Origin: Thermosipho sp. (in: thermotogales)
Lineage (GTDB): Bacteria; Thermotogota; Thermotogae; Thermotogales; Fervidobacteriaceae
Reading direction: 5' to 3'
Assembly (NCBI GenBank): GCA_017656345.1
Contig: JACDNZ010000017.1
Coordinates: 1-41,543 of the forward strand
DNA length: 41,543 nt
Under the pieces are notes generated by a model. The model was not told where the DNA came from. It saw only the letters and a list, made by a program, of their open reading frames with translations, and did not search any database. Within the stretch, counting starts at the first letter, position 1, and each line of letters starts with the position of its first letter. Shown here piece by piece: positions 1 to 41,543 of the stretch. The position numbers and the translations under genes were made by a program.

Positions 1-135
1 TACAGAAAATTGATATCAGAATACATAAGATTTTACAATGAAGAAAGGTATCAAAAGAGATTAAAAAACATGACTCCGGTGAAGGTATCATATCAGAGTA
101 CCGAAGCCATGCCGTTTGAAAAATTAATAAATTGA
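1..135 (+). CDS. IS3-family transposase, C-terminal fragment
   Basis: These 44 codons are open from the window edge. They contain a segment of the form YIRFYNEERYQKRLKNMTP, the usual end of the IS3/IS150 rve integrase domain (tyrosine/arginine-rich helix followed by an MTP loop). The catalytic DDE residues lie upstream of the window. The protein would cut and join the ends of its own element. Whether the upstream part is intact cannot be seen. The family assignment is sound; the subgroup is a guess. Confidence 0.72.
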   Translation, partial: YRKLISEYIRFYNEERYQKRLKNMTPVKVSYQSTEAMPFEKLIN

Positions 136-145
136 TTTTTTTATT

Positions 146-170
146 TGTCCCACTTCCGGGGGTAAGTCCA
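146..170 (+). repeat. IS3-family right terminal inverted repeat
   Basis: Read on the minus strand from base 170 inward, the sequence starts TGGACTTACCCCCGGAAGTG, matching the TG...ACCCC...AAGT pattern common at IS3-family ends. It lies 10 bases after the transposase stop codon. The partner repeat would be upstream of base 1. Confidence 0.6.
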
Positions 171-187
171 ACTCATGGGAGTTTTTT
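170..187 (+). terminator. Possible small intrinsic terminator at the IS boundary
   Basis: AACTC (170-174), loop ATGG, GAGTT (179-183), then a T run to 186. The 5-bp stem is short, but the T tract is right for stopping plus-strand transcription coming out of the insertion sequence towards the convergent gene at 208-477. The stem straddles the predicted element end, so it may have been formed by the insertion. Confidence 0.4.
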
Positions 188-207
188 AATCATTTATATT
201 GTTTTTT

Positions 208-477
208 CTAATCAAACTTCAATCGCATTAAATCAGCTTTTACACCTTTTAAGGAATTAAGTTTAGAACATAATTCCTCGTGTTTAATTTCATCATCTAC
301 CAGTTCAAGAATAATTAAACCAGAATGTGAACAATAATCAGGCACTCCTTCATGAAGTCCTAATCTTGTTTTTATGTAACATCCATATTCTGTCAATAAT
401 TTTTGTACTTCAGGGGCATTTTGTTCGCGGTTATCAATAAGTATAGCCATAACCGTTCTAACAGTTATATTGTCCAC
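208..477 (-). CDS. Small ACT/NikR-like regulator, TM1266-type (hydrogenase system regulator family)
   Basis: This 89-residue protein has the pattern of the TM1266-like family: a beta strand (VMAILIDNRE), a helix, the segment GLHEGVPDYCSHSG, a second strand (LIILELVD), a helix and a final LKGVKADL strand. It is a ferredoxin-like fold related to the NikR C-terminal domain, often named iron-only hydrogenase system regulator. The role is inferred by family and the ligand is unknown. The start is GTG at 477, supported by a purine-rich ribosome site (GAAGGGGGG) just upstream; an ATG ten codons in lacks one. It lies 31 bases after the permease gene and is probably the last gene of the nucleoside-importer operon. 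No hydrogenase gene is nearby. Confidence 0.6.
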   Translation of the reverse strand: MDNITVRTVMAILIDNREQNAPEVQKLLTEYGCYIKTRLGLHEGVPDYCSHSGLIILELVDDEIKHEELCSKLNSLKGVKADLMRLKFD

Positions 478-508
478 CCCCCATCCCCCCTTCTATGTTT
501 GAAATCAA

Positions 509-1468
509 TTAAGCTCCTTTTTCATATGGAACACCATCAGCTTTAGGTGGCCGTGATTTTCCAACAAAACCTGCAACTACAATTATGGTTAATATAAATG
601 GAATCATATCAAATAGTGGTTTAACAGTATCTGAAACATGTATTAAGGAACTACTTTGCATTTGGTTTGCAAAAGCTGTTGAGGCTCCAAACAATAAACT
701 TGCAAGTAAAGCTCCAACAGGATTATATTTTCCCAGTATCATTGCGGCAAGAGCAATAAATCCTCTTCCACCTGACATTAATTCCTTAAAAAGACCTACT
801 TCCCCAACACTTAAATATGCGCCAGCAAGTCCTGCCCAAACACCACTCATTAACACTCCAAAATATCTAATTCCATATACATTAATACCTAACGTATCTG
901 CAGCTTCCGGATTTTCTCCAACAGATCTCATTCTCAATCCCAAATTTGTTTTATAAATCAACCACCAAGAAAAAGCAACAGCTGCAAATGCCATATAAAC
1001 AAACGGACTAATTTCACCTATTACTTTGCCAATAAATGGAATTTCAGCAATACCTGGGATTTTTATTTCTTCAACTTTACCCACAAAATCTGTTTGACCA
1101 GGTTTACCAAAAATTGGTTCCATTAAGAAACCAGTAATACCTTGTGCAATCAATATCAGTGCAGTACCTAAAACAACCTGATTACCTGCCCATTTAATAC
1201 TACCCCAAGCATGCAACCATGCAAGTGCTACTCCTGATACAACTGCCATAAGTACACCAATCCAAACATTACCTGTTAACCAAGTAAAAACAACCGATGT
1301 AAAAGCTCCCAACAACATTATACCTTCTAATGCAATATTTACTACACCAGTAATTTCACTATAAACGCCTCCTAAGGAAGCAAAAATTAAGGGAGTAGCT
1401 GCAGTTAAAGCAATTTTATAAAATAAAGGATTTATAAAAACAAGAAAAATCGCTTCGACAATTCTCAT
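509..1468 (-). CDS. BMP-type nucleoside ABC transporter permease, second subunit (NupQ/YufQ-like)
   Basis: This 319-residue hydrophobic protein has about eight or more membrane segments and belongs to the branched-chain/BMP permease superfamily. It carries the cytoplasmic EAA-type segment (NPEAADTLGINVYGIRY) and the N-terminal segment GGVYSEITGVVNIALEG seen in the YufQ branch. With the adjacent permease it should form the membrane channel of an importer for purine nucleosides or related compounds. The start ATG overlaps the TGA of the upstream permease (ATGA), a sign of translational coupling. Substrate is inferred from homologues; the order ATPase-permease-permease matches yufO-yufP-yufQ of Bacillus. 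Confidence 0.85.
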   Translation of the reverse strand: MRIVEAIFLVFINPLFYKIALTAATPLIFASLGGVYSEITGVVNIALEGIMLLGAFTSVVFTWLTGNVWIGVLMAVVSGVALAWLHAWGSIKWAGNQVVLGTALILIAQGITGFLMEPIFGKPGQTDFVGKVEEIKIPGIAEIPFIGKVIGEISPFVYMAFAAVAFSWWLIYKTNLGLRMRSVGENPEAADTLGINVYGIRYFGVLMSGVWAGLAGAYLSVGEVGLFKELMSGGRGFIALAAMILGKYNPVGALLASLLFGASTAFANQMQSSSLIHVSDTVKPLFDMIPFILTIIVVAGFVGKSRPPKADGVPYEKGA

Positions 1469-2499
1469 TTTGCCACCCTCTTTCTGATCAAAATAGTACG
1501 AACAATTCTATCGGCTGCTACAAGGAAAATAACAATACCTTGAATTATCATAACCATATGTTTCGGCACACCTATGAACTGCATTTCATTACTTCCTGTT
1601 CTCAATGAACCAATTAAAAACGCTGCAAATATTATCCCAATAGGATTATTTTGACCAATTAATGCAATACTGATACCATCAAAACCTTTTCCACCAGAAA
1701 GTTCTCCCAAAAATCTATGATGAACTCCCATTAACTCTGTTGCACCTGCAAGCCCTGCCAAAGCTCCACTAATTGCCATAGCGAGCACCACATTTTTACT
1801 TACTGAAATTCCTCCATACTCAGCAGCATACGGGTTAAAACCAACTGCTTTGATTTCATAACCCGCTGTTGATTTATTTAACAAGATGTACATTATAATT
1901 GCAGCTATTATTGCAATAATTATACCTGCACTCATCTCAATTGCTCCAACTTTCATTAAAACAGGTAGTTGTGCTGAATCAGCTATTTCAGGACTCTTAG
2001 GTGTTCCAGAGCTTACTTTCAACGGACCATTCACCATATACGATGCAAAATTTCCGGCTATTGAATTTAACATGATCGTTGTTACAACTTCGTGAGCTCC
2101 AGTTTTTGCTTTTAAAAAACCTGCAATTGCTGCATAACCCGCACCAACAAGCATTGCAATTAGCATTGTAAGTGGTATAGCTATAAGAGGTGGTAAAGAA
2201 CCAAAATTGCTTGCAAATGTTGCAGCAATTAGAGCACCCATTACCATTTGTCCCTCAGCACCAATATTAAATACTCCAGCTCTGAAACCAAAACCAACTG
2301 CTAAACCTGTTAAAATTAATGGAGTTGTTTTTATAACCGTATCAGCAATCGCTTGTTTTGATCCAAATGATCCTCTGATCAAAGCACTATATGCATCTAT
2401 TGGATTCTTACCAATAAGGATAATAACAATTGTTGAAATTGCAAGAGCAATCAGTACCGAAATAACTGGAACCAATATTGCCATTACTTTTTTATTCAT
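1465..2499 (-). CDS. BMP-type nucleoside ABC transporter permease, first subunit (NupP/YufP-like)
   Basis: This 344-residue membrane protein is the partner of the following permease. It has an N-terminal transmembrane helix, the conserved stretch GFRAGVFNIGAEGQMVMGAL early on, and a coupling loop near KAVGFNPYAAEYGGISVSK that should dock on the ATPase. The start ATG is two bases after the ATPase stop, with a GGAGGGG ribosome site inside the end of the ATPase gene. Together with the ATPase, second permease and lipid- or membrane-tethered binding protein it forms a complete nucleoside importer. Exact substrate is not visible from sequence. Confidence 0.86.
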   Translation of the reverse strand: MNKKVMAILVPVISVLIALAISTIVIILIGKNPIDAYSALIRGSFGSKQAIADTVIKTTPLILTGLAVGFGFRAGVFNIGAEGQMVMGALIAATFASNFGSLPPLIAIPLTMLIAMLVGAGYAAIAGFLKAKTGAHEVVTTIMLNSIAGNFASYMVNGPLKVSSGTPKSPEIADSAQLPVLMKVGAIEMSAGIIIAIIAAIIMYILLNKSTAGYEIKAVGFNPYAAEYGGISVSKNVVLAMAISGALAGLAGATELMGVHHRFLGELSGGKGFDGISIALIGQNNPIGIIFAAFLIGSLRTGSNEMQFIGVPKHMVMIIQGIVIFLVAADRIVRTILIRKRVAK

Positions 2500-2501
2500 T
2501 C

Positions 2502-4025
2502 TTATCCCCTCCGTGCCTCTTCTAGTCTATGTCCTGTCATCATCATACCAACTTCTTCAACAGTAGTTTCTTCCGGTCGAACTTCTCCCATTATTTCTCC
2601 CTCATACATAACGAGAATTCGGTCACTCAAGGAGAAAATTTCTTCTAATTCCATTGAAATTAATAATATTCCAACGTCTCTTTCCCTCATTTTCAAAATT
2701 TGTTTATGAATAAACTCAATAGCTCCTACGTCTAATCCACGTGTCGGCTGAGCGACAACTAAAAATTTTGGATTAGTATTAATTTCTCTTCCAACCACTA
2801 ACTTTTGTTGATTACCACCTGAAAAATTACCCCCTAAATGTTCTATTCTTCTTGGTCTTACATCAAATTCTTCCATTAACTGCTTCGTATATTCAAAAAT
2901 TTTATTATGATTTAAAAAAGGTCCATTTGTAAACAATGTTTTATAATGACCGCCTAAAATTACATTATAATACGCTTCAAATTCTTTTATAAGTCCATGT
3001 TTTAACCTATCTTCTGGAATATGTGCCATCCCCTGTTCCCTAAGTTGTCGAGGAGTAAAACCTGTCACATCTTTACCTTCAAAATACATATGCCCACTTT
3101 CTATTTTCCTTAATCCAGTAATTGCCTCAACTAATTCTGTTTGTCCATTTCCAGCAACACCAGCAATTCCAACTATTTCACCTCTTTTTACTTCAAACGA
3201 GACATCATTAACAGCAACTAATCCTCTATTATCCTTTACAACTAAATTTTTTACTTCAAAGACTGTATCTTTTGGTTCGTGAAATTCTTTAGTTACAGTT
3301 AAAACAACATCCCTACCAACCATATATCTTGCAATCTCTTTTGGGTTTGTTTGCGAGGTTTCAAGTTCACCTGTTACTTTTCCTAGTCTCATTACTGTAA
3401 CTCTGTCACTTATTTCCATTACTTCATGCAACTTGTGAGAAATAAATAGAATAGTTTTTCCATCACTTTTTAACTTTCTCATTATAGCAAATAATTCTTC
3501 AACTTCCTGAGGAGTTAAAACTGCCGTAGGTTCATCTAAAATTATTATATTCGCTCCTCTGTACAGTGTTTTGATAATCTCAACTCTTTGTTGCATACCC
3601 ACAGAAATATCTTCAACCTTAGCATCCACATCTACTGTTAATCCATATTTTTCAGATAATTCCATTACTTCTTTTCTGGCACGTTTTAGATCAAAATTTA
3701 AACCTTTCTTAGGTTCGGAACCCAAGACAACATTCTCAGCTACTGTCAATGTATCGACCAGCATGAAATGCTGATGTACCATTCCTATACCTTCCTTAAT
3801 CGCATCTCGTGGCCCTTTGATTACTACTTTTTTTCCATCAATAAATATTTCTCCTTCATCGGGATGATACAAGCCATACAGTTGGTTCATCAACGTAGAT
3901 TTTCCTGCACCGTTTTCGCCAACTATTGCGTGAATTGAGCCTTTTTTCACACGAAGAGTAACATGATCATTTGCTAAGACTCCAGGAAATCTTTTTACAA
4001 TATTTACCATCTCTACAGCATACAC
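2502..4025 (-). CDS. BMP-type nucleoside ABC transporter ATPase (NupO/YufO-like), two fused ABC domains
   Basis: This 507-residue protein contains two ATP-binding cassettes. The first has a full Walker A (GENGAGKST), signature (VGMQQRVEI) and Walker B (IIILDEPTAVLTP). The second has the altered P loop GVAGNGQTEL, signature FSGGNQQKLVVGREI and a modified Walker B (FLVVAQPTRGLD). This asymmetric pair is usual for sugar and nucleoside importers of this class, so it is not a defect. The start is GTG at 4025 with a strong AAGGAGG site nine bases upstream. It is separated from the binding-protein gene by two stacked hairpins (4046-4119), which probably lower its expression relative to the binding protein. 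Confidence 0.9.
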   Translation of the reverse strand: MYAVEMVNIVKRFPGVLANDHVTLRVKKGSIHAIVGENGAGKSTLMNQLYGLYHPDEGEIFIDGKKVVIKGPRDAIKEGIGMVHQHFMLVDTLTVAENVVLGSEPKKGLNFDLKRARKEVMELSEKYGLTVDVDAKVEDISVGMQQRVEIIKTLYRGANIIILDEPTAVLTPQEVEELFAIMRKLKSDGKTILFISHKLHEVMEISDRVTVMRLGKVTGELETSQTNPKEIARYMVGRDVVLTVTKEFHEPKDTVFEVKNLVVKDNRGLVAVNDVSFEVKRGEIVGIAGVAGNGQTELVEAITGLRKIESGHMYFEGKDVTGFTPRQLREQGMAHIPEDRLKHGLIKEFEAYYNVILGGHYKTLFTNGPFLNHNKIFEYTKQLMEEFDVRPRRIEHLGGNFSGGNQQKLVVGREINTNPKFLVVAQPTRGLDVGAIEFIHKQILKMRERDVGILLISMELEEIFSLSDRILVMYEGEIMGEVRPEETTVEEVGMMMTGHRLEEARRG

Positions 4026-4045
4026 AATAGAACTCCTCCTTTCGG

Positions 4046-4095
4046 GCTTTTGTCACTTTACTAAAGTTTTCTAACCTTAGTAAAATGACAAAAGC
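4046..4095 (-). promoter_or_regulatory. 19-bp AT-rich inverted repeat in the leader of the ABC ATPase gene
   Basis: Arms at 4046-4064 and 4077-4095 pair at 18 of 19 positions around a 12-base loop. The repeat lies directly between the GC-rich hairpin after the binding-protein gene and the ribosome site of the ATPase gene. On the minus-strand transcript its first arm is also the U-rich tract that follows the GC-rich stem, so the two structures are linked. It may be an anti-decay stem or part of an attenuator. Confidence 0.65.
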
Positions 4096-4119
4096 TGGGG
4101 GCTAAAACTTAGCCCCCAG
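4095..4119 (-). terminator. GC-rich hairpin after the BMP binding-protein gene (partial terminator or mRNA-stabilising stem)
   Basis: An 11-bp perfect stem, CTGGGGGCTAA paired with TTAGCCCCCAG, has a 3-base loop. On the minus strand it is followed by CTTTTGTCATTTTA, a moderate U tract. It starts 10 bases after the stop of the binding-protein gene. In importer operons such stems commonly let the binding protein be made in excess over the membrane parts; that role is inferred here. Confidence 0.7.
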
Positions 4120-4128
4120 TTTATTCAC

Positions 4129-5226
4129 TTAAAATGGAAATTCAATTTTTGGTGTTTTGAATGATTTCAAAGTATCTTCAGTGTTTGGTATAACAAGTGT
4201 TCCTTCTTTTATTAACTTGATTAAATATTCCAATTCAGCAATGGTTCTATTTGAAACAAGTCCTTTTGTATATTTCATAGGACTCATTCTGACACCTTCT
4301 TCAACTAATCCAAGGGTATGAATTCCTGGTTCCCATTCACCATTGTATGCCCAAATAACACCATAATATGATGCTGTGTCTACACCTTTCATTGCACTTG
4401 CAAGAACTACTCCAGGTGCCATGTAATCTTGATCAACGTCAACACCCATGGCAAAATATCCACCATTTTCATATGCATATTCAATTATTTTTGCCATATC
4501 TTCGCTTCCAACTAATGAAACCATTTTTTCTTTTGCTGCTTCGATTACTCCATTTCCACATGCACCACTAGCGTGGAATATAATATCTACACCTTCAGCA
4601 AATTGTGCCAATGCCAAATCTTTACCTTTTTTAGGATCGCTGAAATGATTTGTGTAACCTTTAATAATTTCAACATTTGTTCCGTGTAAGTCATTATATA
4701 CTTTTACTCCGGTTTCAAATCCATATCTGAATCTTTCAACTGGAGGAATTGGTATACCACCAATGAACCCTACTTTACCAACTCTTGTTGTAGCTGCAGC
4801 AACATATCCAACTAAGAATGCTGATTCTTGTTCTTTGAACAAGAAAGTAATTACGTTTGGTGGAACATCTTCAGTTGGAGGTGCAATATCAATTCCAGCA
4901 AAATAAACATCTGGATATTGTTGTGCAACTTGGAACAATGCATCAGTCATCATGAAACCGACTGCATATACTATTCCTCCATCAGGTTCTTTTTGAACTT
5001 CTTCAGCAGCTTTGGAAAGATTTGAAATATAATCTGCTTGTTCGTATGATTGAATTACTTTTGCTTCAATCCCTAATTCCTTGGCTGCCCTTTGGATACC
5101 TGCCCATGTACCATCGTTAAATGATTTGTCACCTAATCCACCTGTGTCGGTAACCATAATGGCTTTGAATGAAAAAGCTGAAACTACAAAAAGCATAGCC
5201 AATAAGACTATAAGTACCTTTTTCAT
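4129..5226 (-). CDS. BMP-family substrate-binding protein (nucleoside importer)
   Basis: This 365-residue protein has an N-terminal signal peptide (MKKVLIVLLAMLFVVSAFSF). The mature part opens with the BMP/PnrA-like segment MVTDTGGLGDKSFNDGTWAG, followed by two periplasmic-binding lobes, with GYVAA, FIGGIPIPPVERFRYGF and DIIFHASGACGNGVIEAA as family landmarks. Treponema PnrA and Bacillus homologues bind purine nucleosides, so it probably captures nucleosides outside the membrane. No lipobox cysteine is visible near residue 20, so it may be retained by an uncleaved signal or be soluble in the periplasm-like space. The start ATG has AAAGGAGGG upstream. It lies 28 bases after the unknown membrane protein gene. 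Confidence 0.88.
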   Translation of the reverse strand: MKKVLIVLLAMLFVVSAFSFKAIMVTDTGGLGDKSFNDGTWAGIQRAAKELGIEAKVIQSYEQADYISNLSKAAEEVQKEPDGGIVYAVGFMMTDALFQVAQQYPDVYFAGIDIAPPTEDVPPNVITFLFKEQESAFLVGYVAAATTRVGKVGFIGGIPIPPVERFRYGFETGVKVYNDLHGTNVEIIKGYTNHFSDPKKGKDLALAQFAEGVDIIFHASGACGNGVIEAAKEKMVSLVGSEDMAKIIEYAYENGGYFAMGVDVDQDYMAPGVVLASAMKGVDTASYYGVIWAYNGEWEPGIHTLGLVEEGVRMSPMKYTKGLVSNRTIAELEYLIKLIKEGTLVIPNTEDTLKSFKTPKIEFPF

Positions 5227-5254
5227 AAGACTTCCCTCCTTTTAAAAAGTGGAA

Positions 5255-7069
5255 TTATCCCTTGTGGGGAATTAATCTCTTAATAAGCATAATAACTACC
5301 GCTATTACCAACAATGGTATTGTTAATACATAATTCACTTTTAAAATTGGCACACCATATTGAACAATAAACTCTATAGGATTAATTAACATAAAAACCG
5401 AAGATATCAAAGCCGCAATATACCAAATTAAATCTTGTTTAAATCTAATTGAAGTAAACAATAAACCTATTGTCAAAAATGCAAAAGTTAACAATCCATA
5501 CTTTGTTCTATAAAATTTAATAGGAGCTCTTTTCAAATCACTTGTCGTATCTAATACATTATTAATCTTTTTAACTGTTGGATTAACCTCATCAAAATCT
5601 AAATCTTTCCTAAGCTCATCTTTAAAAAAGCTTTCCAATTTTTCTGAAGAAATTTTCGCTATCTTTTCAGTAAATTTCAACATATCTTTTTCATATGACA
5701 AATACTTTCTCATTCTTATACTTTCTTCAATACGGTAATTTTCAAATTCATTTGCCACCATCTTAAAGTCATTAATTCTTTGTTCAAAATTATCGACATT
5801 CAAATATTGAGATTCTTGAATTTTTAAAGCATAATTATTTGCATTTGTTTGTAACCTTCCCACTATACTCTCTGTTTCATTAATACTCGAGTTAATTTCA
5901 TTAACTAAAGCAGAAATTAAATTTGAAAATTTTGTATAATCATCTCTCAAAACATCATCAACCAATGCATTAAAATATAGTGAATTGTTAAATTCATCGT
6001 TATTCGACATTATTAAATCCTCAGTATAAAAAGTTGGAACAAAAAATGATACTACAACAATCATACTTACTAATAAATTTATAAATTCTCTTTTTTTAAT
6101 AAAAATCATTGTTGCAGTTATAAAACCAAAAATGGATATCAAACCATATATAGTCGAAGATGAATTAGATAATATATCAAACCCTAAAAATAGATACACA
6201 ATTTCAGATAACGAAATTAATAAAATTGCTAATTTCCACTTCTTAAAAACAAAAATCGTCAAAACAATTAAAAGACCGTATATTATCCATCTAATCCACC
6301 AAAAATCTAATTTTTTAGGTGCTATTTCCGCAAAAGTTTCTGAATACTTATTCTTTAAACCTGCAACAACTTTAATAACACTTCTTTGAAGCAGCCCACC
6401 ATATCTACCAATACTTTTTTCAATCTTTTCTGGGTCTTTCGATAATACCTCCAAGTATTTATTAAAAGCATTAATAAACTCAGGATCGGAAGCTATAAAT
6501 TGAAATTCAAACTCATATCCCTTAATAGTATACTTTGGTTCATAATTAAATGAAAAATCAAAGTAAGGAGCATCTATATCCACAGGAAGCTCTATATCTG
6601 CACCCAAATGTTTTGCAAGAAGATCAGTAAAATATTTTCTTGCAGCAAGTACTACTCTGTTTTGATAACTATTAAAGAAAAGATTAAAATTTGGAGAAGC
6701 TTTTATAAAACTAGATTCAAATTTCTTTCTTTCCAATCTAGCTTCGAGGTAGGACATAAAGGCAGCTTTCGCTAATTTTTCTTCATCAGTATCACTTTGA
6801 TATTCTTGGTAAATTACTCTTAAATAATCTCCAACTTTCTTAGTCACATCAGTTTTTTCTACACTTCCAACGAGCCAAATCTTATAAAATCTGTAAAGTG
6901 GTAGATCTTCCATAATTAGAGGTTCAATATCATTTAAAAACTGGTCGTCTGTTTCCTTACCAAAGTTTTCAACATAAAACAAAAAGCGCTCTTTAGATTT
7001 CTCAATATCTAAAGAGAACAATGTTAGTGCAAACAAAAACAACAACGTAATTATCAGTGTACGCTTCAT
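5255..7069 (-). CDS. Unknown 604-residue multi-pass membrane protein, first gene of the nucleoside-importer operon
   Basis: I do not recognise this protein. It has a signal-like N-terminus (residues 1-20), a mainly helical soluble part (about 21-255), four membrane segments (about 258-276, 279-297, 305-324 and 328-348), a polar helical and coiled-coil-like section rich in E, N, K and S (about 350-515), and three or four C-terminal membrane segments (about 525-600). No enzymatic motif or cysteine is apparent. The layout suggests two extracytoplasmic domains joined by membrane bundles, as in a sensor or scaffold, but this is inference. ATG start with GGAGGT upstream. The short gap to the binding-protein gene and same strand suggest co-transcription and a link to nucleoside uptake. 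Confidence 0.8.
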   Translation of the reverse strand: MKRTLIITLLFLFALTLFSLDIEKSKERFLFYVENFGKETDDQFLNDIEPLIMEDLPLYRFYKIWLVGSVEKTDVTKKVGDYLRVIYQEYQSDTDEEKLAKAAFMSYLEARLERKKFESSFIKASPNFNLFFNSYQNRVVLAARKYFTDLLAKHLGADIELPVDIDAPYFDFSFNYEPKYTIKGYEFEFQFIASDPEFINAFNKYLEVLSKDPEKIEKSIGRYGGLLQRSVIKVVAGLKNKYSETFAEIAPKKLDFWWIRWIIYGLLIVLTIFVFKKWKLAILLISLSEIVYLFLGFDILSNSSSTIYGLISIFGFITATMIFIKKREFINLLVSMIVVVSFFVPTFYTEDLIMSNNDEFNNSLYFNALVDDVLRDDYTKFSNLISALVNEINSSINETESIVGRLQTNANNYALKIQESQYLNVDNFEQRINDFKMVANEFENYRIEESIRMRKYLSYEKDMLKFTEKIAKISSEKLESFFKDELRKDLDFDEVNPTVKKINNVLDTTSDLKRAPIKFYRTKYGLLTFAFLTIGLLFTSIRFKQDLIWYIAALISSVFMLINPIEFIVQYGVPILKVNYVLTIPLLVIAVVIMLIKRLIPHKG

Positions 7070-7189
7070 TAAATCTGCACCTCCGACGATTATTTTGAAA
7101 TTCTACTATAATTCTATCATATCTAAAAAATTTAACCACAGATAATTATAGCATAAAATATTTAATAATTGAATCTAAACTTGGTGTTA

Positions 7190-7235
7190 TTGACTATTTT
7201 TTAGTTTTTTAATAAATTTCCAAATATTGTATAAT
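7190..7235 (+). promoter_or_regulatory. Candidate promoter(s) for the P5C dehydrogenase gene
   Basis: A perfect TATAAT lies at 7230-7235, 38 bases before the start codon, but its -35 (TTTTAA at 7207-7212, 17-bp spacer) is weak. A good TTGACT at 7190-7195 would pair with TAAATT at 7213-7218 (17-bp spacer). Either or both could be used. The 7070-7272 gap separates divergent genes; no riboswitch-like structure was seen in it. Confidence 0.45.
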
Positions 7236-7272
7236 TCATAAGTCCAAACAAAAATCAAGGAGGGATTAATCA

Positions 7273-8847
7273 ATGGAAACAACGGATTACATGATTTTAA
7301 AACCATTTAAAAATCTTGCTCTATCAAATTTTTCAGATCCTAAAACTGAAAGCGAAATGAATGAAGCCTTAGAAAAAGTTGCTGCAGAATTTGGGAAAGA
7401 ATACGACATAGTTATAGGTGGTAAACGATACAAATCAGAAAAAAAGATAAAATCAATAAACCCTAGCAAAATTGACGAAATTGTTGGAATCACAAATTCA
7501 GCCAATGAGGAATTAGCTGAACTAGCAGTACAAACAGCTTTAAAAACTTTTGAAGAATGGAGTAGAACCCCGGCTTGGAAAAGAGCAGAATATTTACTCA
7601 AAACCGCAGAAATATTAAGAAAAAAACGTTATGAATTTGTTGCAACAATGGTTTACGAAGTTGGAAAAAATTGGATTGAAGCAGATGCAGATTTCGCTGA
7701 AGCAGTAGATTTTCTGGAATTTTACGCAAGAGAAATGTTAAGATACGCCTCAGAACAACCACTTGTAAGAATCCCCACCGAAAAAAATGAATTGAGATAT
7801 ATACCACTAGGTGTTGGAGCTATTATACCTCCATGGAATTTCCCACTTGCCATTCTTGTAGGAATGACAAGTTCTGCTATAGTTACCGGAAATACTGTTG
7901 TACTCAAACCTGCAAGTGACAGCACAGTAATTGCAGCTAAATTCTTCGAAGCTTTAGAAGAAGCTGGTTTACCATCCGGGGTTGTTAACTTTTTACCTGG
8001 AAGTGGTGCACTTGCTGGTGAATATTTGGTAAAACATCCTAAAATCAGATTCATCAGTTTTACAGGTTCAAAAGAAGTTGGCTTAAGAATCCATGAATTA
8101 GCCGCAAAGCCTCAACCTGGACAAATATGGATCAAAAGAACAATTTTAGAAATGGGTGGAAAAGATGCAGTTGTAGTTGATGAAACTGCCGACCTAGAAG
8201 CTGCTGCAGAAGGTATAGTTGCAAGTGCTTTTGGATTTCAAGGGCAAAAATGTAGTGCTGGAAGTAGAGCAATTATAGTCAAAGATGTATATGATGAGGT
8301 TGTTGAAAAAATTTTAGAAAAAGCGTCCAAAATAACTATAGGAAATGTCAAATACAAGGCAAATTGGCTTGGACCTGTTATAAACAGAGGAGCCTTCGAA
8401 AAAATAAAAGGGTATATCAAAATTGGTAAAAATGAAGGCACACTAATATACGGTGGTAATACAAAAGAAGAATTAGGTGGTTATTTTATTGAGCCAACTA
8501 TTTTCAAAGACGTCCCTGGTAATGCTCGAATAGCTCAAGAAGAAATTTTTGGCCCCGTCTTGGCAATCATCAAAGCAGAAGATTTTGAAAATGCACTAAA
8601 AATTGCTAATTCAACTGAATATGGGCTTACAGGTTCTCTTTATTCAAAATCAAGAGAAAGAATCGAAAGAGCAAAAGAAGAATTTCATGTTGGAAACCTA
8701 TACTTCAATAGAAAATGTACTGGCGCACTTGTTGGAGTTCACCCATTTGGTGGATTTAACATGTCAGGTACAGACAGTAAAGCGGGCGGAAGAGATTACC
8801 TAGGGTTATTCCTTCAAGCTAAAGCAATCTCTGAAAAAATACTTTGA
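7273..8847 (+). CDS. 1-pyrroline-5-carboxylate dehydrogenase (aldehyde dehydrogenase family)
   Basis: This 524-residue enzyme oxidises glutamate semialdehyde/1-pyrroline-5-carboxylate to glutamate with NAD, the second step of proline (or ornithine-derived) breakdown. Visible landmarks are the cofactor region PPWNFPLAILVGM, FTGSKEVG (near 263-270), the general-base glutamate Glu293 in ILEMGGKDAVVVDE, and the nucleophile Cys327 in GFQGQKCSAGSR. Length and the long N-terminal extension match the RocA/PruA-type single-function enzymes of Gram-positive bacteria and Thermotogales. The ATG start has AAGGAGGG nine bases upstream. It is a single-gene unit, on the opposite strand to both neighbours. 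A related long-chain aldehyde dehydrogenase is less likely given length and motifs. Confidence 0.88.
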   Translation: METTDYMILKPFKNLALSNFSDPKTESEMNEALEKVAAEFGKEYDIVIGGKRYKSEKKIKSINPSKIDEIVGITNSANEELAELAVQTALKTFEEWSRTPAWKRAEYLLKTAEILRKKRYEFVATMVYEVGKNWIEADADFAEAVDFLEFYAREMLRYASEQPLVRIPTEKNELRYIPLGVGAIIPPWNFPLAILVGMTSSAIVTGNTVVLKPASDSTVIAAKFFEALEEAGLPSGVVNFLPGSGALAGEYLVKHPKIRFISFTGSKEVGLRIHELAAKPQPGQIWIKRTILEMGGKDAVVVDETADLEAAAEGIVASAFGFQGQKCSAGSRAIIVKDVYDEVVEKILEKASKITIGNVKYKANWLGPVINRGAFEKIKGYIKIGKNEGTLIYGGNTKEELGGYFIEPTIFKDVPGNARIAQEEIFGPVLAIIKAEDFENALKIANSTEYGLTGSLYSKSRERIERAKEEFHVGNLYFNRKCTGALVGVHPFGGFNMSGTDSKAGGRDYLGLFLQAKAISEKIL

Positions 8848-8853
8848 AAATAA

Positions 8854-8879
8854 AAAAGGTCGGCAAATGCCGACCTTTT
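8854..8879. terminator. Bidirectional intrinsic terminator between convergent genes
   Basis: The stem GGTCGGC (8858-8864) pairs with GCCGACC (8869-8875) and is flanked by A4 before and T4 after, so it works in both directions. It ends the dehydrogenase gene on the plus strand and the dnaA-ferredoxin unit on the minus strand. Confidence 0.9.
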
Positions 8880-8896
8880 ATTCTAATAACATTTAC

Positions 8897-9091
<195 letters not shown>

Positions 9092-9132
9092 CTATACAAA
9101 AATTAAAGAAAACCTTCCTGAAAATCATTATA

Positions 9133-10455
9133 TCACACACTTTTTCCTTCTGCAAATCTTTTAATCTTTTGATTTAACTCTTTTAAATAATTTTTTATCA
9201 CTAGATTTCCATCTTTCAAAGCATTATCAATCTGTTTGATATTCTGAACAACTGAAGAATGACTTTTGTTAAAGATTTTTCCAATTTCTCTCGTAGAAAG
9301 CCCTAGATACTTATTTGCAAAGTACATTCCTATTTTTCTTGCAAAAGATATATTTTTTGTTCTTTTGGATGAAAGTATTTCTTCAGAACTACATTCAAAC
9401 ATTTCCGCAAGAATTATAATGATCTTTTCATCAAATGTCTTTGGAGTTGTATTATAATTTGGAATTAGTGATTGAGCAATTGATAAATTCATTTCACCAA
9501 ATAAATTTTTGTAAGCAATCAACTTTAAAATTGCTCCGTGCAATAATCGAGGATTATCATACACTTGCACTAAGTATTCAATAATATTATCCTCTATTTC
9601 AACTCCTCTAAGCTCAAGAATCTTTTTCCCAATCTTATACAAATCGGCCTTAGATGGTAAATCAATCTTAACAATTAATCCCATTTGAAATCTTGAAATC
9701 ATTCTCGAATGAAAATCTTTTAATTCCTGAGGGGTTCTATCTGAACAAATTATTATTTGCTTACCAGCTTCATGAATCGCATTGAAAGTGTGAAACAATT
9801 CGATTTGAGCCGCCTTTTTGCCAATTAAAAATTGGATGTCATCAATAATTAAAATATCTGCCTTTTTTCTATACTTTTCCCTAAATTCTTCAGTAGTCCC
9901 CTTTTTAATCGAAGTAATCATTTCATTCATGAATTCTTCACTTGTCAAATACGCGACCTTCATATCTGGGTCTGTTTCAAGGACATAATTTCCTAAAGCT
10001 TGTGCTAGGTGTGTTTTTCCAAGACCAACACCACTATATAAAAAGATTGGATTATAATATCCAGGATTTTTGCTTGCTTCTAAAAACACATTATAAGCAA
10101 ACCTATTAAACTCTCCAACCACAAGATTATCAAACGTATATTTTGGATTTAAAGGAGTTATTAATAATGGCCGTTTTTTAATTAATGCACCTTTACTGTT
10201 TTCATTGTTACTCGGTTCATTATTTATTTCTCTATAAGTAATTTCATATGAAGATTCTCTCCCCAAAAAATCACGAACAACTTTGGAAATAATCTTTCCA
10301 AATTTTTGTTCTAGTCTATCCTTTATAAATATGTTTCCAACTTCAAAAATCACATGGTTGTTCTCGATTTTTTTTACAGCAAAATCTATAAACCAACTTT
10401 CCCAGTTTTGTCTGCTGATTCTTTCTTTTAAAGCAGCTAATATTTCTTTTTCCAT
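9133..10455 (-). CDS. dnaA: Chromosomal replication initiator DnaA
   Basis: DnaA binds boxes at the origin and opens the duplex in its ATP form. Domain order is visible: an N-terminal DnaB-interaction domain (about 1-75), a short linker, an AAA+ domain with Walker A SGVGLGKT (141-148) and Walker B ILIIDDIQFL (201-210), an arginine-finger region around SRFQMGL, and a C-terminal helix-turn-helix with the signature STREIGKIFNKSHSSVVQNI. The ATG at 10455 is chosen because AAGAGGTG lies upstream and it gives 440 residues, the T. maritima length; an upstream TTG at 10491 has no good site. It is divergent from the plus-strand gene block, marking the likely origin. Confidence 0.97.
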   Translation of the reverse strand: MEKEILAALKERISRQNWESWFIDFAVKKIENNHVIFEVGNIFIKDRLEQKFGKIISKVVRDFLGRESSYEITYREINNEPSNNENSKGALIKKRPLLITPLNPKYTFDNLVVGEFNRFAYNVFLEASKNPGYYNPIFLYSGVGLGKTHLAQALGNYVLETDPDMKVAYLTSEEFMNEMITSIKKGTTEEFREKYRKKADILIIDDIQFLIGKKAAQIELFHTFNAIHEAGKQIIICSDRTPQELKDFHSRMISRFQMGLIVKIDLPSKADLYKIGKKILELRGVEIEDNIIEYLVQVYDNPRLLHGAILKLIAYKNLFGEMNLSIAQSLIPNYNTTPKTFDEKIIIILAEMFECSSEEILSSKRTKNISFARKIGMYFANKYLGLSTREIGKIFNKSHSSVVQNIKQIDNALKDGNLVIKNYLKELNQKIKRFAEGKSV

Positions 10456-10728
10456 TGGTACACCTCTTGAAAGGATTTTTAGGGGGAGCAAGAAATATTA
10501 TCTCATACCCGAATGTAAAAAATCAAGAAACAATTGTGTCAAACTTCTAAATAACTTCCCAATATTGTGAAACAAATTCCCATAATTTCTTAATCTCTTC
10601 TTTAAAACTAAAAAAAATTAAGCAAAATAAAGTAATTATAAAATTCTCCATTTTACGCCGCAATGCTTAATTTAGAAAAATAAAGGTTTTAAGTTAAAAT
10701 AAAATTGTAACATTTCGGGGGTGAGAAA
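10456..10728. other. Candidate replication origin region (dnaA upstream intergenic DNA)
   Basis: These 273 bases are the largest gene-free stretch in the window. All long gene blocks diverge from here, as expected when most genes follow replication. An AT-rich part (about 10599-10650) could serve as an unwinding element. No clear copy of the T. maritima 12-mer DnaA box (AAACCTACCACC, from memory) or of the E. coli 9-mer is present. Weak related units AACTTCTA (10542), AACTTCCC (10553) and AAATTCCC (10574) recur at 11 and 21 bp, and a 10-bp inverted repeat (10615-10624 with 10664-10673) is present. The call rests mainly on position. Confidence 0.5.
10497..10542 (-). promoter_or_regulatory. Candidate dnaA promoter(s)
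   Basis: On the minus strand TTGATT (10526-10521) and GATAAT (10502-10497) are separated by 18 bp, with an extended TG motif before the -10. An overlapping TTGACA (10542-10537) has a poorer -10 (TTTACA, 17-bp spacer). The -10 lies about 42 bases upstream of the dnaA start codon. Confidence 0.45.
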
Positions 10729-11553
10729 ATGAAAATATACGTTTCACTTGATTTTGAAGGTTTAGGTGGTATTACTCAATGGTCAGATGTCACAAAAGGA
10801 ATTTTTTTTAAACAAAACTACCTTATGGAACAATTAAGAGCTTTACTAAAAGGTATCGGAAGTGAACATTATGTTTTAATTGTTGATTCACATGCAAGTG
10901 GTGATAATGTTTTGTGGGAACTTTCGCGGGACTTTTCAAATATAGAAATAATTAATGGTCCTATTAGAAAAAACTACATGATGGCTCAAATAGATGAAAG
11001 CTTTGATAGAGTTATCTTTTTTGGTTACCATGCTTCTGTAGGTTCAAGATATGCAACTATGGATCATACTTACTCATCTTCATCAATTTTCAATATTTGG
11101 ATAAATGGACAACTTATGAATGAAGCAATTATAAACGCAGCATATGCTGGGATGTTTAATGTTCCAGTTAGTTTGATAATAGGTGATGACAAACTAAAAA
11201 ATGAATTAAAAATGTTTAAAAATATTTATTATGTTGAAACCAAACAATCACTCGGAAGATACTCAGCCAAATTCAAGCCAATGAAAACGTTGTTAGAAGA
11301 AATTGAAAAAACTACAAAAGAAATGATTACCAAACCAAAAGAATTTTTCGAAGTGTTTAAATTTACTCCACCAATTGAACTTGTTATCGAACTATCTGAT
11401 ACAAGTCGTGCAGATTTAGCCGAAATGATTCCATTAACTCAAAGAATTGATGGTAGAAAAATAAAAGTAATTCATTCAGATTACCAGGTTATTTTCGATA
11501 CAATATTGACAGTTGCATATTTATGTTCAATTGCAAAAGACTTAGGGAGGTGA
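10729..11553 (+). CDS. M55-family D-aminopeptidase (DppA-like)
   Basis: This 274-residue zinc peptidase likely removes D-amino acids from small peptides, for example from cell-wall turnover or from imported peptides. The metal and catalytic residues known from Bacillus DppA are present: Asp8 and Glu10 (SLDFEG), His55 (DSHASGDN), His101 (GYHASVGS), the catalytic His113 (MDHTYSS) and Glu132 (MNEAIINA). Length matches the family. ATG start with GGGGGTGAG upstream. It is the first gene right of the candidate origin and lies four bases before the phosphate butyryltransferase gene, with which it seems co-transcribed. Specificity for D-residues is inferred from the family. Confidence 0.85.
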   Translation: MKIYVSLDFEGLGGITQWSDVTKGIFFKQNYLMEQLRALLKGIGSEHYVLIVDSHASGDNVLWELSRDFSNIEIINGPIRKNYMMAQIDESFDRVIFFGYHASVGSRYATMDHTYSSSSIFNIWINGQLMNEAIINAAYAGMFNVPVSLIIGDDKLKNELKMFKNIYYVETKQSLGRYSAKFKPMKTLLEEIEKTTKEMITKPKEFFEVFKFTPPIELVIELSDTSRADLAEMIPLTQRIDGRKIKVIHSDYQVIFDTILTVAYLCSIAKDLGR

Positions 11554-11557
11554 TTAT

Positions 11558-12442
11558 GTGTTAAAATCATTTAATGAAATTATCGAAATTGCAAAAGGTA
11601 AAAACGCAATTATTTCACTTGCTGGTGCTGAAGATATTGAGTCTTTAAAGGCAATCAAAAACGTACAAGATCTTGGTATTAAAGCAATTCTGGTAGGTAA
11701 TAAACCTATCATTGAAAAACATCTACAAGACCTGAATCTAGAATTACCAATCGAACATGCTGAAAATGAAATAGAAGCATCTGAAAAAGCGGTTAAACTC
11801 GTATCATCGGGTAAAGCAAATGTGTTAATGAAAGGATTAGTGAAAACTTCAACACTCTTGAAAGCAGTTTTAAATAAAGAATGGGGTTTAAGAACTGGAA
11901 ACCTTTTATCCCATATTGCATTGCTTGAAACTCCAGGTATTAACAGAATTATTTTCGTTACAGATGGTGGAATGATTATAAAACCAGATATAAATCAAAA
12001 AATAGGAATAATTAAAAATGCAGTTTCACTTGCACATAAACTGGGATATGAAACCCCAAAAGTGGCATTAATAGCTGCCGTTGAAGTAGTAAATCCTGAT
12101 ATGCCGGAAACAATGGAAGCAGCAATAATATCAAAAATGGCCGACAGAGGTCAAATAAAAGGATGTAAATTGGATGGACCATTAGGCCTTGATAATGCTT
12201 TAAGCATATTCGCTGCTGAAGTTAAAAAAGTTAAAGGTGACGTCGCAGGTAATGCTGATATATTAGTTGTACCAGATATACATAGCGGAAATTTCTTAGG
12301 AAAATCCGCAGTTTATTTAGCAAATGGAGAAATCGCGGGTATTATTATGGGAGCCTCTGCTCCTATAATAATTGTATCTAGAGCAGATACAAGTAAGTCA
12401 AAAAGAAATTCAATTGCGTTAGCTGCTGCAATAAGCAAATAA
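11558..12442 (+). CDS. ptb: Phosphate acyltransferase, phosphate butyryltransferase type
   Basis: This 294-residue enzyme of the PTA/PTB family exchanges CoA for phosphate on short acyl-CoAs (butyryl or branched-chain), giving acyl phosphates for ATP formation. Family landmarks include NVLMKGLVKTSTLLKAVL, LLSHIALLETPG, FVTDGGM and LDGPLGLDNALS. The length fits Ptb rather than the longer phosphate acetyltransferase. GTG start with GGGAGGTGAT upstream. A kinase would be needed to use the acyl phosphate; the next gene is a carbamate kinase, not a butyrate kinase, and none is seen in the window. Substrate is inferred. Confidence 0.83.
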   Translation: MLKSFNEIIEIAKGKNAIISLAGAEDIESLKAIKNVQDLGIKAILVGNKPIIEKHLQDLNLELPIEHAENEIEASEKAVKLVSSGKANVLMKGLVKTSTLLKAVLNKEWGLRTGNLLSHIALLETPGINRIIFVTDGGMIIKPDINQKIGIIKNAVSLAHKLGYETPKVALIAAVEVVNPDMPETMEAAIISKMADRGQIKGCKLDGPLGLDNALSIFAAEVKKVKGDVAGNADILVVPDIHSGNFLGKSAVYLANGEIAGIIMGASAPIIIVSRADTSKSKRNSIALAAAISK

Positions 12443-12460
12443 AAAGGAGGATGAAAATTT

Positions 12461-13399
12461 ATGAAAAAACTTGCAGTTGTTGCTATAGGCGGAAATGCTG
12501 TAAACAGGCCTGGAGAGAAAGCAACAGCAGAAAATATGTTTAAAAATCTAAGTGAGACAGCAAAATTTATCACAAAAATGTTAGACAATTATGACATTGC
12601 AATCACGCATGGCAACGGACCACAAGTAGGTAATTTACTTGTTCAACAAGAAATTGCTAAGGACAAAATCCCACCTTTCCCAATTGACGTAAATGATGCT
12701 CAAACCCAAGGTAGCCTTGGATATATGATTGCCCAATCATTATACAACGAACTAAAAAAAGAAGGCAAAAAAGTTGAGATTGCCGCTGTTGTTACACAAA
12801 TCGTTGTTGACAAAAACGATACAGCATTTCAAAATCCTTCAAAACCTGTAGGACCATTTTATACAGAAGAAGAGGCAAAAAAATTAATGAAAGAAAAAGG
12901 TTGGATTATAATTGAAGATGCCGGAAGAGGATGGAGAAGAGTAGTACCATCACCTAAACCATTGGATATTATTGAGAAAGATGTGATAAAATTACTAATG
13001 AAAAATGATGTGATTGTCATTGCAGCAGGCGGCGGTGGTATCCCGGTTATAATTGAAAATGGTGAACTAAAGGGTGTTGAAGCTGTAATTGATAAAGATA
13101 GAGCAAGTGCACTTCTTGCAAAAGAAATTGGAGCAGATTTGCTTATAATACTTACTGGTGTAGAAAAGGTTTGTTTAAATTATGGCAAAGAAAATGAAAA
13201 ACCTTTAGATATTTTAACTACATCAGAAGCTAAAAAATATCTCTCTGAAGGACACTTCCCAAAAGGAAGTATGGGGCCAAAAATCGAAGCTGCTATTGAC
13301 TTTGTAGAAGCTACCGGAAAAGAATGTATAATCACAGATATGACAGTTCTTGACAAAGCTCTGAGGGGGGAAACAGGTACAAAAATAATTAAGGGGTGA
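12461..13399 (+). CDS. arcC: Carbamate kinase
   Basis: This 312-residue amino-acid-kinase-fold enzyme makes ATP and carbamate from carbamoyl phosphate and ADP (or the reverse). Landmarks are AVVAIGGNAVNRPGE at the N-terminus, ITHGNGPQVGNLLVQQE, GWRRVVPSPKP, IVIAAGGGGIPVI and the C-terminal GSMGPKIEAAIDFVE. Full length. ATG start with AAAGGAGGATG upstream. No arginine deiminase or ornithine carbamoyltransferase lies in the window, so the source of carbamoyl phosphate is not shown. It is 18 bases after ptb and four bases before the sigma54-activator-like gene. Confidence 0.93.
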   Translation: MKKLAVVAIGGNAVNRPGEKATAENMFKNLSETAKFITKMLDNYDIAITHGNGPQVGNLLVQQEIAKDKIPPFPIDVNDAQTQGSLGYMIAQSLYNELKKEGKKVEIAAVVTQIVVDKNDTAFQNPSKPVGPFYTEEEAKKLMKEKGWIIIEDAGRGWRRVVPSPKPLDIIEKDVIKLLMKNDVIVIAAGGGGIPVIIENGELKGVEAVIDKDRASALLAKEIGADLLIILTGVEKVCLNYGKENEKPLDILTTSEAKKYLSEGHFPKGSMGPKIEAAIDFVEATGKECIITDMTVLDKALRGETGTKIIKG

Positions 13400-13403
13400 A
13401 ATT

Positions 13404-14261
13404 TTGATTAAAATCCTAATCCCTCAGGCTCTTTTGGAGAACCTGAGGGAGTTTTTATACAATCATCAAAATGTTATTTTTGAAATGTATAATAGTAATC
13501 TTTTTGAAAAATTAAAAGAAGAAACCTGGGATATAATCTTCTTCGAAAACGAAGAGATATCTATCCCAGGTAAAATTGTTGTAAATACTGTAAGGGAGCT
13601 TGAACTAGCTGTTAAAATGCTAGAAGAAAAATTAAAATATGAAATCCTAAAGAGTAAATTTGATATGCTTTTTAGCTATCCTGAACTCCAAGGTCCTAAA
13701 ATTAGAAAATTTTTAGAATCCTTAGAAAAAAAGACTTTCTCAAATGAAATAATTTTACAATACGAAGATGGAATCATTTTAAGTGAGTATGAACAATTCT
13801 TAACTAACATATTTCCAAACATTAAAATAAAGTTCTCCAAGAAAAAAGGAATAAAAATTCCGCCTTTAAGAAACAGAAAAGAAGATATACCTTATATTGT
13901 TGATAGAATTTTGTCATCTATATTTTCTCGACATAAAAATCTAATAAAAAGAATCCCTGATGAACATGAAATAAAACTTTTAAAGGAATATAACTGGCCA
14001 GGTAATACTAGGGAATTAATAAAAGTAATTTATAATTATGCATCTACAGGTATTCTGGAAATTCCTTCTAAAAGATCAACAAATTTTGAAGGAATTGATT
14101 TACCAAAAATTACATCAAATATTGTAAAACATATTGAAAAGCATTATATAAAATTAGCATTAAGCAAAGCAAAATCAAGAAAAGAAGCATGTAAATTACT
14201 TAATCTTAACTATAAAACTCTATCCTACAAAATAAAAACTTACAGATTGGATGATAAATAA
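13404..14261 (+). CDS. Degenerate sigma54-activator-like protein with Fis-type helix-turn-helix
   Basis: This 285-residue protein keeps only the tail of an NtrC-type AAA+ domain. Visible are the segment IPPLRNRKEDIPYIVDRIL (152-170), the sensor-II segment YNWPGNTREL (196-205) and a C-terminal Fis-like DNA-binding helix-turn-helix (about 241-283). The Walker A (GESGTGKE), GAFTGA loop and Walker B expected in active members are absent, and the first 140 residues do not resemble an intact ATPase. It probably binds DNA but cannot remodel sigma54 holoenzyme. The start is TTG at 13404 with AGGGGTGA upstream, inside the end of arcC. A terminator-like hairpin lies in codons 6-18. Target genes are unknown. 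Confidence 0.72.
   Translation: MIKILIPQALLENLREFLYNHQNVIFEMYNSNLFEKLKEETWDIIFFENEEISIPGKIVVNTVRELELAVKMLEEKLKYEILKSKFDMLFSYPELQGPKIRKFLESLEKKTFSNEIILQYEDGIILSEYEQFLTNIFPNIKIKFSKKKGIKIPPLRNRKEDIPYIVDRILSSIFSRHKNLIKRIPDEHEIKLLKEYNWPGNTRELIKVIYNYASTGILEIPSKRSTNFEGIDLPKITSNIVKHIEKHYIKLALSKAKSRKEACKLLNLNYKTLSYKIKTYRLDDK
13420..13457 (+). terminator. Terminator-like hairpin inside the start of the sigma54-activator-like gene
   Basis: TCCCTCAGG (13420-13428) pairs perfectly with CCTGAGGGA (13442-13450) around a 13-base loop and is followed by GTTTTTA. It lies 21 bases after the arcC stop codon but inside the next coding frame. It would end part of the dppA-ptb-arcC transcript and so limit expression of the regulator and genes beyond. 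Confidence 0.6.
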
Positions 14262-14262
14262 T

Positions 14263-14958
14263 ATGGTTGTGGCAATACTACTGTTTGGAGGAAAAGGGCA
14301 AAGATTTGATAAAAATTTACCTAAACAATTTCACTTAATTGAAGAAAAAACAATTTTAGAACTAACTATTGAAAAATTTTTAATTCCTGAAATCGATTTT
14401 ATAGTTATTGCTACAAATGAACAATTCAAATCACTCACAGAAAAATTAACTAAAAAATTTACTTCAGAAAAAACGATATATATCATAAATGGTGGCAAAT
14501 CCCGCGAACACTCTACATTCAATGCTTTAAACTTCCTAAATAATAAATTAAATTTTGATGATATTGTATTAATTCACGACGGTGTACGGCCGTTTATTAC
14601 TAAAAAAATTATCTCAGCAAATATTAATGCAGCCAAAAAATATGGAGCTGTTGTTACCGCTTTTCCATCTGAAAATACTATTGGAATTATAAATAGAGAT
14701 AAAAAAAACTTAATTGAAATCACCCAACGAAAAAGCACTTATATTATTCAAACTCCCCAAACTTTTAAATTTGGAATAGTTTATAATGCCTTTTTAAAAA
14801 ATACCTCCCATCTTGAATCATTTACCGACGACTCATCAATTGTTAAAAAAGCTGGTTATGATATTTATATAGTAGAAGGTTTAAAAAGCAATATAAAAAT
14901 TACCACAAAAGAAGACATATTCATTGCAAGATATTTGATACGGAGTGAGAAATCTTGA
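14263..14958 (+). CDS. ispD: 2-C-methyl-D-erythritol 4-phosphate cytidylyltransferase
   Basis: IspD joins MEP and CTP to give CDP-methylerythritol in the non-mevalonate isoprenoid pathway. Landmarks are the nucleotide loop GGKGQRF followed by PKQF, INGGKSREHST, LIHDGVRPFI, the TPQTF segment and FTDDSSIVKKAG near the end. The ATG at 14263 aligns with the T. maritima start (methionine directly before VAILL); an in-frame ATG at 14251 adds four residues and cannot be excluded. Length (231) is normal. The first glycine-rich loop has LFGGKG in place of the common LAAGKG. It begins one base after the preceding stop and overlaps the next gene. Confidence 0.88.
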   Translation: MVVAILLFGGKGQRFDKNLPKQFHLIEEKTILELTIEKFLIPEIDFIVIATNEQFKSLTEKLTKKFTSEKTIYIINGGKSREHSTFNALNFLNNKLNFDDIVLIHDGVRPFITKKIISANINAAKKYGAVVTAFPSENTIGIINRDKKNLIEITQRKSTYIIQTPQTFKFGIVYNAFLKNTSHLESFTDDSSIVKKAGYDIYIVEGLKSNIKITTKEDIFIARYLIRSEKS

Positions 14959-15956
14959 AAGGAATCTATAAAAAGGTTTTTCTATCACTGATAATTAGTT
15001 TTTCTTTTTTGATCGTATTACAATTTGTCTTCTCTAAAAACTACAATATTTTTTCTGTTTTCAAATTTCCTATTGTTTTACTACTAATCAACATACTTTT
15101 GTTATTTTTGATTTATTTAATAAATACACTACGTCTCCAAATGATGCTGGTATTTTTTGGATACACTTTTTCTTTTCGTGAAGCTTTCAAGAACGTTTTC
15201 TTTGGCGCGTTCTTCACATTTATTACACCAATGTCCATTGGGGGCCAGCCATATCAAATTTACCATCTAATTAAAAATAAGATTAAAGGTGAAGATGCAA
15301 CAAATATCATTATATCGAAGACTCTAGAAATATCATTCGTTATTTTACTATTAGACCTCATTTTTATTAAAAAGATACTTAAAATAATGCCAAAAAGTTT
15401 TGGGTTATCAATTATTTTAATTGGATTCTTCTTGGGACTTAGTATTTCATTGGCAATTTTTATTAGCTTTGTTAGCAGAAAATTATTGAAAAGATTTCTA
15501 TTCTTCTTGATAAAAATCTTCAAGCTTAATTACACAGAAACTGAAGTAGACCAATGGTTAGATAATTTGCAAAACAGTATAAAAACCTTATGGGTTAAAA
15601 ACCCATGGATTTTAATATTAGATATGATCATGTATTTTGCAACACTACTTTTGTATAACTTTATTATGTATCTAACGATTAAATTTTATTATTCTAATAT
15701 TTCATTTTTTACCTTACTTGGTATTCTTGTAATGATGAATACCGTAGCTTATTATGTACCAACACCGGGCTCAAGTGGTGGAATTGAGGGTACTTATCAA
15801 ATTGTTTTTTCAAGTCTATTTGGTAGCAGTAATTCTATAAATATAATTACCATTTACCGTCTCGTTACATTTTATATACCATTAATTTTAGGAACTATTT
15901 TCTTTACTTATTCCTCAAAAAAAGATAAAATGATTATGGAAAATGGGGGTGAGTAA
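14955..15956 (+). CDS. Flippase-like integral membrane protein (UPF0104/LPG-synthase transmembrane family)
   Basis: This 333-residue protein has about eight membrane helices and the family marks FFGAFFTFITPMSIGGQPYQIYHL (first half of that segment at about 75-90) and the YVPTPGSSGGIEGTY motif near residue 275. Members resemble the membrane part of lysylphosphatidylglycerol synthase and are thought to move or modify lipids or lipid-linked sugars. The soluble aminoacyl-transfer domain is missing, so it is not a complete MprF. TTG start with GGAGTGAG upstream; the TTG overlaps the ispD stop. Function beyond family is unknown. Confidence 0.78.
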   Translation: MKGIYKKVFLSLIISFSFLIVLQFVFSKNYNIFSVFKFPIVLLLINILLLFLIYLINTLRLQMMLVFFGYTFSFREAFKNVFFGAFFTFITPMSIGGQPYQIYHLIKNKIKGEDATNIIISKTLEISFVILLLDLIFIKKILKIMPKSFGLSIILIGFFLGLSISLAIFISFVSRKLLKRFLFFLIKIFKLNYTETEVDQWLDNLQNSIKTLWVKNPWILILDMIMYFATLLLYNFIMYLTIKFYYSNISFFTLLGILVMMNTVAYYVPTPGSSGGIEGTYQIVFSSLFGSSNSINIITIYRLVTFYIPLILGTIFFTYSSKKDKMIMENGGE

Positions 15957-15959
15957 AAT

Positions 15960-16193
15960 ATGTATATAAATAAAGATACTAAATTCGAAACAATTGCTAC
16001 AAATTACCCATATTTAATTGCCCCATTACTTGAACTAGGAATTAAAGTCATAGAATGTGGGGATGTAAAATGGGGAACCCTTGGCGAAGAAATCGAAAAA
16101 CTTGGACTTGATCTAGACGACATTCTTACAAAGTTGAACAAAATTATTGAAGAAAAGGGTGGACCTGAAAGAAATATTAACTTGAATATTTGA
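15960..16193 (+). CDS. DUF1858-domain small protein
   Basis: This 77-residue protein reads as a single DUF1858 domain: a start of the form INKDTKFETIATNYP, then a leucine-rich stretch ending ELGIKVIECGD, then a helix-rich tail. Such domains occur alone or fused to redox and cluster proteins; the biochemical role is not established. It has one cysteine (in VIECGD), where some relatives carry a CxxC-like pair. ATG start with GGGGGTGAG upstream. It sits three bases after the flippase-like gene and 11 bases before the phosphate-uptake pair. Confidence 0.7.
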   Translation: MYINKDTKFETIATNYPYLIAPLLELGIKVIECGDVKWGTLGEEIEKLGLDLDDILTKLNKIIEEKGGPERNINLNI

Positions 16194-16204
16194 GGAGGGG
16201 AATC

Positions 16205-16876
16205 ATGAAAAGATTTATTGACAGATTATTTCCAGATATTTCACCAACTAAACTATTAAGTGAACATGCAGAATTTTGTTTAAAAGCTGGAAAATTAGTT
16301 CCAGAAATCTTAGATTCATATTTTGCAGGTAAAGAAATCCTAGATTATTCTGAGAAAATCGATAAATTCGAATCACAAGCAGACGAAATAAAAGTAAGAC
16401 TTCGTGAAATTTACACAAAATTAAGATGGAGTTATTTTGATAGAATTGACGCACTACAAATTATACACAATCAAGATGCTATTATTGACTCAGTAGATGA
16501 TTTTGTTAAAGTACTGACTATGAATAAAGTAATAGATTGTTCTGAAGAAATAAAAGAAAAAATAAAAGAATTAGGTAACTTCGTCTTAGATTCAATAAAA
16601 TTAATGAAAGATTCTGTTGATGAATTAAAAATAGTTGTTGAATCCGATTTTTCTCCCAATGAAATTTCTAAAGAAGATAATTTAACCTACAGCGTTGAAA
16701 AAGATGAAAGTTCAACTGATACATTAGGAATTAACATTGGAAAACTACTTTATAATTTAAAGAATGAAATGAATCCAGTCGATATTATTTTCCTAAATAA
16801 TATCGTCATATTATTGATGAAAATAGCTGACAGAGCAGAAAATGTGGTTGAAAGGATTAGAATGATAATTAGATAA
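16205..16876 (+). CDS. DUF47/PhoU-like accessory protein of phosphate transport
   Basis: This 223-residue all-helical protein matches the DUF47 family, PhoU relatives encoded next to PiT transporters. The N-terminus MKRFIDRLFPDISPTKLLSE and the central ESQADEIKVRLREIYTK segment are typical, with acidic residues that bind metal in relatives. It probably controls the adjacent transporter. The start is the ATG at 16205, six bases after GAGGAGGG; a TTG at 16190 overlaps that site and is unlikely. It lies 13 bases before the PiT gene. Confidence 0.87.
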   Translation: MKRFIDRLFPDISPTKLLSEHAEFCLKAGKLVPEILDSYFAGKEILDYSEKIDKFESQADEIKVRLREIYTKLRWSYFDRIDALQIIHNQDAIIDSVDDFVKVLTMNKVIDCSEEIKEKIKELGNFVLDSIKLMKDSVDELKIVVESDFSPNEISKEDNLTYSVEKDESSTDTLGINIGKLLYNLKNEMNPVDIIFLNNIVILLMKIADRAENVVERIRMIIR

Positions 16877-16889
16877 AGGAGGTTAAACG

Positions 16890-18083
16890 ATGACCCTTGT
16901 AATAGTTGCCTTCGCAGTAGGTTTTGGAATGGCTTATGCAATTGGTGCCAACGATGTTGCAAACAGTATGTCAACAGCAGTTGGTGCTAAAGCTATTACA
17001 CCTAAACAAGCAGTTTTAATTGCATCGATATTAGAATTCCTAGGAGCTGTTTTGTTTGGTGCTCATGTTACGAAAACAATTGCTAAAGGAATAGTAAATT
17101 TACAACAAATCGGAGATCCAAATTTGATATTAATTGGTGCATTTTCTGCCTTAATTGCTTCCACAATTTGGATTTTACTCGCAACTTTTTGGGGTATGCC
17201 AGTCTCTACAACTCACTCAATTGTCGGTGGAATGGTAGGATTTGGACTTGCTGCTGGTGGACTTCAAATAATTAACTGGGGAACAATGTTAAAAATAATC
17301 ATCACATGGATAACTTCTCCTCTTATAGGTGGTGCTTTTGCCTTTATAATCTTCAAATTTATCTCCTGGTCTATACTTCATAGAAAACACCCTGCAAAAG
17401 CTGCCAAATATGTTGCCCCAATATTGCTAGGAATTGCTTTCTACACTATTGCAGTTTTATTCATTGTAAAAACCTTAAAAAAAGATCTAAGTTTTGGTAA
17501 CGAAATTGGTATAATACTAGGAATTATTGTCTTTTTGTCTTCTTATTTTATAATGAAAAAAACAAAAATCACAGATGGTGAATATTCTGTTGTTGAAAAA
17601 GTTTTTAAAAATGCACAGATTGTTACCTCTTGCTATGTTAGCTTTTCACACGGAGCAAACGACGTTGCAAATGCAGTTGGACCTTTAGCACTCATATATT
17701 TAATCTTAACTACACAAAGCTTCAGCGGTGTAGTTACTATTCCCATTTATATATTAGCATTAGGTGGTTTAGGGATCTCATTTGGGGTTGCAACTTTGGG
17801 ACACAAAGTAATGAAAACAGTTGGTGAAGATATTACTGAATTAAACAATTCAAGAGGATTTTCTATCGATTTTGCCACTGCAACTACTGTACTCTTTGCA
17901 TCAACTTTTGGCATGCCAATTTCCACAACACATACAGTAGTCGGAGCAGTCTCTGGTGTTGGATTTGCTAGGGGAATAGAAGTTGTAAATGTTGGAATAC
18001 TAAAAAATATTATTATCTCATGGTTTGTTACCGTTCCATTTGCAGCTGGTGTTAGTGCATTACTATTTTATATTTTAACTTAG
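16890..18083 (+). CDS. PiT-family inorganic phosphate transporter
   Basis: This 397-residue membrane protein carries the duplicated PiT signature: YAIGANDVANSMSTAVGAKA near residue 17 and HGANDVANAVGPLALI in the second half, with matching PVSTTHSIVGG and PISTTHTVVGA repeats. It should import phosphate with a cation (H+ or Na+; PiT proteins use both). About ten membrane helices. ATG start with AAAGGAGG upstream. It is paired with the DUF47 gene, the common arrangement. The C-terminus ends a few bases before a promoter for mutS2. Confidence 0.93.
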   Translation: MTLVIVAFAVGFGMAYAIGANDVANSMSTAVGAKAITPKQAVLIASILEFLGAVLFGAHVTKTIAKGIVNLQQIGDPNLILIGAFSALIASTIWILLATFWGMPVSTTHSIVGGMVGFGLAAGGLQIINWGTMLKIIITWITSPLIGGAFAFIIFKFISWSILHRKHPAKAAKYVAPILLGIAFYTIAVLFIVKTLKKDLSFGNEIGIILGIIVFLSSYFIMKKTKITDGEYSVVEKVFKNAQIVTSCYVSFSHGANDVANAVGPLALIYLILTTQSFSGVVTIPIYILALGGLGISFGVATLGHKVMKTVGEDITELNNSRGFSIDFATATTVLFASTFGMPISTTHTVVGAVSGVGFARGIEVVNVGILKNIIISWFVTVPFAAGVSALLFYILT

Positions 18084-18087
18084 CTTA

Positions 18088-18096
18088 TGATATAAT
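18088..18096 (+). promoter_or_regulatory. Candidate extended -10 promoter for mutS2
   Basis: TGATATAAT at 18088-18096 is an extended -10 element (TG, one base, perfect TATAAT), just after the PiT stop and 31 bases before the mutS2 ATG. The -35 region at 18068-18073 (TTATAT) is poor, as is normal for extended -10 promoters. Confidence 0.5.
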
Positions 18097-18126
18097 GAAA
18101 TTGAAATCAAAAAACAGGTGTTTAAA

Positions 18127-20421
18127 ATGGAAATCGAAAAATATATTGACTGGGAGCCAATTTTTGAGGAAATTAAAAATTTAACATTTTCTGAATTTGG
18201 GAGAGAACATTTAAACACTTTAATTGAAAATACTCCTAAAGATATTGAGTATGATTTTTTGCAAGAAATCCTTGACATTCTTGTTTCATTTGGTTTGCCT
18301 CATTTTTCAAAACTCCCCGACATTAAAAGTATTTTAACTAAATTAAGTAATGGGAGTATACTGGAGGCTGATGAAATTTTTAATATTAGAGAACTCCTGC
18401 TGCTTATTGAAGAAATAAAGAAAAATTTTACAAGTTCAAGATACAAACTCTCTTTTTATATTTCTGAACTTTCAAATTATTCCTTACTTATAAACGAAAT
18501 TAACAGAATTTTTGACGAAAATGGTAACATAAAAGATAATGCTTCCCCAAACCTTTCCAAAATCAGAAAAGACTTGAAAAATCTATATCTAGAAATTAGA
18601 AAGAAAATAGATTCATTTGCATCAAAAAATAATAGCTATCTCCAAGATCAAATTTTCACAGTAAGAAATGGTAGATACGTATTTTTAATTAAATCAAATG
18701 CTAGATCAAAATTCCAAGGGATTGTTCATGGCTCTTCGTCTTCTGGAGCCACTTTGTTTTTTGAACCCCAAGAATTCATACAGTTGAATGACAATATACA
18801 AATTCTCCTTGATGAAGAAAAAATAGAAATAAATAAAATTCTTAGAAATATAACATCAAAAATCTATGAAAAATACAAAAATATACTAAAAGATATTAAA
18901 ATTGTCGGACATTTTGATTCTTTATACGCTAGAGCAAAATATGCAAAAAAGCACAAAGGAATTGTCGTCAAACCAGAAGGAAAATACCTAAAACTTGTAA
19001 ATGCAAGGCATCCTTTGATTGACGAAAGTAAAGTTGTTCCTATTACAATTGATCTTCCCAAAGATAAAAAAGGATTAGTAATCACTGGCCCAAATACTGG
19101 TGGTAAAACTGTAACTCTAAAAACTATTGCACTTTTTATATACATGGCTCAAAAAGCATTCCCAATTCTAGCCGATACTGGTACAAGGTTACCCGACCTA
19201 AAGTTATTTGTTGATATTGGTGATGCTCAAAATGTAGTTGAAAATTTGAGTACTTTTTCGTCTCATATCATTAGAATAGTAAATGCGTTGGAAAACGCAG
19301 ACGAAGACTCTCTGGTAATTATCGATGAATTAGGTTCTGGAACTGATCCATTTGAGGGAAGTGCGCTTGCATTAAGTATCATTGAAGAACTTACGGAAAG
19401 AAACATAAAATTCATAATCACAACTCATCTTACAAATGTAAAGCTTTTTGCTATGGAAAGAGAAGATATTCTAACCGCTTCAATGGAATTTGATATAGAC
19501 TCACTCAAACCCACGTATAAAGTACTTCTAAATACCCCTGGCGCTTCACACGCATTTGAAATTTCACAAAAACTAGGCTTAAATGAAAAAATTATTGAAA
19601 GGGCTAAAAAGTTTTTATCAAAAGATCATTTAAAAATTGAAAATTTAATAAAAGACTTAAATCAAAAAATAAGTGAATTAGAAAATAAAAAAGAAAATCT
19701 GGAAAAACTACTCAATGAATATGAGAAGCTAAAAAGAGAATACGAAAACAAATATAACATACTCAAAATAAAAAAAATTGAAGAATTAGATGAAGAGATA
19801 AAAACACTTTATAAAGAAATCAGAAGTGCAAAAAAGAACCTCCAATTGGCAATTCATAGTGTAAAAACAAAAAGCGAAAATTTAATCAAAAAACGTCTAC
19901 ACACCCTCGAAAAAACTCAAAATAATTTTAAAAAACTTGAAGAAACATTAGACGAACTTAAAACTCCTGTTTTATCCAAAAAAATTAAAGAAGGAATGTA
20001 CGTTAGACTAAGAGATGGGACTGCTATAGGAAAAGTTTTAGAAAAAAGAGACAATAACAAATTCCTTGTTGACTTTAATGGATTAAAAGTTGAGATAAAA
20101 AGCAATAAACTTATTCCAACTAGTCCACCTGATAAAGTTGATAACTCTACGACAAATTATATTGCAACCTCAAAAATCTTAGAAAACAATGAAATAGATC
20201 TAAGAGGAAAAACTGTTGAAGAAGCTTTAGAGATAATTGATAAATTCATTGACGATTTAATTCTTTCAGATTTTAATATTGGATATATAATACATGGAAA
20301 AGGTACCGGTAGTCTGGCTTCTAATATATGGAATTTTCTTAGAAAAGACGATAGAATAAAAAGTTACAGATTTGGTCGTCCAAGTGAAGGTGGTATAGGA
20401 GTTACAGTTATAGAAATTTAA
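18127..20421 (+). CDS. mutS2: MutS2 family DNA-binding ATPase/endonuclease
   Basis: This 764-residue protein has an N-terminal MutS core and clamp, an ATPase domain with Walker A GPNTGGKTVTLKT, the segment STFSSHIIRI and Walker B VIIDELGSGTDPFEG, a long lysine/glutamate-rich coiled coil, a KOW-like segment (VRLRDGTAIGKVLEK) and a C-terminal Smr domain (IDLRGKTVEEAL, IIHGKGTGSL, GGIGVTVIEI). The mismatch-reading domain I of MutS1 is missing, as expected. MutS2 acts in suppression of recombination and in rescue of collided ribosomes in studied bacteria. The ATG at 18127 is six bases after AGGTG; a GTG three codons upstream overlaps that site. Confidence 0.94.
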   Translation: MEIEKYIDWEPIFEEIKNLTFSEFGREHLNTLIENTPKDIEYDFLQEILDILVSFGLPHFSKLPDIKSILTKLSNGSILEADEIFNIRELLLLIEEIKKNFTSSRYKLSFYISELSNYSLLINEINRIFDENGNIKDNASPNLSKIRKDLKNLYLEIRKKIDSFASKNNSYLQDQIFTVRNGRYVFLIKSNARSKFQGIVHGSSSSGATLFFEPQEFIQLNDNIQILLDEEKIEINKILRNITSKIYEKYKNILKDIKIVGHFDSLYARAKYAKKHKGIVVKPEGKYLKLVNARHPLIDESKVVPITIDLPKDKKGLVITGPNTGGKTVTLKTIALFIYMAQKAFPILADTGTRLPDLKLFVDIGDAQNVVENLSTFSSHIIRIVNALENADEDSLVIIDELGSGTDPFEGSALALSIIEELTERNIKFIITTHLTNVKLFAMEREDILTASMEFDIDSLKPTYKVLLNTPGASHAFEISQKLGLNEKIIERAKKFLSKDHLKIENLIKDLNQKISELENKKENLEKLLNEYEKLKREYENKYNILKIKKIEELDEEIKTLYKEIRSAKKNLQLAIHSVKTKSENLIKKRLHTLEKTQNNFKKLEETLDELKTPVLSKKIKEGMYVRLRDGTAIGKVLEKRDNNKFLVDFNGLKVEIKSNKLIPTSPPDKVDNSTTNYIATSKILENNEIDLRGKTVEEALEIIDKFIDDLILSDFNIGYIIHGKGTGSLASNIWNFLRKDDRIKSYRFGRPSEGGIGVTVIEI

Positions 20422-20463
20422 GTTTACTCACCTTTCCTTCTTTCCTCATCAATCCCTCAAAAG

Positions 20464-20472
20464 TGGTATAAT
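20464..20472 (+). promoter_or_regulatory. Candidate extended -10 promoter for the polA operon
   Basis: TGGTATAAT at 20464-20472 is an extended -10 with a perfect TATAAT, 34 bases upstream of the first start codon in the long 20506-38529 gene run. No -35 consensus is seen. The 84-base gap before it holds no hairpin after mutS2. Confidence 0.55.
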
Positions 20473-20505
20473 ATTATAAGTAACATATCCCAGGAGGTAC
20501 TAAAT

Positions 20506-20871
20506 ATGAATATTGATGAATTCAAAAAATTCAGAGAAAGAATGAACAACATTATTTTAGAAAATGGTACGTTAAATACTAAAAGATTTTTTAATTTGGA
20601 TGGAAATGTATACAAAAAAGGTCAACTAGATGAGAAAACAAAAGAACTATTGGGACTTGTAGCATCTATGGTATTGAGATGTGATGATTGTATCACATAC
20701 CATATTATTAGATGTGTGCAATTAGGGGTAACTAATGAGGAATTCTTTGAGACTTTTGACATTGCTTTAATAGTTGGTGGTTCTATTGTAATACCACATT
20801 TAAGAAGAGCAGTAAATTTATTAGAAAAAATTAGGGAGATGCAACAAAATGGCGAAGATGTTTCTCTTTGA
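20506..20871 (+). CDS. Carboxymuconolactone decarboxylase/AhpD-family protein
   Basis: This 121-residue helical protein carries the family active-site segment MVLRCDDCITYHI, with a CxxC pair and following histidine as in AhpD-type peroxidase/disulphide-exchange proteins. The decarboxylase name is historic; a thiol redox role is more likely in an anaerobe, but no partner is seen nearby. ATG start with CAGGAGG upstream. Its last 23 bases overlap the start of polA, so translation is probably coupled. Confidence 0.85.
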   Translation: MNIDEFKKFRERMNNIILENGTLNTKRFFNLDGNVYKKGQLDEKTKELLGLVASMVLRCDDCITYHIIRCVQLGVTNEEFFETFDIALIVGGSIVIPHLRRAVNLLEKIREMQQNGEDVSL

Positions 20872-23530
20872 TGGCACTGGTTTGATGTATCGAGCATATT
20901 ATGCTTTAGATCAATCTTTAAAAACCTCAACCGGCATGCATACAAATGCTGTTTATGGCCTTACGAAAATGATATTAAAATTTTTTAAGGAACATATTGA
21001 AATCGAAAAAGATGCTTGTGCTTTTGTAATGGATTCGAAAGGTGGCAGTACATTTAGAAAACAAATAATGGAAACATATAAGGCTAATCGTCCTGAAACT
21101 CCAGATATTCTCCTCGAACAAATACCATACGTAATTGAAGTTATTGAAGCATTAGGTATCAAAGTTTTAAAAATACCTGGCTACGAAGCTGATGATATTA
21201 TTGCAACTGCAGCGAAAAAATTTACTGACAAATTCAATGAAATCAATATTGTAACAGGGGATAAAGATTTGCTTCAATTAGTAGATAAAAACATTTTTGT
21301 ATGGAGAGTTGAAAAAGGTATCTCAGAAATTGTTCTTTATACCAAAGAAAAAGTTTATGAAAAATATGGAATCTTCCCGGAACAATTTGTAGATTACCTT
21401 GCACTTGTTGGTGACCCAATTGATAATATCCCGGGGGTTAAAGGAATTGGTAAAAAAACCGCAGTTTCATTATTAAAAAAGTTTGGAAACATTGAAAATA
21501 TTCTAAAAAACATCAACAAGCTTACACCAAAAATTAAAAATGCTTTAGAAAATTACAGGCAAGATTTAGAAAAGAGTCTGGAACTTGCAAAATTACTTTA
21601 TGATGCCCCCATCGAATTTAATAAAGATGAGTTTATCTACATGGGCTATAATCCAAATAAACTTTTAGATACTCTTAAAAAATTTGAATTTTCAAGCATT
21701 ATCAGGGAACTTAATCTTTACAAGCAAGATGTTGAAGTCAATTACCAAATTATAAATGATGAGAAAAAATTAAAAAAATTAAAAGAAGAGATTGATGAAA
21801 TTCGCACTTTTTCAATAGATACAGAAACTACCTCACTTGATCCATTTAAATCCGAATTAGTTGGAGTTTCAATAGCTACTGCAGAAGGAAGGGCTTATTA
21901 CATTCCAATTTCTCATAAATCAGGCAAAAATCTTGATAAAAAATTAGTACTTCCCTTTTTAAAAGAAATACTGGAAACAGATAAATATAATATTATAGGT
22001 CAAAACCTGAAATATGATTATAAAATATTTAAAATGTTAGATATTCATCCTGTAACACCTCATTTTGACACAATGATATCTTCTTATCTTCTAAATCCCA
22101 ACGAGAAAAAATTTAATCTTGAAGAATTAGCAATAAAATTTTTAGGTTACAAAATGATCCCCTTTGAAGAAGTTGTAGATGAATCTGCTCCGTTATTTGC
22201 AAATGATTTTTCATACGCAAAAATAGAAAAAGCTGCAAATTATTCATGTGAAGACGCTGATATAACTTACAGATTATTTAGAAAACTCAGCAGAATTATT
22301 TATGAAAACAAACTTGACAAAATACTTCACGAGATAGAACTTCCGCTCATAAATGTTTTAGCCGATATGGAATTAAATGGCGTATATTTTAACAAACAAT
22401 ATTTGGAAAAACTTTCCATTGAATATGGTCAAAAAATGGAAAAAATTCAAGAAAAAATATTCGACATTGCTGGTGAGAAATTTAATATAAATTCCTCAAA
22501 ACAAGTAGCCCATATACTTTTTGAGAAATTACAAATTCCAATAGTAAAAAAAACAAGCAAAGGCAGTTTATCAACCGACGCAGAAGTATTAGAAATTCTA
22601 TCTGAAAACTATGAAATAGCAAGTCTAATACTAGAATATAGAAAACTCCAAAAACTTAAAAGCACTTATATTGATTCTCTTCCAAAAGTAATAAATCCAA
22701 AAACTGGCAGAATCCACTCTAACTTTCATCAAACTGGCACAGCCACTGGTAGGCTAAGTAGCTCTGATCCAAATCTTCAAAACCTACCCACAAGAAGTGA
22801 AGAAGGTAAAGAAATAAGAAAAGCAATACAACCTCAAAACAAGGATTGGTGGATCGTCGGCGCTGATTATTCACAAATCGAACTAAGAATTCTTGCCCAT
22901 TTTAGTAATGATGAAAATTTAATTGCAGCTTTTAAAAACAACTTAGATATACATAGCCTAACTGCTGCCAAAATTTTCGGTATATCTGAAAATTTTGTTA
23001 CCGAAAAAATGAGAAGAATTGGTAAAATGGTTAATTTTGCAATAATTTATGGGGTATCTCCATATGGGCTTTCAAAAAGAATTGGTCTTGATGTATCCGA
23101 GACTAAAAAGATTATTGATAACTATTTTAAATTTTATTCCGGAGTTTTTGAATATATAAAAAGAACAAAAGAATTTGCTAAAAAACATGGTTATGTCGAA
23201 ACATTGTTTGGAAGAAGAAGGGAAGTTTCACAACTAAGATCAAAAAATGCAAATATTAGAGGTGAAGGTGAAAGAATTGCAATAAATTCTCCTATACAAG
23301 GAACTGCTGCTGATATAATTAAAATTGCTATGATCAACATACATAAAGCAATCAAAGAAAAAAATTTGGAAACCAAGATGATACTACAAGTGCACGACGA
23401 ACTAGTTTTCGAAGTACCAGATAAAGAATTGGAAATAATGAAAAAAATTATTAAAGATGAAATGGAAAATGCTGTCAAATTAAAAGTTCCACTTTCAGTT
23501 GATCTTTATCAAGGAAAAGAGTGGGAATAA
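20849..23530 (+). CDS. polA: DNA polymerase I with 5' nuclease, 3'-5' exonuclease and polymerase domains
   Basis: At 893 residues it equals the Thermotoga and Thermosipho enzymes. The N-terminal flap/5' nuclease domain (about 1-290) shows LFDGTGLMYRAYYALD and GYEADDIIATAAKK with VTGDKDLLQLV. The proofreading domain keeps its acidic motifs: FSIDTETTSLDPF (Exo I), GQNLKYDYKIF (Exo II) and YSCEDADITYR (Exo III), so proofreading should be active. The polymerase domain has motif A DYSQIELRILAH, motif B RRIGKMVNFAIIYG (phenylalanine at the position that excludes dideoxynucleotides) and motif C VHDELVFEVP. The ATG lies inside the preceding gene, with GGGAGATG upstream. It fills Okazaki gaps and repair patches. 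Confidence 0.98.
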   Translation: MAKMFLFDGTGLMYRAYYALDQSLKTSTGMHTNAVYGLTKMILKFFKEHIEIEKDACAFVMDSKGGSTFRKQIMETYKANRPETPDILLEQIPYVIEVIEALGIKVLKIPGYEADDIIATAAKKFTDKFNEINIVTGDKDLLQLVDKNIFVWRVEKGISEIVLYTKEKVYEKYGIFPEQFVDYLALVGDPIDNIPGVKGIGKKTAVSLLKKFGNIENILKNINKLTPKIKNALENYRQDLEKSLELAKLLYDAPIEFNKDEFIYMGYNPNKLLDTLKKFEFSSIIRELNLYKQDVEVNYQIINDEKKLKKLKEEIDEIRTFSIDTETTSLDPFKSELVGVSIATAEGRAYYIPISHKSGKNLDKKLVLPFLKEILETDKYNIIGQNLKYDYKIFKMLDIHPVTPHFDTMISSYLLNPNEKKFNLEELAIKFLGYKMIPFEEVVDESAPLFANDFSYAKIEKAANYSCEDADITYRLFRKLSRIIYENKLDKILHEIELPLINVLADMELNGVYFNKQYLEKLSIEYGQKMEKIQEKIFDIAGEKFNINSSKQVAHILFEKLQIPIVKKTSKGSLSTDAEVLEILSENYEIASLILEYRKLQKLKSTYIDSLPKVINPKTGRIHSNFHQTGTATGRLSSSDPNLQNLPTRSEEGKEIRKAIQPQNKDWWIVGADYSQIELRILAHFSNDENLIAAFKNNLDIHSLTAAKIFGISENFVTEKMRRIGKMVNFAIIYGVSPYGLSKRIGLDVSETKKIIDNYFKFYSGVFEYIKRTKEFAKKHGYVETLFGRRREVSQLRSKNANIRGEGERIAINSPIQGTAADIIKIAMINIHKAIKEKNLETKMILQVHDELVFEVPDKELEIMKKIIKDEMENAVKLKVPLSVDLYQGKEWE

Positions 23531-24984
23531 TGGGTAAAGTACTAGAATTCAAAGATTTAATTGAACTTCATGAATACGTTAATCACAAAATTGAACTTTC
23601 AGGTTTAACAAGTGAATTATTCAGATTTTATGCAGATGTGGTTAGAGCAAAAAGCCATAAAACTGGTTTATATATTAACGTTTCACAACCATATTCAACT
23701 AAATATGGTGTCAGAAATATTGAAATCACAGTTTATGTGCCTGGAAGATTAGGAGAAATTATACTTTCAAAATTAAACCTAAAAAAAGCCGAAGAACTTG
23801 TTGGAAAAAAATGGATTTTCCAAGGTAACTTATCTTTTTATAAAGATAGAATGAGTTTTACTTTTTATGCTGATACAATTGCTCCCGTTGGCGAATCGGA
23901 AATTGAAAAAAGAAGAAAAGAAATACTCAAAGAACTCAAAAAAAGAAATTTATTAATGACCGAAACTCATGATCTATCCGAGCTTGATCCTATTAGAAAA
24001 ATTGCAATTATTACTTCAAAAACCGCTGCAGGTTATGAAGACTTTTTAAAAAATCTCAACGTACCCACACTTTACAAACCCATAGTTCATTTATATGAAT
24101 CCCCAATGCAAGGTGCTGAAACTGCTTCAGGAATAATTCTGGCTTTAAATCGAATTAAAAAATCAAAAATTAATTATGACATTGTAGTAATTGCCCGCGG
24201 TGGAGGAGCAAGTAGTGACTTAATGTATTTCGATGATCTTGAACTGGGTATAGAAATAGCCAACTTTAATAACTATTGTCCTGTTCTCTCAGGAATAGGC
24301 CATGAAAGAGATTTCACTATTCCTGACTTCGTTGCCTGGAAACGATTTGCTACTCCTACAGAAGTTGCAAGAGCTATATCAAAACAAATAGAAGATAATA
24401 TAAAAATTCTGGATAATAACCGGAGAGAATTAGAAATTTTAATAATAAGCTTGATGGATAAATTTGAAAGTTGGACCGATAGTTCAACAATTCAACTAAT
24501 TGATAAAACTTTAAAAACAAGTTTTAAGGATTTAAAAAAGAGTTTTGTTGAAGCTTTTGAAAATATTAATCAATTTTTGAATTTCAAATTTAGATCTTTA
24601 GAAAAAGAAATTTCAACCGATTTTATTTCATACTTATCAAATAACATAAAATCAACTCTTTCAAACAATTTTCAAATGGTAGAAAATTTGAAAACCATTA
24701 TTTCACAAAATATTTCAAATGAACTCTCCAAAAAAGACGAAAAATTAAATAAAATATTCGACTCATTATTAAAAAAGAGAGAATATGCCGCTATTCTATT
24801 TGGTGGCGCAATTCTTAGAAAAAATGCTCAATTTATTAGTAGTGTAAAGGAAGTCAAAAATGGTGACAAAATTAAAGCATATCTTAAAGATGGTGTTTTG
24901 AAATTAAAAGTATATAACGAAAAAAACAATAAGAAAAAGGAGGAAGTTGATGCATATGGAGGACATACTCTCTTTAAACTCTGA
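23530..24984 (+). CDS. xseA: Exodeoxyribonuclease VII large subunit
   Basis: This 484-residue subunit has an N-terminal OB-fold (about 20-120) and the catalytic segment VVIARGGGASSDLMYFDDLE with SGIGHERDFTIPDFVAWKR and TPTEVARAI, followed by a long coiled coil that gathers small subunits. The enzyme degrades single-stranded DNA from both ends. The ATG at 23530 overlaps the polA stop (TAATG); a GTG at 23521 would add three residues. The small subunit follows and overlaps by 35 bases. Confidence 0.93.
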   Translation: MGKVLEFKDLIELHEYVNHKIELSGLTSELFRFYADVVRAKSHKTGLYINVSQPYSTKYGVRNIEITVYVPGRLGEIILSKLNLKKAEELVGKKWIFQGNLSFYKDRMSFTFYADTIAPVGESEIEKRRKEILKELKKRNLLMTETHDLSELDPIRKIAIITSKTAAGYEDFLKNLNVPTLYKPIVHLYESPMQGAETASGIILALNRIKKSKINYDIVVIARGGGASSDLMYFDDLELGIEIANFNNYCPVLSGIGHERDFTIPDFVAWKRFATPTEVARAISKQIEDNIKILDNNRRELEILIISLMDKFESWTDSSTIQLIDKTLKTSFKDLKKSFVEAFENINQFLNFKFRSLEKEISTDFISYLSNNIKSTLSNNFQMVENLKTIISQNISNELSKKDEKLNKIFDSLLKKREYAAILFGGAILRKNAQFISSVKEVKNGDKIKAYLKDGVLKLKVYNEKNNKKKEEVDAYGGHTLFKL

Positions 24985-25231
24985 TGAACTTGAAAAACTA
25001 AGCTTCAATGAATTAGTTGAAAAAATTGAATCAATAAAAAATTATTTTCATCAAAATGATGTAGATATTGAACTTGCTTTGAGACTTTATGGAAAAGCCG
25101 TCGAATTACTAGCTATTGCTAGAGCAAAATTAATAAACTTCAAAAAAGAGAAAGAAGAAATTGATGAAAAATATAAAAAGTTTTTGGAAAATCTCGAAAA
25201 GGAAGAAAATGAAGAAGAATCTCTCTTTTGA
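24950..25231 (+). CDS. xseB: Exodeoxyribonuclease VII small subunit
   Basis: This 93-residue helical protein has the XseB pattern: SFNELVEKIESIK, a short turn, then DIELALRLYGKAVELLAIARAKL (the first half of it) and an acidic tail. The start is the ATG at 24950, six bases after AAGGAGG in the end of xseA; an ATG two codons further is also possible. It binds the coiled coil of XseA. Its end overlaps the chromate-transporter-like gene by 23 bases. Confidence 0.9.
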   Translation: MHMEDILSLNSDELEKLSFNELVEKIESIKNYFHQNDVDIELALRLYGKAVELLAIARAKLINFKKEKEEIDEKYKKFLENLEKEENEEESLF

Positions 25232-25745
25232 ACTTCTCAAATTCTTTTCTATATTTTTCACCACCTCGCTTTTGACGCTAGGTGGAGGTTATGCTATGGT
25301 CCCCATTTTTCAAAGAAGACTTTCAAAATATATTAACGAAGAAGAATTTTTGACTATCTTATCAGTAGCTCAATCAGTACCCGGACCAATTGCAATAAAT
25401 ATTGCTATTATGTTAGGTGAACACATCTTTGGATTTATAGGTGCCGTTTTTGCTGTTTTGGGCGTAATTATACCTCCAATTGGAGCTATCGTTCTTTTTG
25501 GCAGTATTGTTAATAAGTATTCAAATAACATATTAATAAAAAGTTTTTTCAAAGGTGTTTACGGAGCTATTGTTGGTTTAATTTTTGGAGTTCTTTATTC
25601 TCTTGCTAAAAGGCAACAATGGACAATTTCTAAGTTAATAATTATTATCTCTGCAATTGTTATTTCTCTGTTTTTAAAAAATTTCATAATTATAATTTTT
25701 CTTGCTCTTGTTTGGTGGTGTTATAATGATAAAAAACATTGTTGA
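25209..25745 (+). CDS. Single-domain chromate-transporter (CHR) family membrane protein
   Basis: This 178-residue membrane protein has the CHR domain hallmark LTLGGGYAMVPIFQRRL, followed by AQSVPGPIAINIAIMLG, and about five or six helices. Short CHR proteins usually work as a pair of adjacent homologues with opposite orientation; here there is only one, so it either acts as a homodimer or has lost its partner. Chromate is not necessarily the substrate. The ATG at 25209 follows AAAGGAAG; an earlier in-frame start would lie in a polar stretch that does not belong to the domain. It overlaps xseB upstream and sir2 downstream. Confidence 0.85.
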   Translation: MKKNLSFELLKFFSIFFTTSLLTLGGGYAMVPIFQRRLSKYINEEEFLTILSVAQSVPGPIAINIAIMLGEHIFGFIGAVFAVLGVIIPPIGAIVLFGSIVNKYSNNILIKSFFKGVYGAIVGLIFGVLYSLAKRQQWTISKLIIIISAIVISLFLKNFIIIIFLALVWWCYNDKKHC

Positions 25746-26442
25746 AATAATCAAAAATTATCCTACAGTTGTTTTAACCGGCGCAGGGATAAGTACCGAA
25801 AGTGGTATACCAGACTTCAGAAGCAAAAATGGTATTTATTCAAAATATAGTGAGGAAATTTTTAATATCGATTTCTTTTACAATCATCCTGAAAAATTCT
25901 ACAAAATTTTATATGAAATTTTCCATCCTATGTATTCCGCAAAACCTAATACTGCACACAAATTATTGGCAAAACTTGAAAAACAATCCTTAATTAATGG
26001 AATTATCACCCAAAATATTGATAATCTTCATTTTAAAGCTGGATCAACAAATGTAATTGAACTTCATGGAAATGCTACAAAATTCTATTGTACAAAATGT
26101 AAAAAAAATTATAGTTACAATGAAATTTTAAATTCATTTAAATGCAATTGTGGTGGACTTATTAGACCTGATATTGTTTTCTTTGGCGAAGAATTGCCTA
26201 AAGATCAATGGGAAAATGCATTGAATTTAGTTGAAAAATCTAAAGCAATGTTAATAATGGGGTCTTCATTGGTAGTATATCCTGCTGCATACTTACCTGT
26301 AATTGTCAAAAAAAATCATGGAAAAATCATTATTATTAACAAAGGACCAACCGCCTTAGATGATTTAGCTGATATTAAAATGAACATTTCGGTTGTCGAT
26401 TTTGCAAATTTACTTGAAAATTATCTATGCTTAACAGATTAA
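25726..26442 (+). CDS. NAD-dependent protein deacylase, Sir2 family
   Basis: This 238-residue sirtuin shows TGAGISTESGIPDFRS (about 18-33), QNIDNLHFKAG, the catalytic histidine in ELHGN, and a zinc site with CTKC and CNCG pairs. The segment RPDIVFFGEELP and GSSLVVYPAA complete the NAD pocket. It removes acyl groups from lysines using NAD. Length fits the bacterial CobB class, near T. maritima Sir2. The ATG at 25726 overlaps the end of the upstream gene, with GGTG upstream. Confidence 0.94.
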   Translation: MIKNIVEIIKNYPTVVLTGAGISTESGIPDFRSKNGIYSKYSEEIFNIDFFYNHPEKFYKILYEIFHPMYSAKPNTAHKLLAKLEKQSLINGIITQNIDNLHFKAGSTNVIELHGNATKFYCTKCKKNYSYNEILNSFKCNCGGLIRPDIVFFGEELPKDQWENALNLVEKSKAMLIMGSSLVVYPAAYLPVIVKKNHGKIIIINKGPTALDDLADIKMNISVVDFANLLENYLCLTD

Positions 26443-26458
26443 ATAGGAGGGTTAAAAA

Positions 26459-27469
26459 TTGAAAAAAATCAAAATCATTATTTTCTTTCTTCTGCTAATC
26501 TCGTTATTTTCTTTTCCAATCAAATTATACGAGTATAAATACCATAATTTAACAATTTATAGAAGTTTAGGGGCTCCTATAGAGCCCTTTTTTGAATACG
26601 ATGAAATAAAAATTTTGAATTGGGAACCTTTCCCGGCTGAATTAATAGAAATCAGAAAAGGTAACCCAAAGATTTTAATAATTCATGGCCTTTCTCCATG
26701 GGAAATTGATGAAAAAATGGACTATTATAAAAAATCAATGATAAAAACATTTAAAGAGGTATTCCCAAAATCAATTGGTCTCTATTTTTTCCTTTATCCA
26801 ACACTTTCAGTGGATCTTGAAAAATCAGCTAACGATCTAATTAAACTGACCAAAAACTTTGACTCATTTTATGTATATGCACACAGTATGGGAGGATTAT
26901 TAATACGTTATGCACTTCAAAACAAAAGTTTTCAAAAAAAAGTTAAAAAAATTATTTTTGCTGGTACTCCTCACATTGGCTCACCACTTGCTAACTTTAT
27001 GGTTTTAAAAAAAGATATATTTAATAAACTTTCAGGTCATAGTATTTCTCTTGTTAAACATGCCTTAATTATTTCAAATATATTGAAAGCATCAGTTGAT
27101 GCTCCAAATTATAAATATCTGGTTTTTGGAGTTAAACATCCAGATTTACCTGAAGAAATTAAGGCAGTTAATTTTGTTGGAATACTAGATTATAACTTTA
27201 AAAATGAAGATTTAAAAAAGATTTTGAATTCAAAAGTTTCAACTTTTGTTGGTTTGATGCTTCTCAAATACATAATTGAAAATATATACCCACAAAATTC
27301 CATATTTCAAAACAATGATGGAATGGTTCCGGTGTATAGTGCAAGTAAAATTGCAGACGAAACAATTATTTTTGAAGCAACAAATCATGCAGATTTGGCA
27401 ATGAGACATGATATAATAGAAAAGGCTAAGGAAATTTTTGGACTGGAAGGAGGAAATAATGAAAATTAA
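26459..27469 (+). CDS. Secreted alpha/beta-hydrolase, lipase/esterase-like
   Basis: This 336-residue protein has a signal peptide (MKKIKIIIFFLLLISLFSFP). The nucleophile elbow is AHSMGGLL (Ser143), preceded by the oxyanion-region HGLSPWE near residue 76. A likely acid residue lies in NDGMVPVYSA (near 294) and the histidine in NHADL (near 317), giving a full triad. PGAP1-like lipases share the TPHIGSPLA segment after the serine. It probably acts outside the cytoplasmic membrane on lipids or esters; the substrate is unknown. TTG start eight bases after AGGAGG. It overlaps the lipoprotein gene that follows. Confidence 0.82.
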   Translation: MKKIKIIIFFLLLISLFSFPIKLYEYKYHNLTIYRSLGAPIEPFFEYDEIKILNWEPFPAELIEIRKGNPKILIIHGLSPWEIDEKMDYYKKSMIKTFKEVFPKSIGLYFFLYPTLSVDLEKSANDLIKLTKNFDSFYVYAHSMGGLLIRYALQNKSFQKKVKKIIFAGTPHIGSPLANFMVLKKDIFNKLSGHSISLVKHALIISNILKASVDAPNYKYLVFGVKHPDLPEEIKAVNFVGILDYNFKNEDLKKILNSKVSTFVGLMLLKYIIENIYPQNSIFQNNDGMVPVYSASKIADETIIFEATNHADLAMRHDIIEKAKEIFGLEGGNNEN

Positions 27470-27947
27470 GATACCTGTTTCAATTTTTTCAATTCTTATA
27501 TTTCTAATTTTGTTTTCATCTTGTAGCATATTCATTAAAACCCCTGTTCCAAATGGAAGTTATTCATTAAAAAATGCTCTATATGTTCTGGATGGAAAAT
27601 ATACTTTAAAAGAATATGGGTATATAAACTCCGCCTTTGATGTAGATTTAGGTGAAGGTATCTACGGTATTTTTGAAAATATTGAAGGAATTCTTACTAT
27701 ATTTAAATATGGTTCACCAGAAATTACAAAGCTAAAATGGAAAGAATTATCTAAAGTCTTTGGAAATCCATTTAAATTTAATTATATCAATCTAAATTTG
27801 CTTGATCGGGGATATTTAAAAACTAACTTTGAGGGTATTAAAGTTATTGCCTGGTGGAAAGATAAATGGATTTTTATACTTACTGGTAAAAATCCTGAAG
27901 AATTATTCAAATACATTAACACAGTATATGAAATGGTGAGTTTATGA
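27459..27947 (+). CDS. Unknown small lipoprotein
   Basis: This 162-residue protein has a hydrophobic N-terminus and a lipobox ending FSSC with the acylated cysteine at residue 22. The mature part alternates beta-like stretches rich in aromatic residues ([17 protein letters not shown] near 133-149). I do not recognise the family. The ATG at 27459 overlaps the end of the hydrolase gene, with GGAGGAAA upstream, so the two may be made together and act at the same site. Confidence 0.7.
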
Positions 27948-28606
27948 TAATCGCAGGTGTAGATGAAGCTGGAAGAGGGCCTCTATTTGGACCCGTTGTT
28001 GCAGCTGCAGTTATCTTAAAAGAAGAAATTCCTGATATAGATGATTCAAAAAAACTATCGCAAAAAATGCGGGAAAAATTATTTTATATAATCACTGAAA
28101 AAAGTTATTTCGGTATTGGTATTGCAACTCCAACAGAAATTGACAAATTAAACATTTTACATGCAACTGAACTTGCAATGAATAGAGCTTTATATAATCT
28201 TAGAAGAAAAAAATTATTTGATATGGTCTTAGTAGATGGTAAAAATTTAAAGTTAAAATTCTCATCCAAATGTATAGTAGGAGGAGATTCGTTAATAAAA
28301 GAAATTTCTGCTGCATCAATATTAGCAAAAGTTATTCGTGATAAAATTATGAACGGCTATTCAAAAATATATTCACAATATGAGCTTGATATTCATAAAG
28401 GATACCCAACAAAAAAACATATTTTATTAATTAAAAAATATGGTATTACTCCTTTGCATAGATTAACTTTTAAACCCATTTTGAACTTGATTTCTCATAA
28501 AAAACTTGAAGAATGGTATAAAAGTGGTATCATAGATGAAGAAAGATATAATAAAATTTTAACAAAACTGGGGGTGCCTCTTTTTGGAATTCAAAGTACT
28601 AGATAA
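27944..28606 (+). CDS. rnhB: Ribonuclease HII
   Basis: This 220-residue enzyme cuts RNA in RNA-DNA hybrids, including single ribonucleotides. The active-site acids are visible: Asp-Glu in [15 protein letters not shown] (residues 7-8), Asp in MVLVDGKNL, and Asp in [13 protein letters not shown]. The conserved tyrosine lies in the HKGYPTKKH segment. It begins with an ATGA overlap on the lipoprotein stop and ends 23 bases inside thyX. The C-terminal tail past residue 195 is longer than in some relatives. Confidence 0.95.
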
Positions 28607-29267
28607 CGGCTTTATAAGGTTAGTAGACATGATGGGTAATGATTATGCCGCAGTAAAAGCTGCTCGTGTTTCATATGGTAGTGGCTTAAAAACTCCTGAA
28701 AGAGATAAAAAATTAATATTCTATTTAATGGAACATGGTCATGAAACACCTTTCGAACACATTGTTTTCACATTTCATGCAAAAGCACCTATCTTTGTTG
28801 CTCGCCAATGGTTTAGACATAGAATAGGTTCATTCAACGAAGCTAGTTTAAGATATACAGAACTTAAAGATGAATTTTATTTACCTGATCACATTAGAAA
28901 AAATGATAAAACCGATAAGCAAATGGCAACAATAATAGAAAATAATGAATTAAAAAACAAAGCTTTAAAACTTATAGAAAATGCATTCGAGAATTCCTAT
29001 AAAATATACAAAGAACTTCTTGATATGGGTATAGCAAGAGAAATGGCTAGAATCGTTCTACCTATGTCCTCTTATACACAATTCTATTGGACTGTTAATG
29101 CTAGAAGCTTAATGAATTTTCTCAATCTAAGAGCTGATTCTCACGCACAATGGGAAATTCAACAATATGCAAAGAGTATAGCTAAAATATTTAAACAAAA
29201 ATGTCCATGGACTTACGAAGCATATATCAAATTTAAATATAAAGGTGATTTGCTTAATAAGGAGTGA
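28584..29267 (+). CDS. thyX: Flavin-dependent thymidylate synthase
   Basis: ThyX makes dTMP from dUMP with methylenetetrahydrofolate, FAD and NADPH. The signature [14 protein letters not shown] (78-91) is complete, and [26 protein letters not shown] is nearly the T. maritima sequence (only its first part is quoted here as [20 protein letters not shown]). Length 227, close to the T. maritima protein. TTG start with GGGGGTG upstream, inside the end of rnhB. The nearby folD provides the folate cofactor. Confidence 0.96.
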
Positions 29268-29271
29268 AAAA

Positions 29272-29619
29272 ATGAAACTTAATGAAATTATCGAGTTGCT
29301 TAATGCAAATGTTATAGTTAATAATGGTATTGCAAACATTGAAATTGAAAAAGTTACTGCCTCCGATTTAATGAGTGATGTTCTTGCATTAGGAGAAGAA
29401 GGGTCACTATTAATTACTGGTCTAGCAACTCCTCAATGTATAAGGACGGCAGGTGTCGTAGGTATACCTGCAGTTGTTATAGTCCGAAATAGAGATATAA
29501 TGCCAGAAACCATACAAGCTGCAAAGCAAGCAGGTATTTCTTTACTAAGTACGAGATATGGTATGTTTGAAACTTGTGGTATTTTATATTCTAAAGGATT
29601 AAAACCTGTAAAAATCTGA
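29272..29619 (+). CDS. Stand-alone DRTGG-domain protein
   Basis: This 115-residue protein consists of one DRTGG domain: KVTASDLMSDVLALGEEGSL, then LITGLATPQCIRTAGVVGIP and the VVIVRNRDIMPETIQAA segment, with SLLSTRYGMFETCGIL near the end. The domain is found in CBS- and kinase-linked proteins and, as single genes, near hydrogenase clusters; its ligand is not established. The ATG at 29272 follows AAGGAGTG. No hydrogenase gene lies in the window. Confidence 0.8.
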   Translation: MKLNEIIELLNANVIVNNGIANIEIEKVTASDLMSDVLALGEEGSLLITGLATPQCIRTAGVVGIPAVVIVRNRDIMPETIQAAKQAGISLLSTRYGMFETCGILYSKGLKPVKI

Positions 29620-29628
29620 GGTGATACA

Positions 29629-30456
29629 ATGTATATCGACGTCAAACCACTTGCAAATAATATTAAAGAAAATATAAAGAAAAGAATTGAAAAATTACCT
29701 ATTGTCCCAAAACTTGTAGCAGTAACCTACAAACCGGATGATTCAACAATTAGTTACTTAAAAAGTCAACAAAAAATTTCTAAAAACTTAAATATTTCGT
29801 ATGAAATAATCGAAGCAGTTTCTTCAAGGCAAGTCTTCGTTATCCTAAAAACTTTATCAAACGATTCAAAAGTACATGGAATTTTTTTAACACATCCTCT
29901 TCCTGAAATTGATGAATTAGAAGCTTTAAATCACATAGCGCCTGAAAAAGATATTGAAGGAAGGCATCCTTATAATATTGGTATGCTTACTTACGGAAAA
30001 GAAAACTTTCCGCCTTGTACTGCAGAAGCTGTAGTAAAAATTCTTGACAATTTCACAACCATTACTGGTAAAAATGTAGTTATTATTGGACGAAGTTCAA
30101 CTGTTGGTAAACCACTATCGATAATGTTATTGAGGAAAGATAGAAGTGCAACTGTTACTGTTTGTCATACAAAAACCCAGAATTTAAATACATTTACAAA
30201 AAGTGCTGATATTGTAATTGCTGCTGCTGGGAAAGCTAATTTGATATCTAAAGATATGATAAAAGAGGATAGTATTGTAATTGATGTCGGTATAAACATT
30301 GTCGACAACAAAATAGTTGGAGATGTCTCAGAAGAGGTTTCTAAAATTGCAAAAGTAACGCCTGTACCAGGTGGTGTAGGAAAGATCACTACGTTATTAT
30401 TAATGGAACATGTTGTTAAATCGGCAGAATTAATGTTTAAATACTCAAATAAATAG
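29629..30456 (+). CDS. folD: FolD-type methylenetetrahydrofolate dehydrogenase/cyclohydrolase, with altered cyclohydrolase residues
   Basis: This 275-residue protein has the FolD dehydrogenase marks FPPCTAEAVVKIL, VVIIGRSSTVGKPLSIML (NADP-binding) and TPVPGGVGKITT. In the cyclohydrolase site the usual YxxxK lysine is replaced: the local sequence is SYLKSQQK, with Gln47 four residues after Tyr43. The usual glutamine before PLP is a threonine (Thr88 in FLTHPLP), and the KDVDG aspartate is glutamate (Glu110 in KDIEG). T. maritima FolD, as I recall it, shares YLKSQ. The dehydrogenase should work; the cyclohydrolase step is uncertain. ATG start with GAGGTGAT upstream. Located near thyX. Confidence 0.9.
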   Translation: MYIDVKPLANNIKENIKKRIEKLPIVPKLVAVTYKPDDSTISYLKSQQKISKNLNISYEIIEAVSSRQVFVILKTLSNDSKVHGIFLTHPLPEIDELEALNHIAPEKDIEGRHPYNIGMLTYGKENFPPCTAEAVVKILDNFTTITGKNVVIIGRSSTVGKPLSIMLLRKDRSATVTVCHTKTQNLNTFTKSADIVIAAAGKANLISKDMIKEDSIVIDVGINIVDNKIVGDVSEEVSKIAKVTPVPGGVGKITTLLLMEHVVKSAELMFKYSNK

Positions 30457-30467
30457 GAGGTGTTCTT

Positions 30468-30842
30468 ATGAACAATATTGTTTACGCAGGTGTTCCTGAC
30501 AGCGCAAGTGAACCAGTTACGACAGCCGCTCCAAGTGCTTCTAGTGGTCTTTTCCAAATGTTATTCTTACTTCTTATATTTTTTGTTATGATGTATTTCT
30601 TGGTAATACTTCCTCAAAAAAGAAGAGAGAAACAATTCAAACAAATGATCGCTTCTATTAAAAGAGGAGACACAATTGTTACTTCAGGTGGGGTTGTAGG
30701 TAAGGTAATTGATGTAAAAAATGATACTTTAAAAATCAAAACAGCTAACACAACTGAGCTCGAGATTTCCAAAGCATTTGTAGCTAAAGTAATCAAAAAT
30801 AAAAATGGGAAATCCACAGAGAATAATGAACAAAAAGAATAA
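30468..30842 (+). CDS. yajC: Sec translocase accessory subunit YajC
   Basis: This 124-residue protein has one membrane helix (about 28-48, LFQMLFLLLIFFVMMYFLVI) followed by the YajC segment PQKRREKQFKQMIASIKRGD and VTSGGVVGKVIDV. It forms a subcomplex with SecD and SecF, which follow directly. The N-terminal 25 residues are unusually rich in A, S, T and P for YajC. ATG start with AGGAGGTG upstream. Confidence 0.92.
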   Translation: MNNIVYAGVPDSASEPVTTAAPSASSGLFQMLFLLLIFFVMMYFLVILPQKRREKQFKQMIASIKRGDTIVTSGGVVGKVIDVKNDTLKIKTANTTELEISKAFVAKVIKNKNGKSTENNEQKE

Positions 30843-30857
30843 TAGGGAGGTATGTAA

Positions 30858-32294
30858 ATGCAAGGAGATAAAACAAGAGGCATAATATCGCTTATAATAA
30901 TAGCTTTTGCGCTTATCGCCCTTTTTTGGCCCGCTCCAGGGGGAAATTATACTGGAATTGCAAGTATATTCAACAGAATTAAACTTGGGCTCGATATAAG
31001 CGGAGGAGCTAGAATTGAATACAGAGTTGACATTGATCCATCGGTGGAAAATCCCTCTGCTGTTGTTGACGACGTTTGGACAGTTTTAAGAAATAGACTT
31101 GATATGGCAAATTACACTGAAGCAGTTGTAAAACAAAGCTTTAGAGAAGAAAATACCTTTATTATAGTTGAAATTCCAGGTGCTACTGATACAGCAAAAG
31201 CAGAACAATTGATCGGATCGACAGGTATTCTTTGGTTTGGACAAGTAATTGATGAAACAACAACTAATCCAAACATCGATCCAAATTTAATTAATGAAGC
31301 AAAGCGAGAAAATGCTCAATGGTTATTAGACAGAGATGGAAAAAAATGGTATCTCGTAAGACAAGAAATAGACAAGATTTCAAATTTAAAATTAGTTTCT
31401 CCTAAAATTGTAGAAGCAATACCTGAAGTAGATAGAAACAATGTAGCAGGTTACGTTGTATCTTTTACAATGGATAAAGAATATGCCGATACATTTGCAA
31501 AGATAACTGAAAAGCTCTATGTACCTGAAGAAATTTTAAACCAAGGTGGAATTGCATATGAACAGGCACTTAAAAAACGATTGGCTATAGTACTTGACAA
31601 TAGGGTTCAATTCGCAGGTTTTGTAGTTTCAAAAATTACCGATGGAAAAGCACAAATAAGAGGTAATTTTAATCTTGAAGAGGCTAAACAACTTGCAGCT
31701 ATTCTTAAAAGTGGCGCATTACCCGCAAGACTTGAAAAAGTATCTTCAGGTTGGGTTGCTCCTCTCCTTGGTGCAGACATCGTTTCAGCATCTCTCAAAG
31801 CAGGTATTTTTGGTGTAATTATTGTTCTGATTTATATGATAATTTTCTACGGTGTAATGGGCATTGTTGCTGATATTGCTCTTTTGTACAATACTCTTTT
31901 ATTACTTGGAATATTAGCAGCCACTGGTACAATTCTTACTTTACCAGGTATTGCAGGTATTATTTTAACCATTGGTACTACTGTAGACGGTAATATTATC
32001 ATTTATGAAAGGGTAAAAGAAGAACTAAAAAGAGGTAGTTCAACAAAAGCTGCTATATCCACTGCTTTTTCTAAATCTTTCTATACATTATTTGATGCTA
32101 ATTTGACTACAATCATTGCTGGATTATTCTTATACTATTTTGGAACAGGTACAGTAAAAGGTTTTGCTACAACGCTTATTATTGGTGTTTTGGGTAGTTT
32201 ATTCGTTAATTTAGTTGTAACAAGATTTATGCTTGATATATTCTCTGGCGGTATTAAAGTCAAAGCAGCAAAAAAAGGAGGTGCCAGGGCATGA
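30858..32294 (+). CDS. secD: Protein translocase subunit SecD
   Basis: This 478-residue membrane protein uses ion flow to help pull secreted proteins across the membrane. An N-terminal helix is followed by LGLDISGGARIEYRV, a periplasmic P1 domain, then five C-terminal helices with the conserved segment TVDGNIIIYERVKEELKRGS. ATG start with GGGAGG upstream. SecD and SecF are separate genes here, overlapping by four bases (ATGA). Confidence 0.95.
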   Translation: MQGDKTRGIISLIIIAFALIALFWPAPGGNYTGIASIFNRIKLGLDISGGARIEYRVDIDPSVENPSAVVDDVWTVLRNRLDMANYTEAVVKQSFREENTFIIVEIPGATDTAKAEQLIGSTGILWFGQVIDETTTNPNIDPNLINEAKRENAQWLLDRDGKKWYLVRQEIDKISNLKLVSPKIVEAIPEVDRNNVAGYVVSFTMDKEYADTFAKITEKLYVPEEILNQGGIAYEQALKKRLAIVLDNRVQFAGFVVSKITDGKAQIRGNFNLEEAKQLAAILKSGALPARLEKVSSGWVAPLLGADIVSASLKAGIFGVIIVLIYMIIFYGVMGIVADIALLYNTLLLLGILAATGTILTLPGIAGIILTIGTTVDGNIIIYERVKEELKRGSSTKAAISTAFSKSFYTLFDANLTTIIAGLFLYYFGTGTVKGFATTLIIGVLGSLFVNLVVTRFMLDIFSGGIKVKAAKKGGARA

Positions 32295-33199
32295 TTGATT
32301 TCGTCGGAAAAAAGAACATATTTATAATCATATCTATAATTTTGATTGTGGCATCTCTTATTAGTATATTTACCAGAGGTTTTAATTTAGGTGTCGAATT
32401 CTTGGGTGGTTCCGAAATAATACTTAGAATCGAAGCAAAAGTGGATGAATCATTCGTTAGGGAAGTTTTAAAGGACCTGGCACCTGAATTTGAAAATGCA
32501 AGAATTTCTCAAATCAAAAGTATCAATGATCCAGAAAATATTTCAAAATTCTCAGTAGTTGTATCTCCAAAGGATGAAAATGGGAACCTTAAAGTTTATA
32601 CAGGACAGGAAAAAGGAGAAATTTCCAACGAAATAGTCAAAAAATTCGAACAAAAAAATATTAAAGCAATTGTTGCAGGTTTTAATGAAACAAGCGGATA
32701 CGCTGCACAAGAGATTAAAAATTTAACCTGGAAAGCTATAGTATTTACTCTTATTGCTATTTTGCTTTACATCACAATTAGATTCCAATTTGTTTTCGGA
32801 CTTGGAGCAGTATTAGCATTAATTCATGATGTTATTATAACACTTGGCTTTTTCTCATTTGCAAATTATGAATTAAATGTTGCAGCAATTGCCGCAATAT
32901 TAACCCTCATTGGATATTCTTTAAATGATACTATAGTTGTCTATGATAGAATCAGAGAAAATTTGAGAAGACCCAAGGGAAAATCAATTTCTACACTTGT
33001 TAATGAAAGTATTAATCAAGTTATAAGAAGAACAATTAATACTTCTTTAACCACTTTTATTGTTGTTTTCGTCCTTTTATTATTCTCAGGTAACAGTATT
33101 AAACCTTTTGCTTTTGGAATGACAATTGGTGTGATAGTCGGTACATATTCTTCTCTATACATTGCTAGCCCTGTAGTTATTAAATGGATAAAAAGATAA
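32291..33199 (+). CDS. secF: Protein translocase subunit SecF
   Basis: This 302-residue partner of SecD has the N-terminal LGVEFLGGSEIILRI segment, a small periplasmic domain and C-terminal helices with LNDTIVVYDRIRENLRR. The SecDF complex is driven by protons or, in some thermophilic and marine bacteria, by sodium; the ion is not readable here. It ends 13 bases before a long palindrome. Confidence 0.95.
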   Translation: MIDFVGKKNIFIIISIILIVASLISIFTRGFNLGVEFLGGSEIILRIEAKVDESFVREVLKDLAPEFENARISQIKSINDPENISKFSVVVSPKDENGNLKVYTGQEKGEISNEIVKKFEQKNIKAIVAGFNETSGYAAQEIKNLTWKAIVFTLIAILLYITIRFQFVFGLGAVLALIHDVIITLGFFSFANYELNVAAIAAILTLIGYSLNDTIVVYDRIRENLRRPKGKSISTLVNESINQVIRRTINTSLTTFIVVFVLLLFSGNSIKPFAFGMTIGVIVGTYSSLYIASPVVIKWIKR

Positions 33200-33210
33200 A
33201 TAAAACAAAA

Positions 33211-33240
33211 TTTGTTGAGGGCTTTAAGCCCTCAACAATT
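33211..33240 (+). terminator. Long palindrome between secF and the pyrophosphatase gene
   Basis: TTGTTGAGGGCTT (33212-33224) is followed by its reverse complement AAGCCCTCAACAA, with a single T at the centre. The following plus strand has only AATTT before the AGGAGG ribosome site, so as a terminator it is weak. It may instead protect the secF end from decay or reduce read-through into the pyrophosphatase gene. Confidence 0.6.
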
Positions 33241-33257
33241 TCTAGGAGGTTGAGATT

Positions 33258-35207
33258 TTGATATATTTCTTGATCTTTGGAGGGTTTTCCCTTCTTTTTG
33301 TTTTATTTCTAACTTATAAAGTTCTAGATTATTCATCCGGAAATGAAAAAACAATTGAATTATCAAAAATCATTCAAACAGGAGCAAAATCATTTCTCTT
33401 TCAAGAATATAAAGTATTTTTTCCTGTAATTTTTTTATTAGCTACATTACTTTCTATCACCATAAATTGGAAAGCCGGAATATCCCTTTTAATCGGTTCA
33501 ATCCTCTCTGTTACAGCTGGTTATGTTGGCATGACTATTGCAACAAAAGCTAATGCAAGAACTGCTTGGGCAGCAACAAAAGGACTAGGTGAAGCACTAA
33601 AAGTTTCTTTTTCTGGTGGAGCAATAATGGGATTAACTGTTTCCACATTAGGAATTATAGGTTTAAGTATTACATATTTCTTAACCAAAGACATTACCTT
33701 AATAAGTTTTTATTCTTTAGGTGCTTCTTTTGTAGCACTTTTTGCAAGAGTTGGTGGAGGTATTTACACTAAAGCAGCTGACGTAGGAGCTGATATCGTT
33801 GGTAAGACTGAAGCAAATCTTCCAGAAGATGATCCTCGAAACCCTGCTGTTATTGCAGACAACGTTGGAGACAACGTTGGAGATGTCGCTGGAATGGGAG
33901 CAGACTTGTATGAATCATACGTTGGTTCTATTTTTTCAGCTTTAGCACTTGGAACCTTTTATTTCAAAGAAAAAGGATTTTTTGCTGTTATATATATTAT
34001 AATTTTCGGTTTAATTGCATCGATACTAGGTATTATATACACTCTTTATAAAAGCTCAAAATCAAATAATCCTGCTAAAACTTTAAGAAAAGGTACAGCT
34101 TTTGCCAGTTTAATAACATTAACTTTGACTTTAATCTATAGTATATATATATCCTGGATCCAAATTTTTATTGTTACCTTAATGGGTATTATTGTTGGAG
34201 TTTCTATAGGATTAGTAACAGAATGGTACACTTCTGGCAAAAAAGTTATTAAATTAGCAAAAACTGCCATGATGGGATCTGCTAATGTCATTATAAGTGG
34301 TACAGCTTTAGGAATGGAATCAACATTTATCGTTACTTTATTGATTTCCACAGCCGTAATCTTATCATACAAACTCTTAGGGTTATTTGGGGTTGCTTTA
34401 TCGGGTGTAGGAATGCTTTCAACTTTAGGTATAAGCTTATCAGTTGATGCTTATGGTCCTATCGCCGATAACGCTGGAGGTATTGCGCAAATGGCTGGTC
34501 TTGATCCAAGCGTTAGAAAAATTACCGACCAATTAGACGCTGTTGGTAATACAACTGCAGCTATTGGAAAAGGATTTGCAATTGGCTCAGCAGCATTAAC
34601 CGCTCTTGCTCTTTTTTCAAATTTTAGTAATATCGCTAATTCTCAATCAGTACTTTTAAATAACCCATATTTATTTTTAGGTAGTCTAGTTGGCGCAATG
34701 CTACCTTTTTTCTTCTCAGCATTAACAATGCATGCAGTAGGTGATGCAGCTGATGAAATGGTTAACGAAATCAGAAGACAATTGAAAGAAATACCTGGGA
34801 TTTTAACTGGTCAAAACAAACCCGATTATCAAAAATGTATTCAAATAGCAACAAAAGGTGCTTTAAAAAAGATGGTATTACCAGCATTATTAGCTATTTT
34901 TTCACCAATAGCAATTTATTGTTTGTTTGGAACTACTGGGGTTGCTGGTTTATTAATTGGCTCCACAGTTTCAGGAGTTATGTTAGCAATATTTATGGCA
35001 AATTCTGGTGGTGCCTGGGACAATGCCAAAAAATATATTGAAGAAGGTCACTTTGGAGGAAAGGGATCATTCGCTCATAAAGCAACTATTGTCGGAGATA
35101 CTGTAGGTGATCCTTTCAAAGACACTTCAGGACCTTCAATAAACATTTTGATAAAACTTATGGCAATTACCTCTATAGTTTTGATAACTCTTATAAGGGG
35201 GTTATAA
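33258..35207 (+). CDS. hppA: Membrane-bound ion-pumping pyrophosphatase
   Basis: This 649-residue enzyme couples cleavage of pyrophosphate to pumping Na+ and/or H+. The catalytic segments GGGIYTKAADVGADIVGKTE, EDDPRNPAVIADNVGDNVGD, DVAGMGADLYESYVGS and the C-terminal GDTVGDPFKDTSGPS are intact. GNTTAAIGKGFAIGSAAL carries alanine at the position marking potassium-dependent members, as in the sodium-pumping T. maritima enzyme. At 649 residues it is shorter than that 726-residue relative, mostly in loops. TTG start with TAGGAGGTTGAG upstream. It lies one base before the phosphofructokinase-like gene. Confidence 0.93.
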   Translation: MIYFLIFGGFSLLFVLFLTYKVLDYSSGNEKTIELSKIIQTGAKSFLFQEYKVFFPVIFLLATLLSITINWKAGISLLIGSILSVTAGYVGMTIATKANARTAWAATKGLGEALKVSFSGGAIMGLTVSTLGIIGLSITYFLTKDITLISFYSLGASFVALFARVGGGIYTKAADVGADIVGKTEANLPEDDPRNPAVIADNVGDNVGDVAGMGADLYESYVGSIFSALALGTFYFKEKGFFAVIYIIIFGLIASILGIIYTLYKSSKSNNPAKTLRKGTAFASLITLTLTLIYSIYISWIQIFIVTLMGIIVGVSIGLVTEWYTSGKKVIKLAKTAMMGSANVIISGTALGMESTFIVTLLISTAVILSYKLLGLFGVALSGVGMLSTLGISLSVDAYGPIADNAGGIAQMAGLDPSVRKITDQLDAVGNTTAAIGKGFAIGSAALTALALFSNFSNIANSQSVLLNNPYLFLGSLVGAMLPFFFSALTMHAVGDAADEMVNEIRRQLKEIPGILTGQNKPDYQKCIQIATKGALKKMVLPALLAIFSPIAIYCLFGTTGVAGLLIGSTVSGVMLAIFMANSGGAWDNAKKYIEEGHFGGKGSFAHKATIVGDTVGDPFKDTSGPSINILIKLMAITSIVLITLIRGL

Positions 35208-35208
35208 T

Positions 35209-36219
35209 ATGAAAAGAGTTGGGATATTATGTATTGGTAATGATTCACCAGGTATAAACGCTGCTATTCGTTCTGCTGTTGTTAAAGGACTAGAGTTAAA
35301 TATTGAAATTATGGGGATAAAAGATGGCTTTGAAGGACTCTTTAATGATGAATTAGATGTCTTGTTAAGGCCAAATGTTTCAAATATTCTTCACAAAGGT
35401 GGTACAATTCTAGGTACCTCACTTTATGTTCCTGAAAACGAAGAAGTGAAAAAAATAAAAGAAAAAATGGAACAATACGGAATGGGCTCATTAATACTTT
35501 TAGGTGGAAGGCTTGCTGCAAAAGCTGCTCTGAATTTAATGAAAGAAAATATTCCTTCAATTTTAATACCAGCAACCATTGACAATGATTTGTCATTTTC
35601 AGATTTTTCAATTGGTTTTTTCACTGCTGTTGAACATGTTAAAAATGCATTGGATATTTTACACTCTACTGCTGAAGCACACCATAGAGTTATGATTGTT
35701 GAAACGATGGGAAAACCAAGCGGATGGATAGCGACAGTTGGAGGGCTTGCAGGTGGTGCTGATTATATCATTAGTTCCGCTGAAAAGATTGATTTTGATG
35801 AAATAATAAAAATCATTAGAAAGCGTTACGAAGGAAAAAAGAGATTTTCATTAATTGTAGTTGAAAGTGGTGTTCCAATTCCAGAGGAGATAAAAAAACA
35901 ATGTGGCTGCATTGAATCAGCTAACTCAGCCGAAATCATTGGGAAATTCATTGAAAAAAACTTAAAAGAAGAACTCGGAATTGAATGGAGATATACCAAC
36001 TTAGGATATCTCCAAAGAGGTGGTTCACCAACAGCAATGGATAGAATCATCGCAACACAAATGGCAGCTCATTCAATGGAAATGGTTAAAGCAGGGAAAA
36101 ACTATCACGCAATAGGCATTAAAGGTTTTTCTATTACCGAGGTTCCTTACACAGATACAATTATAAACTTTAAACCTGTTGAATTTTATTTGAGAGAACT
36201 TACAAAACTATTCTATTAA
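35209..36219 (+). CDS. Phosphofructokinase-family protein with altered nucleotide/Mg site
   Basis: This 336-residue protein is clearly a PFK homologue: NDSPGINAAIRSAV, KGGTILGTS, PATIDNDLSF with the catalytic Asp125, AHHRVMIVETMGKPSGW and LGYLQRGGSPTAMDR. The GGDGS loop that holds Mg-nucleotide is GGRLA (99-103), so the metal-binding aspartate is arginine, and the arginine of the usual GGTxLGTSR is Leu72. The sugar-phosphate side is largely kept. It may use another phosphoryl donor, serve a regulatory role, or be inactive. It follows the pyrophosphatase gene by one base, so a pyrophosphate link is possible but unproven. Confidence 0.8.
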   Translation: MKRVGILCIGNDSPGINAAIRSAVVKGLELNIEIMGIKDGFEGLFNDELDVLLRPNVSNILHKGGTILGTSLYVPENEEVKKIKEKMEQYGMGSLILLGGRLAAKAALNLMKENIPSILIPATIDNDLSFSDFSIGFFTAVEHVKNALDILHSTAEAHHRVMIVETMGKPSGWIATVGGLAGGADYIISSAEKIDFDEIIKIIRKRYEGKKRFSLIVVESGVPIPEEIKKQCGCIESANSAEIIGKFIEKNLKEELGIEWRYTNLGYLQRGGSPTAMDRIIATQMAAHSMEMVKAGKNYHAIGIKGFSITEVPYTDTIINFKPVEFYLRELTKLFY

Positions 36220-36228
36220 GGTGATATT

Positions 36229-36990
36229 ATGATTGTTTTCCTAACTGATTGGGGAAACTCGCATTATGTGGGAATTTGTAAAGGAGTTATCAAGCAAATT
36301 ACCGATTCTGAAATTATTGATCTTACACATGATATAAATTCATTTGACGTGAGAGAAGCTATGTATATTCTCTCACGTTCTTTTATACATTTTCCTAAAA
36401 ATACCGTTTTTCTTGCAGTCGTAGACTATGGTGTTGGTAGTAACAGGAAAGCAATTGCAGCAAAAACTAAAAATTATTATTTTGTAGGCCCCGATAACGG
36501 TTTATTCACTCTTGTTTTTGAACTAGAACCTCCTCTTGAAATAAGAGAATTAAATAATAAAAAATTTCATTATCTTAATTCCCAGACATTTCATGGAAGA
36601 GATATCTTTGCACCGGCCGCAGCACATATAAAAAATGGAAAGTTCAAACAGCTTGGAGACCTTCTACCAAATTATGCAACAATTCCATATATTAAAGCCA
36701 AAAAAACCAAAGAAAATAAAATTGTTGGAGAAGTTGCATACATTGATAAATTTGGCAACATTGAAACCAATATCCCTTTTGAATGGTTAGAAGAATTTAG
36801 TACTATAAAGCTAAAAAAAGGGAAAAAACTCATCAAAATACCCATTGGTAATTTTTATTCAGAAGTTTCTAAAGGAGAACTTATTGCACACAATGACAGT
36901 ACAGGTTATTTAGAGATAGCAGCAAATCAAAAAAAAGCAGATGAAATACTTAAGCTAAAATCTGGTGATTATTTGGAGTTGATATTATAG
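36229..36990 (+). CDS. SAM hydroxide adenosyltransferase-like protein (DUF62)
   Basis: This 253-residue protein belongs to the family that hydrolyses S-adenosylmethionine to adenosine and methionine. The proposed triad is present: Asp7 (FLTDWG), Arg73 (YGVGSNRKAI) and His122 (TFHGRDIFAPAAAH). Further marks are VGPDNGLF, IDKFGNIETN and AHNDSTGYLEIA. Some positions differ from the common pattern: DYGVG replaces DPGVG and GNSHYVG replaces the usual GxxDxYVG. ATG start with AAGGTGAT upstream. Its last codons overlap the start region of the ABC ATPase. Confidence 0.85.
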   Translation: MIVFLTDWGNSHYVGICKGVIKQITDSEIIDLTHDINSFDVREAMYILSRSFIHFPKNTVFLAVVDYGVGSNRKAIAAKTKNYYFVGPDNGLFTLVFELEPPLEIRELNNKKFHYLNSQTFHGRDIFAPAAAHIKNGKFKQLGDLLPNYATIPYIKAKKTKENKIVGEVAYIDKFGNIETNIPFEWLEEFSTIKLKKGKKLIKIPIGNFYSEVSKGELIAHNDSTGYLEIAANQKKADEILKLKSGDYLELIL

Positions 36991-37694
36991 AAATAAGTGT
37001 AAAAAATTTAACAGTGAAACTTGGAGAAAAACTTATAATTGACTCAGTCTCTTTAACATTACATACAAATGAACTAATTTTACTATTAGGCCGTAATGGA
37101 AGCGGTAAATCTACATTTTTGAAAGCATTAGCTGGTTTATTAAACTACAAGGGTGAAATAATTACCTCTAACGGTTTAGACCATTACTTTGTTACTGGTT
37201 ATGTTTTTCAAAACCCTGAAACTCAAATTATTGGAAGTACTGTATGGGAAGATGTAATTTTTGGATTAGAAAATATAGGATTACCTAGAGAAGAAATAAA
37301 AGCACGAGCAGAAAAAGCATTAAAAATCGTAGGTTTATACAGATTCAAAGATTTTGATCCATACAATTTATCTGGTGGTCAAAAGCAAAAACTTGCTATT
37401 GCTTCAATTCTCTCCATGGAACCAGATTTTTTATTGCTTGATGAGCCAACTGCTATGCTAGATAAACATGACCGAAAAATAATTAAAAGTTTAATTTTGG
37501 AATTGAAAAAACTAAATATTGGTATAATTCTTGCAACTCATCATGCAAATTTATTCTTTGATATTGCAGACAGAGTTTTATATCTGGAAAATAAAAAGAT
37601 TGTTTATGATGGAGACATTGATCAATTTATGGAATTAATGGGAAATCTCTTTAAAAACGAAGGTGATATACATGGATTCAATTATTCATATTAA
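36984..37694 (+). CDS. ECF/CbiO-type ABC transporter ATPase, probable ATT start
   Basis: This ATPase has Walker A GRNGSGKST, a Q-loop with the ECF-type signature VFQNPETQIIGSTVWEDV, LSGGQKQKLAIA, Walker B FLLLDEPTAMLD and the switch histidine in ATHHA. The nearest usual start (GTG at 37014) has no ribosome site and would remove the first beta strand (IIEISVKNLTV). An in-frame stop at 36966 leaves only ATT (36984) or ATA (36987) upstream; GGAG lies five bases before the ATT. With the ATT start it has 236 residues. No EcfT or S component is in the window, so the transport substrate is unknown. Confidence 0.85.
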   Translation: MIEISVKNLTVKLGEKLIIDSVSLTLHTNELILLLGRNGSGKSTFLKALAGLLNYKGEIITSNGLDHYFVTGYVFQNPETQIIGSTVWEDVIFGLENIGLPREEIKARAEKALKIVGLYRFKDFDPYNLSGGQKQKLAIASILSMEPDFLLLDEPTAMLDKHDRKIIKSLILELKKLNIGIILATHHANLFFDIADRVLYLENKKIVYDGDIDQFMELMGNLFKNEGDIHGFNYSY

Positions 37695-38529
37695 AAATTT
37701 TATTGAAAAGTCAAAAGGCTTGTCGTTAGCAATTACTGGAGATAATGAATTTTACTTAGAAAAAACTACACTAACATTAGTAAAAGACCTTACCAACAAT
37801 GAAATTGACAAATTTTTAATAATTAATCCCAAAAATTCCTCTAATATAAAAATTGAAGATATTAAAAATTTACAAGAATTTTTATCATTTAGACCCGATA
37901 ATGGTAAAAAGTTGGTTGTACTATTTAATGCTGAAAAACTTATGCCAGAGGCTGAAAATGCTCTTTTAAAAACATTAGAAGAACCACCAGAATATGGTAT
38001 CATTATTCTTGTCACTACAAGCTGGAATTCCTTATTCCAAACTATTAGAAGTAGAGTATTTAGATTTTATATCAGTATCCCAAAAGAACAATTCAAAGAT
38101 GTCAGTGATCCCTTTTTACAAAAATTAATTTGGACATTTCCTGACAAAATTGAAGAGATTAAAAACAGAAATTTTGATTTAATTGAAATTTCTCAACTAA
38201 TGAAAGAAAAAAACAAACTAAATGTATATTACACATTGTACACAAAAATAAAAGAAAGTCTTGGAGATTATAAAAAAATAAACGAATTGGTAAAAGTTCT
38301 CTCAAAGCTTAGAGATCCTAAAGAACCCAATAAAAATTTTGAAATGTTAAAAATTGTTGGAAAAATTTCCTTGTGGATCGCCGAAGAATTTTCAAATGAG
38401 TTTGAAATAAAATATTCACATATAAAAAATATTGAAAAAATTGTTTCATCCAAAGTACCAAATTATTTATATGATTTGACGTATTACTTTATTTTACTTA
38501 GCTTAAATGATTCTATTTCAAAAAATTAA
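37672..38529 (+). CDS. holB: DNA polymerase III delta-prime-like clamp-loader subunit
   Basis: This 285-residue protein matches the N-terminal AAA+ fold of delta-prime: DIKNLQEFLSFRP, KLVVLFNAEKLMPEAENALLK (quoted only in part: NAEKLMPEAENALLKTLEEP) and a sensor-1 region ending TIRSRVFRF. The Walker A lysine and the zinc-finger cysteines of longer homologues are absent, which fits a non-ATPase delta-prime. The ATG at 37672 follows AAGGTGA. It overlaps the ATPase gene. It helps load the sliding clamp. The C-terminal half is weakly conserved. Confidence 0.83.
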   Translation: MDSIIHIKNFIEKSKGLSLAITGDNEFYLEKTTLTLVKDLTNNEIDKFLIINPKNSSNIKIEDIKNLQEFLSFRPDNGKKLVVLFNAEKLMPEAENALLKTLEEPPEYGIIILVTTSWNSLFQTIRSRVFRFYISIPKEQFKDVSDPFLQKLIWTFPDKIEEIKNRNFDLIEISQLMKEKNKLNVYYTLYTKIKESLGDYKKINELVKVLSKLRDPKEPNKNFEMLKIVGKISLWIAEEFSNEFEIKYSHIKNIEKIVSSKVPNYLYDLTYYFILLSLNDSISKN

Positions 38530-38542
38530 GTATATTTTTAGT

Positions 38543-38590
38543 TAAACGTTTATTTCTTTTCTTTATAAATATCAAATTCTAATGTATAAT
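38543..38590 (+). promoter_or_regulatory. Candidate promoter and palindrome before the final operon
   Basis: A perfect TATAAT at 38585-38590 lies 31 bases before the TTG start at 38622; the -35 (TTTATA at 38562-38567, 17-bp spacer) is weak. A 10-bp palindrome TAAACGTTTA at 38543-38552 lies just upstream and could be an operator or part of an AT-rich stem ending the holB transcript. The rest of the 92-base gap shows nothing else. Confidence 0.45.
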
Positions 38591-38621
38591 TAAACTGAAT
38601 TAAAGAAAAGGAGGAACAACT

Positions 38622-39758
38622 TTGGTTGAAGCATTATTATTATTCCTACACAATACTGCATTTTTTAACTTAAGCTACGGAAACATTATCATGTTTATTG
38701 TTGCAGCTGTTTTAATTTATATTGCCATAGAAAAGGATGCAGAGCCTCTATTACTTATTCCTATAGCTTTCGGTATAATATTAGCTAATATTCCTCCAGA
38801 TGTAACTGGGATACTTAATCCTCCATCAGAAAATACCCCTGGTGGTTTACTATGGTACTTACAACAGGGATTGAATTTAGGTATTTATCCTCCTTTAATT
38901 TTCTTGGGTATTGGAGCATTAACTGATTTTTCATTTATGCTTTCCTACCCACTAACAATATTCCTTGGAGGAGCCGCACAACTTGGAATATTTATTACCT
39001 TTATACTTGCAAGAGTTTTTGGTTTTTCTCTCAAACAAGCAGCTTCAATTGGTATAATTGGCGGTGCTGATGGTCCAACTTCAATATTTATTTCTTCCAA
39101 ATTTGCACCTGAGCTTTTATCAATTATCGCAATATCTGCTTATTCATACATTGCACTTATTCCTGTTCTTCAACCTCTTGTGTCTAAATTACTTACAACA
39201 AAAGAGGAAAGAAAAATTAGAATGAAACCTCCAAGAAAAGTCACAAAGACAGAAAAAATTTTATTTCCAATCATCACTACTATTGTTGTCGCTTTCATTG
39301 TTCCAAAAGCCTTACCATTAATTGGTATGCTAATGTTCGGAAATCTCTTAAAGGAATCTGGTGTTGTAAAGAGACTCGTTGAAGCCTCAAGTAGGTACAT
39401 TTTAGATACTGTTACAATACTTCTATGTGTTTCAGTTGGTTCATCTGCAAGGGCAGATGTATTTTTAACCCCACAATCTTTGCTAATTTTTGGTATGGGA
39501 GCTCTTGCCTTTATTTCTGCAATCACTTCTGGAATTTTATTCGCGAAATTTTTGAACCTGTTTTTAAAAGATAAAATCAATCCACTTATAGGAGCTGCTG
39601 GAGTATCTGCCGTTCCAGATTCAGCAAGAGTTGCACAAAGAATTGCACAAGAAGAAGATCCAAATAATTTTATACTTATGCATGCAATGAGTCCTAACGT
39701 TGCTGGAGTCATTGGCTCAGCAGTTGCTGCTGGAATATTTTTATCATTAATCAAGTGA
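38622..39758 (+). CDS. Sodium-pumping decarboxylase beta subunit (OadB/GcdB family)
   Basis: This 378-residue membrane protein is the ion channel subunit of biotin-dependent sodium-pumping decarboxylases. Marks are PLIFLGIGALTDFS, IGIIGGADGPTSIFISSKFAP, and near the C-terminus AGVSAVPDSARVAQ and HAMSPNVAGVIGSAVAAG. The two repeats with conserved aspartates (in GGADGPTS and VPDSAR) suggest a working Na+ path. No carboxyltransferase, biotin carrier or gamma subunit is in the window. TTG start eight bases after AGGAGG. It begins the last operon. Confidence 0.9.
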   Translation: MVEALLLFLHNTAFFNLSYGNIIMFIVAAVLIYIAIEKDAEPLLLIPIAFGIILANIPPDVTGILNPPSENTPGGLLWYLQQGLNLGIYPPLIFLGIGALTDFSFMLSYPLTIFLGGAAQLGIFITFILARVFGFSLKQAASIGIIGGADGPTSIFISSKFAPELLSIIAISAYSYIALIPVLQPLVSKLLTTKEERKIRMKPPRKVTKTEKILFPIITTIVVAFIVPKALPLIGMLMFGNLLKESGVVKRLVEASSRYILDTVTILLCVSVGSSARADVFLTPQSLLIFGMGALAFISAITSGILFAKFLNLFLKDKINPLIGAAGVSAVPDSARVAQRIAQEEDPNNFILMHAMSPNVAGVIGSAVAAGIFLSLIK

Positions 39759-39769
39759 GAGGTGATTTA

Positions 39770-40000
39770 ATGCCTAAGAAAAGTTACATTGTAAAAATTA
39801 ATTACAATTGGTGCAAAAGTTGTGGGAACTGTTATCATATCTGTCCAACAAAAACAATCAAAAAAGGACAATTAAATAGACCAATTGTTGAAGATCATTC
39901 AACATGTATTGGGTGTCTAATGTGTGAAAATTTGTGTCCGGACTTTGCAATTGACATTATAGAAACAGTTGAAACTAAAGAAGGTGAAACAAATGGATAA
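39770..40000 (+). CDS. Two-cluster ferredoxin subunit of 2-oxoacid:ferredoxin oxidoreductase (delta)
   Basis: This 76-residue protein has two CxxCxxCxxxC motifs (Cys15, 18, 21, 25 and Cys46, 49, 52, 56), binding two [4Fe-4S] clusters. It is placed directly before the alpha subunit as in korDA/vorDA operons and should pass electrons from the oxidoreductase to soluble ferredoxin. The ATG at 39770 follows GAGAGGTGAT; a GTG at 39755 lies inside the preceding gene end. It overlaps korA by eight bases. Confidence 0.9.
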   Translation: MPKKSYIVKINYNWCKSCGNCYHICPTKTIKKGQLNRPIVEDHSTCIGCLMCENLCPDFAIDIIETVETKEGETNG

Positions 40001-41159
40001 AAAAAAGATCGTTTTTTGGCAAGGAAATGAGGCTGCTGCATTTGGTGCCATTAAAGCTGGGTGTAGATTTTATGCCGGGTATCCTATAACCCCATCTTCA
40101 GAAATTGCCGAAACAATGGCAAGAGAATTACCAAAAGTTGGTGGGGTATTTATCCAAATGGAAGATGAAATAGCAAGTGCTGCAGCAATTATTGGTGCTT
40201 CACTTGCTGGTGTTAAATCAATGACTGCTACAAGTGGTCCAGGGTTTAGTTTAATGCAAGAAGCTCTCGGATACGCTATTATGACAGAAACACCTTGTGT
40301 CTTTGTGAATGTAATGAGAGGCGGGCCTTCAACAGGATTACCAACCAAACCTTCTCAAGGCGACATTATGCAATCAAGATGGGGAACACATGGAGATCAT
40401 GCAATTATTGCACTTTATCCATCTACTGTTGAAGAAATTTACAGATATATGATTCATGCTTTTAATCTTGCTGAAATTTACAGAACACCAGTAGTATTTT
40501 TAATGGATGAAACTTTAGGACACATGAGAGAAACTTTTGAACTTCCTGATGAAAAAGAAATAGAAATTATAACTAGGATTTCTGAAAAAGATCTTGAAGA
40601 TGAAGAAATATTTGTGCCATACGTTGAAAGCGAATACGCTGAACCAACTCCAACTGCTTTGATTGAAATGGGAAAAACAAGATTTCACGTTTCAGGTCTT
40701 GTCCATGATGAATCAGGATTCCCAAATGCTTCCTATGAAACCGCTGAAAGATTAATTAAGAGGATAACAAATAAAATCAAATTACACATTGACGAAATAT
40801 CACTTTATGATGAATATTTAACTGAGGATGCTGAAGTTTTAGTTATCGCATATGGTGTTGTAGCAAGAAGCGCAAAAGAAGCTGTAAAAATTGCTAGACA
40901 AGATAGGATGAAAGTTGGATTATTTAAACCAATAACAATTTGGCCAATTCCTGTACATGAGCTAAGAAAGAGACTTTCAAAAGTTGAAGCAGTTGTTATT
41001 CCTGAAATGAACTTAGGACAATATGGAAGGGAAATTTTAAGATTGATAAAGCCAGGTACCAAAGTTAAATTTATCAACAAAGTTGGTGGAGAACTAATAA
41101 CTCCTGAAGAAATTCTTGACGGTATTAATGAAATACTTACTGAAGGATATGATTTCTGA
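39993..41159 (+). CDS. 2-oxoacid:ferredoxin oxidoreductase alpha subunit (KorA-like)
   Basis: This 388-residue subunit of a thiamine-diphosphate enzyme oxidises a 2-oxoacid with CoA to acyl-CoA and CO2, reducing ferredoxin. It shows FWQGNEAAAFGAIKAGCRF, AGYPITPSSEIAE, TATSGPGFSLMQEALGYA and VNVMRGGPSTGLPTKPSQGD. The family resembles 2-oxoglutarate or branched-chain 2-oxoacid enzymes; the substrate is not decided. The beta and gamma subunits needed for activity are not in the window; the operon ends after the next small gene. The ATG at 39993 follows GAAGGTGA. Confidence 0.9.
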   Translation: MDKKKIVFWQGNEAAAFGAIKAGCRFYAGYPITPSSEIAETMARELPKVGGVFIQMEDEIASAAAIIGASLAGVKSMTATSGPGFSLMQEALGYAIMTETPCVFVNVMRGGPSTGLPTKPSQGDIMQSRWGTHGDHAIIALYPSTVEEIYRYMIHAFNLAEIYRTPVVFLMDETLGHMRETFELPDEKEIEIITRISEKDLEDEEIFVPYVESEYAEPTPTALIEMGKTRFHVSGLVHDESGFPNASYETAERLIKRITNKIKLHIDEISLYDEYLTEDAEVLVIAYGVVARSAKEAVKIARQDRMKVGLFKPITIWPIPVHELRKRLSKVEAVVIPEMNLGQYGREILRLIKPGTKVKFINKVGGELITPEEILDGINEILTEGYDF

Positions 41160-41449
41160 TGAATTGGAATTGGGAAGAAATTGTAAAAGAAATTGACAAA
41201 AATTGCCCGGATTGTGTTCAATGTGGCTATTGTTGCAAACATACACCTTGTTATTATGGAAAATGGGACGATAAGAAAATGCAATGTACATATCTTACAG
41301 AGGACAACCTGTGTGGAATATACGAAAAAATAGTGGAATTAGAAAAAGATAAACCACCTTCTGAACAAATGTTTGGTTCAGGCTGTTGCCTTAATTACAT
41401 GAATCCTGACAGATTAAAAAAATTAAAAATGAAAGAAAGTAATAAATAA
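41159..41449 (+). CDS. Cysteine-rich YkgJ-like metal-binding small protein
   Basis: This 96-residue protein has ten cysteines, in the order Cys16, 19, 22, 25, 26, 31, 43, 52, 76 and 77. The run CPDCVQCGYCCKHTPC and the later CGIY resemble the YkgJ CxxCxxCC family, thought to bind zinc or an iron-sulphur centre. Its ATG overlaps the korA stop (TGATG), so it is translationally coupled to the oxidoreductase and may help its cluster assembly. That role is inference. Followed by a strong terminator. Confidence 0.72.
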   Translation: MNWNWEEIVKEIDKNCPDCVQCGYCCKHTPCYYGKWDDKKMQCTYLTEDNLCGIYEKIVELEKDKPPSEQMFGSGCCLNYMNPDRLKKLKMKESNK

Positions 41450-41457
41450 AAAAATAA

Positions 41458-41486
41458 AAAGAGGAGCTTTAAGCTCCTCTTTCTTT
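41458..41486. terminator. Strong bidirectional intrinsic terminator
   Basis: AGAGGAGCTT (41460-41469) pairs with AAGCTCCTCT (41471-41480), extended by three A-T pairs, and is followed by TTTCTTTT on the plus strand. On the minus strand it is followed by a long T/A run. It ends the final operon and also the tRNA transcript from the other strand. Confidence 0.88.
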
Positions 41487-41489
41487 TAT

Positions 41490-41543
41490 TGGCGGGGACG
41501 ACGGGATTTGAACCCGCGGCCACCGGTGTGACAGACCGGCGTG
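41490..41543 (-). tRNA. tRNA-Asp (anticodon GTC), 3' part
   Basis: On the minus strand the sequence reads through the anticodon stem CCGGT, loop CTGTCAC and ACCGG, then a variable region, T stem-loop GCGGG TTCAAAT CCCGT, the acceptor strand, discriminator G and an encoded CCA at 41492-41490. The loop gives anticodon GTC, and a G discriminator fits aspartate. The 5' half (acceptor, D arm) lies beyond the window edge. Confidence 0.92.

What the first reader, a model, noticed from the sequence alone, without database searches (positions are those of the whole stretch)
35209..36219. Phosphofructokinase homologue without the GGDGS nucleotide loop, one base from a membrane pyrophosphatase
Seen: GGRLA (residues 99-103) replaces GGDGS and Leu72 replaces the arginine of GGTxLGTSR, while the catalytic TIDND and the sugar-side QRGGSP remain. 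Known: that aspartate binds Mg of ATP or PPi in family enzymes. Inferred: either a new phosphoryl donor or a non-catalytic regulator. The adjacent hppA gene hints at pyrophosphate metabolism.
Basis: partly seen in the sequence, partly recalled or inferred. Interest (0 to 1): 0.62.

Follow-up and report, generated by a model that had tools for sequence, protein, structure and literature searches.

The report
PFK-like partner of a pyrophosphate pump
A relative of the glycolytic enzyme phosphofructokinase that has lost its phosphate-donor site but kept its sugar-phosphate site is inherited together with one particular pyrophosphate-driven ion pump in several bacterial lineages, so it looks like a sugar-phosphate sensor or an altered enzyme tied to that pump rather than the ATP-phosphofructokinase that databases would call it.

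Summary
The 336-aa protein has GGRLA (99-103) for GGDGS and Leu72 for Arg72; TIDND and QRGGSP are intact. It is not an error: orthologues in 49 of 103 Thermotogota genomes all lack an acidic residue there (GGR in two families, GHTG in a third) and evolve under strong purifying selection (median dN/dS about 0.04). They form one clade with D103-less relatives in a second phylum (GDRDT, GGFTS, GSFAT; support 100/97 with donor-site columns removed). The gene pairs with one short membrane-pyrophosphatase subfamily. In Thermotogota the two are present in exactly the same 49 genomes and adjacent in 48. The same pair sits side by side in the second phylum. Linked proteins have also lost Arg72 and Arg171 but keep Asp127, Arg162, Arg243 and Arg252. 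This resembles the eukaryotic PFK C-half, whose old F6P pocket became an effector site. Best reading: a non-catalytic sugar-phosphate-binding partner that ties the pyrophosphate pump to glycolytic state (0.5). Main rival: an enzyme with a rebuilt donor site (0.27). Physical contact, ligand and activity are untested. A new variant of a known kind; NCBIfam would label it ATP-PFK.

The parts
35209..36219 (+). PFK-like gene (called pfkX here), 336 aa
   Evidence: AF2 model pLDDT 92 with full PFK fold, Z 41.6 to 4i36
33258..35207 (+). hppA, short (649 aa) K+-dependent-type membrane pyrophosphatase, the paired gene
   Evidence: NF001957 1096 bits over cut-off 945; pump and pyrophosphate motifs intact, GNTTAA K+-dependence motif
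35195..35201 (+). Shine-Dalgarno-like AAGGGGG inside the end of hppA; one base between hppA stop and pfkX ATG
   Evidence: read directly
35239..35241 (+). Asn11 (E. coli Gly11, first phosphate loop)
35422..35424 (+). Leu72 (E. coli Arg72)
35503..35517 (+). GGRLA, residues 99-103, in place of GGDGS; Arg101 = E. coli Asp103
35575..35589 (+). TIDND, residues 123-127; Asp125 = E. coli catalytic Asp127
   Evidence: invariant in 41 sequences
35686..35688 (+). Arg160 (E. coli Arg162, sugar 6-phosphate contact from the neighbouring subunit)
   Evidence: invariant
35713..35715 (+). Lys169 (E. coli Arg171); K/R/A/G, D or G in hppA-linked relatives
36013..36030 (+). QRGGSP, residues 269-274; Arg270 = E. 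coli Arg252, sugar-phosphate contact

Best explanation
pfkX encodes a phosphofructokinase fold whose phosphoryl-donor half-site has been dismantled while the fructose-phosphate half-site, shared between subunits, is kept. It is produced with, and probably acts on, a dedicated short membrane pyrophosphatase encoded just upstream. The proposed mechanism: PfkX binds a sugar phosphate (F6P, FBP or a relative) and, free or bound, changes the activity of the PPi-driven Na+/H+ pump. Pyrophosphate would then be spared for the PPi-dependent PFK or spent on ion pumping according to glycolytic state. Shown: fold, loss of donor residues, retention of acceptor residues, purifying selection, co-inheritance and adjacency with this pump. 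Inferred: loss of kinase activity, sugar-phosphate binding, physical or regulatory contact with the pump, and the direction of the effect.
For: (1) HPPase-S (59% identity or more) and PfkX occur in exactly the same 49 of 103 Thermotogota genomes and are adjacent in 48; other neighbours differ between families. (2) Six loci of another phylum have the same pair 9-165 bp apart, and every PFK linked this way lacks Asp103. (3) One clade, 100/97, with donor columns removed; the HPPase-S proteins also form one clade. (4) In the linked lineages Asp103, Arg171 and the usual residue 72 are gone, whereas Asp127, Arg162 and Arg252 stay and Arg243 nearly always. (5) dN/dS about 0.04. (6) Precedents: the C-half of eukaryotic PFK lost its ATP pocket and its F6P pocket became an effector site (PMC12203962); PFK-1 binds V-ATPase and appears to match pumping to glycolytic flux (PMC6384264). 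(7) ATP-PFK is present in Thermotogota with and without PfkX, so the specific partner is the pump.
Against: The catalytic Asp127 is invariant in the whole clade, whereas the eukaryotic regulatory half lost it; a pure sensor need not keep it. The Caldiserica-type relatives (GDRDT) keep Arg72, Lys124, Arg171 and Asp129 and are not linked to hppA, so they may be enzymes. In that phylum some genomes have an HPPase-S-like gene without PfkX. Co-inheritance does not show contact. No co-expression, binding or activity data exist here.
Confidence: 0.5

Rival explanations
1. PfkX is a working enzyme with a rebuilt donor site: it transfers phosphate between a sugar phosphate and PPi, polyphosphate or another donor, with Arg (or His/Thr/Phe) in place of the metal-binding acid, and the pump supplies or removes the PPi.
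For: Invariant Asp127 and nearly invariant Thr125. Catalytic PPi-PFK is co-encoded with a proton-pumping PPase in Methylococcus capsulatus and sulfur-oxidising symbionts (PMC4287430). Three of the pair loci are followed by a transketolase-type gene, a source of sugar phosphates. Caldiserica-type relatives keep the rest of the donor site.
Against: Arg171, conserved in the catalytic reference set, is K/R/A/G, D or G in linked lineages, and Arg72, Gly11 and the PPi lysine 124 are mostly gone; residues at 103 and 104 differ between lineages (R, H/T, F), unlike one newly selected donor site.
Confidence: 0.27
2. PfkX is a regulatory subunit that joins the cell's own ATP-PFK or PPi-PFK in hetero-oligomers, as the C-half does inside eukaryotic PFK.
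For: The sugar site is built from two subunits (Arg162 and Arg243 come from the neighbour, general knowledge of E. coli PFK) and these residues are kept; the closest PDB sequences by phmmer include C-halves of human PFK.
Against: PfkX is not seen directly beside an active pfk gene in the paired loci; its distribution follows one pump subfamily, while other PFKs are also present in lineages without PfkX. Identity to the own ATP-PFK is only about 35%.
Confidence: 0.13
3. A decaying PFK paralogue, or a sequencing error, with no function.
For: Loss of residues that are conserved in active PFKs.
Against: dN/dS about 0.04, full-length frames in dozens of genomes, conserved replacement motifs and conserved linkage.
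Confidence: 0.02

Closest known systems
C-terminal regulatory half of eukaryotic 6-phosphofructokinase
   Same: PFK fold, donor pocket lost, F6P pocket residues kept; there the pocket is the fructose-2,6-bisphosphate effector site (PMC12203962)
   Different: PfkX is a separate single-length protein, keeps the catalytic Asp of TIDND, and is tied to a membrane PPase rather than fused to an active PFK; descent from the same event was not tested
PPi-PFK / H+-PPase gene pair of Methylococcus capsulatus and symbionts
   Same: a PFK-family gene co-encoded with a membrane PPase (PMC4287430)
   Different: there the PFK is an active PPi enzyme; here GGDD and PKTIDND signatures are absent
Bacterial ATP-PFK (PfkA) / NCBIfam NF002872
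   Same: fold (Z about 41), length, sugar site, over the NF002872 cut-off
   Different: no acidic residue at 103, no Arg171, no Gly11
PFK_mixed, TIGR02483 (PFK group III)
   Same: many of the nearest hits outside the clade are of this type and share GGTILGTS
   Different: 269.9 bits against a cut-off of 430.55; those have GGDGT/GGDDT with PKTIDND
Membrane pyrophosphatase (Thermotoga maritima TmPPase, 4av3), for the partner
   Same: all pyrophosphate and pump motifs
   Different: short subfamily lacking four stretches of 11-22 residues found in the 723-aa Thermotogota type

Membership tests
Phosphofructokinase superfamily (PF00365) | profile match over cut-off and PFK fold | tested here: met
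   291.7 bits vs 30.9; Z 41.6, rmsd 1.5 over 316 residues to 4i36_B
ATP-dependent 6-phosphofructokinase | acidic residue at E. coli position 103 (GGDGS; GGEGS in Thermotogota) | tested here: not met
   Arg in GGRLA; no acid at 103 in any orthologue
ATP-dependent 6-phosphofructokinase | Arg171 and Gly11 of the donor site | tested here: not met
   Lys169 and Asn11 in the window protein
ATP-dependent 6-phosphofructokinase | catalytic Asp127 and F6P-binding Arg162, Arg243, Arg252 | tested here: met
   Asp127, Arg162, Arg252 invariant, Arg243 nearly so, in 41 sequences
ATP-dependent 6-phosphofructokinase | ATP:F6P phosphotransferase activity | not testable with these tools
   needs purified protein
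PPi-dependent phosphofructokinase | GGDD and PKTIDND signatures | tested here: not met
   GGRL and PATIDND
PFK_mixed (TIGR02483) | score over the curated cut-off | tested here: not met
   269.9 vs 430.55 bits
NF002872 'ATP-dependent 6-phosphofructokinase' subfamily model | score over the curated cut-off | tested here: met
   296.3 vs 253 bits; also met by other D103-less members, so the name is misleading here
Eukaryotic PFK C-half-like regulatory domain | donor pocket lost, sugar pocket kept | tested here: met
   residue level only (PMC12203962)
Eukaryotic PFK C-half-like regulatory domain | fused to a catalytic PFK half | tested here: not met
   free-standing 336-aa ORF
Membrane pyrophosphatase (partner gene) | full profile and intact PPi/ion motifs | tested here: met

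The most novel reading that the evidence does not exclude
A PFK-derived pseudoenzyme is a dedicated sugar-phosphate-sensing subunit of a subfamily of PPi-driven ion pumps: an accessory or regulatory partner for membrane pyrophosphatases, which are otherwise known as homodimers acting alone.
Probability: 0.33. Interest if true: 0.82.

Novelty: new variant of a known kind. Interest (0 to 1): 0.62.

Why it matters
Membrane pyrophosphatases are studied as self-contained homodimeric pumps, and how cells match PPi hydrolysis to metabolism is open. A co-inherited PFK-like partner with a surviving sugar site gives a directly testable link between glycolytic intermediates and a PPi-driven pump. It also corrects an annotation: these proteins pass the NCBIfam model named ATP-dependent 6-phosphofructokinase, so genome-scale models would give the cells an ATP-PFK that is probably not one. 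In four near-complete genomes of the family (G003, G004, G005, G010) the paired HPPase is the only membrane PPase found, and no full-length soluble family-I PPase was found in the family.

Tried and rejected
Sequencing error or local mutation: rejected, same change in all orthologues. Coordinate-level search for a substitute acid in the metal site: not possible, since the model's coordinates are not exposed; by alignment no acid replaces position 103 in the linked proteins, although clade B has Asp at 171 and the Caldiserica type has Asp at 102 and 104. Wider survey: 12 genomes of other phyla carrying PFK_mixed relatives gave only GGDGT/GGDGS/GGDDT-type best hits among those read. Operon context for function: besides hppA no neighbour is shared between families. 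Papers on Thermosipho PFK and pyrophosphatase, pseudo-PFKs, or an HPPase-PFK link of this kind: none found in the held library; older subscription papers are not held. The letters at 101-104 in GHTG proteins are alignment-dependent by one position (His or Thr at 103); no acid either way.

Full report
OBSERVATION. The ORF at 35209-36219 (+) translates to 336 residues without interruption and matches PF00365 over nearly its whole length. Three further departures were not listed: Asn11 in the first phosphate loop (GND for GGD), Lys169 at the E. coli Arg171 position, and Tyr for His249. hppA ends one base before the ATG, and the pfkX ribosome-binding site lies inside hppA.

THREE PFKs IN THE GENOME. 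The window's genome has three PF00365 genes: a standard ATP-type PFK (L001; GGEGS, PGTIDND), a PPi-type PFK (L003; GGND, PKTIDND) and this one. Asp to Glu at position 103 is therefore normal in the Thermotogota ATP-PFK, but an acid is always kept there.

NOT AN ACCIDENT. Among 103 Thermotogota genomes, 49 have an orthologue (a fiftieth match, G041, is a GGDDT-type PFK). The host families are f1 (Thermosipho and Fervidobacterium, by record titles), f2 (Pseudothermotoga-type) and f10 (unnamed). In f1 and f2 the motif is GGR and in f10 it is GHTG. No orthologue has an acid at 103. Close pairs give a median dN/dS of 0.04 (range 0.007-0.07, 20 pairs), against about 0.01 for the ATP-PFK: strongly constrained, slightly less than the enzyme.

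A CLADE BEYOND THERMOTOGOTA. In a second phylum, reached through a Caldiserica MAG, D103-less relatives carry GDRDT, GDRSA/GDREA, GGFTS, GSFAT/GSFTT or GAFKY. A tree built without the 26 donor-site columns puts all of these with the Thermotogota proteins on one side of a branch (UFBoot 100, SH-aLRT 97, all of 200 bootstrap trees). With all columns the result is the same. Other D103 changes (GGNGS, GGNGT) fall elsewhere.

THE PUMP. The upstream gene encodes a 649-aa membrane pyrophosphatase with intact PPi- and ion-handling motifs and the GNTTAA motif of K+-dependent enzymes. It belongs to a short subfamily (here HPPase-S); the same genome has a second, longer, Thermotoga-type pump. In Thermotogota, HPPase-S at 59% identity or more occurs in exactly the 49 genomes that have PfkX and in none of the other 54, and the two genes are adjacent on the same strand in 48; in G072 both are present but about 0.89 Mb apart. 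Neighbours other than hppA differ between families: secD-secF upstream in f1, other genes in f2, mixed genes in f10. The genomes are related, so 49 is not 49 independent events, but absence of both from f3, in the same order as f1 and f2, fits joint gain or loss. In the second phylum, six fetched loci have an HPPase-S-like gene (50-53% identity) 9-165 bp upstream of a D103-less PFK (L262, L263, L266, L267, L270, L273; the gaps of L266 and L273 from the same call). In L263 and L270 the next gene has a Transket_pyr domain by Pfam, and L267 looks alike. The linked HPPases of both phyla fall in one clade away from the other HPPases. The link is not universal: in Caldiserica-type genomes both genes exist but apart, and a few have only the HPPase.

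WHAT WAS LOST AND KEPT. Of 55 columns at least 95% conserved in 54 catalytic-type PFKs, the GGR proteins have lost 12, the GHTG proteins 12, and the GDRDT, GDRSA, GGFTS and GSF types 6-9. In every hppA-linked type, Asp103 is gone and Arg171 is lost or unreliable (K/R/A/G; D; G). Position 72 is L, K, V or T, and the 124 residue is Ala. Asp127, Arg162 and Arg252 are invariant and Arg243 nearly so. Because, in E. coli PFK, Arg162 and Arg243 reach in from the neighbouring subunit (general knowledge; the list of donor and acceptor contacts used here is also from general knowledge of the E. coli enzyme), their survival implies an oligomer with an intact sugar-phosphate site. The AlphaFold2 model (pLDDT 92.1, pTM 0.89) is a complete PFK subunit.

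MECHANISM. Three facts must be explained together: the donor side is gone, the acceptor side is kept, and the gene travels with one PPi pump. The simplest model is a sugar-phosphate-binding partner that sets the activity of the pump. There is precedent for each half. The C-half of eukaryotic PFK lost its ATP pocket, and its old F6P pocket became an effector site (PMC12203962). PFK-1 binds the V-ATPase, and yeast data suggest that it tunes proton transport to glycolytic flux (PMC6384264). In a cell that also has a PPi-dependent PFK (L003), such control would decide whether PPi is used for glycolysis or for pumping. The main rival is an enzyme with an altered donor, supported by the invariant Asp127 and by the known co-encoding of active PPi-PFK with H+-PPase (PMC4287430). 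The hetero-oligomer rival is weaker, because other PFKs are present with or without PfkX. All functional steps are inference; nothing here shows contact, ligand or activity.

NAMES. NCBIfam would name PfkX 'ATP-dependent 6-phosphofructokinase' (NF002872, 296 vs cut-off 253), and likewise the GHTG, GDRDT, GGFTS, GSFAT and GDRSA proteins. For at least the hppA-linked ones this name is probably wrong.

Noticed in passing
L001:1366-2325 (-) and most Thermotogota ATP-PFKs: The standard ATP-PFK has GGEGS, not GGDGS: Glu replaces the metal-binding Asp in most of the Thermotogota ATP-PFKs read.
   Followed up: partly
L263, L267, L270: In a second phylum the HPPase-S/PfkX pair is followed within about 20 bp by a gene with a transketolase pyrimidine-binding domain (Pfam shown for L263 and L270, similar by eye in L267), suggesting a pentose-phosphate link.
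   Followed up: partly
L257, L260, L264, L265: Unlinked D103-less PFK-like genes sit directly behind two PmbA/TldD-type genes (Pfam on L257, by eye in the others).
   Followed up: no
L269:4998-6970 (+): Two PFK genes overlap head to tail, one GGDDT/KTMDND (PPi-like) and one GGNGS/STIDND, in a genome that also has PfkX.
   Followed up: no
G076:C1:2017183-2019111; G002:C1:1629066-1630453: A second membrane PPase gene carries an internal TAA in two genomes (in G002 it is also in fragments), while HPPase-S is intact.
   Followed up: no
family f1, 20 genomes: No full-length soluble family-I pyrophosphatase was found, only weak partial matches, so membrane PPases may be the main PPi sink (family II not tested).
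   Followed up: partly
L153:10836 onward: A very divergent GGDDT PFK lies about 4 kb from PfkX in one Pseudothermotoga-type genome (long branch).
   Followed up: no
L216, L217, L218: Three genomes of family f9 carry another short (655-662 aa) HPPase, only 43-44% identical, with no PFK next to it.
   Followed up: no
window 36229-36990: A SAM hydroxide adenosyltransferase gene (PF01887/PF20257) follows pfkX by 9 bases in Thermosipho-type genomes, not in the other families looked at.
   Followed up: no
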